Source: Microbacterium oleivorans
GTDB lineage: Bacteria; Actinomycetota; Actinomycetes; Actinomycetales; Microbacteriaceae
Length of the DNA stretch: 64,000 bases
NCBI RefSeq assembly: GCF_001691565.1
Contig: NZ_MAYO01000003.1
Coordinates: forward strand, 620,001-684,000
Direction: 5' to 3'
The position numbers were made by a program, and so were the translations under genes. The notes beneath the pieces are model-generated. The model did not search any database, was not told the DNA's origin, and was given only the letters and a program-made list of their open reading frames with translations. Shown here one piece after another: positions 1 through 64,000 of the stretch; position 1 is the first letter of the stretch, and every line of letters starts with the position of its first letter.

Positions 1-2044
1 GGGGGCGACGGTTGCTCCCGTTTCCACCGTTGCCGTTGCCGTTCCCGCTACCATTCGACGAGCGGTGCTTGACCACGGGATCGTGGTGCACGATGACGCC
101 ACGACCGGCGCACACCTCGCACGCCTCGCTGAAGGTCTCGAGCAGTCCCAGGCCGATCTTCTTGCGGGTCATCTGCACGAGGCCGAGCGACGTGACCTCG
201 GCTACCTGGTGCTTCGTCCGGTCCCGGCTCAGGCACTCCACGAGACGGCGCAGCACCAGATCACGGTTGGACTCGAGCACCATGTCGATGAAGTCGACGA
301 CGATGATGCCGCCGATGTCGCGAAGGCGCAGCTGGCGGACGATCTCCTCGGCCGCTTCGAGGTTGTTCTTGGTGACGGTCTCTTCGAGGTTGCCCCCGGT
401 ACCGACGAACTTGCCGGTGTTGACGTCGACGACCGTCATCGCCTCGGTCCGGTCGATGACGAGTGATCCACCCGAGGGCAGCCACACCTTGCGATCCAGG
501 GCCTTTTCGATCTGCTCGGTGACGCGGAACACGTCGAACGGGTCCTGCTCGCCCTCGTACTTCTCGATCCGCTCGAGGAGGTCCGGTGCGACGCCCGTCA
601 GGTACGACGTGATCGTCTGGTACGCCTCGTCACCCTGGATGAGCATCTTGCGGAAGTCCTCGTTGAAGACGTCCCGGACGATCTTGACGAGAAGGTCGGG
701 CTCGGAGTGCAGGAGCGCCGGAGCCTGCCCGGTCTGGGCCTGAGCGCTGATGTGCTCCCACTGCGAGGTGAGGCGCTGGACGTCGCGCGTCAGCTGCTCC
801 TCGGTGGCACCCTCCGCAGCCGTGCGGACGATGACGCCGGAGGACTCGGGGAGGACCTCCTTGAGGATCTTCTTGAGGCGAGCGCGCTCGGTGTCGGGGA
901 GCTTGCGGGAGATGCCGTTCATGGCACCGCCGGGCACGTAGACGAGATAGCGCCCAGGAAGCGAGATCTGGCTCGTGAGGCGCGCGCCCTTATGGCCCAC
1001 GGGGTCCTTCGTGACCTGCACGAGGACGCGGTCCCCGGACTTGAGGGCGAGCTCGATCCGGCGGGGCTGGTTGCCGGTCTCGACGGCATCCCAATCGACC
1101 TCGCCGGAGTACAGCACGGCGTTGCGGCCGCGACCGATGTCGACGAAGGCGGCCTCCATGCTGGGGAGGACGTTCTGCACGCGGCCCAGGTACACATTGC
1201 CGATGAGCGACGCGTCCTGGTTGCGGGCGACGTAGTGCTCCACCAGGACGTTGTCCTCGAGGACGCCGATCTGGATGCGGCCGCCGCGCGAGCGAACGAT
1301 CATGTCGCGATCGACGGACTCGCGACGGGCGAGGAACTCGGCCTCCGTCACGACGGCGCGACGACGGCCGGCCTCGCGTCCATCGCGACGACGCTGCTTC
1401 TTGGCCTCGAGTCGCGTGGATCCCTTGATGCGCTGCGGCTCGGTGATGACCTCGACGGCGCGTCGACGGGGAGCGGCAGGCTCGTCGTTCTGCTCCGGTG
1501 CGTTGCCGCCGCGTCGACGGTTGCGACGACGGGAACCGCCGGATGCCTCGGCTCCGTTCTCGTCGCGGTCATCACGCTCGCGCTCGTCCCGGGGCAGGGC
1601 CGGCAGCGCAGCGACTTCGGGCGCGTAGAAGTGCAGCGCGGTCGACACGGCCGAGACGAACTGCTCCGGGAGCAGGCCCAGGCTGACGGCCGTCGGGATC
1701 TCGGGCTCAGCCGGAACCTCGGGTTCGCCGGGCGCCGCTGGCTCGGTGCGCTGCTCGGGCTCGGCGGGCGCCTCTGGCTCCGTGCGTTGCTCGGGCTCGG
1801 CGGGGTCCGCCGGCGCCGCCGCCGGAGCGGCGTCGTCGGGCTGAACTGCCGCGGCCTCGGCCGCAGGCGCTGCCTCGGCTTCTGCAGCGGGCGCCGCGTC
1901 CCCCGCCGACTCCTCAGCGACGGGAGCCGGGACGTTGTCCTCGGCCTGCTCCGTCGTCTCGGGCGCCTCGTGCGTTTCGTGCGTTTCGGGCGTCAGGTCG
2001 CCGTCGATCGCATCGGATGCTGTGTCGTTCTGCTCATCTGCCAT
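1..2044 (-). CDS. rne: Ribonuclease E/G family protein (3' end cut by window edge)
   Basis: Endoribonuclease of the RNase E/G family, which processes rRNA and tRNA precursors and starts mRNA decay. The first 681 residues lie in the window and the C-terminus runs off the left edge. Residues 1 to about 230 are low-complexity: acidic and Pro/Glu-rich first, then an Arg-rich patch (SGGSRRRNRRRGG). The S1-like RNA-binding region follows (RIQIGVLEDNVLVEHYV onward), then the catalytic domain with the metal-binding stretch VVDVNTGKF and the second acidic site VVDFIDM. C642 and C645 in CEVCAGRG form the Zn-link of the family. The ATG at 2044 fits the acidic extension usual in actinobacteria. A divergent VKOR gene lies across a 299-bp gap. 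The family assignment is firm; E versus G subtype cannot be settled without the C-terminus. Confidence 0.95.
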   Translation of the reverse strand, partial: MADEQNDTASDAIDGDLTPETHETHEAPETTEQAEDNVPAPVAEESAGDAAPAAEAEAAPAAEAAAVQPDDAAPAAAPADPAEPEQRTEPEAPAEPEQRTEPAAPGEPEVPAEPEIPTAVSLGLLPEQFVSAVSTALHFYAPEVAALPALPRDERERDDRDENGAEASGGSRRRNRRRGGNAPEQNDEPAAPRRRAVEVITEPQRIKGSTRLEAKKQRRRDGREAGRRRAVVTEAEFLARRESVDRDMIVRSRGGRIQIGVLEDNVLVEHYVARNQDASLIGNVYLGRVQNVLPSMEAAFVDIGRGRNAVLYSGEVDWDAVETGNQPRRIELALKSGDRVLVQVTKDPVGHKGARLTSQISLPGRYLVYVPGGAMNGISRKLPDTERARLKKILKEVLPESSGVIVRTAAEGATEEQLTRDVQRLTSQWEHISAQAQTGQAPALLHSEPDLLVKIVRDVFNEDFRKMLIQGDEAYQTITSYLTGVAPDLLERIEKYEGEQDPFDVFRVTEQIEKALDRKVWLPSGGSLVIDRTEAMTVVDVNTGKFVGTGGNLEETVTKNNLEAAEEIVRQLRLRDIGGIIVVDFIDMVLESNRDLVLRRLVECLSRDRTKHQVAEVTSLGLVQMTRKKIGLGLLETFSEACEVCAGRGVIVHHDPVVKHRSSNGSGNGNGNGGNGSNRRP
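1730..1801 (-). repeat. Two tandem 36-bp units inside the rne N-terminal extension
   Basis: Units 1730-1765 and 1766-1801 match at most positions and encode two copies of a Pro/Glu-rich 12-residue unit (EPEQRTEPxAPx) in the disordered extension of the RNase. Length variation between strains is expected here. No function can be inferred. Confidence 0.8.
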
Positions 2045-2343
2045 CTCTGGCCTACTCCTAGCCGACGGCCCCGCGTGCCGTCCGGCGAAAATCGGGCGGC
2101 GCCGCTCCGTTGTCGGGGGTGCCGCGAACTCATTCGGTCTGCAGCCGATCCCCGCACACTCGGCGGGGTGATGCTGCGCGGGCGTCGATCGCCCGAAGTC
2201 TTCTGGTGACATCTTGGCGGCGCGGCCGCTCGGACGTCGACCCCCATTATCCCACTACCCGGGACGAAACCGTGACCGACCGCCTCGATATGCACGGCCA
2301 GGTGGTCAGGAGACCGATCAGCCGCGGTGCGATAATCGCCCGC
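2045..2343. promoter_or_regulatory. Divergent intergenic region, rne leader and VKOR promoter
   Basis: This 299-bp gap holds no gene I can support. On the minus strand a GATAAT-like -10 (ATTATC at 2246-2251) would start rne transcription near 2239, leaving a leader of about 195 nt. Long 5' leaders that mediate autoregulation are known for rne in enterobacteria; extending that here is inference. On the plus strand GATAAT at 2331-2336 lies 7 nt before the VKOR ATG, implying a leaderless VKOR mRNA. I see no convincing -35 for either. Confidence 0.45.
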
Positions 2344-2949
2344 ATGACCTCGCGGACCCGCTCTCCCCGCCCGACCGTCTTCGCCGTCTGGCTGATCTTC
2401 GCCGGCGTCGTCGGGTGGATCGCCGCGTTCGCGCTCACGACCGAGAAGTTCGCGCTCCTCGAGAATCCCGGTTCCTCGGCATCCTGCGACATCAGCATCC
2501 TGGTGCAGTGCGGGAAGAACCTCGAGTCGGCTCAAGGGTCGGTGTTCGGGTTCCCGAACCCGATCCTCGGCCTCACCGGGTGGGTGGCCCCGATCGTGGT
2601 CGGTGCTGCTCTGCTGGCGGGCGCACGATTCGCGCGGTGGTTCTGGCTGCTGTTCGGGCTCGGGGTGACGGCCGCGCTCGCGTTCGTCCTGTGGCTCATC
2701 ACCCAGAGCATCTTCGTGCTCGCGACTCTCTGCCCGTGGTGCATGGTGACGTGGTCGGTGACGATCCCGACGTTCTTCGCCGTGATGGTCCACCTCGTCC
2801 GGGAGGGGGCGATACCGGCATCAGCCGCCGGCCGCCGTCGTGCGGACGCCCTTATGGCGTGGACGCCGCTGATGGCCATCATCGCGTTCGCCGTCGTCGG
2901 GGTGATCGCCCAGGTGCGCCTGGACTGGATCGCGGAGTTCACCCGCTGA
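2344..2949 (+). CDS. Vitamin K epoxide reductase (VKOR) family membrane protein
   Basis: Quinone-linked membrane oxidoreductase. In actinobacteria VKOR homologues replace DsbB and reoxidise a DsbA-like thiol oxidase during disulfide formation outside the membrane. The 201-residue product has about five membrane segments. All four expected cysteines are present: the loop pair C48 and C56 (CDISILVQC) and the redox pair C130-P-W-C133. There is no fused thioredoxin domain, so the DsbA partner must be encoded elsewhere. ATG 2344 is preferred because GATAAT ends 7 nt upstream and no Shine-Dalgarno is seen; an ATG at 2290 would add 18 residues unlike the family. It converges on ndk. Confidence 0.9.
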   Translation: MTSRTRSPRPTVFAVWLIFAGVVGWIAAFALTTEKFALLENPGSSASCDISILVQCGKNLESAQGSVFGFPNPILGLTGWVAPIVVGAALLAGARFARWFWLLFGLGVTAALAFVLWLITQSIFVLATLCPWCMVTWSVTIPTFFAVMVHLVREGAIPASAAGRRRADALMAWTPLMAIIAFAVVGVIAQVRLDWIAEFTR

Positions 2950-2954
2950 CACGA

Positions 2955-2984
2955 CGACGCGCCCGCCCCGAGGCTGGGACGGGC
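2955..2984. terminator. Hairpin between convergent VKOR and ndk genes
   Basis: CGCGCCCG pairs with CGGGCGCG, and after one mismatch CCC/GGG extends the stem around a 6-nt loop. It sits between two convergent stop codons, so it probably terminates in both directions. No U-tract is present, as is common in high-GC actinobacteria. Confidence 0.6.
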
Positions 2985-3000
2985 GCGGCGAGATGGATCG

Positions 3001-3417
3001 TCAGTCGAACCAGATCGCGAGCTCGCGGTTCGCGGACTCGACGCTGTCGCTGCCGTGGACGAGGTTCTGCTGAACGGCGAGACCCCAGTCACGACCGAAG
3101 TCGCCGCGGATGGTGCCGGGGGCAGCCGTCGTCGGGTCGGTCGTCCCCGCGAGAGAGCGGAAGCCCTCGATGACACGGTTGCCGGCGAGGCGGATCGCGA
3201 CCGACGGTCCCGACATCATGAACTCGAGCAGCGGCTCGTAGAACGGTTTGCCCTCGTGCTCGGCGTAGTGCTGCTCGAGGCGCTCTCGATCGGGCTCCAC
3301 GAGACGGATGTCGACCAACGCGTATCCCTTCGCCTCGATGCGGGCGAGGATCGCACCGGTGAGTCCGCGCGCGACGCCGTCGGGCTTCACGAGGACGAGT
3401 GTCTGTTCGGTGGCCAT
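3001..3417 (-). CDS. ndk: Nucleoside diphosphate kinase
   Basis: Transfers the gamma-phosphate of ATP to NDPs through a phosphohistidine and balances NTP pools. The product has 138 residues, normal for the family. Lys11 lies in the conserved VLVKPDGV segment, and the catalytic His is H121 in NLVHGSDS. ATG 3417 follows the stop of the DUF4233 gene by one base. Longer readings that start inside that gene add an Arg/Pro-rich stretch foreign to Ndk. Last gene of the ileS-folC-DUF4233-ndk unit. Confidence 0.97.
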   Translation of the reverse strand: MATEQTLVLVKPDGVARGLTGAILARIEAKGYALVDIRLVEPDRERLEQHYAEHEGKPFYEPLLEFMMSGPSVAIRLAGNRVIEGFRSLAGTTDPTTAAPGTIRGDFGRDWGLAVQQNLVHGSDSVESANRELAIWFD

Positions 3418-3418
3418 G

Positions 3419-3832
3419 TCAGTCTCCGTTCTTCTCCGCCTCGGCGGCGAGTGTGGCGTTGCGCTCGTCGAGCGCGCCGCCCTTGATGGTGCCATAGACG
3501 TACAACGCGCCGAAAACGGCGGCGGCGATCAGGAGCGCCGGCACGAGGAACGCACCGAGCGCGATGAGCACCTGCAGGGCGAAGCCCGCGATGACACCCC
3601 AGCGGTAGCGCGTGAATCCGCTGAGGACGATCATGACGAGACCGAGGAAGGCACCGCCGACGATCCCCCACCATGGCTCGATGCCGGCGGGGAGCGCCCG
3701 CAGGCCGTAGACGGCGAGGCCCGCGAGGAACGCGACGATCGACTCGAAGCCGAGGATGACCGAGAGCAGCGACTCGCGCGCACCTCGCCGACGGCGCACT
3801 CGGGACTGACGCGGCACGCGCGACCTGCTCAC
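3419..3832 (-). CDS. DUF4233 integral membrane protein
   Basis: Small membrane protein of unknown function that is regularly found between folC and ndk in actinobacteria. The 137-residue product has a basic N-terminus ([17 protein letters not shown]), about four hydrophobic segments, and a charged C-terminus. The GTG start at 3832 overlaps the folC stop (GTGA), indicating translational coupling. The family is recognised from the FxSIVAFLAGLAVYGL-type first helix and from the context. The biochemical role is unknown. Confidence 0.85.
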   Translation of the reverse strand: MSRSRVPRQSRVRRRRGARESLLSVILGFESIVAFLAGLAVYGLRALPAGIEPWWGIVGGAFLGLVMIVLSGFTRYRWGVIAGFALQVLIALGAFLVPALLIAAAVFGALYVYGTIKGGALDERNATLAAEAEKNGD

Positions 3833-5181
3833 GAGTTGTACCCCGACTTCCAGTCCTCCGCCTCGGCGAGGACGACGGCCTCGCCGGCCAGGACGACGCT
3901 ACCCGCGATGACGACCGCGCGGCGCTCGGACTCCGCGGCCCAGGCGCGCGCCGCCTCGGCGGCCTCGGCGAGGTCGCGGTGCACGGTGACGGGCGTCTCG
4001 GTCTGCTCGACGAGGTCGGCGACGGCATCCGGCTCTTCAGCCCGGTCGGACTCGGGCGCCGTCGCGAACACGTGCGCGACCGCCGGGGCGAGGGCCCCGA
4101 CGATTCCGGCCACGTCCTTGTCGGCGAAGGCCCCGAGCACGAGACCCCACTCGTCGAAGTCGAACGAGTCGCCGAGCGCAGCCACCAGCGCGCGGGCGCC
4201 GTGCGGGTTGTGCGCGCTGTCGACGATCACCGTCGGGGCGATGCCGACGAGCTGGAGCCGCCCCGGGGACGTCACGTTGCCGAGGCCGTCGGCGAGGACG
4301 TCCGCCGCGATCGGCTGCGTGCCGCCGCCGATCAGCGATTCGACCGCGGTGATCGCCAGCGCCGCGTTGTGCCCCTGGTGCGCGCCGTAGAGCGGCAGGT
4401 AGAGCTCCTCGTAGGTCGCCGCCAGACCGCGCAGGGTGAACAGTTGACCACCCACGGCGAGCTTCTGATCGAGCAAGCCGAACTGCTCCCCCTCCACCGC
4501 GAGCGAAGCGCCCTGAGCGCGAGCCGCCGAGGCGAGCACGCTCGCCGCAGCGGGCGTCTGCGAGGCGGAGACGGCGGCAGCTCCCTGCTTGATGATCCCG
4601 GCCTTGACGGTCGCGATCTCTCCGATGGTGTCGCCGAGCTTGTCGGCGTGGTCGATGTCGATCGGCGCGAACACGGCGACGTCGCCGTCGGCGGTGTTCG
4701 TGGCATCCCACGATCCCCCCATGCCGACTTCGATCACCGCGACGTCGACCGGAGCGTCGGCGAACGAAACGAACGCGAGAACCGTGAGCAGCTCGAAGAA
4801 CGTGAGCGGCGGCTCATCCTTCTGCTCGAGCTCGTCGTCGACGAGCGCGACGATGGGGGCGATCTCATCCCAGGCGTCGGCGATCGCGGCGTCGGCGATC
4901 GGCTCGCCGTCGACCATGATCCGTTCGGTGAAGCGCTGCAGGTGCGGGCTGGTGAACAGCCCGGTCCGCAGCCCGTGGGCCCGGACGATCGACTCGGCGA
5001 TCCGGCTCGTCGAGGTCTTCCCGTTCGTGCCCGTCACATGGATGACGCGGTACGTCCGCTGCGGGTCGCCGAGGAGCTCGAGGGCGCGCCGCGTGCGCTC
5101 GACGCGCGGCTCGACCCAGCGCTCCCCCTGGCGTTCCAGGAGCGCCGCGTAGACGGCATCCGCTCGTGTCCGGTCGCTCAT
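3829..5181 (-). CDS. folC: Folylpolyglutamate synthase / dihydrofolate synthase
   Basis: ATP-dependent ligase of the Mur-ligase superfamily that adds glutamate to dihydropteroate and to reduced folates. The 450-residue product has the P-loop G51-TNGKTS and the conserved stretches [13 protein letters not shown] and [14 protein letters not shown]. The C-terminal ligase domain includes [12 protein letters not shown] and VLGAFADKD. The ATG at 5181 overlaps the ileS stop by 4 nt and the gene's own stop overlaps the DUF4233 GTG, so the four genes are probably one mRNA. A single bifunctional enzyme is typical for the group. Confidence 0.96.
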
Positions 5182-8100
5182 GAGGTCGCTCCGATCCGGC
5201 GCACGCCGATCGTGAAGGAGTCGGCATTCGCGTACGTGCCGGCGGGGACGGATGCCGTGTGCTCGGGGGCCGAGCGCAGGGCCTCGCCGCGGAGGGTGGC
5301 GCCGTCCGCGGTGGCGACGAGGTCGGCCACCGCGAGGGTCTCTCCCGCGACGTCGGCCACGTCGAACGCGAACGCGACCGCCTCAGCGTCGCCGGCGTCG
5401 TCGAACGTGAGCTGCAGCGCGATGCGGTCGCTCACCTCGAACCCGGCCGCCTTGCGGGCGTCCTGCACGGCGCGGATGACGTCGCGCGCGAGACCCTCGG
5501 CCTCGAGCTCGGGCGTCGTCGTGGTGTCGAGCAGCACGAACCCGCCGCGCGGCAGGAGCGCGATCGCGGTGCCTTCGGCGACGCCGCCCGCCTCGAGCGT
5601 CAGGTCGTACTCCCCCGGCTCGAGCGCGATGCCGTCGACGACGACCACGCCGTCCTCCTCACTCCACAGGCCCGCCTTGGCGCCCTTGATGACGTGCTGC
5701 ACCTGCTTGCCCAGGCGCGGACCTGCGGCGCGTGCGTTGACGGCGAGGCGCTGGCTGATGCCGTATTGCTCGGCCAGGCCGTCGGTGAGCTCGACGACCT
5801 CGACCGCCTTGACGTTGAGCTCGTCGCGCACGATGTCCTCGAACTGCGCGAGTGCGTCGGCACCGCCCACCGCGACTGTGAGGTTCGCGAGGGGCAGACG
5901 CACGCGCTTGCCCTCCTTCTTGCGCAGCGCGTTCGCGACGGACGAGACCTCGCGTACGGTGTCCATCGCTTCACGGATGTCGGATGCCGGGGCGAACTCG
6001 TCGGCGTCCGGCCAGTCCTCGAGGTGGACGCTGCGCCCGCCGGTGAGTCCCTGCCAGATGCGCTCGGACACGAGCGGGATGAGCGGAGCCGCGACGCGGG
6101 TGAGCGTCTCGAGCACTGTGTAGAGCGTGTCGAACGCCTCGGTCGTGGTCGGGTCGGCGGCATCCACCCCCACCCAGAACCGGTCGCGCGAGCGCCGGAT
6201 ATACCAGTTGGTCAGCGCCTCGGCGAACTCGCGGAGCTTCGCCGCCGCCATCGTGGAGTCCAGCGCCTCGAGGTCGGTGGCGACGTCCCGGACGAGATCG
6301 CCCGTGAGCGCCAGGATGTGGCGGTCGAGCACGTTCGTGGAGTCGGTCCGTCGCGTCGCCTCATATCCGGAGCCGTCCTGCCCGCCCGCCGCGTTCGCGT
6401 ACGTCGAGAAGAAGTACCACGCGTTCCACAGCGGCAGCAGGAACTCGCGGACGCCGGAGCGGATGCCCTCCTCGGTGACGACGAGGTTGCCGCCGCGGAG
6501 GACCGACGAGCTCATGAGGAACCAGCGCATCGCATCGGAGCCGTCGCGGTCGAAGACCTCGCTGACGTCCGGGTAGTTCCGGAGCGACTTCGACATCTTC
6601 TGACCGTCACTGCCGAGCACGATGCCGTGGCAGGCGACGCCCGAGAACGCCGGGCGGTCGAAGAGCGCACCCGAGAGCACGTGCATGACGTAGAACCAGC
6701 CGCGGGTCTGGCCGATGTACTCGACGATGAAGTCGGCGGGTGCGTGCTCGTCGAACCACTCGCGGTTCTCGAACGGGTAGTGCACCTGCGCGTACGGCAT
6801 CGAGCCGGAGTCGAACCACACGTCGAAGACGTCCTCGATGCGGCGCATCGTGGAGTTGCCGGTCGGGTCGTCGGGGTTCGGACGGGTGAGGTCGTCGATG
6901 AACGGGCGGTGGAGGTCCACCTCGCCCGCCTCGTTCACCGGGAGCCGGCCGAAGTCGCGCTCGAGGTCCGCGAGCGAGCCGTAGACGTCGACGCGGGGGT
7001 ACTCGGGGTCGTCGCTCTTCCACACCGGGATCGGCGAACCCCAGAACCGGTTGCGGCTGATCGACCAGTCGCGCGCGCCCTCGAGCCACTTGCCGAACTG
7101 GCCGTGCTTAACGTTCTCGGGCGCCCACGTGATCTGCTCGTTGAGCTCGACGAGGCGGTCCTTGATGGACGTGACCCGCACGAACCAGCTCGAGACGGCC
7201 TTGTAGATGAGGGGGTTCCGGCAGCGCCAGCAGTGCGGGTACGAGTGCTCGTACGACGCCTCACGCAGGAGCCGGCCCTCTGCCTTCAGCAGGCGGATGA
7301 GGGGACGGTTGGCGTCCATCCACAGTTCGCCGGCGACGTCGGTCACCTGCGGCAGGAAGCGTCCGCCGTCGTCGAGGCTCATGATGAGCGGGATGCCGGC
7401 GGCCCCCGTCACGCGCTGGTCGTCCTCACCGTAGGCCGGGGCCTGGTGGACGATGCCGGTGCCGTCGGTCGTGGTGACGTAGTCGTCGACGAGGATGCGC
7501 CAGGCGTTCTGCGTGCCCCAGGTCTCCTCGTCGGCGTAGTAGTCGAAGAGCCGGTCGTACGCGACGTCGGCGAGATCCGCGCCGCGGACGGTCTGATCGA
7601 CCGCCTCGCGTGCGTCGTCGGCGGAGGCGTAGCCGAGGTCCTTCGCGTAGTTCGCGAGCAGGTCGGAGGCCAGCAGGTAGCGGTGCGACTGACCCTCGAG
7701 GGCATCCTCGTGGACGTCGGCAGCCCCCGCGGGGCCGCCCGGCAGGACGACGTACTCGATGTCGGGACCGACGGCGAGCGCGAGGTTGGTCGGGAGCGTC
7801 CACGGGGTCGTCGTCCAGGCGAGGGCGCGGACCGCGGTGAGCCCGAGTGCCTCGGCCTTGGCGCCGACCAGGGGGAAGGTCACCGTCACGGACGGGTCCT
7901 GACGCATCTTGTAGACGTCGTCGTCCATGCGCAGCTCGTGGTTCGAGAGGGGGGTCTCGTCGCGCCAGCAGTACGGCAGCACGCGGTGGCCCTCGTACGC
8001 GAGGTCCTTGTCGTACAGCTCCTTGAAGGCCCAGAGGACGGATTCCATGTACCCGGTGTCGAGCGTCTTGTAGCCGCGCTCGAAGTCGACCCACCGCGCC

Positions 8101-8552
8101 TGGCGGGTGACGTAGTTCTCCCACTCCTGCGTGTACTCGAGGACGGATGAGCGCGCCTTCGCGTTGAAGGCGGCGATCCCCATCTCCTCGATCTCGCTCT
8201 TCTCGGTGATCCCGAGCTGCTTCATCGCCTCGAGTTCGGCGGGCAGCCCGTGCGTGTCCCAGCCGAAGACGCGGTCGACCTTCTTGCCGCGCATCGTCTG
8301 GAAGCGCGGGAAGAGGTCCTTCGCGTAGCCGGTGAGGAGGTGGCCGTAGTGCGGCAGGCCGTTGGCGAACGGCGGGCCGTCGTAGAACACCCACTCGTCG
8401 GCGCCGTCGCGCTGCGCGATCGACGCGCGGAACGTGTCGTCCTCCTCCCAGAAGGCGAGGACGTCGCGCTCGAGGTCGGGGAAGCGCGGGCTCGGCACGA
8501 CGGCCGTGGGGGCGGCGGCGGGGCCGAAGGCGGAAGGTCGGGGGTAGGTCAT
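5178..8552 (-). CDS. ileS: Isoleucyl-tRNA synthetase
   Basis: Class Ia synthetase that charges tRNA-Ile, with a CP1 editing domain. The product has 1124 residues. The HIGH-type signature is H68-Y-G-H71 within [11 protein letters not shown] and KMSKS is at residues 652-656. The length and the GLPHYGH form match the eukaryote-like IleS type, which in known members is less sensitive to mupirocin (family knowledge, not shown here). ATG 8552 is chosen because AGGAG lies 6 nt upstream; a longer reading would translate the T-box leader and give a spurious RGGTAV peptide. folC follows with a 4-nt overlap. Regulated by the T-box upstream. Confidence 0.97.
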
Positions 8553-8740
8553 GTCGCTCCTGCAGGTCTGCTCCTGCGAGGACGATCCGGAGACCGCGGT
8601 ACCACCCCGCTTGATGCGACCCGGATCCGGGTGCACCCACTCACCTGCGGCGTTGACGGGCCTGCCCCGCTCGGTTCTACTGGGCGGCGGACCGCTGTTC
8701 TTCCGAGAGCTCCCCGGTGATGGCCGGATCGGTGCTGATG
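8553..8740 (-). promoter_or_regulatory. Translational T-box riboswitch of ileS
   Basis: Leader RNA that senses uncharged tRNA-Ile. The conserved T-box sequence is read on the minus strand at 8610-8594 (GCGGGGTGGTACCGCGG) and contains the UGGU that pairs with the tRNA NCCA end. A short hairpin, CCGG stems at 8727-8724 and 8717-8714, presents the loop CCATCA with an ATC isoleucine codon at 8721-8719. This resembles the ultrashort Stem I of actinobacterial ileS T-boxes. Downstream, GGTCT can pair with AGACC just before the AGGAG ribosome site, and there is no terminator with U-tract. Control of translation initiation is therefore likely. Confidence 0.9.
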
Positions 8741-8746
8741 CAGACG

Positions 8747-8775
8747 ATCATACCGTCGGCATAGCCTGGCGTCAT
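8747..8775 (-). promoter_or_regulatory. ileS promoter (-35 ATGACG, -10 TATGAT)
   Basis: On the minus strand ATGACG (8775-8770) and TATGAT (8752-8747) are separated by exactly 17 bp, matching 4 of 6 and 5 of 6 bases of the sigma-70 consensus. Transcription would start near 8740 and give a leader of about 188 nt that contains the whole T-box. The -35 overlaps the start codon of the divergent gene. Confidence 0.65.
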
Positions 8776-9436
8776 GGCCCGCTCCCGCATCCGTCCCGAG
8801 CCGCCCCGGATCCCGGAGCCGGATCTCCCCCGCGAGCTCTCGTCCGCGACGCTCCGCCGGGCGGGCGAGGCGTCCGAAGCGCGCATCGACCTCGACCCCG
8901 GGACGACCGATGCCGCGCACACCCGCATCAGCGAGAGCGTCGTGGCCCCGGCATCCGTTCAGACCGTGGATGTGAGCGGCGCGATCCTCGCCGACGTCGT
9001 CCTCGACGCCGTGTCGACGGCCGAGCTGATCGCCCGAGAGGGAACGTGGCGGACGGTAGTAGTCCGCGGCGGGCGGATCGGGACCCTCGACCTGTCCCGC
9101 GCGCGCTGCGACGGTCTCGTCCTGGACGGCGTGCGGATCGACTACCTGACGGCCAGCGGTGCGACGCTCCGAGACGTCGCGGTGACCGGATGCCGCATCG
9201 GCACCCTCGACCTCCCCGGCGCTCGCGTCGAGCGGATGCGGATCGCGGAGTCGTCGGTGGACGAGATGGACGTCCGGGAGTGGCAGGCGAGCGACGTCGA
9301 CCTGCGCGGCGCCGACGTGCTGTCCTTCACGGACGTCCGGATGCTGCGGGGCGTCACCCTGACCGCCGAGCAGGCGACCTCGCACGCGCTCGCACTCGCG
9401 GCATCCCTCGGCATCGACGTGAGGACGGACGCGTGA
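8774..9436 (+). CDS. Degenerate pentapeptide-repeat (beta-helix) protein
   Basis: Product of 220 residues. After a charged N-terminus of about 45 residues it shows irregular five-residue periodicity typical of a right-handed quadrilateral beta-helix (VDVSGAILADVVLDAV, LDLSRARCDGLVLDGVRI, VDLRGADV). No signal peptide or membrane segment is visible. Pentapeptide proteins include gyrase-protecting and scaffold types; nothing here identifies a target. Its TGA overlaps the GTG of the next gene, so the two are co-translated. It diverges from ileS. Confidence 0.75.
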   Translation: MARSRIRPEPPRIPEPDLPRELSSATLRRAGEASEARIDLDPGTTDAAHTRISESVVAPASVQTVDVSGAILADVVLDAVSTAELIAREGTWRTVVVRGGRIGTLDLSRARCDGLVLDGVRIDYLTASGATLRDVAVTGCRIGTLDLPGARVERMRIAESSVDEMDVREWQASDVDLRGADVLSFTDVRMLRGVTLTAEQATSHALALAASLGIDVRTDA

Positions 9437-9945
9437 CGCTGCGGACGGCTCGGCTCGTCCTCCGCGACATGGGCGAGGACGATCTGCCCGCGCTTCGCGC
9501 GATCCTCACCGACCCCGTCGCGATGACCGCCTATGAGGGGGCATTCACCGACGCGGAGTGCCGGGCGTGGCTCGAGCGCAATCTCCAGCGCTATGCGGAG
9601 GACGGGTTCGGGCTCTGGGCCGTCGAGCTCGCCGACGTGCCGGGCGAGATGATCGGGCAGTGCGGCATCACCCGGCAGCGCATCGACGACGACGAGGTCA
9701 TGGAGGTCGGGTACCTCTTCCACCCGGCGCACTGGCACCGGGGGTACGCGACCGAGGCCGCCGCGGCATCCCGCGACTGGGCGTTCCGGAAGCTGGATGC
9801 GCCGATCGTCTGGGCCAAGGTCCGCGACACGAACATCGCGTCGATGAACGTCGCCATCCGAATCGGGATGACGGTTCGTCGCCGCTTCGTCACGCACTAC
9901 CGAGGCGTCGACATGCCGCACCTCGGATTCGCCGTCGACCGCTAA
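9433..9945 (+). CDS. GNAT family N-acetyltransferase (RimJ/RimL-like)
   Basis: Acetyl-CoA-dependent N-acetyltransferase with 170 residues. The start TLRTARLVLRDMGEDDLPAL is typical of the RimJ/RimL-type Acetyltransf_3 group. The acetyl-CoA binding region is EVGYLFHPAHWHRGYATEAAAA, and the segment VRDTNIASMNVAIRIGM matches the usual N-x-x-S-xx-V motif. The GTG at 9433 overlaps the previous stop (GTGA). Its TAA overlaps the stop of the convergent OsmC gene by 4 bp. The substrate is unknown. Confidence 0.9.
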   Translation: MTLRTARLVLRDMGEDDLPALRAILTDPVAMTAYEGAFTDAECRAWLERNLQRYAEDGFGLWAVELADVPGEMIGQCGITRQRIDDDEVMEVGYLFHPAHWHRGYATEAAAASRDWAFRKLDAPIVWAKVRDTNIASMNVAIRIGMTVRRRFVTHYRGVDMPHLGFAVDR

Positions 9946-10355
9946 GAGGCCCACTCCTCTGCACGGATGCCGACGGTCGCCGCGCCCTGCAGCAGGCGCG
10001 AGATGGGGCAACGATCGTGCGCGGCCGCGACGAGCTCCTCCGTCTCGGGCATCGTGCGTCCCTCGGCGGAGACGAAAGCCGTGGCGTGGAACTCGTACCC
10101 GCCGCGCTCCGGGGAATCGTGGAGCTCGACCTCGACGCGGACTCGCGTGTGGTGCGCGCCCGTCACGATCGCCTGCAGGGTGGCGTCGAGGCAGGTGGCC
10201 CAGGCAAGGGCGAGCAGTTGCTCGGGATTGCTGCGAGACAGGTCCGCGTCGGGGCTCAGCGGGTTCGAGACCGCGACCTCCAGGCCGCCCGCGATCCGGC
10301 TGACACCGGTCCCGCCGTCGTCGTTGATCGCCTCGGTCCGGTACCTGATGCTCAT
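9942..10355 (-). CDS. OsmC/Ohr family protein
   Basis: Likely thiol-dependent organic hydroperoxide reductase. The 137-residue product carries both Ohr-type cysteines, C55 in WATCLDATL and C116 in HDRCPISRLL, at the usual spacing. ATG 10355 gives the MSIRYRTEA start normal for the family. An ATG 24 bases upstream (10379) would add eight residues and lies within an inverted repeat. It diverges from metN across a short region. OhrR regulators often sit next to ohr but none is present here. Ohr is favoured over OsmC by the motif context, not certain. Confidence 0.88.
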   Translation of the reverse strand: MSIRYRTEAINDDGGTGVSRIAGGLEVAVSNPLSPDADLSRSNPEQLLALAWATCLDATLQAIVTGAHHTRVRVEVELHDSPERGGYEFHATAFVSAEGRTMPETEELVAAAHDRCPISRLLQGAATVGIRAEEWAS

Positions 10356-10367
10356 GGCAGAACTATA

Positions 10368-10384
10368 GTTGGACGGCATCCAAC
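10368..10384. promoter_or_regulatory. Inverted repeat GTTGGA-N5-TCCAAC between osmC-like gene and metN
   Basis: A perfect 6-bp inverted repeat is centred at 10376, between the divergent OsmC-like gene and metN (GTG 10404). A second small palindrome, AACTATAGTT, abuts it at 10361-10370. The position suits an operator controlling one or both genes. The regulator is unknown. Confidence 0.45.
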
Positions 10385-10403
10385 AACGTTCTGAGGTCCT
10401 TCC

Positions 10404-11147
10404 GTGCTGCCCCCGTCGCCCGTCGAGCTCGCTCGCGTGGGCGTGGCGTACCCCGGCGGCGTGCAGGGACTCGCCGAGGTGGACCTGACCGTGGACGACC
10501 GCGAGATCCTCGGCGTCATCGGCGAGAGCGGTGCGGGCAAGAGCACACTCCTGAACCTCCTCACCGGCGAGGTCGCCGCGACCTCGGGGTCCGTCACGGT
10601 GCTGGGCGCCGACATCGGGCGCCTCGACCGCGCCGGTCTCCGCCGTCTAAGGCGCGAGATCGGCGTCGTCTTCCAAGGGGTCCACCTGCTGTCGAACCGG
10701 ACGGTCCGGCAGAACGTCGAGGTGGCCCTCTCGCTGCGCCCCCGACGGGAGCGGACGGCGAGCGCCGTCGACGAGGTGCTGCGCTTCGTGGGGCTCGATC
10801 ACCGCGCCGATTCGTACCCGGCGCAGCTCAGCGGCGGACAGCGGCAGCGCGTCGGGATCGCCCGGGCGCTGGTGAGCCGCCCCCGGCTGCTGCTGTGCGA
10901 CGAGCCCACCTCGGCCCTCGATGCGGCGACGGCGGGCGAGGTGCTCGATCTGCTCCGCGATGCGCGGGACCGCTTCGGGACGACGGTCGTCGTCGTCACC
11001 CACGACCTCGACGTCGTGCGCAGCGTCTGCGACCGGGTCGCCCTGTTCGAGGACGGCAGGCTCGTCGATGTTCTGACGGTCGCGCCCTCGGCACGCGGCC
11101 AGCGCGAGACCTACCTCGATCGCGCGCGGCGGGAGCTCGGCGCATGA
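10404..11147 (+). CDS. metN: Methionine ABC transporter ATP-binding protein
   Basis: ATPase of the MetNIQ D/L-methionine importer. The 247-residue product has Walker A GESGAGKS (about 40-47), the signature LSGGQRQRVGIARAL and Walker B LLLCDEPTSALD, followed by the switch His in VVVVTHDLDVV. It is about 100 residues shorter than E. coli MetN and lacks the C-terminal ACT-like NIL domain through which methionine inhibits transport, so that feedback is probably absent. GTG 10404 is preceded by GAGG. Its stop overlaps metI (ATGA). Confidence 0.9.
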   Translation: MLPPSPVELARVGVAYPGGVQGLAEVDLTVDDREILGVIGESGAGKSTLLNLLTGEVAATSGSVTVLGADIGRLDRAGLRRLRREIGVVFQGVHLLSNRTVRQNVEVALSLRPRRERTASAVDEVLRFVGLDHRADSYPAQLSGGQRQRVGIARALVSRPRLLLCDEPTSALDAATAGEVLDLLRDARDRFGTTVVVVTHDLDVVRSVCDRVALFEDGRLVDVLTVAPSARGQRETYLDRARRELGA

Positions 11148-11836
11148 CCGGCGTCGAGGACGTCTTCGCCTCGTTGGGGGCGTCGCTCGCCGAGCGCGGA
11201 GACGACCTCCTCGACGCCCTCGGTGAGACCGGCTACATGCTCGGCGTCTCGCTCGCGGCCGCGGTGGTGTTCGGCCTGCCCCTCGGGGCAGCTGTCTACC
11301 TCACCCGTCCCAGTGGGATCCTCCCTCAGCGCATCGTCTGGTCGGTCGCGAACTTCCTGATCAACGTCATCCGCTCGTTCCCGTTCCTGCTGCTCGTCGT
11401 CTTCCTCGTCCCCGTGACGCGGGCCGTCTACGGCACGACCTTCGGGACACCCGCGGCGACGTTCTCGCTCTGCGTCGTCGCGGTGGCCGTCTACGGACGA
11501 CTGGTGGAGCAGATCCTCCGCGAGGTGAGCCCCGGCATCCCCCGTGTCGCGCAGACCCTCGGCGCGACCGTCCCGCAGACGGTCTGGCGCTTCCTGCTGC
11601 CCGAAGCCCTGCCGGGTCTCGTCTACGCGCTGACCTCGGCGAGCATCAGCCTGCTCTCGTACTCGACCGTCCTCGGAGTCGTCGGCGGGGGCGGCATCGG
11701 CGACTTCGCGCTGCGCTACGGGTACCAGGAGTACGACGACGTGCTCATGTACTTCACGATCCTCGTCATCCTCGTCATCGTCCTGGTCATCCAGGCGGTC
11801 GGCCAACGGATCTCGGTCCGCCTCGACCACCGCTGA
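11144..11836 (+). CDS. metI: Methionine ABC transporter permease
   Basis: Membrane subunit of the MetNIQ importer, 230 residues with five to six hydrophobic segments. The BPD_transp_1 coupling region is visible as the EAA-like loop GATVPQTVWRFLLPEALPGL, followed by the conserved LLSYSTVLGVVGGGGIGDFALRYGYQ typical of MetI. The ATG overlaps the metN stop. metQ follows after 44 bp with its own ribosome site. Confidence 0.93.
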   Translation: MTGVEDVFASLGASLAERGDDLLDALGETGYMLGVSLAAAVVFGLPLGAAVYLTRPSGILPQRIVWSVANFLINVIRSFPFLLLVVFLVPVTRAVYGTTFGTPAATFSLCVVAVAVYGRLVEQILREVSPGIPRVAQTLGATVPQTVWRFLLPEALPGLVYALTSASISLLSYSTVLGVVGGGGIGDFALRYGYQEYDDVLMYFTILVILVIVLVIQAVGQRISVRLDHR

Positions 11837-11880
11837 GTCCGGCTCACCGCCGGCATCCGTCCCCATCCACAAGGAGCACC

Positions 11881-12690
11881 ATGTCCCCGCGCCGCCTCAC
11901 CCTCGCCGCAGCTCTCACCGCCGCCGCCGTCGCCCTCCTGGCCGGCTGCGCCTCCCCCGCAGGTCAGGGCGGCGCCGACGTCCAGACCATCCGGGTCGGC
12001 GCCGTCACCTCACCGATGACCGACATCGTCGACGCCGCCGCAGACGAGATCGAGGACGGCTACGAGATCAAGCTCGTCGAGGTCGCCGACTACGTCACGA
12101 TCAACAAGATGCTCGCTGCGGGCGACATCGACGCGAACTTCTCGCAGCACAAGCCCTACATGGAGGAGTTCAACGCCGCCAACGACGCGGATCTCACCGC
12201 CGTGCAGCCGATCTACAACTTCACGATCGCGTTCTACTCGAAGACCCTCGACGACATCGCCGACCTCCCGCAGGGCGCCACCGTCGCGATCCCCAACGAC
12301 GCGTCCAACACCGGGCGCGCGCTGAAGATGCTCGCCGACGCGAAGATCATCACCCTCGCCGAGGGCGTCGACCCGTACGCCGCGACGGTGGACGACATCG
12401 CCGAGAACCCGAAGGACCTGCAGTTCCTCGAGCTGCAGATCAACCAGCTCAACACCGCCTACGACGAGGCCGACCTCGTCTTCCAGTGGCCCTCGCACAT
12501 CGCCGCGCTCGGCCTCACCCCTCAGGACGACGGCCTGCTGACCGAGCTCGACGACCGGTTCGCCCTGCAGCTGGTCGTGCCCGGGGAGGACAAGGATGCC
12601 GCGTCGACCAAGGCTCTTGTCGACGCGTTCACGAGCGAACCGGTCCGGAAGATCATCGACGGCAACAAGACCATCGAGACCGCTTTCTGA
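11881..12690 (+). CDS. metQ: Methionine-binding lipoprotein (NlpA/MetQ family)
   Basis: Extracytoplasmic substrate-binding protein of the MetNIQ system, 269 residues. A lipoprotein signal ends in the lipobox LLAGC with the lipidated Cys at residue 23. The mature part matches MetQ (VADYVTINKMLAAGDIDANFSQHKPYMEEFN, IPNDASNTGRALKML). AAGGAG lies 5 nt before the ATG. The palindromic element that follows may act as terminator. Confidence 0.94.
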   Translation: MSPRRLTLAAALTAAAVALLAGCASPAGQGGADVQTIRVGAVTSPMTDIVDAAADEIEDGYEIKLVEVADYVTINKMLAAGDIDANFSQHKPYMEEFNAANDADLTAVQPIYNFTIAFYSKTLDDIADLPQGATVAIPNDASNTGRALKMLADAKIITLAEGVDPYAATVDDIAENPKDLQFLELQINQLNTAYDEADLVFQWPSHIAALGLTPQDDGLLTELDDRFALQLVVPGEDKDAASTKALVDAFTSEPVRKIIDGNKTIETAF

Positions 12691-12695
12691 GCCTT

Positions 12696-12780
12696 GCGCG
12701 TCGCTTCGCGAGGAGATGGCGCGTCCCGAGGGCCGGATCCCGGCATCCGCTCCTCGGGAACCTCCATCTCCTCGCGAAGC
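12696..12780. repeat. 85-bp palindromic element, copy 1
   Basis: The outer arms are a perfect 17-bp inverted repeat (12703-12719 and 12764-12780, GCTTCGCGAGGAGATGG). Inside it are further nested pairs: TCCCGAG/CTCGGGA and GCCGG/CCGGC. It lies between the convergent stops of metQ and the DUF559 gene. A second copy at 13707-13791 differs at one base. REP/REPIN-like or MITE-like; it could also terminate transcription. Confidence 0.9.
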
Positions 12781-12781
12781 G

Positions 12782-13615
12782 TCACCCCTCGGCGAGGTGC
12801 AATCCCTGTGCCACGGCGCGGGTGATCGTGTCCTGCACGACGTGCCAGCGGTGGACCACCTGGGCGTATCCGACACGGACCACGTGATAGCCGAGGAGCA
12901 TCAGTTCGGCATCGTGAGCGTTATCGCCGTCGCGCTGGGCTCCCACGTGAGTGCCGCCGTCGATCTGCAGAACGAGGCGATCGCCGATCAGGAAGTCCAC
13001 GCGGTGTCCTGCGATCCACGCCTGCGGGACGATGGGCACGCGCAGCCACGCGAGCCGCGGCGGGATGAAGGACTCGAGACCCGATCCGGCGAACGGGGTC
13101 GCCTGCGCCAAGACCTCCCGAGCCCGCCCGGGGAACGGGAGCCGGCGCAGAACCGGTAGCTGCACCATCCCGCGCTCGAGGGCCGACTCCCAGATCGCGA
13201 GGGCCTCCTCGAACGGTAGGCACGAGGCGGTCAGCGCGAGCACGTTCTCGATCGGATCGACGAGCGCGTCGGGCGCGCGGGGCACGATCGGTTCCGCCCA
13301 GTGGACGACCGTGTTCGGGTTCTCGATCCGGACCGAGCCCGAATGAGCGGATGCCGCAACGTGCACGGCATCCGATCGAAACACCCACAACCCGAGCCGC
13401 TGCGCCTGCGTCGCGCACGAGAGGACGACTCCCGCGGCGGCTGCCGCTCGGAGCGCGGGATCGCTCCTCGGCGTCGCGACCCAGCCCCGCCTCGGCCTCA
13501 CCAGCTCGCCCGCGTCCACCGCCACTCGCACCGCTCGGTCGCTGAAGCCCTGTCGGCGCAACGCCGCCGATCGAACGATCCCGCCGCCCTGCGCCACCGC
13601 ATCCGTCACCCTCAT
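12782..13615 (-). CDS. DUF559 / Vsr-like nuclease-fold protein with AbiEi-type N-terminal domain
   Basis: Product of 277 residues. The first 80 resemble the winged-helix N-terminal domain of AbiEi-type antitoxins (GGGIVRSAALRRQGFSDRAVR, then LVRPRRGWVA). The C-terminal 90 are a DUF559 domain of the PD-(D/E)XK/Vsr fold, with candidate metal ligands in VDFLIGDRLVLQIDGGTH and the DAELMLLGYHVVRV strand. Such genes are common in actinobacteria and their function is not established; there is no AbiEii-type toxin next to it. The ATG at 13615 is the first plausible start. The gene is framed by two copies of an 85-bp palindrome and interrupts the stretch between metQ and valS. Confidence 0.8.
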   Translation of the reverse strand: MRVTDAVAQGGGIVRSAALRRQGFSDRAVRVAVDAGELVRPRRGWVATPRSDPALRAAAAAGVVLSCATQAQRLGLWVFRSDAVHVAASAHSGSVRIENPNTVVHWAEPIVPRAPDALVDPIENVLALTASCLPFEEALAIWESALERGMVQLPVLRRLPFPGRAREVLAQATPFAGSGLESFIPPRLAWLRVPIVPQAWIAGHRVDFLIGDRLVLQIDGGTHVGAQRDGDNAHDAELMLLGYHVVRVGYAQVVHRWHVVQDTITRAVAQGLHLAEG

Positions 13616-13706
13616 CCGCACAGCCTGGGCGCCCCGACCTTCCTGCGGCGCGCACGGCGGGACGGTGTGCACAGACAGACCCGACCCGTCCGCCCGGGAG
13701 GAGGCA

Positions 13707-13791
13707 GCGCGTCGCTTCGCGAGGAGATGACGCGTCCCGAGGGCCGGATCCCGGCATCCGCTCCTCGGGAACCTCCATCTCCTCGCGAAGC
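13707..13791. repeat. 85-bp palindromic element, copy 2
   Basis: Same orientation as copy 1 and identical at 84 of 85 positions (A instead of G in the left arm, giving GAGATGA). It lies upstream of the DUF559 gene and of the valS promoter. The distance between copies is 1011 bp. I saw no third copy in the window. Confidence 0.9.
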
Positions 13792-13826
13792 CGCGTCGCG
13801 CCTCGGTCCCACCAGCACCCCGGCGG

Positions 13827-13832
13827 TAGACT
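13827..13832 (+). promoter_or_regulatory. Likely valS -10 box (TAGACT)
   Basis: TAGACT lies 63 nt before the valS ATG, just after palindromic element copy 2. No good -35 was found at 16-18 bp. A T-box was looked for in the leader and not seen. Confidence 0.4.
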
Positions 13833-13895
13833 GTCTGCCACCCACACTCAGGCACGCTCACACAGTGCCGCACATATCGCTCGAGGAGCCCCACC

Positions 13896-16472
13896 ATGAC
13901 GAACGCGCAGATTCCCGACAAGCCCGCCCTGGAAGGCCTCGAGCAGAAGTGGGATGCCGCCTGGTCCGGCTCCGGCACCTATCTGTTCGACCGCGACGCG
14001 GCCAAGGCCAAGGGTCGCGCAGGCGTCTTCTCGATCGACACGCCTCCCCCGACGGCATCCGGATCGCTCCACATCGGTCACGTGTTCAGCTACACGCACA
14101 CCGACGTGAAGGTGCGCTACGAGCGCATGCGCGGCAAGACAGTGTTCTACCCGATGGGCTGGGACGACAACGGTCTGCCCACGGAACGCCGCGTGCAGAA
14201 CTACTACGGCGTGCGCTGCGACACCTCGCTCCCCTACGACCCCGATTTCACGCCGCCCTTCCGCGGTGACGCGAAGAGCCTCAAGCCGGCCGATCAGGTG
14301 CCGATCAGTCGTCGCAACTTCATCGAGCTCTGCGAGGAGCTGACGATCGAGGACGAGAAGCAGTTCGAAGACCTGTTCCGCAAGCTCGGCCTCTCGGTCG
14401 ACTGGACCCAGACCTACCGGACCATATCGGACGACACGATCCGCACGAGCCAGCTCGCCTTCCTCCGCAACCTCGACCGCGACGAGGCGTACCAGGCCAT
14501 GGCGCCCACCCTCTGGGACATCGACTTCCGCTCCGCGATCGCCCAGGCCGAGCTCGAGGACCGCGACCAGCAGGCCTCGTACCACCGCGTCGCCTTCCAC
14601 AAGAGCGACGGTTCGGGCGACATCCACATCGAGACGACGCGTCCCGAGCTGCTCGCCGCCTGCGTCGCCCTCGTGGCGAACCCCGACGACGAGCGCTACC
14701 AGCCCTACTTCGGCTCGACCGTTCGGACCCCCCTGTTCGACGTCGAGGTGCCGGTCCTCCCCCACCCCCTCGCGGTGAAGGACAAGGGCACCGGCATCGC
14801 CATGATCTGCACGTTCGGCGACGTGACCGACATCATCTGGTGGCGTGAGCTCGACCTGCCGAACCGCACCATCCTCGGCCGCGACGGTCGCATCATCGAC
14901 GAGGCCCCCGACGTGCTCGTGACGGATGACGCGAAGGCGGCGTACGCGGAACTCGCCGGCAAGACGGTGTTCAGCGCCAAGAAGCGCATCGTCGAGCTGC
15001 TGCACGAGTCCGGCGAGCTGCTCGAGGTGTCGAAGCCCTTCACCCACCCCGTGAAGTTCTACGAGAAGGGCGACCGCCCCCTCGAGATCGTCTCCACCCG
15101 CCAGTGGTACCTCCGCAACGGCGCCCGCGACGCGGAGCTTCGCGAGAAGCTCATCGAGATGGGCCGCGGCATGGGCTGGCACCCGGACTTCATGCGCGTG
15201 CGCTACGAGAACTGGACGAACGGCCTCACCGGCGACTGGCTCGTCTCGCGCCAGCGCTTCTTCGGTGTGCCGATCCCGGTCTGGTACGGCCTCGACGAGA
15301 ACGGCGAGCGGGACTACGACCGCGTGCTGATCCCCGACCTCTCGCGCCTGCCGGTCGACCCGACCACAGACCTGCCCGACGGCTACACCGAGGACCAGCG
15401 CGGCGTGCCCGGCGGCTTCGACGCCGAGCGCGACATCTTCGACACGTGGGCGACATCCTCCCTCACCCCGCAGCTCGCGGGCGGGTGGGAGCGCGACCCC
15501 GAGCTCTGGGACCTCGTGGCCCCGTTCGACGTCCGCCCGCAGGGCCAGGACATCATCCGCACGTGGCTGTTCTCGACGATGGTTCGATCGGTGCTCGAAG
15601 ACGGCCGCGCGCCGTGGACGGATGCCGCAATCTCGGGCTTCATCGTCGACCCCGACCGCAAGAAGATGTCGAAGTCGAAGGGCAACGTCGTGACGCCCGC
15701 CGACATCCTCGACGCGCACGGCACCGACGCGGTCCGCTACTGGGCGGCCTCGAGTCGCCTGGGCGCCGACGCGGCGTTCGATCCGCAGAATCCGACGCAG
15801 GTGAAGATCGGTCGTCGCCTCGCGATCAAGGTGCTGAACGCGGCGAAGTTCGTGCTCTCGTTCCCCGTCCCCGAGGACGCTCGCATCACCCACGCGCTGG
15901 ACGCGTCGATGCTCGCGACCCTCGACCAGGTGGTCCGGGATGCCACGAAGGCGTTCGACGCCTTCGATCACGCCCGGGCGCTGGAGATCACCGAGGCCTT
16001 CTTCTGGACCTTCTGCGACGACTACCTCGAGCTCGTCAAGGAGCGCGCCTACAACCAGTCCGACGCCGGCCAGGCCTCCGCCGCTCTGGCTCTGCGCACC
16101 GCACTGTCGACGCTTCTGCGCCTGCTTGCCCCCGTGCTGTCGTTCGCGACGGAGGAAGCGTGGTCGTGGTTCGAGGAGGGGTCGGTGCACACGGCATCCT
16201 GGCCCCAGCCGCTGGGCATCGAGGGCGACCCCGCCGTTCTCCGCACTGTGGGCGAGGCACTGATCAGCGTGCGTCGCGCGAAGACCGAAGCCAAGGCGTC
16301 GCAGAAGACCCCCGTGGAGTCGCTGACCATCACGGGTCCGGACACCGCGCTCGACGCGATCCGCTCGGCGGAGGGCGACCTCGCCGCGGTCGGACGCATC
16401 GCGCAGATGTCGTACGCCGCCGGTGACACCGTCTCGGTCGGCGACATCGTCCTCACCCCGCAGGAGGCCTGA
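13896..16472 (+). CDS. valS: Valyl-tRNA synthetase
   Basis: Class Ia synthetase that charges tRNA-Val and edits Thr-tRNA-Val. The product has 858 residues. HIGH is H59-IGH and KMSKS is K590-MSKS. The stretch GWDDNGLPTERRVQNYYGVRCD, with extra residues before the usual fold, marks the archaeal-like second ValS type found in several actinobacteria. GAGGAG lies 8 nt before ATG 13896. The small gene that follows has its ribosome site inside the end of valS. Confidence 0.97.
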   Translation: MTNAQIPDKPALEGLEQKWDAAWSGSGTYLFDRDAAKAKGRAGVFSIDTPPPTASGSLHIGHVFSYTHTDVKVRYERMRGKTVFYPMGWDDNGLPTERRVQNYYGVRCDTSLPYDPDFTPPFRGDAKSLKPADQVPISRRNFIELCEELTIEDEKQFEDLFRKLGLSVDWTQTYRTISDDTIRTSQLAFLRNLDRDEAYQAMAPTLWDIDFRSAIAQAELEDRDQQASYHRVAFHKSDGSGDIHIETTRPELLAACVALVANPDDERYQPYFGSTVRTPLFDVEVPVLPHPLAVKDKGTGIAMICTFGDVTDIIWWRELDLPNRTILGRDGRIIDEAPDVLVTDDAKAAYAELAGKTVFSAKKRIVELLHESGELLEVSKPFTHPVKFYEKGDRPLEIVSTRQWYLRNGARDAELREKLIEMGRGMGWHPDFMRVRYENWTNGLTGDWLVSRQRFFGVPIPVWYGLDENGERDYDRVLIPDLSRLPVDPTTDLPDGYTEDQRGVPGGFDAERDIFDTWATSSLTPQLAGGWERDPELWDLVAPFDVRPQGQDIIRTWLFSTMVRSVLEDGRAPWTDAAISGFIVDPDRKKMSKSKGNVVTPADILDAHGTDAVRYWAASSRLGADAAFDPQNPTQVKIGRRLAIKVLNAAKFVLSFPVPEDARITHALDASMLATLDQVVRDATKAFDAFDHARALEITEAFFWTFCDDYLELVKERAYNQSDAGQASAALALRTALSTLLRLLAPVLSFATEEAWSWFEEGSVHTASWPQPLGIEGDPAVLRTVGEALISVRRAKTEAKASQKTPVESLTITGPDTALDAIRSAEGDLAAVGRIAQMSYAAGDTVSVGDIVLTPQEA

Positions 16473-16473
16473 C

Positions 16474-16722
16474 ATGCAACTCGGAACCAGGTGGACGAGC
16501 GGCGACCAGCCGCCCTCCGCCGTACCGGAGATCCTCCGCGAGCAGATCGCCGCCGTCGACGCCTCGATCGATCAGGACCCGCTCGGCCAGCCGCGGCCGC
16601 GCTGGACGCTGACGTGGCTCGAGGGTCGCCCGGTGGCGGAACTCGAAACCGGTGTCGTCGTCCGGGTGGACCGCGAAGGCGGGGTCGTCGTCGGTCACCT
16701 GGACGACGACGGCATGGCCTGA
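16474..16722 (+). CDS. Conserved small protein downstream of valS
   Basis: Product of 82 residues with no recognised domain: soluble, acidic, with Arg/Trp-rich centre (PRPRWTLTWLEGRPVAELE). AGGAGG at 16462-16467 precedes its ATG by 6 nt and lies within the last codons of valS, while the gap between the genes is one base. It is therefore almost certainly expressed with valS. Function unknown. Confidence 0.75.
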   Translation: MQLGTRWTSGDQPPSAVPEILREQIAAVDASIDQDPLGQPRPRWTLTWLEGRPVAELETGVVVRVDREGGVVVGHLDDDGMA

Positions 16723-16729
16723 CCTGGGC

Positions 16730-16945
16730 TCACGCCCACGGGTGATGCGCGATGTGGGCGACGACGTCAGCCCGAGTACCTTCCGCGTGTCGTGCTGCAG
16801 CAGTCCGGTGAACGGCGCGCTCGGCGCGGCGCAGCATCCGGCCCGCGACGGCGCGCTGCACGGCCGTGGCGCCCGCCCACAGCGCGGATTCGAGGCGCGT
16901 GGGCCGGGCGGCGAGGTCCAGCGTGGGAATGGTGATGGTGGTCAT
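16730..16945 (-). CDS. Small basic protein coupled to an ArsR-type regulator
   Basis: Product of 71 residues, rich in Ala, Arg and His (GRMLRRAERAVHRTAAARH), no signal or membrane segment, no known domain. Its ATG overlaps the stop of the upstream regulator (ATGA), the main evidence that it is real. The two may act together, which is inference. It converges on the valS-linked small gene. Confidence 0.6.
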   Translation of the reverse strand: MTTITIPTLDLAARPTRLESALWAGATAVQRAVAGRMLRRAERAVHRTAAARHAEGTRADVVAHIAHHPWA

Positions 16946-17544
16946 CGGCCGTCTCCGTCCTCAGGCAGTGCGAATGCGTCCACCCGGACGGTGAACGGCA
17001 AGCGATCGGGGTCTTCCTCGTGGCCTCGCGCTGAGGCGACGACCTCGTCGACGATCTCGGACAGGCGACGGATCATGTCCTTCGCCTGATCGGGCGTCAG
17101 GCGAATGTTGGCGGTCGAGATGATCGCCGTGCCGTCGTCGTCCTTGTCGGGGTCAGCGATGCTCTCGGTCACGTGCCGCATGAGTTGCTGCTGACGCCGA
17201 CCGAGGAACTCGTTCATGATCAGCTGAGTCGCCGAGCGACCGGCCGGCGAGGCCATCGCTTCGGGGCTGTCGAACGAGACGGACTTGTCGGATCGCTCCC
17301 ACCAGCGCTCGCGCGCCGACCCGCGTTCCGGGATCTCGCGGATGAGGTCCTGCTTCGCCAGCGCCCGGAGGTGGTAGCTCGTGGCGCCCGAGGACTCCCC
17401 CGTGCGCTCGGCCAGCGAGCTCGCCGTCTGGGGCCCGTACTGCGACAGGATGTCGAAGAGCTGCACGCGGAGCGGGTGGGCCAGGGCACGGAGGGCGCCC
17501 GCATCCAGTGTTCGGTCTGCTCTCCGCATCGGTGCCTCGCTCAT
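16942..17544 (-). CDS. ArsR-type winged-helix transcriptional regulator
   Basis: Product of 200 residues. The N-terminal winged helix spans about residues 12-80: LDAGALRALAHPLRVQLFDIL, recognition region ESSGATSYHLRALAKQDLI, then the wing ERGSARERWWE. The C-terminal half is longer than in simple ArsR proteins and has a putative amphipathic dimer helix (DQAKDMIRRLSEIVDEVVASAR). No metal-binding Cys pair (no ELCVCDL) is present, so it is not a canonical arsenic sensor. ATG 17544 is the first start before the conserved domain. Three 14-bp-spaced CTTTGCA repeats lie just upstream and suggest autoregulation. Confidence 0.88.
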   Translation of the reverse strand: MSEAPMRRADRTLDAGALRALAHPLRVQLFDILSQYGPQTASSLAERTGESSGATSYHLRALAKQDLIREIPERGSARERWWERSDKSVSFDSPEAMASPAGRSATQLIMNEFLGRRQQQLMRHVTESIADPDKDDDGTAIISTANIRLTPDQAKDMIRRLSEIVDEVVASARGHEEDPDRLPFTVRVDAFALPEDGDGR

Positions 17545-17557
17545 GTTCCAAAGATAC

Positions 17558-17592
17558 CTTTGCAACGGCATCTTTGCAAGCAACTCTTTGCA
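17558..17592. promoter_or_regulatory. Three CTTTGCA direct repeats with 14-bp period
   Basis: CTTTGCA occurs at 17558-17564, 17572-17578 and 17586-17592, each separated by 7 bp. The array starts 13 bp upstream of the ArsR-type gene and lies between it and the divergent M3 peptidase gene. This is a probable binding array for a regulator, possibly the adjacent one. Confidence 0.6.
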
Positions 17593-17638
17593 TCCGGCGG
17601 GACACCGTCGGCGCGCGCGGTGGACGTACGCTGGGACG

Positions 17639-19696
17639 ATGACGGACGCCTCGATCAACCCGCTCCTCGCCCCCTCGCCTCTCCCCTTCGAGCTGCCGGA
17701 CTACCCGAACATCCGCCCCGAGCACTACCTCCCGGCGTTCGAGCAGGCGTTCGCTGCGCACCGTGCGGAGATCGACGCGATCGCGGCATCCCCCGAGGAG
17801 CCGACCTTCGAGAACACCCTGGTCTCCCTCGAGCGCTCGGGAGACACGCTGGGACGGGTCGCGCGCACCTTCTACACCGTCAGCTCCGCGCACGCGACGG
17901 CTGAGATCCAGGAGATCGACGAGCAGCTCGCGCCGCTCATGGCCGCTCACCACGACGCCGTCACGCTCGACTCCCGGCTCTACGGTCGAGTCGCCGCCGT
18001 GCACGCACGCCTCGACGAGCTGGGCCTCGAGGGCGAGGACCGCTACCTCGTCGAACGCACCTACCGCGAGATGACGAGCGCCGGCGCGGGCCTCGACCAC
18101 GTCGAGAAGACGGTCCTCACCGAGTTGAATCAGCAGCTGTCCGTGCTGACGACGACGTTCGAGAAGAACCTCCTCGCCGACACCAACGACCTCGCTGTCG
18201 TCTTCGACGACGCCGTCGAGCTCGACGGGCTCACCGAGGGCGAACTCTCCGCTGCCGCGCGCAACGCCGCCGAGCGCGGCCTCGAGGGCAAGTACGTCGT
18301 CACCCTCACCCTGTTCACGGGTCACCCCTACCTCTCCTCGCTGACCTCGCGCGCCAGTCGTGAACGCCTCATGACGGCATCCCGATCACGGGGGCGCCGC
18401 GGCAACGAGAACGACAACCGCGAGGTGCTCGCCGAGATCGTGCGGTTGCGTTCGGAACGGGCGCGCGTCCTCGGCTACGAGTCGCACGCGGCCTACGTCA
18501 CCGCCGACGAGACGGCGGGATCCCCTGAAGCGGTCCACGAGCTCCTGCGTCGACTGGCCGCGCCCGCCGCGGCCAACGCACGACAGGAAGAGGCCGCGCT
18601 GCAGGCGATCATCGACGCCGACGGGGGCGGGTTCGACCTCGCCGCCCACGATTGGGCGTTCTACACGGAGCGGGTGCGCGCTGCTCGGTACGACCTCGAC
18701 CGGACCGCCCTGCGCCCGTGGTTCGAGGCCGAGCGTGTGCTTGTGGACGGGGTCTTCCGCGCCGCCACGGACCTCTACGGGATCACCTTCACCGAGCGCG
18801 CCGACCTTCCCGCCTACCACCCCGAAGCGCGCGTCTTCGAGGTTCGCAACGAAGACGGTTCCCACCTCGGGCTCTACGTCCTGGATCTGTACACCCGCGA
18901 CTCCAAGCGCGGCGGCGCGTGGATGAACTCGATCGTGTCGCAGTCCGCCCTGCGCGGCACGGCGCCGATCGTCGTCAACAACCTCAACGTGCCCCAGCCC
19001 GCTCCCGGCAGCCCCACGCTGCTAACCCTCGACGAAGTCACGACGCTCTTCCACGAGTTCGGCCACGCGCTCCACGGACTGTTCGCCACCGTCACGTATC
19101 CGCACTTCGCCGGCACCTCGGTCTACCGGGACTTCGTCGAGTTCCCAAGCCAGGTGAACGAGATGTGGATCTTCTGGCCGGAGGTACTCGCCTCCTACGC
19201 GCGCCACGTCGAGACCGGCGACCCGCTACCCGCAGACGCCGTGGCCAAGCTCCGCGAGTCCGAGGCATTCAATCAGGGCTTCGCCACGAGCGAGTACCTC
19301 GCGGCATCCTGGATCGATCAGGCGTGGCACAGCCTGGATGCCGATGACGCGGCCGTCGGCATCGACGTCGACGCGTTCGAGGCCGAGGCACTGGCCGACA
19401 TCGGGCTCGACAACCCCGTCGTCCCGACCCGCTACTCCTCGACGTACTTCGCGCACATCTTCTCGGGCGGGTACAGTGCGGGCTACTACTCGTACATCTG
19501 GAGCGAGGTCCTCGACGCCGACACCGTGGAATGGTTCCGGGAGAACGGAGGCCTGACGCGCGAGAACGGCGACCGGTTCCGCACCCGTCTCCTGGGCGTC
19601 GGCGGATCGAAGGATCCCCTGGAGGCGTACCGCGATTTCCGGGGTCGTGATGCGCGGATCGAGCCGCTTCTGGAGCGTCGCGGCCTGGCCGGCTGA
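17639..19696 (+). CDS. dcp: M3 family metallopeptidase (peptidyl-dipeptidase Dcp-like)
   Basis: Zinc oligopeptidase of 685 residues, cytoplasmic (no signal peptide). The catalytic motif is H472-EFGH with ALHGLF following. The downstream glutamate ligand is within VEFPSQVNEMW. The C-terminal YSSTYFAHIFSGGYSAGYYSYIWSEVLDAD is strongly conserved in M3A. Length and sequence fit Dcp, which removes C-terminal dipeptides, more than PepF. ATG 17639 follows a weak GGGA. It diverges from the ArsR-type regulator. Confidence 0.93.
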   Translation: MTDASINPLLAPSPLPFELPDYPNIRPEHYLPAFEQAFAAHRAEIDAIAASPEEPTFENTLVSLERSGDTLGRVARTFYTVSSAHATAEIQEIDEQLAPLMAAHHDAVTLDSRLYGRVAAVHARLDELGLEGEDRYLVERTYREMTSAGAGLDHVEKTVLTELNQQLSVLTTTFEKNLLADTNDLAVVFDDAVELDGLTEGELSAAARNAAERGLEGKYVVTLTLFTGHPYLSSLTSRASRERLMTASRSRGRRGNENDNREVLAEIVRLRSERARVLGYESHAAYVTADETAGSPEAVHELLRRLAAPAAANARQEEAALQAIIDADGGGFDLAAHDWAFYTERVRAARYDLDRTALRPWFEAERVLVDGVFRAATDLYGITFTERADLPAYHPEARVFEVRNEDGSHLGLYVLDLYTRDSKRGGAWMNSIVSQSALRGTAPIVVNNLNVPQPAPGSPTLLTLDEVTTLFHEFGHALHGLFATVTYPHFAGTSVYRDFVEFPSQVNEMWIFWPEVLASYARHVETGDPLPADAVAKLRESEAFNQGFATSEYLAASWIDQAWHSLDADDAAVGIDVDAFEAEALADIGLDNPVVPTRYSSTYFAHIFSGGYSAGYYSYIWSEVLDADTVEWFRENGGLTRENGDRFRTRLLGVGGSKDPLEAYRDFRGRDARIEPLLERRGLAG

Positions 19697-19708
19697 CAGC
19701 GGACACCC

Positions 19709-20206
19709 TCAGCGGGGCGGGCAGTCGATCACGTCGGAGAGCGTCCGCCCCGTCGGCAGTGCAACGAATCGATAACACGATTCCGCGTGCCCTTCATCCC
19801 AGGACCGATCGCCGAATCCGACCTGCTCACGCGCGGGGACATGAGCGATCAGCCTCACGACGGCGGCGACGGTCCCCCCGTCGCCCTGTTCCACCGACAG
19901 GACCGTCGCGGTGACCTTCTCGTCCGACGTGAAGAACCCGTCCCCCCAGCCGGGAAGATCGGCTCCGCCCACCGGCGGGTCCAGGTCCGTCAGGAACTCC
20001 TCAGCACGAGATTCGAGCCGCGACTGCGCGACCACATCGCCGTCCCCCGTTCCCGCGACGAGTCGGATGGCAGTGGATCCCAGAAGGGCCGCGACACCGA
20101 TCACGAGGGCGACGGCGAGGACGACCCCTCCCGCCGTGAGGACCGACGCGAAGGCGATCGCGCCCACCGCGCGACGAACGTCTCGCCCGGTCTCCTCATC
20201 GACCAC
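19709..20206 (-). CDS. Single-pass membrane protein of unknown function
   Basis: Product of 165 residues with a short basic cytoplasmic N-terminus, one strongly hydrophobic segment at about 13-45, and an extracytoplasmic part of about 115 residues (VTATVLSVEQGDGGTVAAVVRLIAHV). Two cysteines (SCYRF and the C-terminal DCPPR) could form a disulfide outside the cell. I recognise no domain. It follows clpX by 17 bp in the same direction. Confidence 0.7.
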   Translation of the reverse strand: MVDEETGRDVRRAVGAIAFASVLTAGGVVLAVALVIGVAALLGSTAIRLVAGTGDGDVVAQSRLESRAEEFLTDLDPPVGGADLPGWGDGFFTSDEKVTATVLSVEQGDGGTVAAVVRLIAHVPAREQVGFGDRSWDEGHAESCYRFVALPTGRTLSDVIDCPPR

Positions 20207-20223
20207 GGCGGAGCCGCCTGGAC

Positions 20224-21492
20224 TCAGGCGCTCTTCCGCTTCTGGCGCAGGACCAGGGTCGGGGGCGCACCCTCCTCGACGGAGGCACGGGTCACGATGA
20301 CCTTGTCGACGTCCTCGGCCGACGGGATCTCGAACATGATCGGGCCGAGCACGTCCTCGAGGATCGCGCGGAGGCCGCGCGCGCCCGTCTTGCGTGCGAC
20401 GGCGAGGTCGGCGATCGCGCGAAGGGCGTCTTCCTCGAACTCCAACTCGACACCGTCGAGCTCGAACATACGCTGATACTGCTTGACGAAGGCGTTCTTA
20501 GGACCGGTGAGGATCTCGATGAGCGCGGTCTGGTCCAGGGGTGAAACCGTGGTGACCACCGGCAGACGGCCGATGAACTCCGGGATCAGACCGAACTTGT
20601 GGAGGTCTTCGGGAAGCACGTCGCGGAAGACGTCGAGCTCTTGCTCCTTGTCCTGCAGCGGAGCGCCGAAGCCGACACCGTGCTTGCCCACCCGCGACGA
20701 GATGATGTCCTCGAGGCCCGCGAAGGCGCCCGCGACGATGAACAGCACGTTCGTCGTGTCGATCTGGATGAACTCCTGGTGCGGATGCTTGCGCCCGCCC
20801 TGCGGCGGGACGGAGGCGACCGTTCCTTCAAGGATCTTCAGGAGCGCCTGCTGCACGCCCTCGCCGGACACATCTCGGGTGATCGACGGGTTCTCCGCTT
20901 TGCGGGCGATCTTGTCGACCTCGTCGATGTAGATGATGCCGGTCTCTGCCCGCTTGACGTCGAAGTCGGCCGCCTGCAGAAGCTTCAGGAGGATGTTCTC
21001 GACGTCCTCACCCACGTAACCGGCCTCCGTCAGGGCGGTGGCGTCAGCGACGGCGAAAGGGACGTTCAGCCGCTTCGCGAGCGTCTGTGCGAGATAGGTC
21101 TTGCCGCAGCCGGTGGGGCCGAGCAGCAGAATGTTGCTCTTCGCGATCTCGACCTCGTCAGCCCGCTGTTCGGCGGACTGGATGGTCCCGCGGGCGCGGA
21201 CGCGCTTGTAGTGGTTGTAGACAGCGACCGAAAGAGCGCGCTTGGCGGGGTCCTGGCCGACGACGTACTCCTCGAGGAAGCTGAAGATCTCGCGGGGCTT
21301 CGGCAGATCGAAGTCCTTGACCTCGCCGTCACCGGACTCCGCCATGCGCTCTTCGATGATCTCGTTGCAGAGTTCGACGCACTCGTCGCAGATGTACACA
21401 CCGGGGCCGGCGATCAGCTGCTGGACCTGCTTCTGGCTCTTGCCGCAGAAGGAACACTTGAACAGGTCGGCGCTCTCACCGATGCGTGCCAT
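20224..21492 (-). CDS. clpX: ATP-dependent Clp protease ATP-binding subunit ClpX
   Basis: AAA+ unfoldase that feeds substrates to ClpP. The 422-residue product has the N-terminal zinc-binding domain with C-x2-C (KCSFCGK) and C-x2-C (ICDECVELC). The Walker A is GPTGCGKTY, Walker [11 protein letters not shown], and the pore-loop/ClpP-binding IGF-type and RKH-type segments are in place (KHGVGFGAP). ATG 21492 has GAGGGGG upstream. A TAGGCT -10 (AGCCTA at 21528-21533) would give a 29-nt leader, so it is transcribed apart from clpP. Confidence 0.97.
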
Positions 21493-21527
21493 GGTGTTCC
21501 CCCTCAGGAATCGTGCTGGTGCAGTCG

Positions 21528-21533
21528 AGCCTA
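21528..21533 (-). promoter_or_regulatory. Probable clpX -10 box (TAGGCT)
   Basis: On the minus strand TAGGCT lies 35 nt before the clpX ATG and after the terminator hairpin that closes the clpP genes. No clear -35. Confidence 0.4.
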
Positions 21534-21577
21534 ATCGCAGATCCGGACACCGGGCGGATTGCGACACGGGTGTGGAC

Positions 21578-21613
21578 GACGACGCCCCGCTGACGGATCA
21601 GCGGGGCGTCGTC
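21578..21613. terminator. Strong hairpin terminator after the clpP pair
   Basis: A perfect 16-bp stem (GACGACGCCCCGCTGA, loop CGGA) lies 9 bp beyond the stop of the second clpP gene and before clpX. It separates the two transcription units. Confidence 0.85.
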
Positions 21614-21622
21614 TGGCGGGCG

Positions 21623-22288
21623 TCAGGCCGTGATGGCCGGCGGCGTCCGCTTGCGCGAGGTGAGCACCTGGTCGACGATCCCGTACTCCAGCGCTTCCTG
21701 CGCGGAGAGGATCTTGTCGCGGTCGATGTCCTTGTTCACCTGCTCGACGGAGCGGTTGGTGTGGTGAGCCATCGTCTCCTCGAGCCAGGTGCGCATGCGG
21801 AGGATCTCCGCGGCCTGGATCTCGATATCCGAGGCCTGACCGTGTCCCGACTCGCCGACGGCGGGCTGGTGCATCAAGATGCGGGCGTTCGGGAGCGCGA
21901 GACGCTTTCCGGGAGCGCCGGCGGCGAGCAGGACGGATGCCGCCGAGGCAGCCTGTCCCAGAACGACCGTCGACACCTGGGGCGAGATGTACTGCATCGT
22001 GTCGTAGATCGCGGTCATCGCGGTGAACGAGCCACCGGGCGAGTTGATGTACATGATGATGTCGCGATCCGGGTCCATCGATTCGAGGACCAGCAGCTGG
22101 GCCATGACATCGTCGGCGGATGCGTCGTCGACCTGCACACCGAGGAAGATCACGCGGTCTTCGAACAGCTTGTTGTACGGGTCCTGACGCTTGTAGCCGT
22201 AGGCGGTGCGCTCCTCGAACTGCGGCAGGATGTACCGGCTCGAGGGCATCATGTCGCTCTGCGCGCGACCGAAGATGGGGGTGTTCAT
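21623..22288 (-). CDS. clpP: ClpP-type serine protease, second gene of the pair
   Basis: Proteolytic subunit, 221 residues. The catalytic triad is S115 in GQAAS, H140 in MHQP, and an Asp near residue 190. Actinobacterial ClpP1 and ClpP2 form a mixed double ring of two heptamers that works with ClpX or ClpC. The N-terminal extension of about 40 residues (RYILPQFEERTAYGYKRQDPYNKLFEDR) matches ClpP2. Gap to the upstream clpP is 17 bp. Confidence 0.95.
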   Translation of the reverse strand: MNTPIFGRAQSDMMPSSRYILPQFEERTAYGYKRQDPYNKLFEDRVIFLGVQVDDASADDVMAQLLVLESMDPDRDIIMYINSPGGSFTAMTAIYDTMQYISPQVSTVVLGQAASAASVLLAAGAPGKRLALPNARILMHQPAVGESGHGQASDIEIQAAEILRMRTWLEETMAHHTNRSVEQVNKDIDRDKILSAQEALEYGIVDQVLTSRKRTPPAITA

Positions 22289-22305
22289 GCGTTGTCCTCC
22301 GACGC

Positions 22306-22890
22306 TCAGTTCTCGGTCCCGCCGCCGCCGGCGACGTCGGCAGCGTGCTCACGGATGTGGTCGACGAAGCCGTACTCGAGGGCCTCCTCGGCGGTGAACC
22401 AGCGGTCCCGGTCACCGTCGGCGTTGATCTGCTCGACCGACTTGCCGGTCTGCGCCGACGTGATCTCCGCGAGACGGTTCTTCATCGAGATGATGAGCTG
22501 CGCCTGGGTCTGGATGTCGCTCGCGGTGCCGCCGAAGCCGCCGTGAGGCTGGTGCAGCAGAACGCGGGCATTGGGCGTGATGTAGCGCTTGCCCTTGGTG
22601 CCGCTGGTCAGCAGGAGCTGGCCCATGGAGGCCGCCATCCCGATGCCGACGGTGACGATGTCATTGGGCACGAACTGCATCGTGTCGTAGATCGCCATGC
22701 CCGCGGTGATCGAACCGCCCGGCGAGTTGATGTAGAGGTAGATGTCCTTCTCGGAATCCTCGGCCGCGAGCAGCAGGATCTTGGCGCAGATCTCGTTCGC
22801 GTTCTCGTCGCGCACCTCGGAACCGAGCCAGATGATTCGGTCCTTCAGCAGCCGGTCGAAGACACTGGTCGCCATAAGGGGTTCAGCCAT
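22306..22890 (-). CDS. clpP: ClpP-type serine protease, first gene of the pair
   Basis: Proteolytic subunit, 194 residues. Triad residues are S88 in GMAASMGQ and H113 in LLHQPHGG, with the Asp in the [16 protein letters not shown] segment. It corresponds to ClpP1 of the actinobacterial ClpP1P2 complex. AGGAGA lies 6 nt before ATG 22890. The upstream region carries a TAGATT -10 and an inverted repeat where ClgR would be expected to bind. Confidence 0.95.
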
Positions 22891-22922
22891 GGATGCTCTC
22901 CTGGATTCGTGTTCGTGCTTCG

Positions 22923-22960
22923 AATCTAGTGGCGCGCTCCGAACGCCTCGCCCGTGTTCG
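22923..22960 (-). promoter_or_regulatory. clpP1P2 promoter with CGAAC-N11-GTTCG inverted repeat
   Basis: On the minus strand TAGATT (22928-22923) is a likely -10, with transcription starting near 22916. The inverted repeat CGAAC (22940-22944) and GTTCG (22956-22960) spans the -35 position. In Corynebacterium, Streptomyces and Mycobacterium clpP1P2 is activated by ClgR from such a place; the half-site TTCGCCGTGGGC at the outer end partly resembles published ClgR sites. Assignment to ClgR is inference. Confidence 0.45.
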
Positions 22961-23022
22961 CCGTGGGCATACCACTGGCGGCATCGACGGACTGTCGCGC
23001 CTCGGGACGCGCGCGGAAACGG

Positions 23023-23060
23023 CGACGGGCGGCGGGGCCCGAAAGCCCCACCGCCCGTCG
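23023..23060. terminator. Hairpin terminator after trigger factor gene
   Basis: CGACGGGCGG pairs with CCGCCCGTCG, and after one mismatch GGGG/CCCC continues to the loop CCCGAAAG. It starts 7 bp beyond the tig stop. Confidence 0.75.
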
Positions 23061-23067
23061 ATCGGGT

Positions 23068-24603
23068 TCACTCGCTGTCAGCGGCCTTCTTGGTGGCGCG
23101 CTTGGCGGGAGCCTTCTTCGCGGGCTCCTCGGCCGCATCCGCGTCGGCCTTCTTGGCGGCGGGCTTGCGAGCCGGCGCCTTCTTGGCGGCGGGCTTCTCG
23201 TCCGCGGCGTCGTCGGCGTCGTCCGTCTTCTTCGCAGCGGGCTTCTTGGCCGGAGCCTTCTTCGCGGGGGCCTTTTTGGCGGGCTTCTCGTCCGCTGCCT
23301 CGGTGGCCTCGTCCGCAGCCTCGTCGTCCTCCGCGGCGAAGCCGGCCAGGTCCACCTTCTTGCCGTTGGTGTCGACGACGTTCACCTTGCCCAGAGCGAC
23401 GGCGAGGGCCTTGTTGCGGGCGACCTCACCGACCATCATCGGGATCTGGTTGCCCTCCTGCAGCGCGTTGACGAAGTCCTGCGGCGACATGCCGTACTGC
23501 GCCGACGACTGGATGAGGTACTGGGTGAGCTCCTCCTGGGAGACCTGAACCTCGTGCTTCTCAGCGATCTTGTCGAGGATCATCTGCGTGCGGAACTGCT
23601 TCTCGCTCGCCTCGGTCACCTCGGCGCGGTGCACGTCGTCTTCGAGGCGACCCTCACCCTCGAGGTGGGTGTGGACCTCGTCCTCGACGAGCTTGGCGGG
23701 AACGGGGATGTCCGCCTTCTCGATCAGGGCCTCGATGAGCTTGTCGCGCGCGGCGGAGCCCTGCGTGAACACGGCCTGCTCCGAGACGCGCTCGACCAGG
23801 CTCTCGCGGAGCTCGTCGATCGTGTCGAACTCGGACGCGACCTGCGCGAAGTCGTCGTCGGCCTCGGGGAGCTCGCGCTCCTTGACGGCCTTGACGGTCA
23901 CGGCGACCTCGGCCTCTTCACCGGCGTGGTCGCCGCCGACGAGCTTCGAGCGGAACGTGGTGTCCTCACCGGCGGTGAGCGACTCGACGGCCTCATCGAT
24001 GCCCTCGAGCAGTTCGCCCGAGCCGACCTCGTAGGAGACGCCTTCGGCGCGGTCGATCTCGTTGCCCTCGATCGTGGCGACGAGGTCGAGCTCGACGAAG
24101 TCACCGGCCTTGGCGGGACGGTCGACGGTCACGAGCGTGCCGAAGCGGCTGCGGAGCTTGTCGAGTTCGGCGTCCACGGCAGCCTCATCGGTCTCGACGG
24201 CGTCGACCTCGATGGTGATCTCGTCGTAGGAGGGAAGGTCGAACTCGGGGCGGACGTCCACCTCGACCTCGACCTTGAGGTCGCCGGAGAAGTCCTTCGT
24301 GCTCGGCCACTCGACGATCTCCGCGGCGGGACGGCCGACGATGCGGACGTCGTTGGCCGTGACGGCCTCACGGTAGAAGACGTCGAGGCCTTCGCTGACG
24401 GCGTGCTCGAGGACGGCCTCGCGACCGATGCGCTGGTCGATGATCGGCGCCGGGACCTTGCCCTTGCGGAAACCGGGGATCTGCACGTCCTGCGCGATGT
24501 GCTCGTACGCGTGGGAGATGCTCGGCTTGAGCTCCTCCGGGGTGACCGTGATGTGGAGCTTCACCCGGGTGGGGCTGAGCTGCTCGACGGTGCTGGTGAC
24601 CAT
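23068..24603 (-). CDS. tig: Trigger factor with long histone H1-like C-terminal tail
   Basis: Ribosome-associated chaperone and peptidyl-prolyl isomerase. The ribosome-binding loop is GFRKGK in the N-terminal domain; the FKBP-type domain (about 160-245) and the helical C-terminal chaperone domain follow. The product has 511 residues against about 430-460 for most homologues. The excess is a terminal tail of about 110 residues, first acidic ([14 protein letters not shown]), then repeated Lys/Ala/Pro units (KKAPAKK, KKPAAKK). ATG 24603 begins the conserved [16 protein letters not shown]. The tRNA-Pro gene lies immediately upstream on the same strand. Confidence 0.96.
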
Positions 24604-24673
24604 GCCTGTCGTTCTCCTTGTCCGGCCGCGTACACGCGCGTCCGTTCGGTGATCTGGGTTCGTGGGGCCGTTG

Positions 24674-24747
24674 TCGGGGCGACAGGATTTGAACCTGCGG
24701 CCTCCCGCTCCCAAAGCGGGCGCTCTACCAAGCTGAGCTACGCCCCG
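24674..24747 (-). tRNA. tRNA-Pro (TGG)
   Basis: The cloverleaf folds: acceptor CGGGGCG/CGCCCCG, D-arm GCTCAGCTTGGTAGAGC, anticodon stem CCCGC/GCGGG with loop TTTGGGA (anticodon TGG), and T-arm GCAGG-TTCAAAT-CCTGT. The discriminator is A, and CCA is not encoded. Confidence 0.95.
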
Positions 24748-24808
24748 GGCGCGCACGCTGGCGAGCGCCGAAAAACGGCCGTTGGTAAGTCTAGCCGACC
24801 ATGTCCGC

Positions 24809-24814
24809 TACACT
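24809..24814 (+). promoter_or_regulatory. Probable tRNA-Gly -10 box (TACACT)
   Basis: TACACT lies 27 nt before the first base of the tRNA, giving a short 5' leader for RNase P to remove. The -35 is not clear. Confidence 0.4.
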
Positions 24815-24841
24815 CGTCGAGGCGCTGTCCTCAGCGTCGTC

Positions 24842-24912
24842 GGGGATGTAGCTCAATGGTAGAGCCTCAGTCTTCCAAACTGATTACGCGGGTTCGATTC
24901 CCGTCATCCCCT
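24842..24912 (+). tRNA. tRNA-Gly (TCC)
   Basis: Acceptor GGGGATG/CATCCCC, D-arm GCTCAATGGTAGAGC, anticodon stem CAGT/ACTG with loop CTTCCAA (anticodon TCC), T-arm GCGGG-TTCGATT-CCCGT. Discriminator T at 24912; CCA is encoded at 24913-24915. Confidence 0.95.
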
Positions 24913-24931
24913 CCACGTACCGCCCCGCTGC

Positions 24932-27391
24932 TCACACCGAGCTGTAGGCGACGATCCCCCGCCGGACGGCGTCCAGAGCCTTCCGGGCCGTCACCGCCAC
25001 GTCGGCGTCCGCGACGATCGAGAGCTGGTCGAGCAGGTCGATCGTCTGCTTCGTCCAGCGCACGAAGTCACCGGCCGCCATGTCCGCCTCCGTGAGGGCG
25101 ACGTCGAGAGACGCGCCACGCGCCCAGGAGTTCATCGGCTGGGCGAGCCCCGTTGCGAGGGGCTCCGTGCCCGGCAGGCGGTGCTCCTGCTCCAGGTCGT
25201 CGAGACGACTCCAGAGGTCCTGCGTCTTGGTGAGCGCGTCGCGGAACGGTCCGCGAGGCAGCCGGAACTCCCCTGCTTCGTCCCGCCGGGGCTCGTACAC
25301 GAGGCACGACGCGAGGGCAGCGAGTCCCGCAGGGTCGAGGTCTCGCCACAGCCCCCGCCTAAGCGACTCTGCGACGAGCAGGTCCCGCTCACCGTAGATG
25401 CGGCGCATCGTCCGTCCGGCGTCCGTCAGAGCCGCGGCGCCGTCGTCGAAGGCGACGTAGTTCAGTTCCGCGAGCACGTCGATGATGCGGTCGAAGATCC
25501 GCGCAACGGTCCCCGTGCGGGTTTCGATGTCGCGTCGCGTGCGATCCGTCCGGCGCCTCAGCTTCCAGTACCGCTCGGCCCAGCGCGCGTGATTCTCGCG
25601 GTCCGGGCAGGAATGACACGGATGCCGCTGCATCCGACGCCGCAGCGATTCGATCTCGTTCTGACGCTGCTGACGGATGCGGGCGGGAGCAGTGCGGTCG
25701 GCTCTGTTGAGCTTCTCCGCGTCGCTGAGATCGCGACGGATGCCGGAGTATTCGGCGAAGTCCCCCCGATCGCACGTCATCGCCTTCTCGTAGCCGGCGA
25801 GGGAGGCCTCGGCATCCTTCACCTGACGAGCGAGCCCGACGACGGCGCGGTCCGCTTGGAACTGGGCGAACGAGGACTCGAGGATCTCGCGCGCCCGGTC
25901 CCGGCCGAACTGGTCGATCAGGTTGACCGCCATGTTGTAGGTCGGACGGAAGCTCGAGTTCAACGGATAGGTGCGACGGGACGCGAGAGCGGCGACGGCC
26001 TGCGGGTCGAGGGACTCGGTCCACTGGACGACCGCGTGGCCTTCGACGTCGATGCCTCGCCGGCCGGCGCGACCGGTCAGCTGCGTGTACTCGCCGGAGG
26101 TGATGGCGACGCGCGCCTCGCCGTTGAACTTCTCGAGCTTCTCGAGGACGACGGTACGCGCCGGCATGTTGATGCCGAGCGCGAGGGTCTCGGTCGCGAA
26201 GACCACCTTGACGAGCTTGCGGCGGAAGAGCTCTTCGACGACTTCCTTGAACGCAGGCAGCATGCCGGCGTGGTGCGCCGCGACGCCGCGTTCGAGATTC
26301 TCCCGCCACTCCCAGTAGCCGAGGACGGCGAGATCCTCGTCCTGCAACGGCTGCAGACGCTCGTCGATGATCGCTCGGATCTCGTCGCGTTCGGCAGTGT
26401 CGGTCAGCCGGACTCCCGCGCGGCGCACCTGCTGGACCGCGGCGTCGCATCCGACGCGGCTGAAGATGAAGAAGATCGCCGGCAGGAGGTTGGATCGCCC
26501 CAGCAGTTCGACCACCTGCGGCCGGTCCATCCGCTCGATCCGTGCCGCCGTCGACGGCCTGATCGCCCGCTTGCCGCCGCGGTAGGGCCGGCGTCGTTCC
26601 TGATCGCCTCCGGAGCGGTACTCCATCGCACGGCGGTTGTTCTCGTAGGTGGCTCCCTTCGGCGAGCGGATGCGCGTGAGCTCCTGATTGACCTGCGCGG
26701 TGGCAACGCCGGCGCGGTCGTCGAAGAGCGGCAAGAGGTCGCCGCGAACGAGGACGTGCTGCTCGAGCGGCACGGGGCGGGTCTCGGAGACGATGACGGC
26801 AGTGTCGCCGCGCACCGTGTCGAGCCAGTCGCCGAACTCCTCGGCGTTCGACACGGTGGCCGACAACGACACCAGCCGCACGGCGGGTGGCAGGTGCAGG
26901 ATGACTTCCTCCCACACCGGACCCCGGAACCGGTCGGCGAGGTAGTGCACCTCGTCCATGACGACGTACCGGAGCCCTCGGAGAGCGGGTGAGTCCGCGT
27001 ACAGCATGTTGCGGAGCACCTCGGTCGTCATCACCACGACGCGGGCGTTGCCGTTGATGTTCGTGTCGCCGGTGAGGAGACCGACCTCGTCCTCGCCGTA
27101 GACCTCCTGCAGCTCTCGGAACTTCTGGTTCGACAACGCCTTCATCGGCGTCGTGTAGAAGGCTTTGTCCCCCGGTTCGCGCATCGCGAGGTGGATCGCG
27201 AACTCGCCGACGATCGTCTTTCCGGCGCCCGTGGGCGCGGCGACGAGCACGCTCCGACCGTCTTCGAGCGCGTGACACCCCTCGACCTGGAACGGATCGA
27301 GGTCGAACTTCTGTGCGTCCGCGAACGACGCCGAGATCGGATGCCGACGGTCGGACGTCGCGCGTGCGTACCGTGCCGCGAAGTCGGTCAT
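24932..27391 (-). CDS. helY: Ski2/Mtr4-like DEAD/DEAH RNA helicase (HelY)
   Basis: Superfamily 2 helicase of 819 residues. Walker A is APTGAGKT (about 53-60), the Ia motif TTPMKALSNQKF, motif II MDEVHYLAD, motif III SLSATVSN, and motif VI QLTGRAGRRGID. A C-terminal rRNA-processing arch-like domain with MQRHPCHSCPDRENHARWAERY follows. It corresponds to mycobacterial HelY; actinobacterial members are thought to act in RNA metabolism. The ATG overlaps the tatC stop by 4 nt, a conserved arrangement. Confidence 0.93.
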   Translation of the reverse strand: MTDFAARYARATSDRRHPISASFADAQKFDLDPFQVEGCHALEDGRSVLVAAPTGAGKTIVGEFAIHLAMREPGDKAFYTTPMKALSNQKFRELQEVYGEDEVGLLTGDTNINGNARVVVMTTEVLRNMLYADSPALRGLRYVVMDEVHYLADRFRGPVWEEVILHLPPAVRLVSLSATVSNAEEFGDWLDTVRGDTAVIVSETRPVPLEQHVLVRGDLLPLFDDRAGVATAQVNQELTRIRSPKGATYENNRRAMEYRSGGDQERRRPYRGGKRAIRPSTAARIERMDRPQVVELLGRSNLLPAIFFIFSRVGCDAAVQQVRRAGVRLTDTAERDEIRAIIDERLQPLQDEDLAVLGYWEWRENLERGVAAHHAGMLPAFKEVVEELFRRKLVKVVFATETLALGINMPARTVVLEKLEKFNGEARVAITSGEYTQLTGRAGRRGIDVEGHAVVQWTESLDPQAVAALASRRTYPLNSSFRPTYNMAVNLIDQFGRDRAREILESSFAQFQADRAVVGLARQVKDAEASLAGYEKAMTCDRGDFAEYSGIRRDLSDAEKLNRADRTAPARIRQQRQNEIESLRRRMQRHPCHSCPDRENHARWAERYWKLRRRTDRTRRDIETRTGTVARIFDRIIDVLAELNYVAFDDGAAALTDAGRTMRRIYGERDLLVAESLRRGLWRDLDPAGLAALASCLVYEPRRDEAGEFRLPRGPFRDALTKTQDLWSRLDDLEQEHRLPGTEPLATGLAQPMNSWARGASLDVALTEADMAAGDFVRWTKQTIDLLDQLSIVADADVAVTARKALDAVRRGIVAYSSV

Positions 27392-28200
27392 GCGATCGAG
27401 CCGAGGAGCTCAGTCTCGCGCTTGCGCTTGCGGCGGTCGAACAGCATCGACAGGCCCGCTGCAGCGAAGAAGAGGACCGTGAGGATCGCGGCCAGGATGA
27501 GCATGCTGACGACGTCAGCGGAGGGCGTCGCCGCTCCGGCGAACACCGTCGCGATCACGATCGCCACTCGCCAGCCCTTCATGATCTCCCGCCCCGTCAT
27601 AACACCGGCCAGGTTGAGCGCCACGAGGAAGACGGGCGTCACGTAGGAGACGCCGACGACGATCAGAAGCTTGAAGACGAAGTCGTAGTAGTACTTCGCG
27701 TCGTAGAAATTCGAGGCACCATCCGGCGTGAAGCCGGCCATGAGCTCGACCAGGTGAGGGAGGATCAGCCACCCTGTGAACGCGCCGGCGAAGAACAACG
27801 GAACGGCTGCCGCGACGAAACCGATCGTGTAGCGGACTTCCTTGCGGGTCAGGCCCGGCATGAGGAAAGCCCAGATCTGCCAGAGCCAGACCGGGGCGGA
27901 GATGAGAAGACCGACGGCGAAAGCGATCCGGATGCGGAGGTCGAACGCGGAGGTGACCGTCGCGAACATGAGGGTGACGGCGTTCTCTTGGCCGCGTTCC
28001 TCTGCCACGACCCGGATGGGTTCGGTGATCGCCCAGATGATCGCATCACCGAGTGCGAAGGAGACGATCATCCCGACGACGAGCGCCACCGCGGCGATGA
28101 TGAGCCGCTTGCGGAATTCGCGGAGATGGTCGCCGAGCGACATCCGCTTGTCCCGGAGAGGGGCGTCGTCGGTGGCGGCGTCCCGATCGGTCGTCGTCAC
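27388..28200 (-). CDS. tatC: Twin-arginine translocase subunit TatC
   Basis: Six-helix membrane receptor for Tat signal peptides, which exports folded proteins together with TatA. The product has 270 residues. The N-terminal MSLGDHLREFRKRL is the conserved TatC start, and FLMPGLTRKEVRYT contains the invariant loop. A GTG at 28200 is given because it lies 4 nt after tatA; an in-frame ATG at codon 20 (MSLGDHLREF) is a credible alternative. No TatB is adjacent. Confidence 0.95.
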   Translation of the reverse strand: MTTTDRDAATDDAPLRDKRMSLGDHLREFRKRLIIAAVALVVGMIVSFALGDAIIWAITEPIRVVAEERGQENAVTLMFATVTSAFDLRIRIAFAVGLLISAPVWLWQIWAFLMPGLTRKEVRYTIGFVAAAVPLFFAGAFTGWLILPHLVELMAGFTPDGASNFYDAKYYYDFVFKLLIVVGVSYVTPVFLVALNLAGVMTGREIMKGWRVAIVIATVFAGAATPSADVVSMLILAAILTVLFFAAAGLSMLFDRRKRKRETELLGSIA

Positions 28201-28204
28201 CGCG

Positions 28205-28462
28205 TCAGGAAGAGGTGGGGCCCTGCGACGGGCCCTGCGCGGGCGGAGGCGTCAGGCCGGTCACCGGCGTCGGCGCCTGAGGCTGCTGATGGGTCGGCGT
28301 CTCGGCCGTACCGTCCTCTTCCTTCATCGCCTTCATCTCACCCTTGAACACACGGGCGGACTGGCCGACGCTCCGCGCGAGCGCGGGCAGCTTCGCCGCT
28401 CCGAAGAGCAGCAGGATCACCAACAGAACGACGATCAGGTGCCATCCTTGCAAGCCGGCCAT
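28205..28462 (-). CDS. tatA: Sec-independent translocase TatA
   Basis: Pore-forming Tat subunit of 85 residues. It has one N-terminal helix (GWHLIVVLLVILLLFGAAKLPALARSVG), the conserved FG-x-x-KLP hinge, an amphipathic helix to about residue 47, and a Pro/Gln-rich tail. GAGGAG lies upstream of ATG 28462. Cotranscribed with tatC. Confidence 0.96.
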   Translation of the reverse strand: MAGLQGWHLIVVLLVILLLFGAAKLPALARSVGQSARVFKGEMKAMKEEDGTAETPTHQQPQAPTPVTGLTPPPAQGPSQGPTSS

Positions 28463-28485
28463 GTCGAACTCCTCGGGGTCGGGGT

Positions 28486-28514
28486 TTCACCTCAGTCTAA
28501 CCGCCTCAGGTGAA
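28486..28514. promoter_or_regulatory. Inverted repeat TTCACCT-N15-AGGTGAA around the tatA -10
   Basis: The 7-bp arms at 28486-28492 and 28508-28514 enclose TAGACT read on the minus strand (28499-28494), a good -10 for tatA. The arrangement suits either an operator or a hairpin closing the pafC side. Which gene is affected cannot be told. Confidence 0.35.
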
Positions 28515-28523
28515 CAGAGACCC

Positions 28524-29483
28524 TCAGCTGTACTGGGCGAGCCCGGCATCCGCCCAGGCGCGCGCAGCCTCTCGTGCCGATGCGGGTGAGACGATCTCGA
28601 CGTCACCCCCGAGCCGCGCCGCGAGCCGCTTGAGACTGCGCTCATCACCGACCCGGAGGCTCACGGTGCGGAACTCGCCCTTGCCGCGCACCACGGCGCG
28701 CGCCGCGAACTCGCCGAGAAGAGGCACGACGTCCTTGCGACACCGGAGCTCGACGACCACGTCGGTCTCACCCGGTTCGAACAGTCCGGGCAACGCGTCT
28801 GACTGATGGGTGCTCGGGATGTCGGTGAGCACCACATCCGACACGCGATCGAGGTGGAAAGTACGGATCGCCTGACGCAGGTGACACCATCCCTGGAGAT
28901 ACCACTGGCCGTCGGCGATGTGGACCTTGACGGGGTCGACGGTGCGCGTCGTCACGGGCGCGTCGGGGGCGCGGTACGCGAAGGACACCGCCACCCCTCG
29001 CTGCACGGCCTCGGCTACGGTCGTTCGCACGTCGTCGACGACCGGTGTCGCGACGATGACCTCCGCGGGTGCGCTCGATGCTCCCGCGGCGAGCTTCGCC
29101 AGGAGCCCCTGGACGACACCGCTGTCCCCGACACCCGGAAGACTCGCCGCCATCTGCAGGCCGGCGAGCAACGCCGCCGCCTCGCGGGCGGTGAGCCGCG
29201 GGGTCCGCTCGAGTCCGACAGCGTTGGTGATGGAGATCGTGTCCTGCTCGTCGAGGAGGTCCCAGTCGATGTCGAAGAGATCGTTCGCCATCTGCCAGAA
29301 ACCGCCGTCGCCGGGAAGCCCGATCACCGTCAGCTTCTCGACCATCGACCGCATCTCCGCCGGCTCGACGTCGAAGTCGCGCGCCGCATCGACGACGGTG
29401 ACCTCACCCTTGGAGATCAGGTAGGGAACGAGCTGCAGGATGAGGGAGGCGCGATCGGTCGCGACCAGCGGTTGCGCCCTCAT
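28524..29483 (-). CDS. pafC: WYL-domain transcriptional regulator PafC
   Basis: Product of 319 residues: an N-terminal helix-turn-helix region (LVPYLISKGEVTVVDAARDFDVEPAEMRSMVEKL), a WYL ligand-sensing domain in the second half (DPVKVHIADGQWYLQGWCHLRQAIRTFHLDRVSDV) and a WCX extension. In mycobacteria PafB and PafC form a heterodimer that activates the LexA-independent DNA damage response. The start overlaps the pafB stop by 4 nt. Confidence 0.92.
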   Translation of the reverse strand: MRAQPLVATDRASLILQLVPYLISKGEVTVVDAARDFDVEPAEMRSMVEKLTVIGLPGDGGFWQMANDLFDIDWDLLDEQDTISITNAVGLERTPRLTAREAAALLAGLQMAASLPGVGDSGVVQGLLAKLAAGASSAPAEVIVATPVVDDVRTTVAEAVQRGVAVSFAYRAPDAPVTTRTVDPVKVHIADGQWYLQGWCHLRQAIRTFHLDRVSDVVLTDIPSTHQSDALPGLFEPGETDVVVELRCRKDVVPLLGEFAARAVVRGKGEFRTVSLRVGDERSLKRLAARLGGDVEIVSPASAREAARAWADAGLAQYS

Positions 29484-30478
29484 CCGCCTGCCTCCGTGTG
29501 CAGGTCACGTGCGCGACGCAATCGCGCCGCGACCACTTCGGCGAGTTCGGGCGGGTCGATCACACGCACCTCGGGACCGTAGGACGCGAGTTCATCGGCG
29601 AAGATCTGGGCGTCGACGTAGGGGACGAGGCATCCGGTGTCGTCTTCGCCCACGGCGCGACGATGAAGACGCAGGACCGCCTCGGTGCCCGGCTCCACCT
29701 GCAGTCGCGCCTGCTGCCTGTCGGCGACGGCCCGGAGCCCCGCGAGCGCCTTCTCGCCCGCTCCTTCGCGAAGCGCCAGATCGAACGACGTCCGCGTGAC
29801 GACGACGTCCGATGCGATGCGCGAGAGCAGGAACGTCCGCTCGGCGTCCTGGCGCGCATCGAACCCGTAGACGTGCCATCGCCCGTCGTACTCGACGAGC
29901 GCCCACGGCTGCACGCGCCGACGATGAGCGGCATCCGACCCGCCCTTGATGTAGTCGAACTCGACCACGCGCGCCTGTTCGATCGCACGCTGCAGCGGGG
30001 CGAAAGACGGCTCGCGCAAGCTGATGCGCGGCGCGTATCCGATGATCGGCGCGTCGACCTCGATGCCGAGAGCCTGGATCTTGCGCAGTCCGCTGCGCGC
30101 GGACGCCGACATGGACGTCTCCCCCCAGACTCCGCTGGCGAGATTGAGGACGGCGATCTCGGCTGGAGTGAAGTCGATGTCCACCGGAAGCGAGTACTCC
30201 GATGTGGGGACCCGGTACCGGGCCTCACGGAGATCGTCGGGATCGGCATAGTCGCCGATGGTCTCGATGGGCACACCGAGGGAACGCAGACTGTCCTTGT
30301 CGCGTTCGAACATCTTCTCGAGTGCATCCTTCGACGCACCCGCAGCACCCTGCTCCCGGTAACCCGAGACCGAGGAGAGGATCGTGTCCTTCGTCAGGCC
30401 CTGTTCCGTGGCCAGCAGGGCGACGACGAGGTTGACGAGTCGTTCCTCGGGCGCGCTGCGGAGCGGTTCAGTGGGCAC
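29480..30478 (-). CDS. pafB: WYL-domain transcriptional regulator PafB
   Basis: Product of 332 residues. It has an N-terminal winged helix (RLVNLVVALLATEQGLTKDTI), the central WYL domain (RRRVQPWALVEYDGRWHVYGFDARQDAERTFLLSRI) and a C-terminal WCX domain. Partner of PafC. GTG 30478 gives the MPTEPLRSAPEERLVNLV start usual for PafB. Despite the name, PafBC is not needed for pupylation itself; it controls DNA repair genes (known from Mycobacterium). Confidence 0.92.
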   Translation of the reverse strand: MPTEPLRSAPEERLVNLVVALLATEQGLTKDTILSSVSGYREQGAAGASKDALEKMFERDKDSLRSLGVPIETIGDYADPDDLREARYRVPTSEYSLPVDIDFTPAEIAVLNLASGVWGETSMSASARSGLRKIQALGIEVDAPIIGYAPRISLREPSFAPLQRAIEQARVVEFDYIKGGSDAAHRRRVQPWALVEYDGRWHVYGFDARQDAERTFLLSRIASDVVVTRTSFDLALREGAGEKALAGLRAVADRQQARLQVEPGTEAVLRLHRRAVGEDDTGCLVPYVDAQIFADELASYGPEVRVIDPPELAEVVAARLRRARDLHTEAGG

Positions 30479-30522
30479 ACGGCAATCCTAGGCGCGGAGC
30501 CGCCATGCGGCCCCGCCCGGAC

Positions 30523-31488
30523 TCACTGTGTCGCGCTCTGCGCGTCCTCACTGGTGTCGATCCCGAGGATGTCGATCACGAAGACGAGGGTCGATTTGGC
30601 CGGGATGGTTCCCGAGCTCTGGTCGCCGTATCCGAGGCTCGGCGGGATGACGACGAGCACCTGCGAACCCACCGTCTGGCCTTCCAGCGCGTCCGCGAAC
30701 CCCTTGACGACGTTCTTCATCGAGAGGGTGACCGGCGAGCCCTTCTCCCACGTCGAATCGAACACCTCTCCGGTCTTCCAGAGAACCCCGGTGTACTGCA
30801 GTCGGGGGGTGGAGTCGGCGGTGATCTTCTCGCCGTCGCCCTTCTTCAGGGTCTTGACGACCAGGTCCTTCGGCGGGGCCGCATCGGGGACGATGATTCC
30901 GGGAGTGCCGTCCGGTGCCAGGACCACGGTCGGGACGTTGCTGCCGTCGACGTACTGAGGAACGCCGTTCGCCGCCGGGAGGAACACCGTGTTCACGTCG
31001 ACGACGAGGACCACGGATGCACTCTCGGGCAGCCGGGCCTGCTCCGCGAACGCCGGGTTGACGTCCTTCGCGGGCATCGCCGTGACGACGCGCGCACCGG
31101 GCCGGGCGCAGTCCAGGGCCTTCCCGATGGTCGGGAAGGACTGCTCGAGGACGCTCAGCTGGATGAGCTTGGTGGGCGCCGAGAGGATCGTCTGGCCCGT
31201 CGCCCCGTTCAGCAGCGTGAGGCCGAGCTGCACGTCCTGCTTGCTGGTCGTGATCGGCGTGCCCTCACCCTTGGCGAGATCGGTGTACGAGGTCTTCGTG
31301 ACGTAGACCGGATCGGTCGTCTTCGCCGTCGGCGATCCCTGCGCACCCGAGACGTCAACGAGGTCGAGCGAGGACGCGGGCGCGGTCACGCGCTCGCAAC
31401 CGCCGTCTGCGGGACCGGTCGGGGCGCACCCGACGAGGGCCAGGGCGGTCAGGCCGATAACGGCCACGGCAGCGGGGATCTGACGCAT
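30523..31488 (-). CDS. FKBP-type peptidyl-prolyl isomerase lipoprotein
   Basis: Exported lipoprotein of 321 residues, lipobox ALVGC with lipidated Cys21. The C-terminal 110 residues are an FKBP domain (LQYTGVLWKTGEVFDSTWEKGSPVTLSM, FADALEGQTVGSQVLVVIPPSLGYG). The preceding 190 residues look like a second, degenerate FKBP-like unit, so two tandem domains are likely. It probably assists folding outside the membrane, consistent with adjacent Tat genes. Stop of trmI is 4 bp upstream. Confidence 0.9.
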   Translation of the reverse strand: MRQIPAAVAVIGLTALALVGCAPTGPADGGCERVTAPASSLDLVDVSGAQGSPTAKTTDPVYVTKTSYTDLAKGEGTPITTSKQDVQLGLTLLNGATGQTILSAPTKLIQLSVLEQSFPTIGKALDCARPGARVVTAMPAKDVNPAFAEQARLPESASVVLVVDVNTVFLPAANGVPQYVDGSNVPTVVLAPDGTPGIIVPDAAPPKDLVVKTLKKGDGEKITADSTPRLQYTGVLWKTGEVFDSTWEKGSPVTLSMKNVVKGFADALEGQTVGSQVLVVIPPSLGYGDQSSGTIPAKSTLVFVIDILGIDTSEDAQSATQ

Positions 31489-31492
31489 TGGT

Positions 31493-32506
31493 TCAGTCTA
31501 CGGTCTCGTCGGAGCGATCCTCGGCAGCCTGACGCGCACCCTCCACGGCGCGTTGCGCGTCGCGCACGCGCTTGCGGAGATTCTTGTCGGTGATCTCGCG
31601 GTCCCCTACCGCGCCGGGAGTCCAGGCCTCGACGTCCTCATCCGCATAGGACGGCTTCTTGAGCGCACGTTTGCGGACGTCCGGCGGCATCGCGCCGGGT
31701 GCGAGGCGTCGAGCCGTGAGCAGGAACCCGGTGTGGGCGACCATGCGGTGGTCGGGGCGCACGGCGAGCCCTTCGACGTGCCATCCGCGCACCATCGTCT
31801 CGGTCGCCTCGGGCTCGGTGAACAGCCCCGAATGCCTGATGTACTCCGCGACACGGCTGAGCTGCGTCGCCGTCGCGATGTAGCAGAGGACGACGCCGCC
31901 GGGCGTCAGCGCTTCGGCGACGACGTCGATGCACTCCCACGGCGCCAGCATGTCGAGCACGACGCGATCGACGCTGCCCGGCTCGGTGGCCTCCGGGAGC
32001 TTCTCCCCCAGATCTCCGACGACGACCTGCCACGATTCCGGGTAGTGCCCCAGAAAGGTCTCGACGTTCGCCTCGGCGACCTCCGAGAACTCCTCGCGCC
32101 GCTCGAAGGAGAGCAGACGCCCGGACGGACCGATCGCACGGAGCAGCCACAGCGAGAGCGCGCCCGATCCGACACCGGCCTCGACGACGGTGGCGCCGGG
32201 GAAGATGTCGGCGGAGGCGAGGATCTGCGCGGCATCCTTCGGGTAGACGATGGCCGCACCGCGAGGCATCGACATGACGAAGTCGCGGAGCAGGGGCCGC
32301 AGCGCCAGGTACTCGTGGCCGCCGCTGTTGACGACGACCGATCCGTCGGGCTGACCGATGATCCCCTCGTGGCGGAGTACGCCGTGGTGCGTGTGCAGCT
32401 CGCCGCCCTCGCGGAGGGTGACCGTGTGCAGTCGACCCTTCGGGCCCGTCAGCTGCACGCGGTCTCCGACGCGGAACGGTCCGCTCGGACGCAGATCGGC
32501 GGTCAT
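31493..32506 (-). CDS. trmI: tRNA (adenine-N1-)-methyltransferase TrmI (m1A58)
   Basis: AdoMet-dependent enzyme that makes 1-methyladenosine 58 in the tRNA T-loop. The 337-residue product has the N-terminal FRVGDRVQLTGPKGRLHTVTL domain, the AdoMet motif VVEAGVGSGALSLWLLRAIG and the acidic end of motif IV (DMLAPWE). The C-terminal 50 residues are a charged extension. The ATG overlaps the HAD gene stop (ATGA). In many actinobacteria the next genes are the Mpa/Dop/Pup/PafA set; here they are not. Confidence 0.94.
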   Translation of the reverse strand: MTADLRPSGPFRVGDRVQLTGPKGRLHTVTLREGGELHTHHGVLRHEGIIGQPDGSVVVNSGGHEYLALRPLLRDFVMSMPRGAAIVYPKDAAQILASADIFPGATVVEAGVGSGALSLWLLRAIGPSGRLLSFERREEFSEVAEANVETFLGHYPESWQVVVGDLGEKLPEATEPGSVDRVVLDMLAPWECIDVVAEALTPGGVVLCYIATATQLSRVAEYIRHSGLFTEPEATETMVRGWHVEGLAVRPDHRMVAHTGFLLTARRLAPGAMPPDVRKRALKKPSYADEDVEAWTPGAVGDREITDKNLRKRVRDAQRAVEGARQAAEDRSDETVD

Positions 32507-33183
32507 GCCCCGACCCCCTGCCGCACGCGGGCGAGCACCGCGGCGACGTCGGCCACCGTCCGGCCTTCGAGCGTCGGCCAGAGCTCGTGCGCGCCGACCT
32601 CGTCGAGGGAGACCATGTGCGGGATGCCGACGGTCGCCGCGCCGGCGGCGATCGCCGAACGTGCGCCGGTGATCGAGTCCTCGAAGGCGACCGTGTCGCC
32701 GGGGTCCACGCCCAGTGCCGCGCAGGCCTGCAGGTAGGGGTCCGGATGCGGCTTGGGGCGCGCGACCTCGTCGCCCCCGATGACGACGTCGAACGCCTCG
32801 AAATCGATGAGCTCTGTGATGCTCCGCGCCATGCGGCTCATCGACATCGTCACGAGGGCGGTCGGGATCCCGGCGTCGCGCAGTCCGCGCAGCAGTTCGC
32901 GCGCGCCGGGACGGAAGGGCACGCCCTCCTCGCGCAACTGGCGCATGACCTCGTCGGTCAGGTGGGCGACGATCTCATGGACCTCCATGCGGACACCGGC
33001 GCCCTGCAGGATGCGAGCGGCGTCCTCGAGACCGAGTCCGACCATCCCCAGACCGTCCTCGTGGGTCCAGGTGCCGCCGAACCGCTCGACGAGCGGGGTC
33101 TCGGCGGCCATCCAGTACGGCTCGGTGTCGACGAGGGTGCCGTCCATGTCCCAGAGGACTGCGGCGGGGAGGGGGGAAGTCAC
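32503..33183 (-). CDS. HAD-superfamily hydrolase (beta-phosphoglucomutase-like)
   Basis: Phosphatase or mutase of 226 residues. The nucleophile motif is WD12-MD14-GTLVDTE; motif II is ALVTMSMS, motif III RPKPHPDPY, motif IV FEDSITGARSAIAAGA. The helical cap between residues 20 and 85 places it in subclass I. The substrate is unknown. GTG start 33183. First gene of the cluster that runs to helY. Confidence 0.9.
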   Translation of the reverse strand: MTSPLPAAVLWDMDGTLVDTEPYWMAAETPLVERFGGTWTHEDGLGMVGLGLEDAARILQGAGVRMEVHEIVAHLTDEVMRQLREEGVPFRPGARELLRGLRDAGIPTALVTMSMSRMARSITELIDFEAFDVVIGGDEVARPKPHPDPYLQACAALGVDPGDTVAFEDSITGARSAIAAGAATVGIPHMVSLDEVGAHELWPTLEGRTVADVAAVLARVRQGVGA

Positions 33184-33261
33184 CGGTCAATGCTACGCGA
33201 GGGCATCCGCCCGCCCCGTGGGCAGCGGCGTATCGTGGGGGTACCGACAGAGAGGACGTCC

Positions 33262-34125
33262 GTGCAGGGACTGGGACAGCGGGTGCTCGTGATCGCCGTC
33301 GACGGCTGGAACGATGCCGGAGAGGCGGCGACCGCCGCGGCCTCTCAGCTGCGGACGGCGGGGACGTTCGAGAAGGTGTTCGGTGTCGACCCGGAGCTGT
33401 ACTTCGACTACCAGTACACGCGGCCGCAGATGCAGCTGGATGCCGACGGCTCCCGTCGCCTGGTCTGGCCCGACGCGACGCTCTGGCGGCCGGTGGCCCC
33501 CCGGGAGGACGGACCCGATCTCTGGCTCCTGACGGGAACCGAACCGGCGCGCGCCTGGCAGGCGTTCTCGGCCGAGTTCATCGATGCCGCCCTCCGCGAG
33601 GACATCACCGGCATCGTCGCCCTCGGCTCGATGATGAGCGACGTCCCCCACACCCGCCCGATCTCGGTGTTCGCCGGTTCCGAGAACGAGGACCTCCGCT
33701 CATCGCTCGGACTCGAGCGATCGACGTACGAAGGCCCCGTGGGCATCCTGTCCGCGCTCGCCGCCGCGGGCGAGGCCGCCGGCATCCCTACCGCCGGGCT
33801 CTGGGCGAGCATCCCCCACTACGTCGCCGGCCACACGCCGTCGCCGAAGGCGACGCTGGCCCTCCTCGACAAGCTCGAGGAGATCACCGGCACCACGGTC
33901 ACGCGCGGCAGCCTGCCCGCGGACGCCCTCGCCTGGGAGGCGTCGGTGGATGCGGCCGCCGCCGACGACGAGGAGATGACGGAGTACATCCGCCAGCTCG
34001 AGACCGCGCGCGACGCCTGGGACTCACCCGAAGCATCCGGCGACGCGATCGCGCAGGAGTTCGAGCGCTACCTCCGCCGACGGGGCGACGGCCCGCGCGG
34101 GCCGAAGGACGACCCGCGCCGCTGA
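33262..34125 (+). CDS. PAC2 family protein
   Basis: Product of 287 residues matching the PAC2 (proteasome assembly chaperone 2-like) family: VLVIAVDGWNDAGEAATAAASQL at the start, VALGSMMSDVPHTRPISVFAGSEN and GILSALAAAGEAAGIPTAGLWASIPHYVAGHTPSPKATLALL. The family is common in actinobacteria and its role is unknown; a proteasome role is by name only. GTG 33262 follows AGAGGA. Divergent from the HAD gene. Confidence 0.88.
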   Translation: MQGLGQRVLVIAVDGWNDAGEAATAAASQLRTAGTFEKVFGVDPELYFDYQYTRPQMQLDADGSRRLVWPDATLWRPVAPREDGPDLWLLTGTEPARAWQAFSAEFIDAALREDITGIVALGSMMSDVPHTRPISVFAGSENEDLRSSLGLERSTYEGPVGILSALAAAGEAAGIPTAGLWASIPHYVAGHTPSPKATLALLDKLEEITGTTVTRGSLPADALAWEASVDAAAADDEEMTEYIRQLETARDAWDSPEASGDAIAQEFERYLRRRGDGPRGPKDDPRR

Positions 34126-34135
34126 CGGCCCCGGC

Positions 34136-34969
34136 TCAGTAGGCCTGCAGGACGCCGAAGGCGAGCAGGATGAGAAGCACGACGCCGAGGATCACCCGGT
34201 AGAGCACGAACGGCAGGAAGCTGCCGCGCTTGAGGTACCGCATCAGGTAGGCGATCACGACGAGACCGACGCCGAACGAGACCGCCGTGGCGATCGCGGT
34301 CTCGCCCAGGGTGAACGGCGACTGACCGGGCTCGCGGATCGCCTGGAGCAGCTCGTACAGACCGCTGCCGAAGACGGCCGGGACGGCGAGGAGGAATGCG
34401 ACCTCGGCAGCGGCGGGACGCGTGTAGCCCATGGCCAGAGCGGCCGTCGTCGTGGCCCCCGAGCGCGAGACTCCGGGGACGAGGGCCAGCGACTGGGCGA
34501 CGCCGAGGGTGAGCCCGTGTCCGATGGTGAGGTCCTTCTCGGTGCGAACACGCTTTCCGAGCGCATCGGCGATGCCGAGGATGATTCCGAAGACGATCAG
34601 GACGATCGCCACGAGCCAGAGGTTCCGGAAGGTGTCGCGGATGACATCCTGGAACAGGAAGCCGAGCACGCCGATCGGGATCGTGCCGATGATGACGATC
34701 CATCCCATACGGGCGTCGGGATCGTTGCGCGGCACCCGCCCGGTGAGCGACTTCGCCCATGCGGCGACGATCCGCACGATGCGGTTCCAGAAGTAGACCA
34801 GGACCGCGAGCTCGGTGCCGATCTGCGTGATGGCGGTGAACGTCGCACCAGGGTCCTGCGCGTTGGGGAGGAACTCCCCCACGATGCGCAGATGCGCGCT
34901 CGAGGAGATCGGGAGGAACTCTGTCAGGCCCTGGACGATACCCAGGATGATGGCGTCGAGGATCGACAT
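34136..34969 (-). CDS. uppP: Undecaprenyl-diphosphatase
   Basis: Integral membrane phosphatase (BacA/UppP family) that recycles the undecaprenyl carrier for cell-wall synthesis and can confer bacitracin tolerance. The 277-residue product has the signature motifs LTEFLPISSSAHL near the N-terminus and PGVSRSGATTTAAL in the centre, with about eight membrane segments. Confidence 0.96.
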   Translation of the reverse strand: MSILDAIILGIVQGLTEFLPISSSAHLRIVGEFLPNAQDPGATFTAITQIGTELAVLVYFWNRIVRIVAAWAKSLTGRVPRNDPDARMGWIVIIGTIPIGVLGFLFQDVIRDTFRNLWLVAIVLIVFGIILGIADALGKRVRTEKDLTIGHGLTLGVAQSLALVPGVSRSGATTTAALAMGYTRPAAAEVAFLLAVPAVFGSGLYELLQAIREPGQSPFTLGETAIATAVSFGVGLVVIAYLMRYLKRGSFLPFVLYRVILGVVLLILLAFGVLQAY

Positions 34970-34978
34970 GGGGGCCTT

Positions 34979-36277
34979 TCAGTACGTGCGGATCAGATCG
35001 GTGAGCACACGCTGCCCGAAGACGAGGGCGTCGATCGGGACGCGTTCGTCGACACCGTGGAACATCCCGGTGAAGTCGAGGTCGGCGGGCAGTCGCAGCG
35101 GCGCGAACCCGAACCCGGCGATGCCGAGCTCGGCGAGGGCCTTGTTGTCGGTCCCTCCCCCCATAAGGTACGGGATGACCGGGATTCCGGGATCATGGCG
35201 CCCCAGCGCGCCGACCATCGCGTCGACGAGGTCTCCGGCGAACGGCACCTCGAGTCCGATGTCGCGGTGGACGACCTCGATGCGGATGTCGTCGCCGACG
35301 ATCCGCTGCACCTGCGCGAGGACCTCGTCCTCGTGCCCCGGCAGGGTGCGGATGTCGATCGCGGCGGTCGCGGCATCCGGGATCACATTGTGCTTGTACC
35401 CGGCGGTCAGACCGGTCGGGTTGGTGGTCGTCCGGAAGGTCGAGCGCAGGAAGGCGGATGCCGCGCCCGCCGTGTCGGCGACGGCGTCGGGGTCGTCGGC
35501 CAGGGTCCCCGAGAGGTCGGCGAGCGATCCGACGAGCTGACGCGTCGTCGAGGTGAGTTCGATCGGCCACCCGGTGCGCCCGAGTGCGGCGACCGCCTCG
35601 GCGAGCCGGGTCACCGCGTTGTCGGGGTGGTGGCGACTGCCGTGCCCGGCCTGCCCCGTGGCGTGGAGCCGGATCCAGATGAGCGCCTTCTCGCCGACCT
35701 GCAGCAGGTAGGCGCGCTCGTCCCCCACGGCGATCGAGTAGCCGCCGACCTCGCTGATCGCCTCGGTCGCGCCGGCGAACCATTCGGCGCGGTCGCGGAC
35801 GACCAGCTGGGAGCCCTCGACGCCGCCGTTCTCCTCATCTGCGAAGAAAGCGAGGATGAGGTCCCGCTCGGGCCTCTCCCCCGCCCTGAGCAGCTCGGCG
35901 ACCGAGGTGAGGATCATGGCGTCCATGTCCTTCATGTCGACGGCGCCGCGGCCCCACAGCATCCCGTCCTCGACGACGCCCTCGAAGGGGTCGACGCTCC
36001 AGTCGGCCGCCACGGCGGGAACGACGTCGAGATGTCCGTGCAAGATGAGCGCGGGCTTGTCGGGGTTGCGTCCCGGCACCCGTGCGACGACGTTCGTGCG
36101 CCGCGGGATCGGCTCGTAGTACTCCGGGACCAGCCCGAGCGACTCGAGGTACGCGCCGACGTACTCGGCGGCCTCGCGCTCGCCGTTCGCGCGTCCTTCG
36201 CCGTAGTTCGTCGTGTCGAAGCGGATCAGATCGCGGGCGACGCGCGCGACCTCGGGCAGATCGTCGGGAGCGGACAT
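34979..36277 (-). CDS. M20 family metallopeptidase (ArgE/DapE-like)
   Basis: Zinc-dependent amidohydrolase or peptidase with 432 residues. Metal-site motifs are LHGHLDVVP and MLWGRGAVDMKDMDA, FFADEENGG with the catalytic Glu pair, and near the C-terminus GGGTDNKALAELGI. The dimerisation domain (about 195-330) has GHGSRHHPDNAV. ATG 36277 is preferred; a GTG 9 bases upstream would add three residues. Substrate not identifiable. Stop 9 bp before uppP. Confidence 0.92.
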   Translation of the reverse strand: MSAPDDLPEVARVARDLIRFDTTNYGEGRANGEREAAEYVGAYLESLGLVPEYYEPIPRRTNVVARVPGRNPDKPALILHGHLDVVPAVAADWSVDPFEGVVEDGMLWGRGAVDMKDMDAMILTSVAELLRAGERPERDLILAFFADEENGGVEGSQLVVRDRAEWFAGATEAISEVGGYSIAVGDERAYLLQVGEKALIWIRLHATGQAGHGSRHHPDNAVTRLAEAVAALGRTGWPIELTSTTRQLVGSLADLSGTLADDPDAVADTAGAASAFLRSTFRTTTNPTGLTAGYKHNVIPDAATAAIDIRTLPGHEDEVLAQVQRIVGDDIRIEVVHRDIGLEVPFAGDLVDAMVGALGRHDPGIPVIPYLMGGGTDNKALAELGIAGFGFAPLRLPADLDFTGMFHGVDERVPIDALVFGQRVLTDLIRTY

Positions 36278-36319
36278 GCGCCCCACGCTACCCGCGGCGC
36301 CCCGCGCGCCGCGTCATGC

Positions 36320-37348
36320 TCACCGCTCGCGGTCGTCCCAGATGAACAGCCGAGCCGCCAGGATGCCGGCGGCGAGCGTCGTCACGAGCATCAGCCCCCA
36401 GTAGAGGAACAGGAGCCCTGCGCTGGTCGCGTCACCCGCGAGGTCGGCTGCGGCGGCGCGCATGTACCAGGTGGTGGGCAGACAGTTGAGCACCCACGTC
36501 ACCGGCTCGGGTATGAGGTGGGAGGGCAGAACGGACCCCGAAGCGAAGATCGCCATCACCGGCAGCACGGCGGCGAGATTGTTCACCGTCTCCGCGCGCC
36601 GCGTCCGAGACGCGAGCAGATAGGCGAGCGCGAAGAACATGGCGACGCCGAGCAGCATCGTGAACAGGAGGCGGAAGAGCTGCCAGAGCTGCGAGTATCC
36701 CAGGATCATCGAGGTCGCGTGGATCGTCACGATGACGAACAGCGCGAAGATCAGGCGCGAGGGGGTGAGGGCGGCGATGAAGGTGAACTTGCTGGCGGGC
36801 GTGGTTCCGAGGAGACGGAGGGTGCCGTTCTCGCGCATCCTCGTGAGCGGAACGGACGTTCCGATGAAGGTGATGGCCAGCAGCCCGATGCACGACAACG
36901 CAGCGAGGTTCGCCCGGAGCAGGTCGATCCACACCTCACCGTCGGTGTCCGTGACCGAGTAGGCAGTCCCGGTGCGCTCCACGGCCGCCGCCACCGCCAG
37001 CCATTGCGGGTCCGCCTCGGCGTCCAGGACGATGGCGACACCGTTGCGCGCCGCGGCGATCGTGACGTTGGCCGAGGCTTCCTCCTCTTCGGCCACCATG
37101 ATGCCGGCCGACTCCAGTTCGCGGGCGATCGGAGCACTCTGCGGCACGGCGCTGTCGATCACGACCACCGGATCCGCTCGGCCGCCGACGTTGACCACGA
37201 AGTTGAGCCCGATGATCAGCAGGAAGAAGAAGAAGAAGGTGAACAGGATCGAGAACGCGCCTTTTCGGTCCCGGTAGAGGTCCTTGGCGCTAGCCGTCGC
37301 CAGCTCCACGAACGCAGAGCGCGGCTCGTATCTCGCGGTGTCAGGCAT
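36320..37348 (-). CDS. ABC-2 type transporter permease
   Basis: Membrane subunit of an ABC exporter, 342 residues. One segment (AFSILFTFFFFFLLIIGLNF) precedes a large extracytoplasmic loop, and five more form the C-terminal half. The ATG at 37348 overlaps the stop of the ATPase gene by 8 bp. Together they form a drug, lipid or peptide exporter of unknown substrate. An earlier in-frame start would lie inside the ATPase gene. Confidence 0.9.
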   Translation of the reverse strand: MPDTARYEPRSAFVELATASAKDLYRDRKGAFSILFTFFFFFLLIIGLNFVVNVGGRADPVVVIDSAVPQSAPIARELESAGIMVAEEEEASANVTIAAARNGVAIVLDAEADPQWLAVAAAVERTGTAYSVTDTDGEVWIDLLRANLAALSCIGLLAITFIGTSVPLTRMRENGTLRLLGTTPASKFTFIAALTPSRLIFALFVIVTIHATSMILGYSQLWQLFRLLFTMLLGVAMFFALAYLLASRTRRAETVNNLAAVLPVMAIFASGSVLPSHLIPEPVTWVLNCLPTTWYMRAAAADLAGDATSAGLLFLYWGLMLVTTLAAGILAARLFIWDDRER

Positions 37349-38327
37349 CGCCGTCGCGCCCTTCGTCGATCTCACGGGCATCCCGGACGATCGACAGGTA
37401 GAGATCTTCCAGCGTGGGACTCACGACGCGATAGGACCGGCCGCGAATCTGACGATCCCGCGTCAACAACTCCAACGCCCCATCCGGGTCGGCTGTCGCG
37501 TGGCTGACGTGGAATCCTCGAGCATCCTGGGACCACGTCACGGTGTCGGCAGGGAGCACCGATCGTGTACGACTCAGAGCTTCCTCGCTCACGACGTCGA
37601 AGGTCAGCGTCGATCTCCCGCCGTCGATGAGTTCTGCGGGCGGCCCATCTGCCCGGATCCGTCCGGCGACGACGATGACGACTCGATCGCAGATCTGGGC
37701 GGCCTCGGCCATGTCGTGCGTGGAGAAGATGATGGTGGTGCCGTCCCGGGCGAGCGATCGGATGAGCTCCAGCAGGTGCTTCCTCGCCTCGGGATCGAGC
37801 CCGGCGGACGGCTCATCGAGGATGACGATCTCGGGAATGCCGATGATGGCGACCGCGAGCAGCAGGCGTCGCAGCTGACCACCCGAGAGGTCGCGTGCGC
37901 GGACATCGACCTGCTCCGAGAGGCCCAGGTCGGCGATCACCTGCGCAACGTCCCGATGGGACGAGTGGAACGAGGCGTACAACCTGACCGTCTCTCGGAC
38001 GGACAGGTATCCGAACACGCTGGCTGACTGCGGTTGCACCGACACGCGCCGGGTGGTCTGACGTCGCTCCCGTCGAGGATCCACGCCGAGGACGGAGACC
38101 TCCCCCGATGTCGATGCCCGCAAGCCGGCGACGGTCTCCAGCAGAGTCGACTTGCCGGCACCATTGGGCCCGAGTATGCCGACGACCGTTCCTCGGGAGA
38201 TCTCGAGGTCGACGTCGTCGAGCGCCGTGCGCCGTCCGTACCGCTTCGTCAGCCGCCTCACCGACACCACCGACGCACGTTCGCGGTCGATGGTCGTGAG
38301 AGCGGGCAGGGCGGGATCGCGGTCCAT
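37341..38327 (-). CDS. ABC transporter ATP-binding protein
   Basis: ATPase partner of the ABC-2 permease, 328 residues. Walker A is GPNGAGKS, the signature LSGGQLRRLLLAVAI, Walker B IVILDEPSAGLD, H-switch FSTHDMAEAA. The C-terminal 90 residues form the accessory domain seen in DrrA/NatA-type ATPases. ATG 38327 is the first start before the conserved fold; no clear ribosome site is seen, so a start slightly upstream is possible. A stable leader hairpin lies at 38380-38403. Confidence 0.9.
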   Translation of the reverse strand: MDRDPALPALTTIDRERASVVSVRRLTKRYGRRTALDDVDLEISRGTVVGILGPNGAGKSTLLETVAGLRASTSGEVSVLGVDPRRERRQTTRRVSVQPQSASVFGYLSVRETVRLYASFHSSHRDVAQVIADLGLSEQVDVRARDLSGGQLRRLLLAVAIIGIPEIVILDEPSAGLDPEARKHLLELIRSLARDGTTIIFSTHDMAEAAQICDRVVIVVAGRIRADGPPAELIDGGRSTLTFDVVSEEALSRTRSVLPADTVTWSQDARGFHVSHATADPDGALELLTRDRQIRGRSYRVVSPTLEDLYLSIVRDAREIDEGRDGDA

Positions 38328-38379
38328 GTCCACAGTCCAGGGCAAGGCGCTCGAGAACGCCTCCCCCACGGGGATGACG

Positions 38380-38403
38380 CCTCTCCCCCTCACAGGGGAG
38401 AGG
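38380..38403. terminator. Hairpin in the leader of the ABC exporter operon
   Basis: CCTCTCCCC pairs with GGGGAGAGG around a 6-nt loop, 53 bp upstream of the ATPase start. It could be a second terminator behind tRNA-Leu or a regulatory stem in the exporter mRNA; the sequence alone does not decide. Confidence 0.45.
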
Positions 38404-38438
38404 TGCCTCGTCAGCGACACCGCACCGATCCGAAACGA

Positions 38439-38466
38439 GAAATGGGCCCCTTTCGGGACCCATTTC
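38439..38466 (-). terminator. Terminator of tRNA-Leu
   Basis: On the minus strand GAAATGGG-T-CCC-GAAA-GGG-G-CCCATTTC forms a hairpin beginning 9 nt after the 3' end of tRNA-Leu. It has a GAAA tetraloop. Confidence 0.75.
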
Positions 38467-38474
38467 TTCCTCTG

Positions 38475-38559
38475 TGCGCGAGGGGGGACTTGAACCCCCA
38501 CGCCCTATTCGGGCACTAGCACCTCAAGCTAGCGCGTCTACCTATTCCGCCACCCGCGC
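38475..38559 (-). tRNA. tRNA-Leu (GAG)
   Basis: Class II tRNA of 85 nt: acceptor GCGCGGG with CTCGCGC, D-arm GGCGGAATAGGTAGACGC, anticodon stem CTAGC/GCTAG with loop TTGAGGT (anticodon GAG), long variable arm TGCCCGAATAGGGCGT, T-arm GGGGG-TTCAAGT-CCCCC. Discriminator A. CCA is not encoded. Confidence 0.95.
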
Positions 38560-38664
38560 AGAGTTTTTTCCCTTTGTTTCCTCCGGGATTTCGGTTTCGC
38601 AACCGAGGATCGACAGTAGCACGTTCTGGGCGGTGCGAATAATCGGGCAGGCTGCCCGCGCCGC

Positions 38665-39768
38665 TTACGCGGCGGACACGCCGAACAGGAGACCCAGCAC
38701 GTACGTGATCGCCGCCGCGCCGAAGCCGATCGCCAGCTGACGCAGTCCGCGGCGAAGGGGCGGTGCACCCGAGAGCAGACCGACGGTCGCTCCGGTCAGG
38801 AGCAGCGCCAAGCCCACGAGGGCGAGTGCAAGAGCGACCGCCGCGAGGCCCGAGAGCCCGAAGATCCACGGCAGCACCGGGATGACGGCACCCGAGGCGA
38901 AGAACGCGAAGCTGGATGCCGCGGCCCCGAACGCGGAGCCGACGGACTCGAGGTCGGCGGGCGGCTCTGCGGCGCGGCGGTACGGCACGGCGCGGTCGCT
39001 CGCCTGTGCCGTGGCGACGACCTGGCGTGCCCGCTCCAGCGCCTCGTCCTCCCCGAGTCCTCTCGTCCGGTACACGAGGGCGAGCTCGTTCGCGTCGAGG
39101 TCGAGGTCGGGCAGGACGTGGTCGGTGTCGTTGTTGGGGTGGGTGGCCTCGATCAGCTCACGCTGGGAGCGGACCGAGACGAACTCCCCCGCCGCCATCG
39201 ACAGGGCGCCGGCCAGCAGGCCTGCGATGCCGCTGAAGAGGACGAACTGCGGCGCCACACCCGTCGCCCCGATGCCCATGACGAGGGCGAGGTTGGACAC
39301 GAGACCGTCGTTGGCACCGAACACGGCGGCGCGGAAGGTACCCGACAGCCGCATCCGCCCACGGGCTGCGAGACCGCGAACCACCTCGCCGTGGATCTTC
39401 TCGTCGGCGCGCATGGCAGGCGTCGCGTGGGGATCGTCGTCGTAGGGCGAGCGGTTCTCGGCGTTCTGCGCGAGGGCGAGCACGAAGATCGACCCGAATC
39501 GACGTGCCATCGTGGCCAGCAGTCGCGTCCGTATCGACGCGCTCGGCAGCCGCGCAGGTTCGCCGCCGAGGAGTTCCAGCCAGTGGGCTTCGTGGCGCCC
39601 TTCGGCATCGGCGAGGGACGCGAGGATGTCGCGCTCCTCCCCGTTCTTGCGCGCGGCGAGCTCGCGGTACACACGGGCTTCCGCCCGCTCGTCTGCGAGG
39701 TACGCGGCCCACCGCCGTCGGTCTCGAGGGGTGGCGTCGGGAACGGGCGTCGCATTCGTCGTGCTCAT
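38665..39768 (-). CDS. Ferritin-like / VIT1-CCC1 family membrane protein
   Basis: Fusion of an N-terminal four-helix ferritin-like domain (about 15-145; candidate diiron ligands in ADERAEARVYRELA and ASLADAEGRHEAHWLELL) with a C-terminal VIT1/CCC1 membrane domain (about 145-367; FGANDGLVSNLALVMGI, then MAAGEFVSVRSQRELIEA). The architecture matches MbfA-type proteins, which export iron or manganese. The 367-residue length fits. A metal-export role is inferred from the family. Confidence 0.88.
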   Translation of the reverse strand: MSTTNATPVPDATPRDRRRWAAYLADERAEARVYRELAARKNGEERDILASLADAEGRHEAHWLELLGGEPARLPSASIRTRLLATMARRFGSIFVLALAQNAENRSPYDDDPHATPAMRADEKIHGEVVRGLAARGRMRLSGTFRAAVFGANDGLVSNLALVMGIGATGVAPQFVLFSGIAGLLAGALSMAAGEFVSVRSQRELIEATHPNNDTDHVLPDLDLDANELALVYRTRGLGEDEALERARQVVATAQASDRAVPYRRAAEPPADLESVGSAFGAAASSFAFFASGAVIPVLPWIFGLSGLAAVALALALVGLALLLTGATVGLLSGAPPLRRGLRQLAIGFGAAAITYVLGLLFGVSAA

Positions 39769-39848
39769 GTCCCTTTCACGGTAGCCAGCACACCGCCGAC
39801 AGACCGGCCGGAATTCGGAACTGCCAGCATTTCGGGGATCCGAAGGGA

Positions 39849-41693
39849 TCAGGAGTGCACGCGCTTGCGCAGGACCTCGATGCGCGCCTGCAGCTGCGCG
39901 ACCGTCGCGCGGGCGACCTCGGGACCGCCGCAGACCCGTCGGAGCTCGGCGTGAACGGCGCCGTGCGGCTCGCCGCTTTGACGGGCGTACAGCCCCACGA
40001 GGCTGTTGAGGAGCTGTCGCTGCTCCCGGAGGGTGCGGTGGAGCGCCGGCGGCAGTGTGTTCTCCGGTTCGCCGGTGGCGTCGGCGGTCGTCTTCTCCTT
40101 CGCTTCGCGCGCGTGGCGATGGCGCGTCTGCCGGGACTGCCGCTGCATCAGCAGCTCGTGCACGTGCTCCGGCTCGAGGAGCCCGGGGATCCCGAGGAAC
40201 TCCTCCTCCTCCAGTGTGCCGGGGACGGCGAGCTGCCCGAACTCCTTGCCGTCGTAGAGCACCCGGTCGAAGTGCGCCGTCGAGCCGAGCGCCTGGTAGC
40301 TGCCCTCCTCGACGAGCGAATCGGACGCCTTGTCCTCGCGCTCGGCCTCCTCGAGCAGCGAATCCTCGAGGCCGTCGTCGTCGCTCTCCTCGCGGTCGAG
40401 AGCATGGTCGCGTTCGCGCTCCATCTCGTTCGCAAGGGCGAGCAGCGGCGGAACGTTGGGAAGGAACACGGATGCCGCTTCACCGCGGCGGCGTGCGCGG
40501 ACGAAACGTCCGATCGCCTGCGCGAAGAACAGCGGCGTCGAGGCACTGGTGGCGTAGACGCCCACGGCGAGGCGCGGGACGTCGACGCCCTCCGAGACCA
40601 TGCGGACGGCGACCATCCACCGCGTCGTGGACTGGCCGAAGGTCTCGATGCGACCGGACGCGGCCTTGTCATCGGAGAGCACGACGGTCGTCGGCTCGCC
40701 GGTGATGTCGCGGAGGATCGACGCGTAGGCGCGGGCCGCCGTCTGATCCGTCGCGATGACGAGACCACCGGCATCCGGGACGTCCTGACGCACCTCGGTG
40801 AGACGACGATCGGCGGATCGGAGGACGGCCGAGATCCACTCCCCCTCCGGGTTCAGCGCCGTCCGCCACGCCTGCGAGTTGATGTCCTTCGTGTTGTCCT
40901 GGCCGAGGTGCGCCTCGTACTCGTCCCCCGCCTTCGTCCGCCACTTCATCTGACCTGCGTAGACGTGGAAGAGGACGGGACGGACGACGCCGTCGGCCAG
41001 CGCCCGACCGTAGCCGTAGTTGTAGTCGGTTCGCGAGAGCCGGATGCCCTTCTCGTTCGGGTGGTACTCCACGAACGGGATGGGAGCGGTGTCGCTGCGG
41101 AACGGGGTCCCCGACAGCAGGAGTCTCCGCGTCGCCCGGCCGTAGGCTTCGCGGAGCGCGTCGCCCCAGCTCAGCGCGTCACCACCGTGGTGCACCTCGT
41201 CGAGGATGACCAGGGCGCGGGAGTCGAGCACGAGTCGCTCGTGGACGGACGCCTTGACCGCGACCTGCGCGTAGGTGACCGCGACACCGTGGTAGTGCCG
41301 CGCCGGTGAGAAGTGCTTGTTGCTGAACCGGGGGTCGAGGCGGATCGAGACACGGGCCGCGGCATCCGCCCACTGGGTCTTCAGGTGCTCGGTCGGGGCG
41401 ACGACGATGATGCGGTCGATGATGCGACGACGGAGCAGCTCACTCGCGAGACGGAGGGCGAAGGTGGTCTTGCCTGCGCCGGGGGTCGCGGCGGCGAGGA
41501 AGTCGCGCGGACCGCCGCCGACCCCGTCGGGGCCGTCCATCTCGAAGTACTGCTCGAGCGCTTCGGCCTGCCACGCCCGGAGGTTCTGCGCCGTTCCCCA
41601 CGGAGCGCGCTGCGGGAAGGCGGGAGAGAGGTGCTCGGCGGCGAAACTCCCGAAGTGGGGCTCGTCGGAGCCAGTCCCCTCTTCGCTCGTCAT
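39849..41693 (-). CDS. DEAD/DEAH box helicase (SF2, UvrB/type III restriction-like)
   Basis: Superfamily 2 helicase. Walker A is ATPGAGKTTFAL, motif II LDEVHHGG, motif III LLLSGTPFR, and motif VI QAIGRFVRARR. An acidic stretch (DREESDDDGLEDSLLEEAEREDK) and a C-terminal helical region follow. ATG 41693 gives 614 residues; GTG 41705 and ATG 41735 in the same frame are alternatives, as no start has a clear ribosome site. No methylase or nuclease gene is adjacent, so a restriction role is not supported. Nucleic acid substrate unknown. Confidence 0.9.
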   Translation of the reverse strand: MTSEEGTGSDEPHFGSFAAEHLSPAFPQRAPWGTAQNLRAWQAEALEQYFEMDGPDGVGGGPRDFLAAATPGAGKTTFALRLASELLRRRIIDRIIVVAPTEHLKTQWADAAARVSIRLDPRFSNKHFSPARHYHGVAVTYAQVAVKASVHERLVLDSRALVILDEVHHGGDALSWGDALREAYGRATRRLLLSGTPFRSDTAPIPFVEYHPNEKGIRLSRTDYNYGYGRALADGVVRPVLFHVYAGQMKWRTKAGDEYEAHLGQDNTKDINSQAWRTALNPEGEWISAVLRSADRRLTEVRQDVPDAGGLVIATDQTAARAYASILRDITGEPTTVVLSDDKAASGRIETFGQSTTRWMVAVRMVSEGVDVPRLAVGVYATSASTPLFFAQAIGRFVRARRRGEAASVFLPNVPPLLALANEMERERDHALDREESDDDGLEDSLLEEAEREDKASDSLVEEGSYQALGSTAHFDRVLYDGKEFGQLAVPGTLEEEEFLGIPGLLEPEHVHELLMQRQSRQTRHRHAREAKEKTTADATGEPENTLPPALHRTLREQRQLLNSLVGLYARQSGEPHGAVHAELRRVCGGPEVARATVAQLQARIEVLRKRVHS

Positions 41694-41792
41694 CTCGCTC
41701 GTCACGTCGATCCACCCTAATCCCGGTCCCGACATGGAGATGCCGGGATCGAGGAGCCGAACGCCGACGGGTAGCCTCGATGCGGAGGTGCC

Positions 41793-42635
41793 ATGCGCGA
41801 GAACGACCAGGTGTCGGACGAGAACCGTTCGCCCTACATCCCGAATGCGACCGCCCACCCGTGGCGACGGATGGTCTCGATCGGCGACTCCTTCACCGAG
41901 GGCATCGGCGATCCCTACCCGGATCGCGCCGGAGAGCACCGCGGCTGGGCCGACCGCGTCGCCGCCGTCCTCGCCTCCCAGGTCGAGGACTTCGCGTACG
42001 CGAACCTCGCGATCCGCGGCAAGCTGATCCGCCAGATCGTCGACGCCCAGATCGAGCCCGCGCTCGCCCTGAAGCCGGACCTCATCACGATCTCGGCCGG
42101 CGGCAACGACGTCATCCGACCGCAGGGAGACCCGGATGCTGTCGCGGAGCTGTTCGAGGATGCCGTCGCTCGACTGTCATCTCAGGGGGCGACGCTGCTC
42201 GTCTTCACCGCGATCGACACCGAGTTCACCCCGGTCTTCCGCGGCATCCGCGGGCGCGTCGCGATCTACAACGAGAACATCCGGGCGATCGCCGACCGCT
42301 ACGACTGCATCGTCGCCGACCAGTGGGCCCTGAAAGAGGTGCAGGACATGCGCTTCTTCGACGACGACCGTCTGCACTACAACTCGCTCGGGCACCACGA
42401 GGTCGCGCGCATGGTGCTCCGGGCACTCAACGTGCCCAACGACCTGCAGCCGATGTCACCGGAGGCCCTGCCGCCGACCACGTGGCGCGCGGCCCGGGCA
42501 AACGACCTGGTCTGGGCGCGGACGCACTTCGTGCCCTGGGTGCTGCGGCGTCTGCGTCACCAGTCCTCCGGCGACCACGTCACGGCCAAGCGCCCCGACG
42601 CGCTGCCGTTCTCGTCGACGCCGTCCGGCGACTGA
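41793..42635 (+). CDS. SGNH/GDSL family hydrolase
   Basis: Esterase or lipase-like hydrolase, 280 residues, no signal peptide. Block I is SIGDSFTEG with nucleophile S33, block III GGNDVI, and block V DDRLHYNSLGHHEVA with the catalytic Asp and His. The C-terminal 60 residues extend beyond the fold. Substrate unknown. It is divergent from the helicase gene. Confidence 0.92.
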   Translation: MRENDQVSDENRSPYIPNATAHPWRRMVSIGDSFTEGIGDPYPDRAGEHRGWADRVAAVLASQVEDFAYANLAIRGKLIRQIVDAQIEPALALKPDLITISAGGNDVIRPQGDPDAVAELFEDAVARLSSQGATLLVFTAIDTEFTPVFRGIRGRVAIYNENIRAIADRYDCIVADQWALKEVQDMRFFDDDRLHYNSLGHHEVARMVLRALNVPNDLQPMSPEALPPTTWRAARANDLVWARTHFVPWVLRRLRHQSSGDHVTAKRPDALPFSSTPSGD

Positions 42636-42637
42636 GC

Positions 42638-43429
42638 TCAGCGCAGGGCCCAGAGAGCGACCGCGGCGGCCGAGGCGACGTTGAGCGAGTCGACGCCCCG
42701 GGACATCGGGATCGTGACGATCGCGTCCGCTGCGGCGAGCGCTTCGGTGGAGAGCCCGTCACCCTCCGACCCCATGAGGATCGCCAGCCTGTCGGGCCGA
42801 GCCGCGGCGAAGTCGTCCAACGGCACGGCGTCGTCCGACAGCGCCAGTGCGGCCAGGTGCACTCCCGCTGATGCGAAGAGGGATGCCGCGGCATCCCACT
42901 CGGGAAGGCGCGCCCACGGCACCTGGAAGACCGTCCCCATGCTGACTCGGACGCTGCGGCGGTAGAGCGGGTCTCCGCACCGGGGCGAGACGAGCACGGC
43001 GTCGGCGCCCAACGCGGCCGCCGCCCGGAACGCCGCCCCGACGTTCGTGTGGTCGACGATGTCCTCGAGGACGACGATCGTACGTGCGCCGTGGAGCAGC
43101 GCGACCGGGTCCGGCTGCTCGGGACGGTGCATGGCGGCGAGTGCGCCGCGGTGCACCGCGAACCCTGTGAGCTGTTCGGCCACCGTGTCGGGGACGACGT
43201 AGACGGGAGCATCACCCGCGAGAACCGCGACGTCGTCGACCCACTTCTCCTGCACGAGCACGGACCGCGGCCGGTGCCCGGCGGCGACGGCGCGGGAGAT
43301 GACCTTCGCGGACTCCGCGATGTACAGACCGCCCGCCGGCTCCGCGATCCGGCGCAGGGCGGTGTCGGTGAGACCGCGGTAGTCCGCGAGCCGCGGATCC
43401 GCGGGGTCGTCGATGCGGATCGTCGTCAT
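42638..43429 (-). CDS. SpoU (TrmH) family RNA 2'-O-methyltransferase
   Basis: Knotted (SPOUT) AdoMet-dependent methyltransferase of 263 residues. The N-terminal substrate domain (about 1-100) is followed by the three SpoU motifs: VVLEDIVDHTNVGAAFRAA, AILMGSEGDGLS, and IPMSRGVDSLNVASAAAVALW. Target is a tRNA or rRNA ribose; which one cannot be read from the sequence. Its stop is 2 bp from the convergent hydrolase stop. Confidence 0.93.
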   Translation of the reverse strand: MTTIRIDDPADPRLADYRGLTDTALRRIAEPAGGLYIAESAKVISRAVAAGHRPRSVLVQEKWVDDVAVLAGDAPVYVVPDTVAEQLTGFAVHRGALAAMHRPEQPDPVALLHGARTIVVLEDIVDHTNVGAAFRAAAALGADAVLVSPRCGDPLYRRSVRVSMGTVFQVPWARLPEWDAAASLFASAGVHLAALALSDDAVPLDDFAAARPDRLAILMGSEGDGLSTEALAAADAIVTIPMSRGVDSLNVASAAAVALWALR

Positions 43430-43505
43430 GGTTCCATGCTGTCACGCGCCCTCTGTGACCTCCGCGAAACGGCGACGGCGTAGGCTCGATCCCCTGAGGA
43501 GGGCC

Positions 43506-44351
43506 ATGAGCGTGCTGGACCTGGATGCCGCGACGACCGCGGCCGTGGAACGCGCGGCCGACGCGCTCGCCGGACACCGCGTCGCCGTGCTCACCGGTGC
43601 CGGTGTCTCGACGGATTCGGGCATCCCGGACTATCGCGGCAAGGGCGCTCCCGTCCGGACCCCCATGACGGCTCAGCAGTTCCTCGCCGACGACACGTCA
43701 CGACGGCGCTACTGGGTCGGCAGCCATCTCGGGTGGCGGACGTTCGCCGCCGCGGCCCCCAACGAGGGGCACCGGGCGCTCGCGGCACTCGAGCAGGCCG
43801 GGATCGCCTCGGGCGTCATCACGCAGAACGTCGACGGTCTGCACGTGCGAGCCGGCAGCCGACGTGTCGTCGAACTCCACGGCACGATGCGGCGGGTGTC
43901 GTGCCTGCACTGCGGCCAGGTCTTCGACCGCCGCGACCTGGCGGTCCGGATCGAGCGCGACAACCCCTGGATCACGGTGCCCGAGAACGTCGAACTCGGT
44001 CCCGACGGCGATGTGCTCCCCGGCGCGAGCGACGGTTTCGTCATCCCCGACTGCTCCGTGTGCGGTGGGATGCTGAAGCCCGAGGTCGTCTTCTTCGGTG
44101 AGTACATCCCGCTCGAGAAGTTCCGCGAAGCCGAGCAGCTGGTCCGCTCGAGCACCGCGTTGCTGATCGCCGGGTCCTCCCTGGTCGTGAACTCCGGCAT
44201 CCGCCTTCTGGACCGTGCCCGCCGCCGGCGGCTGCCGGTCGTCATCGTCAACCGAGGCGAGACGCGCGGCGACCCCCGCGCCACCGTCAAGATCGACGCG
44301 GGGACGTCCGAGGTTCTCACGGTCCTCGGCCGGGAGCTCGCCGGCCGGTGA
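43506..44351 (+). CDS. Sir2 family NAD-dependent protein deacylase
   Basis: NAD-dependent sirtuin of 281 residues. NAD site is GAGVSTDSGIPDYRG (31-45) and TQNVDGLH; the catalytic His is H125 in VELHG. Zinc ligands are C133-LHC136 and a second pair CSVCGG. GGAGGG lies just before ATG 43506. It diverges from the SpoU gene and is followed by a histidine phosphatase after 28 bp. Confidence 0.94.
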   Translation: MSVLDLDAATTAAVERAADALAGHRVAVLTGAGVSTDSGIPDYRGKGAPVRTPMTAQQFLADDTSRRRYWVGSHLGWRTFAAAAPNEGHRALAALEQAGIASGVITQNVDGLHVRAGSRRVVELHGTMRRVSCLHCGQVFDRRDLAVRIERDNPWITVPENVELGPDGDVLPGASDGFVIPDCSVCGGMLKPEVVFFGEYIPLEKFREAEQLVRSSTALLIAGSSLVVNSGIRLLDRARRRRLPVVIVNRGETRGDPRATVKIDAGTSEVLTVLGRELAGR

Positions 44352-44379
44352 GGCTGCCGCCTCGTCGTAGGCTCGTCCG

Positions 44380-44985
44380 GTGACCCTTCTCACCCTCGTG
44401 CGCCACGGCGAGACCGACTGGAACCGCACCCGTCGAATCCAGGGGTCGACCGACATCCCCCTCAATGACACCGGGCGGGAGCAGGCTCGCGCCGCAGGAC
44501 TCGCCCTCGCGGAGAGGCTCGATCGGGGCACGCCCACCGTCGTCGTCTCGAGCGATCTGTCGCGCGCGAACGAGACCGCCCGCGTCATCGCCGCCATCCT
44601 CGACCTCCCCGAGCCGCGCGCCTACCCCGCACTGCGGGAGCGCGGATACGGGGATGCCGAGGGTCTCACCGACACCGAAGTCCTCGACCGTTGGGGGCCG
44701 TGGCACAGCGCCGAGGTACCGGGCGCCGAACCGTGGCCCGAGGTCACGGCCCGAGCACTGCGCGGGATCCAGGAGGCGGTGGCCGATGCCCGCGCGGTGG
44801 TCGCACCCGACGAACCGCACGTCATCGCGGTGGCCCACGGCGCACTCATCCGCACCGTGATCTCCCACGCGACCTCGGGCGAGTACCCAGAGCCGGGCCA
44901 CAAGCTGGCGAACGGCTCCGCGCACACCTTCCGGGTCGAGGACGACTGGTTGTCGCTCCTGACCTCGTCGGCGCTTCCCGTCTGA
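44380..44985 (+). CDS. Histidine phosphatase family protein
   Basis: Phosphoglycerate-mutase-like phosphatase of 201 residues. The phosphorylated His is H9 in LVRHGETDWN, with the supporting Arg and Glu in SSDLSRANETA and ALRERGYGDAEG, and the second His in IAVAHGALI. Such proteins include cobalamin, sugar and nucleotide phosphatases; substrate unknown. GTG 44380. Probably cotranscribed with the sirtuin. Confidence 0.92.
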   Translation: MTLLTLVRHGETDWNRTRRIQGSTDIPLNDTGREQARAAGLALAERLDRGTPTVVVSSDLSRANETARVIAAILDLPEPRAYPALRERGYGDAEGLTDTEVLDRWGPWHSAEVPGAEPWPEVTARALRGIQEAVADARAVVAPDEPHVIAVAHGALIRTVISHATSGEYPEPGHKLANGSAHTFRVEDDWLSLLTSSALPV

Positions 44986-45000
44986 GCGGCCGGCCCCGGC

Positions 45001-46167
45001 TCAGGCGAGCCCGAGCGACCGGGCGATGAGGAGCAGCTGCACCTCGGTCGTCCCCTCCCCCACCTCCAGGATCTTCGAGTCGCGGAAGTGCCGTGCGACG
45101 GGGTACTCGTTGATGAACCCGTTGCCGCCGAAGATCTGCGTCGCGTCGCGCGCGTTGTCCATCGCCGCGTCGCTCGAGGTGAGCTTGGCGATGGCGGCCT
45201 CGGTCTTGAACGGACGCCCCGCGTCGCGCAGGCGGGCAGCGTGCAGCCAGGCGAGCCGTGAGACGTGGACGCGCTGCTGCATGCGCGCGAGCATGAACTG
45301 GATGCTCTGGCGCGTCCCCAGCGTCTCGCCGAACACGACGCGACTCTTGGCGTAGTCGACGGCCGCCTCGAGGCATCCCTCCGCCGCCCCCGTGGCGAGC
45401 GCCGCGATCGCGATCCGGCCCTCGTCGAGGATGTGGAGGAAGTTCGCGAACCCGCGCCCGCGCTCGCCGAGGAGGTTGGCCTCGGGCACCCGCGCGCCTG
45501 TGAAGACGAGCGGATGCGTGTCGCTGGCGTGCCAGCCGACCTTGTCGTACGCGGGCCCGACGGTGAACCCCGGCGTGCCGTGCGGGACGATGATCGTCGA
45601 GATCTCGCGCGTCGCGGCGCCCTGCTCACTCGTGACGGCGGTGACCGTCACGAAGCGGGTGATGGAGGTGCCGGAGTTGGTGATGAACTGCTTCGCGCCG
45701 TCGATCACCCAGTCGCCGCCGTCGAGGCGCGCGGTCGTCCGGGTGGCCCCGGCATCCGATCCCGCCTCCGGCTCGGTCAGCCCGAAGCCTGCGAGCGCGC
45801 GCCCGGCCAGCAGGTCGGGCAGGTACTCCTCGCACTGCGCGTCGGTCCCGAAGCGGAAGATCGGCATGGCGCCGAGACTCACGCCCGCTTCGAGCGTGAT
45901 CGCGATCGACTGATCCACGCGCGCCAGCGCCTCGATGGCGAGCCCGAGGGTGACGTAGTCGCCGCCCTGGCCGCCGACCTCCTCGGGGAACGGCAGCCCG
46001 AACAGCCCCATGTCGCCCATCTGAGCGACGACGTCCATCGGCAGGGTCTTCGTACGGTCGGCCTCGTAGGAGACCGGCGCGACCACCTCGTCGGCGAACG
46101 AGCGGACGAGCCCCGCCAACTCGACCTGCTCCTCCGTGAGGTCGTATCCCGTCATCGGCAGACTCAT
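45001..46167 (-). CDS. Acyl-CoA dehydrogenase
   Basis: FAD enzyme, 388 residues, introducing a 2,3 double bond in acyl-CoA. Signature 1 is GFGLTEPEAGSDAG; the likely catalytic Glu lies in GGNGFINEYPVARHFRDSKI, followed by EGTTEVQLLLIA. Position as the last gene behind the branched-chain keto-acid dehydrogenase, with an ATGA overlap to the E2 gene, suggests isobutyryl- or 2-methylbutyryl-CoA as substrate. Confidence 0.93.
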   Translation of the reverse strand: MSLPMTGYDLTEEQVELAGLVRSFADEVVAPVSYEADRTKTLPMDVVAQMGDMGLFGLPFPEEVGGQGGDYVTLGLAIEALARVDQSIAITLEAGVSLGAMPIFRFGTDAQCEEYLPDLLAGRALAGFGLTEPEAGSDAGATRTTARLDGGDWVIDGAKQFITNSGTSITRFVTVTAVTSEQGAATREISTIIVPHGTPGFTVGPAYDKVGWHASDTHPLVFTGARVPEANLLGERGRGFANFLHILDEGRIAIAALATGAAEGCLEAAVDYAKSRVVFGETLGTRQSIQFMLARMQQRVHVSRLAWLHAARLRDAGRPFKTEAAIAKLTSSDAAMDNARDATQIFGGNGFINEYPVARHFRDSKILEVGEGTTEVQLLLIARSLGLA

Positions 46168-47495
46168 GCGAACACCATCGCTCTTCCCGGCTCACGCAAC
46201 ACGTCGGCCACGTCGGTGAGGAACCGGGCCGCTTCGGCCCCGTCCACCAGCCGGTGGTCGAACGACAGGCTCAAAGTCATGACGTCGCGCAGGGCGACGC
46301 CTCCCTCGTGTTCCCAGGGACGCCGCTGCACCGCGCCGAGGCCGAGGATGCCGGCCTCCCCGGGGACGAGGATCGGGGTCCCGGCATCCACGCCGAACAC
46401 GCCGTAGTTCGTGATCGAGAAGGTACCGCCCGACAGATCCGCGGGCGTCGCCTTCCCCGCTCGTGCCGTGTCGGCGAGGGTGCGGATCGACTGGGCGAGA
46501 TCGACGAGCGACAGCGTCCCGGCATCCTTCACCGACGGCACGACGAGCCCGCGGTCGGTCGCCGCGGCGATCCCGAGGTTTACCTGCCCGAAGCGGATGA
46601 TCTCGCCCGCCGCCTCGTCCCACGTCGCGTTGAGTTCGGGGGTCCGGCGAAGAGCGAGGCACACGGCCTTCGCGGCGACCGCCATGATCCCGACGTGGGC
46701 GTCCGCGAAACGTCGATCGGCGCGGAGTCCCGCCGCGAATACGACGGATGCCGTCACGTCGACGGTCAGGAACGTCGCCGCGTGCGGTGCGGTGAAGGCG
46801 GACCGCACCATGGCCTCCGCGGTGTGCTTGCGGACGCCGCGGATCGGGATCCGCTGGTCCGACATCGAGCTCGCCGGAGAGCCGGTGGATGCCGGTGCCG
46901 TCGCGGCCGGTGCCGGCGACGTGCGGGCCGCGTAGGACTCGACGTCCTCCCGCGTGATCAGACCATCGATCCCCTGAGCGGCCACGAGGTCGAGGTCGAC
47001 CCCGAGATCTCTGGCGAGCTTCCGTACCGGCGGCGTGGATCGCGGACGCTCGCGCGGCTCGCGCTCGGGAGCGCTGGGCGCGATCGCGTCGTGCGGAGCC
47101 GCTTCGCGGACGGCCAGGTCGACGACGTCGCCGCCTGCCCCGGCGCGCGCTCGACGCTGCGGGCGGGCGTCGCTCCGCGGCGCGGCGCCGTACCCGACGA
47201 GGTTCGGTTCGCGTCTCGCCTCGGCGGCCGGTGCCGCTGCGGCATCCGTCTCCGTTCCGGCGACGTCGAAGGCGATAAGCACCTCGCCCACCGGCACGAC
47301 GTCCCCCTCCGCGTGATGAAGTGCCGAGACGGTTCCGGCGAACGGCGACGGGAGCTCGACGACGGCCTTGGCGGTCTCGACCTCGGCGATCGTCTGATTG
47401 AGCGCGACCTGGTCGCCGGCGGCGACGTGCCACTGCACGATCTCGGCTTCGCGCAGGCCCTCGCCGAGGTCGGGGAGACGGAACTCGGTGATCAC
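46164..47495 (-). CDS. bkdC: Dihydrolipoamide acyltransferase (E2) of branched-chain keto-acid dehydrogenase
   Basis: Core E2 subunit of 443 residues. One lipoyl domain (about 1-78) has the lipoyl Lys in ETAKAVVEL. A linker follows, then the peripheral subunit-binding domain (PPVRKLARDLGVDLDLV, about 145-180), a second linker, and the acyltransferase domain with DHRLVDGAEAARFL carrying the catalytic His and Asp. GTG 47495 overlaps the E1 beta stop (GTGA). No E3 gene is nearby. Confidence 0.94.
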   Translation of the reverse strand: MITEFRLPDLGEGLREAEIVQWHVAAGDQVALNQTIAEVETAKAVVELPSPFAGTVSALHHAEGDVVPVGEVLIAFDVAGTETDAAAAPAAEARREPNLVGYGAAPRSDARPQRRARAGAGGDVVDLAVREAAPHDAIAPSAPEREPRERPRSTPPVRKLARDLGVDLDLVAAQGIDGLITREDVESYAARTSPAPAATAPASTGSPASSMSDQRIPIRGVRKHTAEAMVRSAFTAPHAATFLTVDVTASVVFAAGLRADRRFADAHVGIMAVAAKAVCLALRRTPELNATWDEAAGEIIRFGQVNLGIAAATDRGLVVPSVKDAGTLSLVDLAQSIRTLADTARAGKATPADLSGGTFSITNYGVFGVDAGTPILVPGEAGILGLGAVQRRPWEHEGGVALRDVMTLSLSFDHRLVDGAEAARFLTDVADVLREPGRAMVFA

Positions 47496-48502
47496 GCGGT
47501 CACCTCCGGAACGCCCGAGGGGCGGCCCAGCACCCGGTCGACGGCATCCAGGATGCGGTCGAGGTCGGGGAGGTGATGCTGCTCGAGCTTCGCCGGCGGG
47601 TAGGGGATGTCGTGACCCGTCACCCGCAGGGGTGGCGCCTCGAGGTAGTGGAAGCACTTCTCCGTGATGCTGGCGATCACCTCCGCCGCAACGCCTGCCT
47701 CGCGGGACGCCTCGTGCGTCACGACGACCCGGCCGGTCCGACGGACGGATGCCGCGACCGTGCCGTAGTCCACCGGAGACAGCGAGCGGAGGTCGATCAC
47801 TTCGAGCGAGATCCCCTCGTCTTCGGCGGCGAGCGCGGCGTCCAGAGCCGTCGTCACCTGCGCGCCGTACGTCACGAGGGTGGCGTCGGTGCCTTCGCGG
47901 ACCACCCGCGCGAGGCCGAGCGGAGCGGCGTCGGCGATGTCGGCGTCGAGGTCGACCTCGCCCTTCGCGTGGTAGAGCCGCTTGGGCTCGAAGAAGACGA
48001 CCGGGTCGTCGCTCGCGATCGCCTGTCGAAGCATCGTGTACGCGTCCTGCGGGTTCGACACCGCCACGACGCGGAGTCCGGCGGTGTGCACGAAGTAGGC
48101 CTCGGGCGACTCGGAGTGGTGCTCTGCCGCACCCACGCCGCCGGCCCAGGGGATCCGGATCGTGATCGGCATCTTCACGCGCCCCTGCGTCCGGTAGTGG
48201 AGCTTGGCGACCTGACTGACGATCTGATCGAAGGCGGGATAGACGAAACCGTCGAACTGGATCTCGACGATCGGTCGGAATCCGCGGAAGGCGAGCCCTA
48301 CCGCCGTCCCGACGATGCCGGATTCCGCCAGCGGGGTGTCGACGACGCGACGCGGGCCGAACTCGGACTGCAGTCCGTCGGTGATGCGGAACACGCCGCC
48401 CAGGCGTCCGATGTCCTCCCCCATCACGAGGGTCTTGTCGTCGTCGGCGAGCGCGCGGCGCATCGCGGCGGTGAGGGCCTTCCCCATCGTCAGTTCGGTC
48501 AT
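47492..48502 (-). CDS. bkdB: Branched-chain keto-acid dehydrogenase E1 beta subunit
   Basis: Transketolase-like pyrimidine-binding subunit, 336 residues. Conserved stretches are GEDIGRLGGVFRITDGL, DTPLAESGIVGTAVGLAFRG and EIQFDGFVYPAFDQIVSQVAKLHYR, and the C-terminal transketolase domain (VVTHEASREAGVAAEV). It pairs with the E1 alpha subunit, whose stop it overlaps by 4 nt. The FDGFVYPAFDQI form is typical of branched-chain rather than pyruvate enzymes. Confidence 0.94.
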   Translation of the reverse strand: MTELTMGKALTAAMRRALADDDKTLVMGEDIGRLGGVFRITDGLQSEFGPRRVVDTPLAESGIVGTAVGLAFRGFRPIVEIQFDGFVYPAFDQIVSQVAKLHYRTQGRVKMPITIRIPWAGGVGAAEHHSESPEAYFVHTAGLRVVAVSNPQDAYTMLRQAIASDDPVVFFEPKRLYHAKGEVDLDADIADAAPLGLARVVREGTDATLVTYGAQVTTALDAALAAEDEGISLEVIDLRSLSPVDYGTVAASVRRTGRVVVTHEASREAGVAAEVIASITEKCFHYLEAPPLRVTGHDIPYPPAKLEQHHLPDLDRILDAVDRVLGRPSGVPEVTA

Positions 48503-49620
48503 CGCGTGCCCCCGTCCGAGAATCCGTCGAGGTACAGGGCGAACCGAGCCCGTTGCTCGTCCAGGCCGCTGTGCGGTTCGGCGTACACGTTGTCGAAGAC
48601 CCGCAGCGCGTCGGGGGCGGTGGCACCCACGACGGCGGCGCGCATCGCCGCGGTGAACCGGTCGGCATCCGCTGTCAGCGACTGCGCGAAGGCGTCGTCG
48701 AATGCACCGAGGGCACGGAGGTACGACTCGACGCGCGCCAGCGGATCGCGGGCCTTCCAGTGCGCGACCTCGTCGGCGTCGCGGTAGCGGGTGGGATCGT
48801 CCGAGGTGGTGTGCGGCCCGACGCGGTAGGTGACGGCCTCGAGGTAGGCGGGACCGCGTCCGCTCCGCGCGTGATCGGCGGCCCAGCGCATCGCCGCGAT
48901 GCAGGCGAGGACGTCGTTGCCGTCGACCCGCATGCTCGGGATGCCGAAGCCCGGCGCGCGGTGCGAGATCGGCGTCCGCGACTGCAGCTGCACCGGCTCG
49001 GAGATGGCCCACTGGTTGTTGGAGCAGACGAAGACGACGGGGACGCCGTACGAGGAGGCGAAGATCATCGCCTCGTTGACGTCGCCCTGGCTGGTCGCAC
49101 CATCGCCGAAATAGGCGACCGCGACCTGATCGCCGCCGTCGCGCTGGATGCCCATGGCATAGCCGACGGCGTGCAGGCTCTGCGCCCCGATGATGATCTG
49201 CGGGTTCGCGACGTGGACGTCGAACGGGTTCCAGCTCGCGTGCTGCGCTCCGTGCCAGACCATGACGAAGTCTTTCGGCTGCACGCCGCGGACGACCTCG
49301 ATCCCGATCTCGCGGTAGCTCGGGAAGAGGAAGTCGTCGTCGTGACAGGCCCATGCGGTGCCGACCTGGACGGCCTCCTGCCCGTGCGCCGGTGCCCATA
49401 GGCCGAGGTGCCCCTGGCGCTGGAGGGCGACGCCTTCGGCATCGAGCCGGCGGGAGAGGAACATGTCGCGGTAGACCTGACGCAGCATGGGCGCGTCGAC
49501 GTCGGCGGCCCACGGACCCAGCCGCTCGTCTCGCACGCGGCGCCCCTCATGGTCGAGCAGGCGGGCCACATCCTCGGTATCGCTCGCCAGCGCGGCGGCG
49601 GGGGTCAGAGTGTCGGTCAT
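48499..49620 (-). CDS. bkdA: Branched-chain keto-acid dehydrogenase E1 alpha subunit
   Basis: Thiamine diphosphate-binding subunit, 373 residues. The TPP motif is GDGATSQGDVNEAMIFASSYGVPVVFVCSNNQWAIS; substrate-loop residues are in PTRYRD. The pair ATG-ATG at 49623/49620 follows GAGAGGGA; the second has the better spacing and is given. First gene of the operon E1 alpha - E1 beta - E2 - acyl-CoA dehydrogenase, divergent from an Lrp-type regulator. Confidence 0.94.
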   Translation of the reverse strand: MTDTLTPAAALASDTEDVARLLDHEGRRVRDERLGPWAADVDAPMLRQVYRDMFLSRRLDAEGVALQRQGHLGLWAPAHGQEAVQVGTAWACHDDDFLFPSYREIGIEVVRGVQPKDFVMVWHGAQHASWNPFDVHVANPQIIIGAQSLHAVGYAMGIQRDGGDQVAVAYFGDGATSQGDVNEAMIFASSYGVPVVFVCSNNQWAISEPVQLQSRTPISHRAPGFGIPSMRVDGNDVLACIAAMRWAADHARSGRGPAYLEAVTYRVGPHTTSDDPTRYRDADEVAHWKARDPLARVESYLRALGAFDDAFAQSLTADADRFTAAMRAAVVGATAPDALRVFDNVYAEPHSGLDEQRARFALYLDGFSDGGTR

Positions 49621-49725
49621 CATCGTCCCTCTCTGATCGCGGACGCGCGTCTTGTGGACGGACGACCGGCGCAGAACACCGGCCTCGTCGCCGGATGCTG
49701 CGAGACTAAGCCGACATCGCACCTC

Positions 49726-49752
49726 GCTCAAGCATCGCGAAGAACATTGAGC
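49726..49752. promoter_or_regulatory. Inverted repeat GCTCAA-N15-TTGAGC between bkdA and lrp
   Basis: Perfect 6-bp arms at 49726-49731 and 49747-49752 in the divergent region. Lrp/AsnC regulators often bind such imperfect dyads between themselves and the catabolic genes they control. It lies upstream of the lrp -10. Confidence 0.5.
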
Positions 49753-49783
49753 AGGATGCGTAAGCAGCTGGAAACCCTACTGC

Positions 49784-49789
49784 TATGGT
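49784..49789 (+). promoter_or_regulatory. -10 box of the lrp gene (TATGGT), leaderless mRNA
   Basis: TATGGT ends 8 nt before ATG 49798, so transcription would start at or within two bases of the A of the start codon. No Shine-Dalgarno is present. -35 not clear. Confidence 0.5.
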
Positions 49790-49797
49790 GTGGCACT

Positions 49798-50271
49798 ATG
49801 AGCGCCCTGGACCACGTGGACCTCGAGCTGTTGAACGCGCTGGCCGAGGATCATCGCGCCACCGTGGTCGCGCTGGCCGAACGACTCGGGCTGTCCCGCA
49901 ACACCGTGCAGGCCCGCATGGCCAAGCTGGAGCGGTCGGGAGTCTTCCTCTCCTTCGAGCGTGCCATGTCCCCCGCCGCGCTGGGGTACGCGATCGACGC
50001 GATCCTCCACGTGCAGGTCCGGCAGGCCGACCTGCCGCGCATCACCGCCGAGCTGCAGGAGATCCCCGAGGTCGTGCAGTGCCACGGCTTGAGTGGGCCC
50101 GTGGATCTCCTGGTCCGCGTCGCCGCACGGGACACGCAGCACCTGTTCGACATCGATGCCCGGATCCTCGCGATCGACGGCGTCGAACGCACCGAGACGT
50201 CCCTCGCGATGGGCGAGGTCATCGGGTACCGGGTGCGACCTCTCCTGGCAGCGGCTCGGCGGGAGAGCTGA
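49798..50271 (+). CDS. Lrp/AsnC family transcriptional regulator
   Basis: Regulator of 157 residues. N-terminal helix-turn-helix: LDHVDLELLNALAEDHRATVVALAERLGLSRNTVQARMAKLERSGV. The C-terminal RAM (ligand-binding) domain has HVQVRQADLPRITAELQEIPEVVQCHGLSG and DLLVRVAARDTQHLFDID. Next to a branched-chain keto-acid operon it probably responds to Leu, Ile, Val or their keto acids and controls that operon (inference; bkdR of other bacteria is of this type). Its last 53 bp overlap the end of the convergent EamA gene. Confidence 0.93.
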   Translation: MSALDHVDLELLNALAEDHRATVVALAERLGLSRNTVQARMAKLERSGVFLSFERAMSPAALGYAIDAILHVQVRQADLPRITAELQEIPEVVQCHGLSGPVDLLVRVAARDTQHLFDIDARILAIDGVERTETSLAMGEVIGYRVRPLLAAARRES

Positions 50272-51220
50272 CATCCGCGGGCGCGCGCTCCTCCACCCGG
50301 ACGAGCACGACGCCCGCGAGGATCAGCGCGCCTCCGATGAACTGCACCGCCGCTGGCGCCTCGCCCAGCAGGAGCCACGCGAAGCTCAGGGCGAAGAGCA
50401 CCTCCGAGAGCCCGACGAACGACGCGAGCCTGGACCCGATCCGCGGGACGGCCATGATCCCGAGCGCATACCCCGCCGCCGTGCACAGCCCGACGAGAGC
50501 GAGGGGAACGAGCGGCGACACCGTCGCTCCCAGCAGATCGACCGCCGCGGCGGAACCCGTCAGCGGGAGGATGCCGATGGCAGCCAGCCCGAGGATCGTC
50601 ACCGTCCCTACGAGCAGACCGCCGGCGGCGAGAGCGAGGGGCGGAAGATCGTCACCCGCTCGCTCACTCATCACGAAGTAGACGCACGCGCAGACCGCTG
50701 CCAGCAACGCGAAGACGGTGCCCAGCACGTCGAACCTGGCGCCCGAGACGTCGACGACGAGGACGAGACCGATCATCGCCACGATCGATCCGAGGACGAC
50801 GATGCGCGACGGGGCGCGGCGTGTCCTCGCCCAGACGAACAGCACGAGCATGACCGGTGCGAGGTACTGGATCAGGAGCGCGACGCCCACCGGCATCCGT
50901 TGCAGCGCGGAGAAGTAGAACACTTGGCAGCCGAGCACCGGGATGAGCCCGAATGCGACGAGCGACACACCGTGCGCGCGGAGGAAATCGGGGCGGCGCA
51001 GCAGGGTGCGCACGAGGGCGGGCGAGAGCACGAGACCCGCCACCCCCATCCGGATCGCGAGGACGCTGGCCAGCGACCAACCGCCCTCGAGCAGCGGTTT
51101 GGCGATGGGCCCGCTGACGGAGAAGGTGAGCGCACTCGCAACGGCGAGAAGGAGGCCTCGAGACGGCACCGCGCCGCTGGCGGCGGAGGGCGGCACCCTC
51201 TCGGGAAGCGTCCGGGTCAT
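50219..51220 (-). CDS. EamA (DMT) family transporter
   Basis: Drug/metabolite transporter of 333 residues with ten hydrophobic segments in two EamA repeats (LTFSVSGPIAKPLLEGGWSLASVLAIRMGVAGLVL; then LCTAAGYALGIMAVPRIGSRLASFVGLSEVLFALSFAWLLLGEAP). Likely an exporter of amino acids or metabolites. CGAGGA precedes ATG 51220. The 3' end overlaps the lrp gene by 53 bp on the other strand. Confidence 0.92.
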   Translation of the reverse strand: MTRTLPERVPPSAASGAVPSRGLLLAVASALTFSVSGPIAKPLLEGGWSLASVLAIRMGVAGLVLSPALVRTLLRRPDFLRAHGVSLVAFGLIPVLGCQVFYFSALQRMPVGVALLIQYLAPVMLVLFVWARTRRAPSRIVVLGSIVAMIGLVLVVDVSGARFDVLGTVFALLAAVCACVYFVMSERAGDDLPPLALAAGGLLVGTVTILGLAAIGILPLTGSAAAVDLLGATVSPLVPLALVGLCTAAGYALGIMAVPRIGSRLASFVGLSEVLFALSFAWLLLGEAPAAVQFIGGALILAGVVLVRVEERAPADVSSPAEPLPGEVAPGTR

Positions 51221-51265
51221 GTGGGTTCCTCGCGGATGGGATCGAAACGTCATGAGCTAAAGGCC

Positions 51266-51273
51266 ATTACACT
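51266..51273. promoter_or_regulatory. Overlapping divergent -10 boxes for EamA and CGNR genes
   Basis: TGTAAT on the minus strand (51271-51266) and TACACT on the plus strand (51268-51273) share 4 bp. If both are used, RNA polymerase can serve only one of the two divergent genes at a time. -35 elements are not obvious. Confidence 0.4.
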
Positions 51274-51311
51274 GGTGACAGTACCGACGGCGAGCGTCAG
51301 GAGTCAAGATC

Positions 51312-51869
51312 ATGTTCATCCGTGACACGGAGATCTCGCTGCGCGCGGCGACCGCCCTCGTCAACTCGCTTCCCGAGATCGACGACGACCGCATCGACCG
51401 CCTCGCGACACTGGAGGACCTGGCGGCGTTCCTGCGCGAGCACCCCTACAGCGGGGTCATCCGCCGAGACGATGTCGAGCTCTCCGAACTGCGAGCCGCG
51501 CGGTCGCGCCTGCGGATGCTCTGGACCGGGGACCGCGTCTCGGCCGTTCCGATCGTCAACGCGATGCTCCGCGAGAGCAAGGCGCTCCCCCAGCTGGTCA
51601 TCCACGACGGGTACGACTGGCACATCCACGCGACCGACGACGCCGCACCGCTCGCGACCCGCATCACCGTCGAGGTCGCGATGGCCTTCGTCGACGTCAT
51701 CCGCTCCGACGAGTTCGACCGCGTCCGCGTCTGCTCCGCGGACGACTGCGAGGCCGTGTACATCGACTACTCGAAGAACGGGTCGAAGCGCTACTGCGAT
51801 ACCGGCAACTGCGGCAACCGCATGAACGTCAACGCGTACCGTCGCCGGAAGGCCGAAGAAAGCGCGTGA
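51312..51869 (+). CDS. CGNR zinc-finger regulator (ABATE domain)
   Basis: Product of 185 residues. The N-terminal ABATE-type domain (about 1-130) is followed by a CGNR zinc finger: CSADDC, then RYCDTGNCGNRMNVNAYRRRK, holding four Cys. Proteins of this family are thought to be stress-responsive transcription regulators. AGGAG lies 9 nt before ATG 51312. It is divergent from EamA, often its neighbour in actinobacteria, so it may control that exporter. The last 41 bp overlap the convergent hydrolase gene. Confidence 0.92.
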   Translation: MFIRDTEISLRAATALVNSLPEIDDDRIDRLATLEDLAAFLREHPYSGVIRRDDVELSELRAARSRLRMLWTGDRVSAVPIVNAMLRESKALPQLVIHDGYDWHIHATDDAAPLATRITVEVAMAFVDVIRSDEFDRVRVCSADDCEAVYIDYSKNGSKRYCDTGNCGNRMNVNAYRRRKAEESA

Positions 51870-52725
51870 TGGCGGATGCCGCCGCCCTCGGCGTCTCGTA
51901 GTGGATGAGGTGTCCCACATCGGGGATGACGACGAGGTCGGCATCCCGGAACATCTCCTGCAGCTCGAACTGCGCAGACAGCGGCGTGATGTCGTCGTTC
52001 TCCGCGGCGATGAGGAGCGTCGGGACGTCGATACGCCCCGCAGCCTCGCGCACGTCGTGCGAGACCGAGGTGACGAACGCCTCGTGCAGGGTGTCGCGGT
52101 CGGCGAACCGCGAGAAATAGGTGTCGTGCTGGTCATGGATGAAGGCGCGAAGGCCACGATCCTTGGTCTTGGCCATCGCCACACTCGTCACCCGCACGAT
52201 GACGCGGTTGCGCAGCAGGGCATCGCCGAGCGGCCGAGGCAGCCGGGCGCCGGCCCAGTAATAGAAGATCGCGAGTCGCGTGAGGATCCCGCGGGGTCCC
52301 TCGAGCGCCGGCGCCCCGATGGGGTTCACGAGGATCAGGCGAGGAGTCCCGAGCCCGCGCGCGACCGCAGCCGACGAGACGATCGAGCCGAAAGAGTGCC
52401 CGAGCACGACGGCGCCGGGGGCGACCTCCGCCGCGAAGGCAGTAAGCCACGACGCGTACGCGTCGAGGTCGTGCCGCCCCGGAAACGCGGGGGTCTCGCC
52501 GAACCCGGGCAGGTCGGGCGAGACCACCCGGATGCCGTCGAGCTGCGCCACGATCGGCTCGAGACCGTGGTGGTCGCCTCGGAAGCCGTGCACCGCGAGG
52601 ATCGTCGTCTCGGCATCCACCGGTCCGTAGACCCAGTAGGCCGTCGGTACACCCGCGACGGTCACCTCTCGTCGCTCGACGGGGACGGCCGCGAGGCGCT
52701 GCGCGTACGGATTGGCGGCGGTCAT
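51829..52725 (-). CDS. Alpha/beta hydrolase
   Basis: Hydrolase of 298 residues. Oxyanion region is LAVHGFRGDHHG, nucleophile S111 in VLGHSFGS, Asp in ENDDITPLSAQ, and His in DVGHLIHYE. No signal peptide. It converges on and overlaps the CGNR gene by 41 bp. Substrate unknown. Confidence 0.92.
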   Translation of the reverse strand: MTAANPYAQRLAAVPVERREVTVAGVPTAYWVYGPVDAETTILAVHGFRGDHHGLEPIVAQLDGIRVVSPDLPGFGETPAFPGRHDLDAYASWLTAFAAEVAPGAVVLGHSFGSIVSSAAVARGLGTPRLILVNPIGAPALEGPRGILTRLAIFYYWAGARLPRPLGDALLRNRVIVRVTSVAMAKTKDRGLRAFIHDQHDTYFSRFADRDTLHEAFVTSVSHDVREAAGRIDVPTLLIAAENDDITPLSAQFELQEMFRDADLVVIPDVGHLIHYETPRAAASAITRFLRPSGDGTR

Positions 52726-52812
52726 CCGTCGAGTCTACGAGGGGGTAGGGCGCCTGCCGCTCGGCGGCGCGTCGTCCGGCACGATGTCGGCGGTCGACCG
52801 TAGCGTCGGAGC

Positions 52813-53634
52813 ATGGGCGCCTGGGACGAACTTCCGCTGTGGGATGACGACACCTGGGATGAGCCCACTCCTGTTGAGGTCGCCGCCTCGATCGCTGAGC
52901 CTGCCGCCGTGGACTCCGTCGTCGTCGCCGAGATCACGGCGGAGTCCGTCGCGCTGGGTCCGTGCGCGGGTCCGCTGGGCGTCTTCGACCTCGAGACGAC
53001 GGGCATCGACGTCCGCTCCGATCGGATCGTGAGCGCCCACGTCGGGGTCCTCGACGCGTCCGGCGCCGTGATCGACGCCCGCACCTGGCTCGCTGATCCC
53101 GGTATCGAGATCCCCGCGGGTGCGACCGCGGTCCACGGCATCACGACCGATCGAGCACGCACGGAAGGACTCCCTGCTGCGGAGGTCGTCGCCCAGGTGA
53201 CCGCGTCGCTGCGCGACCTGTTCGCCGCCGGCATCCCCGTCGTCGCCTATAACGCACCCTTCGACTTCTCGCTGCTCAAATACGAGAGCCTGCGGCACGG
53301 CATCGCACCCATCGAGGCACCCTCGCCCGTGATCGACCCGCTCGTCGTCGACAAGACCTACGACCGGTATCGGCGCGGCAAGCGCACCCTCGAGGTCGTC
53401 GCCGCGCACTACTCCGTCACCCTCGAGGGCGCGCACGACGCCGCCGCAGATGCGATCGCCGCAGGACGCGTCGCGCAGGCGATCGCGGCGCGCTTCGACC
53501 TCGACGCGTCGGCCGTCGACTTCCACACCCAGCAGATCGCGTGGGCGCGTGCGCAAGCCGAGAGCCTCAGCGAGTACTTCGCGCGCATCGGCCGGCTCGA
53601 CGCCGATGTGGACGGCAGTTGGCCGATCCGCTGA
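52813..53634 (+). CDS. DEDDh 3'-5' exonuclease (DnaQ-like)
   Basis: Exonuclease of the DNA polymerase III epsilon family, 273 residues. After an acidic N-terminus of about 50 residues: Exo I FDLETTG (D59, E61), Exo II NAPFDFSLLKYE, Exo III AHDAAADAIAAGR, which is the HxAxxD form of the DEDDh class. The extension WDELPLWDDDTWDE is unusual and might be a protein-binding peptide. A stand-alone repair or proofreading role is likely. Confidence 0.92.
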   Translation: MGAWDELPLWDDDTWDEPTPVEVAASIAEPAAVDSVVVAEITAESVALGPCAGPLGVFDLETTGIDVRSDRIVSAHVGVLDASGAVIDARTWLADPGIEIPAGATAVHGITTDRARTEGLPAAEVVAQVTASLRDLFAAGIPVVAYNAPFDFSLLKYESLRHGIAPIEAPSPVIDPLVVDKTYDRYRRGKRTLEVVAAHYSVTLEGAHDAAADAIAAGRVAQAIAARFDLDASAVDFHTQQIAWARAQAESLSEYFARIGRLDADVDGSWPIR

Positions 53635-53657
53635 CGGACCCCGCGTCCGGGAACGAC

Positions 53658-53683
53658 GAAGGCCCCGCCGGAGCGGGGCCTTC
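53658..53683. terminator. Bidirectional terminator between exonuclease gene and rpmE
   Basis: GAAGGCCCCGC pairs with GCGGGGCCTTC around loop CGGA. It lies between two convergent stop codons and serves both genes. Confidence 0.85.
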
Positions 53684-53695
53684 GAGGACGGCTGC

Positions 53696-53947
53696 TTACT
53701 TGCTGCCGAAGTTCTTGAAGCGCTGGTTGAACTTCTCGACGCGACCGGCCGAGTCCATGATGCGCTGCTTGCCCGTGTAGAACGGGTGCGAGGCAGACGA
53801 GATCTCGACGTCGATGACCGGGTAGGTCTCGCCGTCCAGCTCGATCGTCTTGTCGCTGGAGACCGTCGAACGGGTCAGGAAGGTCTCGCCGGAGCCGAGG
53901 TCGCGGAAAACGACGGCGCGGTACTCGGGGTGGATGTCAGTCTTCAT
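53696..53947 (-). CDS. rpmE2: 50S ribosomal protein L31 type B
   Basis: Ribosomal protein of 83 residues. It begins [16 protein letters not shown] and lacks the four zinc-binding Cys, which marks the C-minus, zinc-independent type B (YkgM-like) form. Such paralogues replace L31 type A when zinc is scarce and are usually repressed by Zur; no obvious Zur box was found. A TAGAAT -10 lies on the minus strand at 54027-54022, giving a leader of about 70 nt with GAGGAA before the ATG. Confidence 0.95.
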
Positions 53948-54021
53948 TGGGTTCCTCACGAAGTGCCCTGGATTTTGCCAGGAGCGGGTGAAAGTCTGCA
54001 GCGCGAACGCGCCAACGCAAG

Positions 54022-54027
54022 ATTCTA
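54022..54027 (-). promoter_or_regulatory. rpmE2 -10 box (TAGAAT)
   Basis: TAGAAT on the minus strand directly abuts the stop codon of the upstream ABC ATPase gene. Transcription would start near 54015. Confidence 0.5.
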
Positions 54028-54813
54028 TCAGGATGCCGCGCGCGCGGCGAACCGACCGTCCTCCGACGTCAGCGTGATCGGCATCCCGAACGTCGCCGTC
54101 AGGTTGTCCGCCGTCAGCGTCTCCGCGATGGGCCCCTGCGCGACCGCCGCGCCGTCGCGCAGCAGGAGGACGTGCGTGAAGCCGACGGGGATCTCCTCGA
54201 CATGGTGCGTGACCATGATCATGGCGGGCGTCGACTCCTCCTTCGCATACCCGCTCAGCAGGCTCAGCAGCTCTTCGCGGGCGCCGAGGTCGAGGCTCGC
54301 GGTCGGCTCGTCGAGCAGGAGGAGCTCCGGATCGGTCATGACGGCGCGCGCGATCTGGACCCGCTTCTGCTCGCCGTCCGACAGCGTCCCGAAGGTGCGG
54401 TCGGCCAGGTCGGCGAGGCCCCACTCCCCCAGCACGCGTCGCGCACGACGCTCATCGATCGTCTCGTAGTCCTCGCGCCAGCGGCCCACCACAGCGTAGG
54501 CGGCGGTCAGGACGACGTCGAGGACGGTCTCATCCTGGGGCACGCGCTTGGCCATCGCCGAGGATGCGAAGCCGATCCTGGGGCGGAGGTCGAAGACGTC
54601 CGTGCGCCCGAGGACCTCGTCGAGCACGGTGACGGCACCCGAACTCGGGTGGGTGAGGGTAGCGGCGAGCTGCAGGATCGTGGTCTTCCCGGCCCCGTTC
54701 GGGCCGAGGACGACCCAGCGCTGGTCCGCGTCGACGGTCCAGTCGATCCCGTCGACGATGTTGCGGGCATTGCGGCGGACGACGACGTCGGCGAGTTCGA
54801 GCACCTGAGGCAT
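54028..54813 (-). CDS. ABC transporter ATP-binding protein (orphan)
   Basis: ATPase of 261 residues. Walker [10 protein letters not shown], signature [15 protein letters not shown] (a D replaces the usual second G), Walker [14 protein letters not shown]-switch VTHHVEEIP. It resembles the YlmA/MolC-like soluble ATPases found alone in actinobacteria. No permease gene is next to it, so it may work with a distant partner or outside transport. Confidence 0.88.
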
Positions 54814-54852
54814 GATCCCAGCCTATCGACCGGGCGGAGTCGCGCCGGCAGG

Positions 54853-56046
54853 CTACCGGCCGGTCGCGGCGACCTCTCGGTACAGCTCTGCCGTGGCATC
54901 CGCGATCGCTTCCCAACTGAAATCGGATGCCGCCCGCTCCCGGCCGGCACGCCCGTATGCGCGAGCCTTCTCGGGATCCGACACGACCTCGGTCAGAGTT
55001 GCGGCCAGGTCGGCGACGAAGCGATCGGGATCGACGGGGGTGCCGGTGCCGTCCTCGACCTGTTCGATCGGGACCAGACGTCCGGTGACGCCGTCGATGA
55101 CGACTTCCGGGATGCCGCCGGTCGCCGTTCCCACCACGGCTGCCCCGCAGGCCATGGCCTCCAGGTTGACGATCCCAAGGGGCTCGTAGACCGACGGGCA
55201 GACGAACGTGGTGGCGGACGTCAGGATGGCGCAGAGATCGGGCCGCGGCAGGAACTCCTCGATCCAGACAACGCCCTCGCGGGTCTGCTGAAGCGTCCGG
55301 ACGAGGTCCTGGACCTCGGCCATGATCTCGGGCGTGTCTGGCGCCCCCGCGCACAGGACCAGCTGCACCTCGGGGGGAAGGAGCTCCGCAGCCCGCAGGA
55401 AGTACGGCAGGCCCTTCTGCCGCGTGATGCGGCCGACGAACACGACGGACGGGCGGTCCGGGTCGATCCCCCACCTCGAGAGCAGTTCCGGGTCCTCGCG
55501 CGGCTGCCAGGCCTCGACGTCGATCCCGTTGTAGATGACCCGCACCTTGGCGGGGTCGAGCGCCGGGTAGCTGCGGAGGATGTCGCGCCGCATCCCGTCG
55601 CTCACGGCGACCACCGCGGCCGCGTTCTCGTAGGCGGTCTTCTCGACGAAGCTCGAGACGGCGTACCCGCCGCCGAGCTGCTCGGCCTTCCAAGGCCGGA
55701 GCGGCTCGAGCGAATGGGCGGTCACGATGTGGGGGATGCCGTGCAGCTTCGACGCCAGGAACCCGGCGAAGTTCGCGTACCACGTGTGACTGTGCACGAC
55801 GTCGGCCCCGGCGACGTCGCCGACGATCTCGAGATCGGTGCCGAGGGTCTGCACCGCCGCATTGGCCTCCGAGAGCCCCTCCGGGACGGCGTACGAGGTG
55901 GTGTCCGCTTCATCCCGCGGCCCTCCGAACGCGCGGACCTGCACCTCCATGCGCGAGCGCAGCGCCGCGACGAGTTCGGTGACGTGGACCCCCGCTCCGC
56001 CGTAGATCTCCGGCGGGTACTCCTTCGTGACGATGTCGACGCGCAT
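54853..56046 (-). CDS. glgA: Glycogen synthase (actinobacterial GT4 type)
   Basis: Glycosyltransferase of 397 residues with two Rossmann domains. N-terminal MRVDIVTKEYPPEIYGGAGVHVTELVAAL carries the KxGG-like loop; the C-terminal FVGRITRQKGLPYFLRA and CPSVYEPLGIVNLEAMACG hold the E-x7-E motif. The closest known relatives are actinobacterial GlgA/GlgM, of which the mycobacterial enzyme makes maltose-1-phosphate from ADP-glucose; which product is made here is not shown. ATG 56046 lies 7 nt after a TAGAGT -10, so the mRNA is probably leaderless. Divergent from glgC. Confidence 0.93.
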   Translation of the reverse strand: MRVDIVTKEYPPEIYGGAGVHVTELVAALRSRMEVQVRAFGGPRDEADTTSYAVPEGLSEANAAVQTLGTDLEIVGDVAGADVVHSHTWYANFAGFLASKLHGIPHIVTAHSLEPLRPWKAEQLGGGYAVSSFVEKTAYENAAAVVAVSDGMRRDILRSYPALDPAKVRVIYNGIDVEAWQPREDPELLSRWGIDPDRPSVVFVGRITRQKGLPYFLRAAELLPPEVQLVLCAGAPDTPEIMAEVQDLVRTLQQTREGVVWIEEFLPRPDLCAILTSATTFVCPSVYEPLGIVNLEAMACGAAVVGTATGGIPEVVIDGVTGRLVPIEQVEDGTGTPVDPDRFVADLAATLTEVVSDPEKARAYGRAGRERAASDFSWEAIADATAELYREVAATGR

Positions 56047-56122
56047 GGACCGAACTCTAGGCCACACGGAACACGCACCAAAGTCCTCGCTTGCCCGCTG
56101 CAAATCGCCATAGTGTGAGCAC
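56047..56122. promoter_or_regulatory. Back-to-back glgA/glgC promoters
   Basis: For glgA (minus) TTGGTG at 56082-56077 and TAGAGT at 56059-56054 have 17-bp spacing and end 7 nt before the ATG. For glgC (plus) TAGTGT at 56111-56116 ends 6 nt before the ATG. Both imply leaderless transcripts; neither gene has a Shine-Dalgarno. Confidence 0.5.
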
Positions 56123-57367
56123 ATGCCAGCATCACCGAAGGTCCTCGGTATCGTCCTCGCCGGTGGCGAGGGCAAGCGCCTCATGCCGCTCACCCAGGAC
56201 CGCGCGAAACCCGCCGTCCCCTTCGGCGGGCAGTACCGTCTCATCGACTTCGCGATCTCCAACCTCATCAACTCGGAGCTCCGCCAGATCGTCGTCCTGA
56301 CGCAGTACAAGTCGCACAGCCTCGACCGCCACGTCTCCCAGACCTGGCGCATGTCCGCGCTCCTGGGCGCCTACGTCACATCGGTGCCGGCGCAGCAGCG
56401 GCTCGGCAAGCGGTGGTTCTCCGGCTCGGCCGACGCGATCCTCCAGTCGCTGAACCTCATCCACGACGAGAAGCCCGACATCGTCGCGGTCATCGGCGCC
56501 GACCACGTGTACCGCATGGACTTCCAGCAGATGATCGACGCGCACATCGCGTCGGGTGCCCGCGCCTCGGTCGCCGGCATCCGCCAGCCGATCGGCCTCG
56601 CGAACCAGTTCGGCGTCATCGACGTCGACCCCGCCGACGGGGTCACGATCCGCGACTTCCTCGAGAAGCCGCAGAACCCCACCGGCCTCCCCGACAGCCC
56701 GGGCGAGGTGCTCGCCTCGATGGGCAACTACGTCTTCGACACCGACGCCCTCATCGAAGCGGTCGAGGCCGACGGCGAACTGCCGACGTCGAACCACGAC
56801 ATGGGCGGCGACATCATCCCCTACTTCGTCTCACGTGGCGAAGCGGCGGTGTACGACTTCAAGCGCAACGACGTCCCTGGCTCCACCGACCGCGATCGCG
56901 ACTACTGGCGTGACGTGGGAACGATCGATTCGTTCTTCGACGCGCACATGGACCTGATCTCCGCGCTGCCGATCTTCAACCTGTACAACATGGACTGGCC
57001 GATCCGGTCGCAGTCGGTGAACTCGCCGCCCGCGAAGTTCGTCCGCGACGGGGTGGGGCGCATCGGGAACGCGATCGACTCGATCGTGTCGCTGGGCTGC
57101 GTACTGTCGGGCACGCACCTGGAGCGGAGCGTCCTCGGTCCCTGGACGCTCTCGGGCGGCGGATCGACCATCACCGACTCGGTCCTCTTCGACCACGTCA
57201 GCGTCGGAGCCGGTGCCCGCGTGCATCGCGCGATCCTCGACAAGAACGTCGTCCTGGAACCCGGCGCGACGGTGGGCGTGGACCGCGAGCTCGACCTGTC
57301 GCGAGGCTTCACCGTCACCGACAGCGGGCTGACGGTCGTCGGCAAGAACATCCGCATCACGTCCTGA
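56123..57367 (+). CDS. glgC: Glucose-1-phosphate adenylyltransferase
   Basis: ADP-glucose pyrophosphorylase, the committed step of glycogen synthesis, 414 residues. The nucleotidyltransferase motif is [25 protein letters not shown]; substrate residues lie in [15 protein letters not shown] and FLEKPQ. The C-terminal left-handed beta-helix has [40 protein letters not shown]. It supplies the ADP-glucose used by the divergent glgA product. Confidence 0.96.
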
Positions 57368-57407
57368 GCGGACGTGCCTACGGCGTCGGAGCAGATAGCG
57401 TGGTCGG

Positions 57408-58043
57408 GTGCCTGACGCCCGGTTCCTCGTCGTGTTCGACGCCGACTCCACGATCATCCGCAACGAGGTCATCGAACTGATCGCCGATGAAGCGGGCCGC
57501 GGCGCTGAAGTGGCCGCTGCCACCGAGGCGGCGATGCGCGGCGAGGTCGACTTCGCCACGAGCCTCCGCTCGCGCGTGAGCGAGCTCACGGGCGTGCCGA
57601 TCGCGGCCTTCGGTCGCGTGCTGTCGCGCATCGAGCCCACCCCCGGCGTGCACGAGCTGATCGCGGCGATCCATGAGCGCGGCGGCGTCGCCGCGGTCGT
57701 CTCGGGCGGATTCCACGAGATCCTCGACACGGTCGCGCCGGACCTCGGCGTGGACGTGTGGCGCGCGAACCGCCTGGCCGTGGCCGACGGCATCCTCACC
57801 GGCTCCGTCGACGGCGACATCGTCGACGCCGCCGCCAAGGCTTCGGCGCTGCGCGAATGGAGCCTCTCCTACGGCGTGGCCCCTGAGACGACGATCGCCG
57901 TGGGCGACGGGGCGAACGACCTCATGATGATGGATGTCGCGGGCCTCGGCATCGCCTTCAATGCGAAACCCGCCGTGCGCCTCCGAGCGGATCTCGTCGC
58001 CGAGCGCGTCGACCTGGCGCAGCTCATCCCGCTGCTCCCCTGA
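57408..58043 (+). CDS. serB: Phosphoserine phosphatase
   Basis: HAD phosphatase for the last step of serine synthesis, 211 residues. Motif I is FD11-AD13-ST; motif II SGG in VVSGGFHEILD; motif III and IV ETTIAVGDGANDLMMMDVAGLGIAFNAKP. The N-terminal ACT domains of longer SerB proteins are absent. GTG 57408, without a clear ribosome site, lies 40 bp after glgC. Confidence 0.93.
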   Translation: MPDARFLVVFDADSTIIRNEVIELIADEAGRGAEVAAATEAAMRGEVDFATSLRSRVSELTGVPIAAFGRVLSRIEPTPGVHELIAAIHERGGVAAVVSGGFHEILDTVAPDLGVDVWRANRLAVADGILTGSVDGDIVDAAAKASALREWSLSYGVAPETTIAVGDGANDLMMMDVAGLGIAFNAKPAVRLRADLVAERVDLAQLIPLLP

Positions 58044-58083
58044 GGGCGAGCGGGATGTCGGAGGCAGGTCGTACCCTGCCGAC

Positions 58084-58767
58084 ATGGACATCATCCTGAT
58101 CCCCGGCCTCTGGCTGACAGCCGACTCGTGGGACGACGTCGTCCCCGCCCTCCGCGACGCGGGGCACACGCCGCGTCCGCTCACCCTTCCCGGCGTGGGC
58201 GCTCCCGAGTCCGACATCGGCCTCACCGATTGGGTCGACGCGGTCATCGCCGAGATCGACCGCGTCGATGGGCCCGTGGTTCTCGTCGGTCACAGCGGTG
58301 GCGGCAACGTGGCCTGGGCCGCCGCGGAGCAGTGCGCCGATCGCGTCCGCCGAGTCGTCCTGGTCGACACGACACCTCCCCCGCCCGGAGCCGAGATCTC
58401 GGAGTTCCCCATCGTCGACGGGGTGATCCCCTTCCCGGGGTGGGACTTCTTCGATGCGGAGGACACTGCGGACCTCGACGAGCAGACCCGCGCTCGCACG
58501 GCACCCCTCACGGCATCCGTCCCCCGGCGGGTGCCGACCGATGCCGTCGTGATGGAGGGCACCGAACGCCACCGGGTGCCGGTGACGATGTTGATGGGAT
58601 CGATGGACGACGAGACGTTCCGTCGGGTCGTGTCGGCGTGGGGCGATTTCGCGGCAGAGTTCGCCGCGATCAAGGACGCCGAGATCGTCCGGCTCGGAAC
58701 CGGACACTGGCCGCAGTTCTCGGCGCCGGCTGAGCTGTCGCGCCGGATCGTCGAGGCGGTGCGCTGA
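58084..58767 (+). CDS. Alpha/beta hydrolase
   Basis: Hydrolase of 227 residues. Oxyanion region ILIPGLWLTADSWDDV, nucleophile S71 in LVGHSGGGN, His in LGTGHWPQFSAP. No signal peptide. It resembles salicylate-esterase-like hydrolases. Substrate unknown. It converges on fabG. Confidence 0.9.
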   Translation: MDIILIPGLWLTADSWDDVVPALRDAGHTPRPLTLPGVGAPESDIGLTDWVDAVIAEIDRVDGPVVLVGHSGGGNVAWAAAEQCADRVRRVVLVDTTPPPPGAEISEFPIVDGVIPFPGWDFFDAEDTADLDEQTRARTAPLTASVPRRVPTDAVVMEGTERHRVPVTMLMGSMDDETFRRVVSAWGDFAAEFAAIKDAEIVRLGTGHWPQFSAPAELSRRIVEAVR

Positions 58768-58773
58768 CGCGGG

Positions 58774-59484
58774 TCAGTGACCCATGCCGAGCCCGCCGTC
58801 GACGGGGATGACGGCGCCGGAGATGTAGGCCGCGTCGTCCGAGGCCAACCACACGACGGCGGCGGCGACCTCGTCGGCGACACCGAACCGGCCGGCCGGG
58901 ATGCTCTTCTTGTAGTCGGCCTGCGTCTCGTCGGGGAGCGCGGCCGTCATGTCCGTCTCGATGAACCCGGGCGCGACGACATTGGCTGTGATCCCGCGTG
59001 AACCCAGCTCGCGCGTGAGCGACCGGGCGAAGCCGACGAGGGCGCTCTTGGATGACGAGTAGTTGATCTGCCCGGCGGAGCCGTAGAGGCCGACGACCGA
59101 GGAGATGAGGATGACGCGCCCCCACTTGGCCCGCAGCATCCCCTTCGCGGCGCGCTTGACGACGCGGAAGGCGCCGCCGAGGTTGGTCGAGACGACGGAG
59201 TCGAAATCGTCCTCCGTCATACGGAGCAGCAGTGTGTCCTTCGTGATGCCGGCGTTCGCGACGACCACCTCGACAGGGCCGAGCTTCTGCTCGACTTCGG
59301 TGTATGCGGCATCCAGCGAGGTGGCATCGGTGACATCCGCACGGACCGTCAGCGTCCCCTCCGGACCCTCCCCCGAGCGCGCGGTGACCGCGACAGCGAA
59401 CCCCTCCGCCACGAATCGCTCGGCGATCGCACGGCCGATGCCGCGGTTGCCTCCGGTGACCAGGACGACGCGCTCGCGGGACAT
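58774..59484 (-). CDS. fabG: 3-oxoacyl-ACP reductase (SDR family, FabG-like)
   Basis: NADPH-dependent short-chain reductase of 236 residues. The cofactor motif is TGGNRGIG; catalytic residues are S129 in LISSVVG, Y142 and K146 in YSSSK. C-terminal VPVDGGLGMGH is typical. AAGGAGA lies 5 nt before ATG 59484. The resemblance to mycobacterial FabG1/MabA is good, but an inhA-type fabI partner, usual behind mabA, is not found here. Confidence 0.93.
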   Translation of the reverse strand: MSRERVVLVTGGNRGIGRAIAERFVAEGFAVAVTARSGEGPEGTLTVRADVTDATSLDAAYTEVEQKLGPVEVVVANAGITKDTLLLRMTEDDFDSVVSTNLGGAFRVVKRAAKGMLRAKWGRVILISSVVGLYGSAGQINYSSSKSALVGFARSLTRELGSRGITANVVAPGFIETDMTAALPDETQADYKKSIPAGRFGVADEVAAAVVWLASDDAAYISGAVIPVDGGLGMGH

Positions 59485-59575
59485 TCTTCTCCTTGCTCCG
59501 AGGCGGGTGGATCGCACCAGCCTACCGGCGCGGTCGAACGGTAGTCTGGAGTCAACTCGCCTGAAGGAGACGGAC

Positions 59576-60082
59576 GTGACCGACGCCACGAACACCCCGC
59601 CGCAGCCCACGGACGTGCCGCCGGCACCCCCTGCGCCCGACGCCTCGTCGCCGGTCGCCCCGCCGTACACGCCCCCCGCGTACGGTCAGCAGCCGACCGC
59701 CACTCCCGGGTATGTCCAACCGTCGTACCCGCAGTCTGGCTATGGGCAACCCGCCTACGGTCAGCCTGCCTACGGCCAGCCCGCAGCCGGCTACGGGTAC
59801 GCGCCGGCCCGGCCGACCAACGTCCTCGCGATCGTCTCGCTCGTCGCCTCGATCGCGGGCCTCACGATCCTGCCCTTCATCGCCTCCATCGCCGGCATCA
59901 TCACGGGTCACATGGCCCTGAAGCAGCTGAAGACCTCTGGCGAGCAGGGTCAGGGTCTCGCACTCTGGGGCACCATCCTGGGTTGGATCGGCGGGGGCAT
60001 CCTGGTGCTCATCCTCCTGATCTGGGGCTTCTTCTTCGTGATCTTCGCTGCCACCGCCGGCAGCGTCGGCATGTCGTCCTGA
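59576..60082 (+). CDS. DUF4190 membrane protein with Pro/Tyr/Gln-rich N-terminus
   Basis: Product of 168 residues. The first 80 residues are rich in Pro, Tyr and Gln and include three YGQPA repeats. Two membrane segments follow (NVLAIVSLVASIAGLTILPFIASIAGIITGHMALKQLK and GTILGWIGGGILVLILLIWGFFFVIF), the DUF4190 pattern. The GTG start 59576 has AAGGAGA 7 nt upstream. Function unknown; in actinobacteria such proteins are linked to the cell envelope. Confidence 0.85.
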   Translation: MTDATNTPPQPTDVPPAPPAPDASSPVAPPYTPPAYGQQPTATPGYVQPSYPQSGYGQPAYGQPAYGQPAAGYGYAPARPTNVLAIVSLVASIAGLTILPFIASIAGIITGHMALKQLKTSGEQGQGLALWGTILGWIGGGILVLILLIWGFFFVIFAATAGSVGMSS

Positions 60083-60456
60083 GGAGCCTTCCCACGTCTC
60101 GCCGCGCCCCACACGACCGCACACCGTCGGCGACCTCGCTCACCACCGCACCCGAGGTCGACGCGCGGTCCCGCACACGCCGATACGTCATCATGATGTC
60201 GGTCAGGGTCCTGTGCTTCATCCTCATGGTCACGGTGACCCCGTACGGCTGGCAGACCTGGATCTTCGCCGCCGGCGCAGCAGTCCTCCCCTATCTGGCG
60301 GTCGTGATCGCGAACGTCGGTAACGGGGACGAGGTCGTCGTCGCCGAACGCCCCTCTCGCGAGATCGAGTCGACACCATCGGCATCCACGCCTCCGGAGG
60401 ACCCGAATGGAGGCGTCATCCGCATCCAGGAGAGCCCCCCGCAGGAGGATCGATGA
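60079..60456 (+). CDS. DUF3099 protein (start codon uncertain)
   Basis: Conserved small actinobacterial membrane protein. The region from about 60130 encodes TSLTTAPEVDARSRTRRYVIMM, then two membrane segments (RVLCFILMVTVTPYGWQTWIFAAGAAVLPYLAVVIANVG) and an acidic tail. No ATG, GTG or TTG occurs in frame between 59983 and the conserved part; only a CTG at 60079 or the ATG at about 60193 inside the domain is available. The coordinate is a best guess. Its stop overlaps the next ATG. Confidence 0.75.
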   Translation: MRSLPTSRRAPHDRTPSATSLTTAPEVDARSRTRRYVIMMSVRVLCFILMVTVTPYGWQTWIFAAGAAVLPYLAVVIANVGNGDEVVVAERPSREIESTPSASTPPEDPNGGVIRIQESPPQEDR

Positions 60457-60677
60457 ATCCCGCGGCGGGAGGATCGGGTGCTGCACAGTGCTCGCGAGCA
60501 GGATGCCGCGCCGACGCCGCATGGCAGGTGGTGTGGCGCAATCCCCGCATCCACGCCGTGGATCGCCGCAAGGTGTGGGCCGCGTGCACCGATCACGTCG
60601 AGTTCCTGCGCGACTACTTGGCTTCGCGCAACTTCCCGGTCGAGGTCCTCGCCCTCGCGCCCGCGTCCGCACCATGA
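60453..60677 (+). CDS. Small Cys-containing protein preceding SURF1
   Basis: Product of 74 residues with a CSRAGCRADAAWQVVWRNPRIH segment and a further Cys in AACTDHVEFL; the Cys/His spacing (C-x4-C, C-x2-H) could bind zinc. It overlaps DUF3099 (ATGA) and SURF1 (ATGA), so it is probably translated with both. Conserved near SURF1 in actinobacteria; function unknown. Confidence 0.75.
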   Translation: MNPAAGGSGAAQCSRAGCRADAAWQVVWRNPRIHAVDRRKVWAACTDHVEFLRDYLASRNFPVEVLALAPASAP

Positions 60678-61501
60678 ACCGCGAGACGACGCTCCGCTGG
60701 AGCGGGTACGTGGCGATGGCCATCGTCTTCGCCATCGCCTGCGCGATGCTGTCCAACTGGCAGTTCTCCCGCAACGCGGAACGGGACGCAGAACTCGCTC
60801 TCGTGGAGAGCAACTACTCGCAGGCGCCCGTGCCGTTCGACGAACTGCTGCCCGACGGCACGTTCGATCCCACCGACGAATGGCGGCCGGTCGAGCTCAC
60901 CGGACGCTACCTGACGGATGAGAGCCTTCTGGTGCGGAACCGACCGCACGGCGGCACGAGCGCATTCGAGGTGCTGGTCCCCCTCCGCACGGGCGACGGT
61001 CGCGTCGTCCTCATCGACCGCGGCTGGGTCCGGCCCGGCGACGACCAGCCCGCCCCGGACAACATCCCCGCGCCGCCGACGGGCGAGGTGACGGTCGTCG
61101 GCCGCCTCCAGCCCGGTGAGGCCGCCGCCCGCGAAGGTCGCTCGGCCGCCGACGGTCAGGTGCCGACTATCGACCTGCGTCTGATCGGGCAGGAGACGGG
61201 CCAGGCGGGGAGCCTCGTCGAGTCCGCCTACGTGCTGATGACCGAGGAGACTCCGGCACCCGCCGAGCGTCCGAACGCCCTCGAGGACCCGTCCGCGGAT
61301 CCCGGGCCATACCTGTCGTACGCGATCCAGTGGATTCTGTTCGCCGTCATGGGATTCGTCTTCATCTGGTACATGATCCGCACCGAGATCCGACACCGCC
61401 GCGAGGACGAGGAGAACGGTCCGAGGACCCGGACCCCGCGGAGCGCGCGTCGCCGCGACCGCGACATGGAAGCCGAAGACGAGCTGATCGACGCCCGCTG
61501 A
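60674..61501 (+). CDS. SURF1 family cytochrome oxidase biogenesis protein
   Basis: Membrane protein of 275 residues. One N-terminal helix (SGYVAMAIVFAIACAMLSNWQFSR), a large extracytoplasmic domain with the SURF1 patterns WRPVELTGRYL, NRPHGGTSAFEVLVPL and VVLIDRGWV, and a C-terminal helix (YLSYAIQWILFAVMGFVFIWYMI). SURF1 helps insert haem into cytochrome c oxidase. Highly charged C-terminal tail of 40 residues. Confidence 0.93.
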   Translation: MNRETTLRWSGYVAMAIVFAIACAMLSNWQFSRNAERDAELALVESNYSQAPVPFDELLPDGTFDPTDEWRPVELTGRYLTDESLLVRNRPHGGTSAFEVLVPLRTGDGRVVLIDRGWVRPGDDQPAPDNIPAPPTGEVTVVGRLQPGEAAAREGRSAADGQVPTIDLRLIGQETGQAGSLVESAYVLMTEETPAPAERPNALEDPSADPGPYLSYAIQWILFAVMGFVFIWYMIRTEIRHRREDEENGPRTRTPRSARRRDRDMEAEDELIDAR

Positions 61502-61504
61502 GAT

Positions 61505-61518
61505 CGCGCAGCTGCGCG
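61505..61518. terminator. Short palindrome between SURF1 and ABC-F genes
   Basis: CGCGCAGCTGCGCG is a perfect 14-bp palindrome between two convergent stops. Its minimal loop makes it a weak candidate as a terminator. Confidence 0.3.
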
Positions 61519-61523
61519 CTGGA

Positions 61524-63131
61524 TCAGGCCAGCGTGATGAGGTCGATGTAGTCCCGACCCCAGATGTCCTCGACGCCGTCCGGGAGGATCAGTACGCGCT
61601 CGGGATTGAGTGCCTCGACGGCGCCCTCGTCGTGCGAGACGAGGACGACAGCGCCCTCGTAGTGTGCAAGCGCGCCGAGGATCTCCTCACGGGATGCCGG
61701 GTCGAGGTTGTTCGTCGGCTCGTCGAGCAGCAGCATGTTCGCGGACGAGACGACCAGCGTCGCGAGCGAGAGGCGCGTCTTCTCGCCACCCGACAGCACG
61801 CCGGCCGGTTTCAGCACGTCGTCGCCGGTGAACAGGAACGAGCCGAGCACCTTGCGCGCTTCGGTGGCCGTGATGTCGGGTGCTGCCGACATCATGTTGT
61901 CGAGGACTGAACGGGTGACGTCGAGGTTCTCGTGCTCCTGCGCGTAGTACCCGATCTTCAAGCCGTGGCCAGGCTCGATGATCCCGGTGTCCGCCTTGTC
62001 GACTCCGGCGAGGATGCGCAGGAGAGTCGTCTTACCGGCACCATTGAGGCCGAGGACCACGACGCGGGAACCACGGTCGATCGCGAGGTCGACACCGGCG
62101 AAGATCTCGAGCGAGCCGTACGACTTCGAGAGGTTCTTCGCCATGAGAGGTGTCTTGCCGCAGGGAGCCGGCTTCGGGAAGCGCAGCTTCGCGACCCGGT
62201 CGTCCTGACGGACGTCATCGAGACCGGCGAGGAGCTTCTCCGCCCGCGCGACCATCTGGTGCGCAGCGGCTGCCTTGCTGGCTTTCGCACCGAACCGCGC
62301 AGCCTGCTGCTGGAGCGCCGTCGCCTTCTTCTCGGCGTTGGCCCGCTCCTTGCGGCGACGCTCCTCGTCGGCGGCGCGCTGGCGGAGGTAGTTCCTCCAG
62401 TTCATGTTGTAGACATCGATGACCTGGCGCATCGCGTCGAGGTAGAAGACCCGGTTGACGGTCTCGCCGACGAGATCGATGTCGTGGCTGATCACGATCA
62501 GCCCGCCCTTGTAGCCCTTCAGGAACTCCCGCAGCCACACGACGCTGTCGGCGTCGAGGTGGTTCGTCGGCTCGTCGAGGATCATGGTCTGCGCATCGGA
62601 GAAGAGGATGCGGGCGAGTTCGATGCGGCGGCGCTGACCGCCCGACAGCGTCTTGAGCGGCTGATCGAGAATGCGATCCGGGAGCGACAGGTTGTGAGCG
62701 ATCGAGGCCGCCTCGGCCTCCGCCGCGTATCCGCCGAGGGCCTCGAAGCGCTCGGTCAGCGAGCCGTACTTCCGCATCGCACGGTCGGCCACCGCGGCAT
62801 CCGTCGACGCCATCTGCTCAGCGGTCTCCCTCATCCCGATCGCCAGCGACCCGAGGCCGCGAGCGTCGAGGATGCGGGTGCGTGCGAGCATTTCCGGATC
62901 GCCCGAGCGAGGATCCTGCGGAAGGTATCCGAGTTCACCCGTGCGGTCCACCCCGCCGTCGGCCGGGATGAGATCACCGGCGAGCACCTTGGTCAGCGTC
63001 GTCTTCCCCGCACCGTTGCGGCCGACGAGACCGATCTTGTCGCCGGGCGACACGCGGAACGACACGTCCGACATGAGCGTGCGTGCACCGACGCGGATCT
63101 CTAGATCGTGCACGGCGAGCACAGCGGACAT
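61524..63131 (-). CDS. ABC-F family ATP-binding protein
   Basis: Soluble protein of 535 residues with two ABC domains. First Walker A GRNGAGKTT, signature LSGGQRRRIELARIL, DEPTNHLD; second Walker A GLNGAGKTT, signature LSGGEKTRLSLATLV, DEPTNNLD. Between them is the Arg/Lys-rich P-site tRNA interaction linker (about 245-300, RQRAADEERRRKERANAEKKA). ABC-F proteins act on ribosomes, as translation factors or antibiotic-protection proteins. DEPTNHLD fits a housekeeping role. No membrane partner is expected. Confidence 0.93.
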   Translation of the reverse strand: MSAVLAVHDLEIRVGARTLMSDVSFRVSPGDKIGLVGRNGAGKTTLTKVLAGDLIPADGGVDRTGELGYLPQDPRSGDPEMLARTRILDARGLGSLAIGMRETAEQMASTDAAVADRAMRKYGSLTERFEALGGYAAEAEAASIAHNLSLPDRILDQPLKTLSGGQRRRIELARILFSDAQTMILDEPTNHLDADSVVWLREFLKGYKGGLIVISHDIDLVGETVNRVFYLDAMRQVIDVYNMNWRNYLRQRAADEERRRKERANAEKKATALQQQAARFGAKASKAAAAHQMVARAEKLLAGLDDVRQDDRVAKLRFPKPAPCGKTPLMAKNLSKSYGSLEIFAGVDLAIDRGSRVVVLGLNGAGKTTLLRILAGVDKADTGIIEPGHGLKIGYYAQEHENLDVTRSVLDNMMSAAPDITATEARKVLGSFLFTGDDVLKPAGVLSGGEKTRLSLATLVVSSANMLLLDEPTNNLDPASREEILGALAHYEGAVVLVSHDEGAVEALNPERVLILPDGVEDIWGRDYIDLITLA

Positions 63132-63311
63132 CCGTTCTTCCGGGGGAAAGCGGCCGAGTGGCCAAACCCCCAGTATACGGCGCTCGCGTGACGTGATCGC
63201 TCGTGGGTCACCGTCGCGCTGCCTATGCCGCGTCTATGAAGTTCCCACGATGTAGCCGTCGCGTTCAGCGGGAGCCGCGAGGTCCCACAAGACTGGATCG
63301 GAAGGAGCCTC
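63132..63311. other. Intergenic region without recognised gene
   Basis: This 180-bp gap separates the divergent ABC-F and esterase genes. I see no RNA gene or strong repeat. A GGAAGGAG ribosome site at its right end serves the downstream gene. Confidence 0.5.
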
Positions 63312-64000
63312 ATGAACGTTCTGCTGGGGGTCGGGATCACCGACGGACCCGTCGTCGTCATCACCGACCTGGTCGCGGCGATGAGTCTCTTCGCCCTCCT
63401 CGTCCGTCGCCCGTCGCGACGTTGGAGCCGTCGGCGCTGGCTCATCACCTCGGCGGTGACGACACTCCTGGGCGCCGCGACGGGTCTGGGGATGACGTGG
63501 CTTCTCTCCGACCGCCTCGATCTCTTCGACGCCGACCTGACTCCCGTCTCCCGCGGATGGATCGTGGCAGGTTTCGCCGGCGTCGCGCTGTCCCTCGTAT
63601 CACTGTGGCGGGCCACCTGGCGGCGCGCCGTCGGCAGCGTTCTCGCGGCAGCGCTTTTCGTGGGTACAGCGACGATGGGAGTGAACATCGATTTCGGCCA
63701 GTACCCCACGATCGGCAGCGCGCTCGGGATCTCCTCCATCGAGGAAGGACTCCCCCACATCGTCAAGGCCGGCGAGGACGCACCCTCGATCGCCTCATGG
63801 CGCGTTCCGGCGGACATGCCTTCGCACGGCACGCTGAGCTCCGTCCACATCCCCGGTCCGGTGTCGCACTTCGACACCCGTCCTGCCGTCGTGTACCTGC
63901 CGCCTGCCGCCCTCGCCCGCAACCCGCCCCGGCTGCCCGTGCTGATCATGATGTCCGGGCAGCCGGGATCTCCCCAAGACCCACTCGTCACCGATCATCT
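63312..64000 (+). CDS. Membrane-anchored alpha/beta-hydrolase-fold esterase (truncated by window end)
   Basis: The first 229 residues are in the window and the gene continues beyond it. Three or four hydrophobic segments span residues 1-115 (VVVITDLVAAMSLFALLV; LITSAVTTLLGAATGLGMTWLL; GWIVAGFAGVALSLVSLW; VGSVLAAALFVGTATMG). A hydrolase domain then begins (ALARNPPRLPVLIMMSGQPG, the oxyanion region). The architecture resembles esterase D/antigen 85-like proteins with a membrane N-terminus. The catalytic Ser is not in the window. GGAAGGAG precedes ATG 63312. Confidence 0.8.
   Translation, partial: MNVLLGVGITDGPVVVITDLVAAMSLFALLVRRPSRRWSRRRWLITSAVTTLLGAATGLGMTWLLSDRLDLFDADLTPVSRGWIVAGFAGVALSLVSLWRATWRRAVGSVLAAALFVGTATMGVNIDFGQYPTIGSALGISSIEEGLPHIVKAGEDAPSIASWRVPADMPSHGTLSSVHIPGPVSHFDTRPAVVYLPPAALARNPPRLPVLIMMSGQPGSPQDPLVTDH

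Follow-up and report, generated by a model that had tools for sequence, protein, structure and literature searches.

Palindromic DNA elements and the nuclease gene that lies between them are strongly associated in Microbacterium oleivorans and its relatives. On balance, they probably form a two-part selfish or semi-domesticated DNA system, in which an AbiEi–DUF559 nuclease would recognize, cut, and homogenize a family of palindromes. It would resemble REPIN/RAYT systems while using an enzyme unrelated to theirs, one that would cut the palindrome and promote its copying. Searches of an open-access library, preprints excluded, gave no description of DUF559 genes flanked by palindromes. Judged by titles and abstract openings, none of the 14 papers there that mention DUF559 deals with palindromes beside it; two of them also contain the string 'palindrom'. 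REP-type palindromes are common in bacteria; a cognate nuclease from another superfamily would give orphan repeats a candidate enzyme, and short repeats would then have a second means of persisting. Nature also supplies here a set of protein–DNA pairs in which DNA specificity seems to be set by a small protein segment.

A nuclease gene lies between two near-identical palindromes

The window, that is, the whole stretch of 64,000 nucleotides analyzed here (G000:C3:620001-684000), comes from a source genome of 2.92 Mb in three contigs. The features of the locus are as follows.

11881..12690, + strand: left neighbor, MetQ/NlpA-family lipoprotein gene; ends 5 bp ahead of copy 1
12696..12780, + strand: left palindromic element (copy 1); from repeat scan and predicted fold; palindromic arms 12702-12781
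12782..13615, - strand: gene for a 277-aa protein; winged helix and AbiEi-like domain ~1-174, DUF559/Vsr-fold nuclease ~177-274; start codon inferred
13289..13393, - strand: codons for residues 76-110, a predicted beta-hairpin; from covariation and structure model; strands 86-89 and 104-107
13707..13791, + strand: right palindromic element (copy 2), direct orientation; from repeat scan and predicted fold; weaker arms 13701-13804
13896..16472, + strand: right neighbor, valS (valine--tRNA ligase); from NCBIfam

An earlier note on this DNA had described two near-identical, same-orientation palindromes of 85 bp, and this description is borne out. The two copies are direct repeats identical at 84/85 positions, and each is an imperfect palindrome: copy 1 has 40-nt arms that are 85% complementary (12702-12781), while copy 2 has 52-nt arms that are 75% complementary (13701-13804). 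Their predicted RNA folding energies, with 15 nt of flank per side, are approximately -68 kcal/mol (copy 1) and -76 kcal/mol (copy 2). Within 12400-14100, exact repeats reach a length of at least 39 nt, compared with at most 15 nt in 200 mononucleotide shuffles. Copy 1 lies at the convergent end of metQ and the DUF559 gene, and copy 2 lies in the divergent region between the DUF559 gene and valS. We rejected the palindrome as a known RNA family, since Rfam yields only microRNA models far below their gathering scores. The commonest 8-mer in the window, CGGCATCC/GGATGCCG, occurs 85 times on both strands (47 and 38, against ~6 each expected from an order-3 Markov model, or ~6-8 times expectation) and is also present inside the palindromes.

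The gene between the palindromes was said to encode a nuclease with an AbiEi-type N-terminus and to sit between metQ and valS; domain, fold, and neighbor assignments all agree. Its reading frame ends at 12782 and likely starts with the ATG at 13615. Both AbiEi_4 and DUF559 exceed their gathering scores in a Pfam scan, which lists these two domains and no transposase above cut-off, while NCBIfam gives zero matches for the protein. The left neighbor matches Pfam Lipoprotein_9 above cut-off (NCBIfam MetQ models fall below theirs), and the right neighbor matches the NCBIfam valine--tRNA ligase model above cut-off.

Residues 1-174 resemble the AbiEi fold (6y8q, Z 10.1 over 173 residues, 4.2 Å). The nuclease domain, at ~177-274, resembles the homing endonuclease I-Bth0305I (3r3p, Z 13.0 over 94 residues, 2.4 Å), NGO0050 (3hrl, Z 12.6 over 89 residues, 1.6 Å), and Vsr (1vsr and 1cw0, Z 9.8 over 95-98 residues), the last tied with a Toxoplasma mitoribosomal protein. 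Four residues, E182, D208, D220, and H224, are invariant in a 24-sequence alignment, where, as in the covariation analysis, residue 1 is the position just ahead of Met. The AlphaFold model (mean pLDDT 90.8) places strands at 86-89 and 104-107, and the loop that joins them varies in length in the alignment. The PADLOC models matched are those for AbiEi, with a best E of 1e-4.

Palindrome pairs recur around AbiEi–DUF559 genes

All seven DUF559 genes found in the same genome (six by homologue search and one, at C3:1861781, by Pfam search) have palindromes on both sides, and each gene has a sequence version of its own: GAGGAGATG at the window gene, and CGGATTCGGA, GATGCACGAC, ATGCAATAG, and CCGTTCTCCGGA at other genes. 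For six of these genes, the upstream and downstream flanks of the same gene score 83, 33, 32, 23, 64, and 27, so that the diagonal of the six-gene matrix spans 23-83, while flanks of different genes reach a similarity of at most 27. By eye, the least alike flanking pair is that around C3:457838. The homologue at this place (L061, G000:C3:457838-458659), a second one (L094), and the copy in G120 each have one in-frame TGA inside the match; L061 and L094 are possibly decaying genes or over-long matches.

Paired flanks are also widespread among relatives. We scored 139 loci, which include 10 repeats of the same gene and thus represent 129 distinct loci. The genus sample (L060-L094) comprises six loci of the source genome and 29 further best hits; the second sample, the best 80 of 149 loci from Microbacterium, Leucobacter, Agromyces, and other Microbacteriaceae; and the order-level sample, 24 of 30 best hits, six of the same genus having been left out. 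A locus passed the joint test if its flank similarity reached a fixed threshold of 22 and one or both copies proved palindromic when compared with shuffles. Among the 129 distinct loci, all best hits of longer lists, flanks are paired at 109 and both paired and palindromic at 96, with 33 failing the joint test. By sample, 31/35 genus loci, 58/80 loci of the second sample, and 11/24 order-level loci pass. The pairing of palindromes with a nuclease of a family other than RAYT, which the earlier note had proposed by likeness to REP/RAYT pairs, is therefore strong as an association (7/7 genes of the source genome and 96/129 loci).

This pattern is not shared by control sequences. Displaced windows, in which pairs were shifted by 700-1000 bp within the same loci, never pass the joint test (0/135), nor do other genes of the window (0/40); without the palindrome demand, 3/135 displaced windows are paired. 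The similarity of the 300-bp flanks exceeds that of the highest dinucleotide shuffle (one shuffle per locus) at 33/35 genus loci, 68/80 loci of the second sample, and 22/24 order-level loci. Shuffles, displaced windows, and control genes together reject the idea that any gene has similar flanking sequence. The flanking pairs are mostly direct, with 68 direct and 16 inverted among the 84 pairs scoring at least 24 (from 111 loci, with same-gene repeats kept).

The palindrome-pairing signal weakens with distance. The phylum-level sample held 30 loci, six of which were dropped for incomplete flanks. Among fused genes outside the order, 5/17 score at least 24 (L295, L303, L306, L307, and L360) and 6/17 reach 22; L362, an order-level gene present only in that same more distant sample, also scores at least 24. 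Among twelve short, stand-alone DUF559 loci from the phylum-level sample (six of them in the single genome G736), 5 of the 11 that were scorable reach at least 24 (L352, L343, L348, L346, and L351).

The cassette is old at the metQ–valS site

Three states occur at the metQ–valS site in relatives: a full cassette, a single palindrome, and an empty site. Among the genomes whose metQ and valS flanks are 93-95% identical, G347 carries the full cassette; in G056 there is a single palindrome, which combines the left border of copy 1 with the right border of copy 2; and G015 is empty, with zero palindromes. The comparison of this interval for empty sites and target duplications, which the earlier note had suggested, thus reveals a gene that is not fixed, while no target-site duplication is seen at the borders of the empty site in G015. 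Neither G015 nor G056 is among the 240/366 genomes with a homologue at E <= 1e-60.

Full cassettes are also found in G216, G318, and G154 (flanks 84-95% identical), which indicates that the cassette is old at this site. Single-palindrome and empty states are therefore probably losses, and the full cassettes in relatives suggest loss rather than invasion of an empty allele. A DUF559 match lies within ~1.3 kb of the valS match in at least 11/35 genus genomes.

The two flanking copies evolve in concert, as judged from alignments of the five full-cassette genomes. Over their ten pairwise comparisons, we counted 43 concerted sites (0-7 per pair), at which both copies share a genome-specific base, and only one copy-specific site (G216-G154). 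Homogenization is not constant, since the two copies in G154 are only 70% identical. The 84/85 identity at the window locus had been read as a sign of recent duplication. This reading is rejected: relatives whose proteins are 86-87% identical have the cassette in this very position, and changes are shared by both copies, so that concerted evolution at an old locus explains the identity better.

Palindromes covary with a predicted beta-hairpin

For each 15-residue window of the protein, we related identity between loci to the similarity of their palindromes, while correcting for identity in the rest of the protein and using permuted locus labels as the null. The set of 88 loci was reduced to 69 after dropping proteins at least 85% identical; pairs scoring below 24, genes with a stop in frame, and L061, L094, L187, L215, L221, L226, and L251 were left out. 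Across the 69 loci, windows spanning residues 76-110 predict palindrome similarity by far the best, with a peak at 86-100 (partial Spearman 0.388, z 8.2, 0/300 permutations). Windows within residues 41-65 reach z ~2, and those inside the winged helix z <=1.2.

We had expected the winged helix to be the main specificity reader. This was rejected by its partial correlation of 0.006 (88 loci) and by the low z of its windows, with one exception: among the 47 most similar pairs (identity elsewhere 0.70-0.86), the winged helix correlates strongly, and more so than the hairpin (0.857 versus 0.717). In strata 0.5-0.6 and 0.6-0.7, the hairpin correlation is 0.376 and 0.357, compared with -0.028 and 0.097 for the winged helix. 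In the most distant stratum (0.3-0.5), the hairpin correlation is weak (0.174) and that of the winged helix is -0.103. This covariation supports the view that the protein recognizes its cognate palindrome, mainly via the AbiEi-like beta-hairpin and not via the winged helix. The hairpin at residues 76-110 may thus be the DNA-reading arm.

Solo palindromes are few and diverged

The palindromes are not confined to the flanks of the gene. The window family occupies at least five full-length places in its own genome, namely, the flanking pair, C2:383666, C3:810546, and C3:1025869, and other palindrome families of this genome also have matches away from their gene. With the flanking pair included, G138 has at least 11 full-length places of its own palindrome version, G439 has 10, and G444 has 3. 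These copy numbers are lower bounds, as 40 candidates were scored out of 76 (window family), 328 (G138), and 138 (other families of the source genome); in the palindrome search over genus genomes, 4 candidates per genome were scored. Solo copies are few, and most share 75-90% identity with the query, so any palindrome spreading would be slow.

Similar palindromes (E <= 1e-5) occur in 8/16 genomes with a close protein (E <= 1e-100), compared with 9/181 others (Fisher p 4.5e-6). This test covers 197 genus genomes, the source genome excluded, and its p value is to be read with flanking copies counted, kinship ignored, and thresholds set afterwards. The earlier note had named scatter of the element with no link to DUF559 genes as an outcome that would speak against it; solo copies do exist, yet the association is strong.

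Sites of solo palindromes differ between relatives, and the aligned cases of presence and absence can be read as losses. At the C3:810546 site, G015 keeps a remnant that looks like the product of a deletion between short repeats. At another solo palindrome of the source genome (C2:378609), G347 has ~1.1 kb of other sequence (L366, G347:C1:2085800-2088200), with a 334-aa frame that has a NERD (nuclease-related) domain. Two copies in contig C7 of G439 flank a frame read as an unrelated esterase, with no DUF559 match there.

Proposed mechanism

The first part of the system would be imperfect palindromes of ~60-100 bp. The second would be a protein that joins an AbiEi-type DNA-reading domain to a Vsr-fold PD-(D/E)XK nuclease and is encoded between two palindromes of its own. 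By eye, the outer and inner palindrome arms share the same short motif in several families, which would give four binding sites. The protein would recognize its cognate palindrome chiefly by the AbiEi-like beta-hairpin, and the nuclease would nick or cut the palindrome when extruded as a hairpin or cruciform, e.g., during replication. Repair from another copy would homogenize the two flanking copies, and the same repair might occasionally seed a copy elsewhere. We propose cutting of the extruded palindrome and copying by repair because of the fold of the protein and the behavior of REPIN–RAYT systems. The gene would mostly stay at its locus for long times, and its loss would leave a single palindrome after recombination between the flanking copies or an empty site after deletion.

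Alternative explanations

The main rival, which we regard as rather unlikely, is that the palindromes are operators and terminators: the protein would regulate itself in the manner of AbiEi, the downstream copy would end transcription, and solo copies would be other regulated sites, with no mobility or cutting. AbiEi antitoxins bind inverted repeats at their own promoters, and the N-terminal part of the protein matches an AbiEi antitoxin structure. The two copies would be suitably placed for such roles, one where metQ and the DUF559 gene converge and the other where the DUF559 gene and valS diverge, and covariation is compatible with binding without cutting. However, concerted change and dispersed copies speak against this explanation, which accounts poorly for 43 concerted versus 1 copy-specific sites over ten genome pairs, for near-full-length copies elsewhere, and for the retention of a nuclease fold with invariant acidic residues.

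Less probable still is maintenance by the host: the direct copies would stay alike through general recombination alone, and the gene would ride along in a composite element under slow decay. The prevalence of direct pairs (68/84 scored) fits this explanation, and the exactly one fused copy in G056 is the expected product of recombination between direct copies. It nevertheless leaves unexplained the gene-specific palindromes of each paralogue, the covariation with one protein segment, the inverted pairs (16/84), and the reappearance of this layout at DUF559 genes that stand alone. We give very little weight to the idea of genome guarding, in which the nuclease would recognize the palindrome so as to destroy or limit it, with the flanking copies serving as an immunity or addiction signal. 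Specific recognition is indicated by covariation, Vsr-type and homing nucleases have this fold, and the PADLOC matches are to AbiEi models, but similar palindromes are found more often, not less, in genomes that have a close gene (flanking copies included), and the gene itself lies between two targets.

Comparison with known systems

The likeness of the proposed two-part system to REPIN–RAYT systems, as these are described in PMC2817692 and PMC3116915, extends to a nuclease gene between two palindrome copies, a palindrome that is also scattered in the genome, several gene–palindrome pairs per genome, and a gene position that is kept while the palindrome sequence changes. RAYTs belong to the tyrosine transposases of the IS200/IS605 type (Pfam PF01797 in PMC2817692), and their flanking REPs are inverted relative to each other; according to PMC2817692, REPs usually exceed 100 copies. 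Here, in contrast, the IS200/IS605-type tyrosine (HUH) transposase PF01797 is absent and an AbiEi plus DUF559/Vsr-fold protein is present instead; pairs are mostly direct (68 to 16, with a direct pair at the window gene itself); and the elements, of ~60-100 bp, have few copies, the 3-11 full-length places counted in four genomes (lower bounds) being far below the usual number for REPs. The system thus works like a REPtron but is not one, because its enzyme is no tyrosine transposase and its pairs are mostly direct. This closest system shares neither its enzyme superfamily nor its expected chemistry; the gene-between-palindromes layout is common to both. CGTC-tagged REPs, with stems of 8-9 bp and CGTC as end motif, are similar in being bacterial palindrome families without a known transposase; according to PMC3733652, they apparently have no dedicated one.

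The resemblance to AbiEi of AbiE type IV toxin–antitoxin systems lies in the AbiEi_4 domain and the fold of residues 1-174. In the present protein, however, the AbiEi-like domain is fused to a nuclease, and no toxin, including the AbiEii nucleotidyltransferase, is encoded by the genes adjoining the window locus, which are those for the MetQ/NlpA-family lipoprotein and valS. Vsr, NGO0050, and Caulobacter VsrA share the nuclease fold (1vsr/1cw0, Z 9.8; 3hrl, Z 12.6). PMC12907096 discusses Caulobacter VsrA, which carries a DUF559 domain, as an enzyme of mismatch repair with ties to a cytosine methyltransferase; the string 'palindrom' does not occur in that paper. I-Bth0305I shares the fold of the catalytic domain (3r3p, Z 13.0). 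Unlike a homing endonuclease gene of this kind, the gene described here is intergenic, with palindromes on both sides, and is not nested within a gene. An empty allele of the site exists in G015, although the full cassettes in relatives suggest its origin by loss. For an insertion sequence or composite transposon, a precise empty site and a target-site duplication would be expected; G015 has an empty site, with no clear duplication at its borders.

Stand-alone DUF559 genes on plasmids

Similar layouts occur around DUF559 genes that stand alone on plasmids and megaplasmids. The sample comprises 14 of 39 records, and one large fusion (L396) was left unscored, giving 13 loci. Nine of the 13 score at least 24; we count eight, because one of the nine (L395) is non-palindromic and looks like coding sequence. 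By similarity and inspection, hairpins are thus present on both sides in 8/13 loci, whereas the strict shuffle test finds 5/13 paired and palindromic; L384, L385, and L389 have short hairpins that the eye can make out but that fail this test. Among 78 further genes on four of these plasmid records, no score reaches 22. The hairpins are of the CCCTCTCCC type or similar, and their hosts are Deinococcus, Azospirillum, Sinorhizobium, Qipengyuania, Pseudanabaena, and Picosynechococcus.

A wider reading, which we advance tentatively and consider somewhat doubtful, is that many orphan families of palindromic repeats have their cognate enzymes in the DUF559/Vsr-fold superfamily. This superfamily would then constitute a second, HUH-independent class of palindrome-mobilizing systems, with an AbiEi-type beta-hairpin able to evolve new specificities. 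The orphan families concerned would be the actinomycete elements, the CCCTCTCCC-type hairpins of Deinococcus, Azospirillum, and rhizobia, and the cyanobacterial hairpins.

Hairpins of the CCCTCTCCC(GCAAG)GGGAGAGGG type look alike beside DUF559 genes of Azospirillum and Deinococcus, which are distant hosts (L388, L389, L384, and L385). In Sinorhizobium meliloti pSymB (L390), the repeat upstream of the DUF559 gene is found at 20 places in that record. It is matched by 105 Rhizobiaceae plasmid records; the other 24 rows among the matches listed span ~45 bp only.
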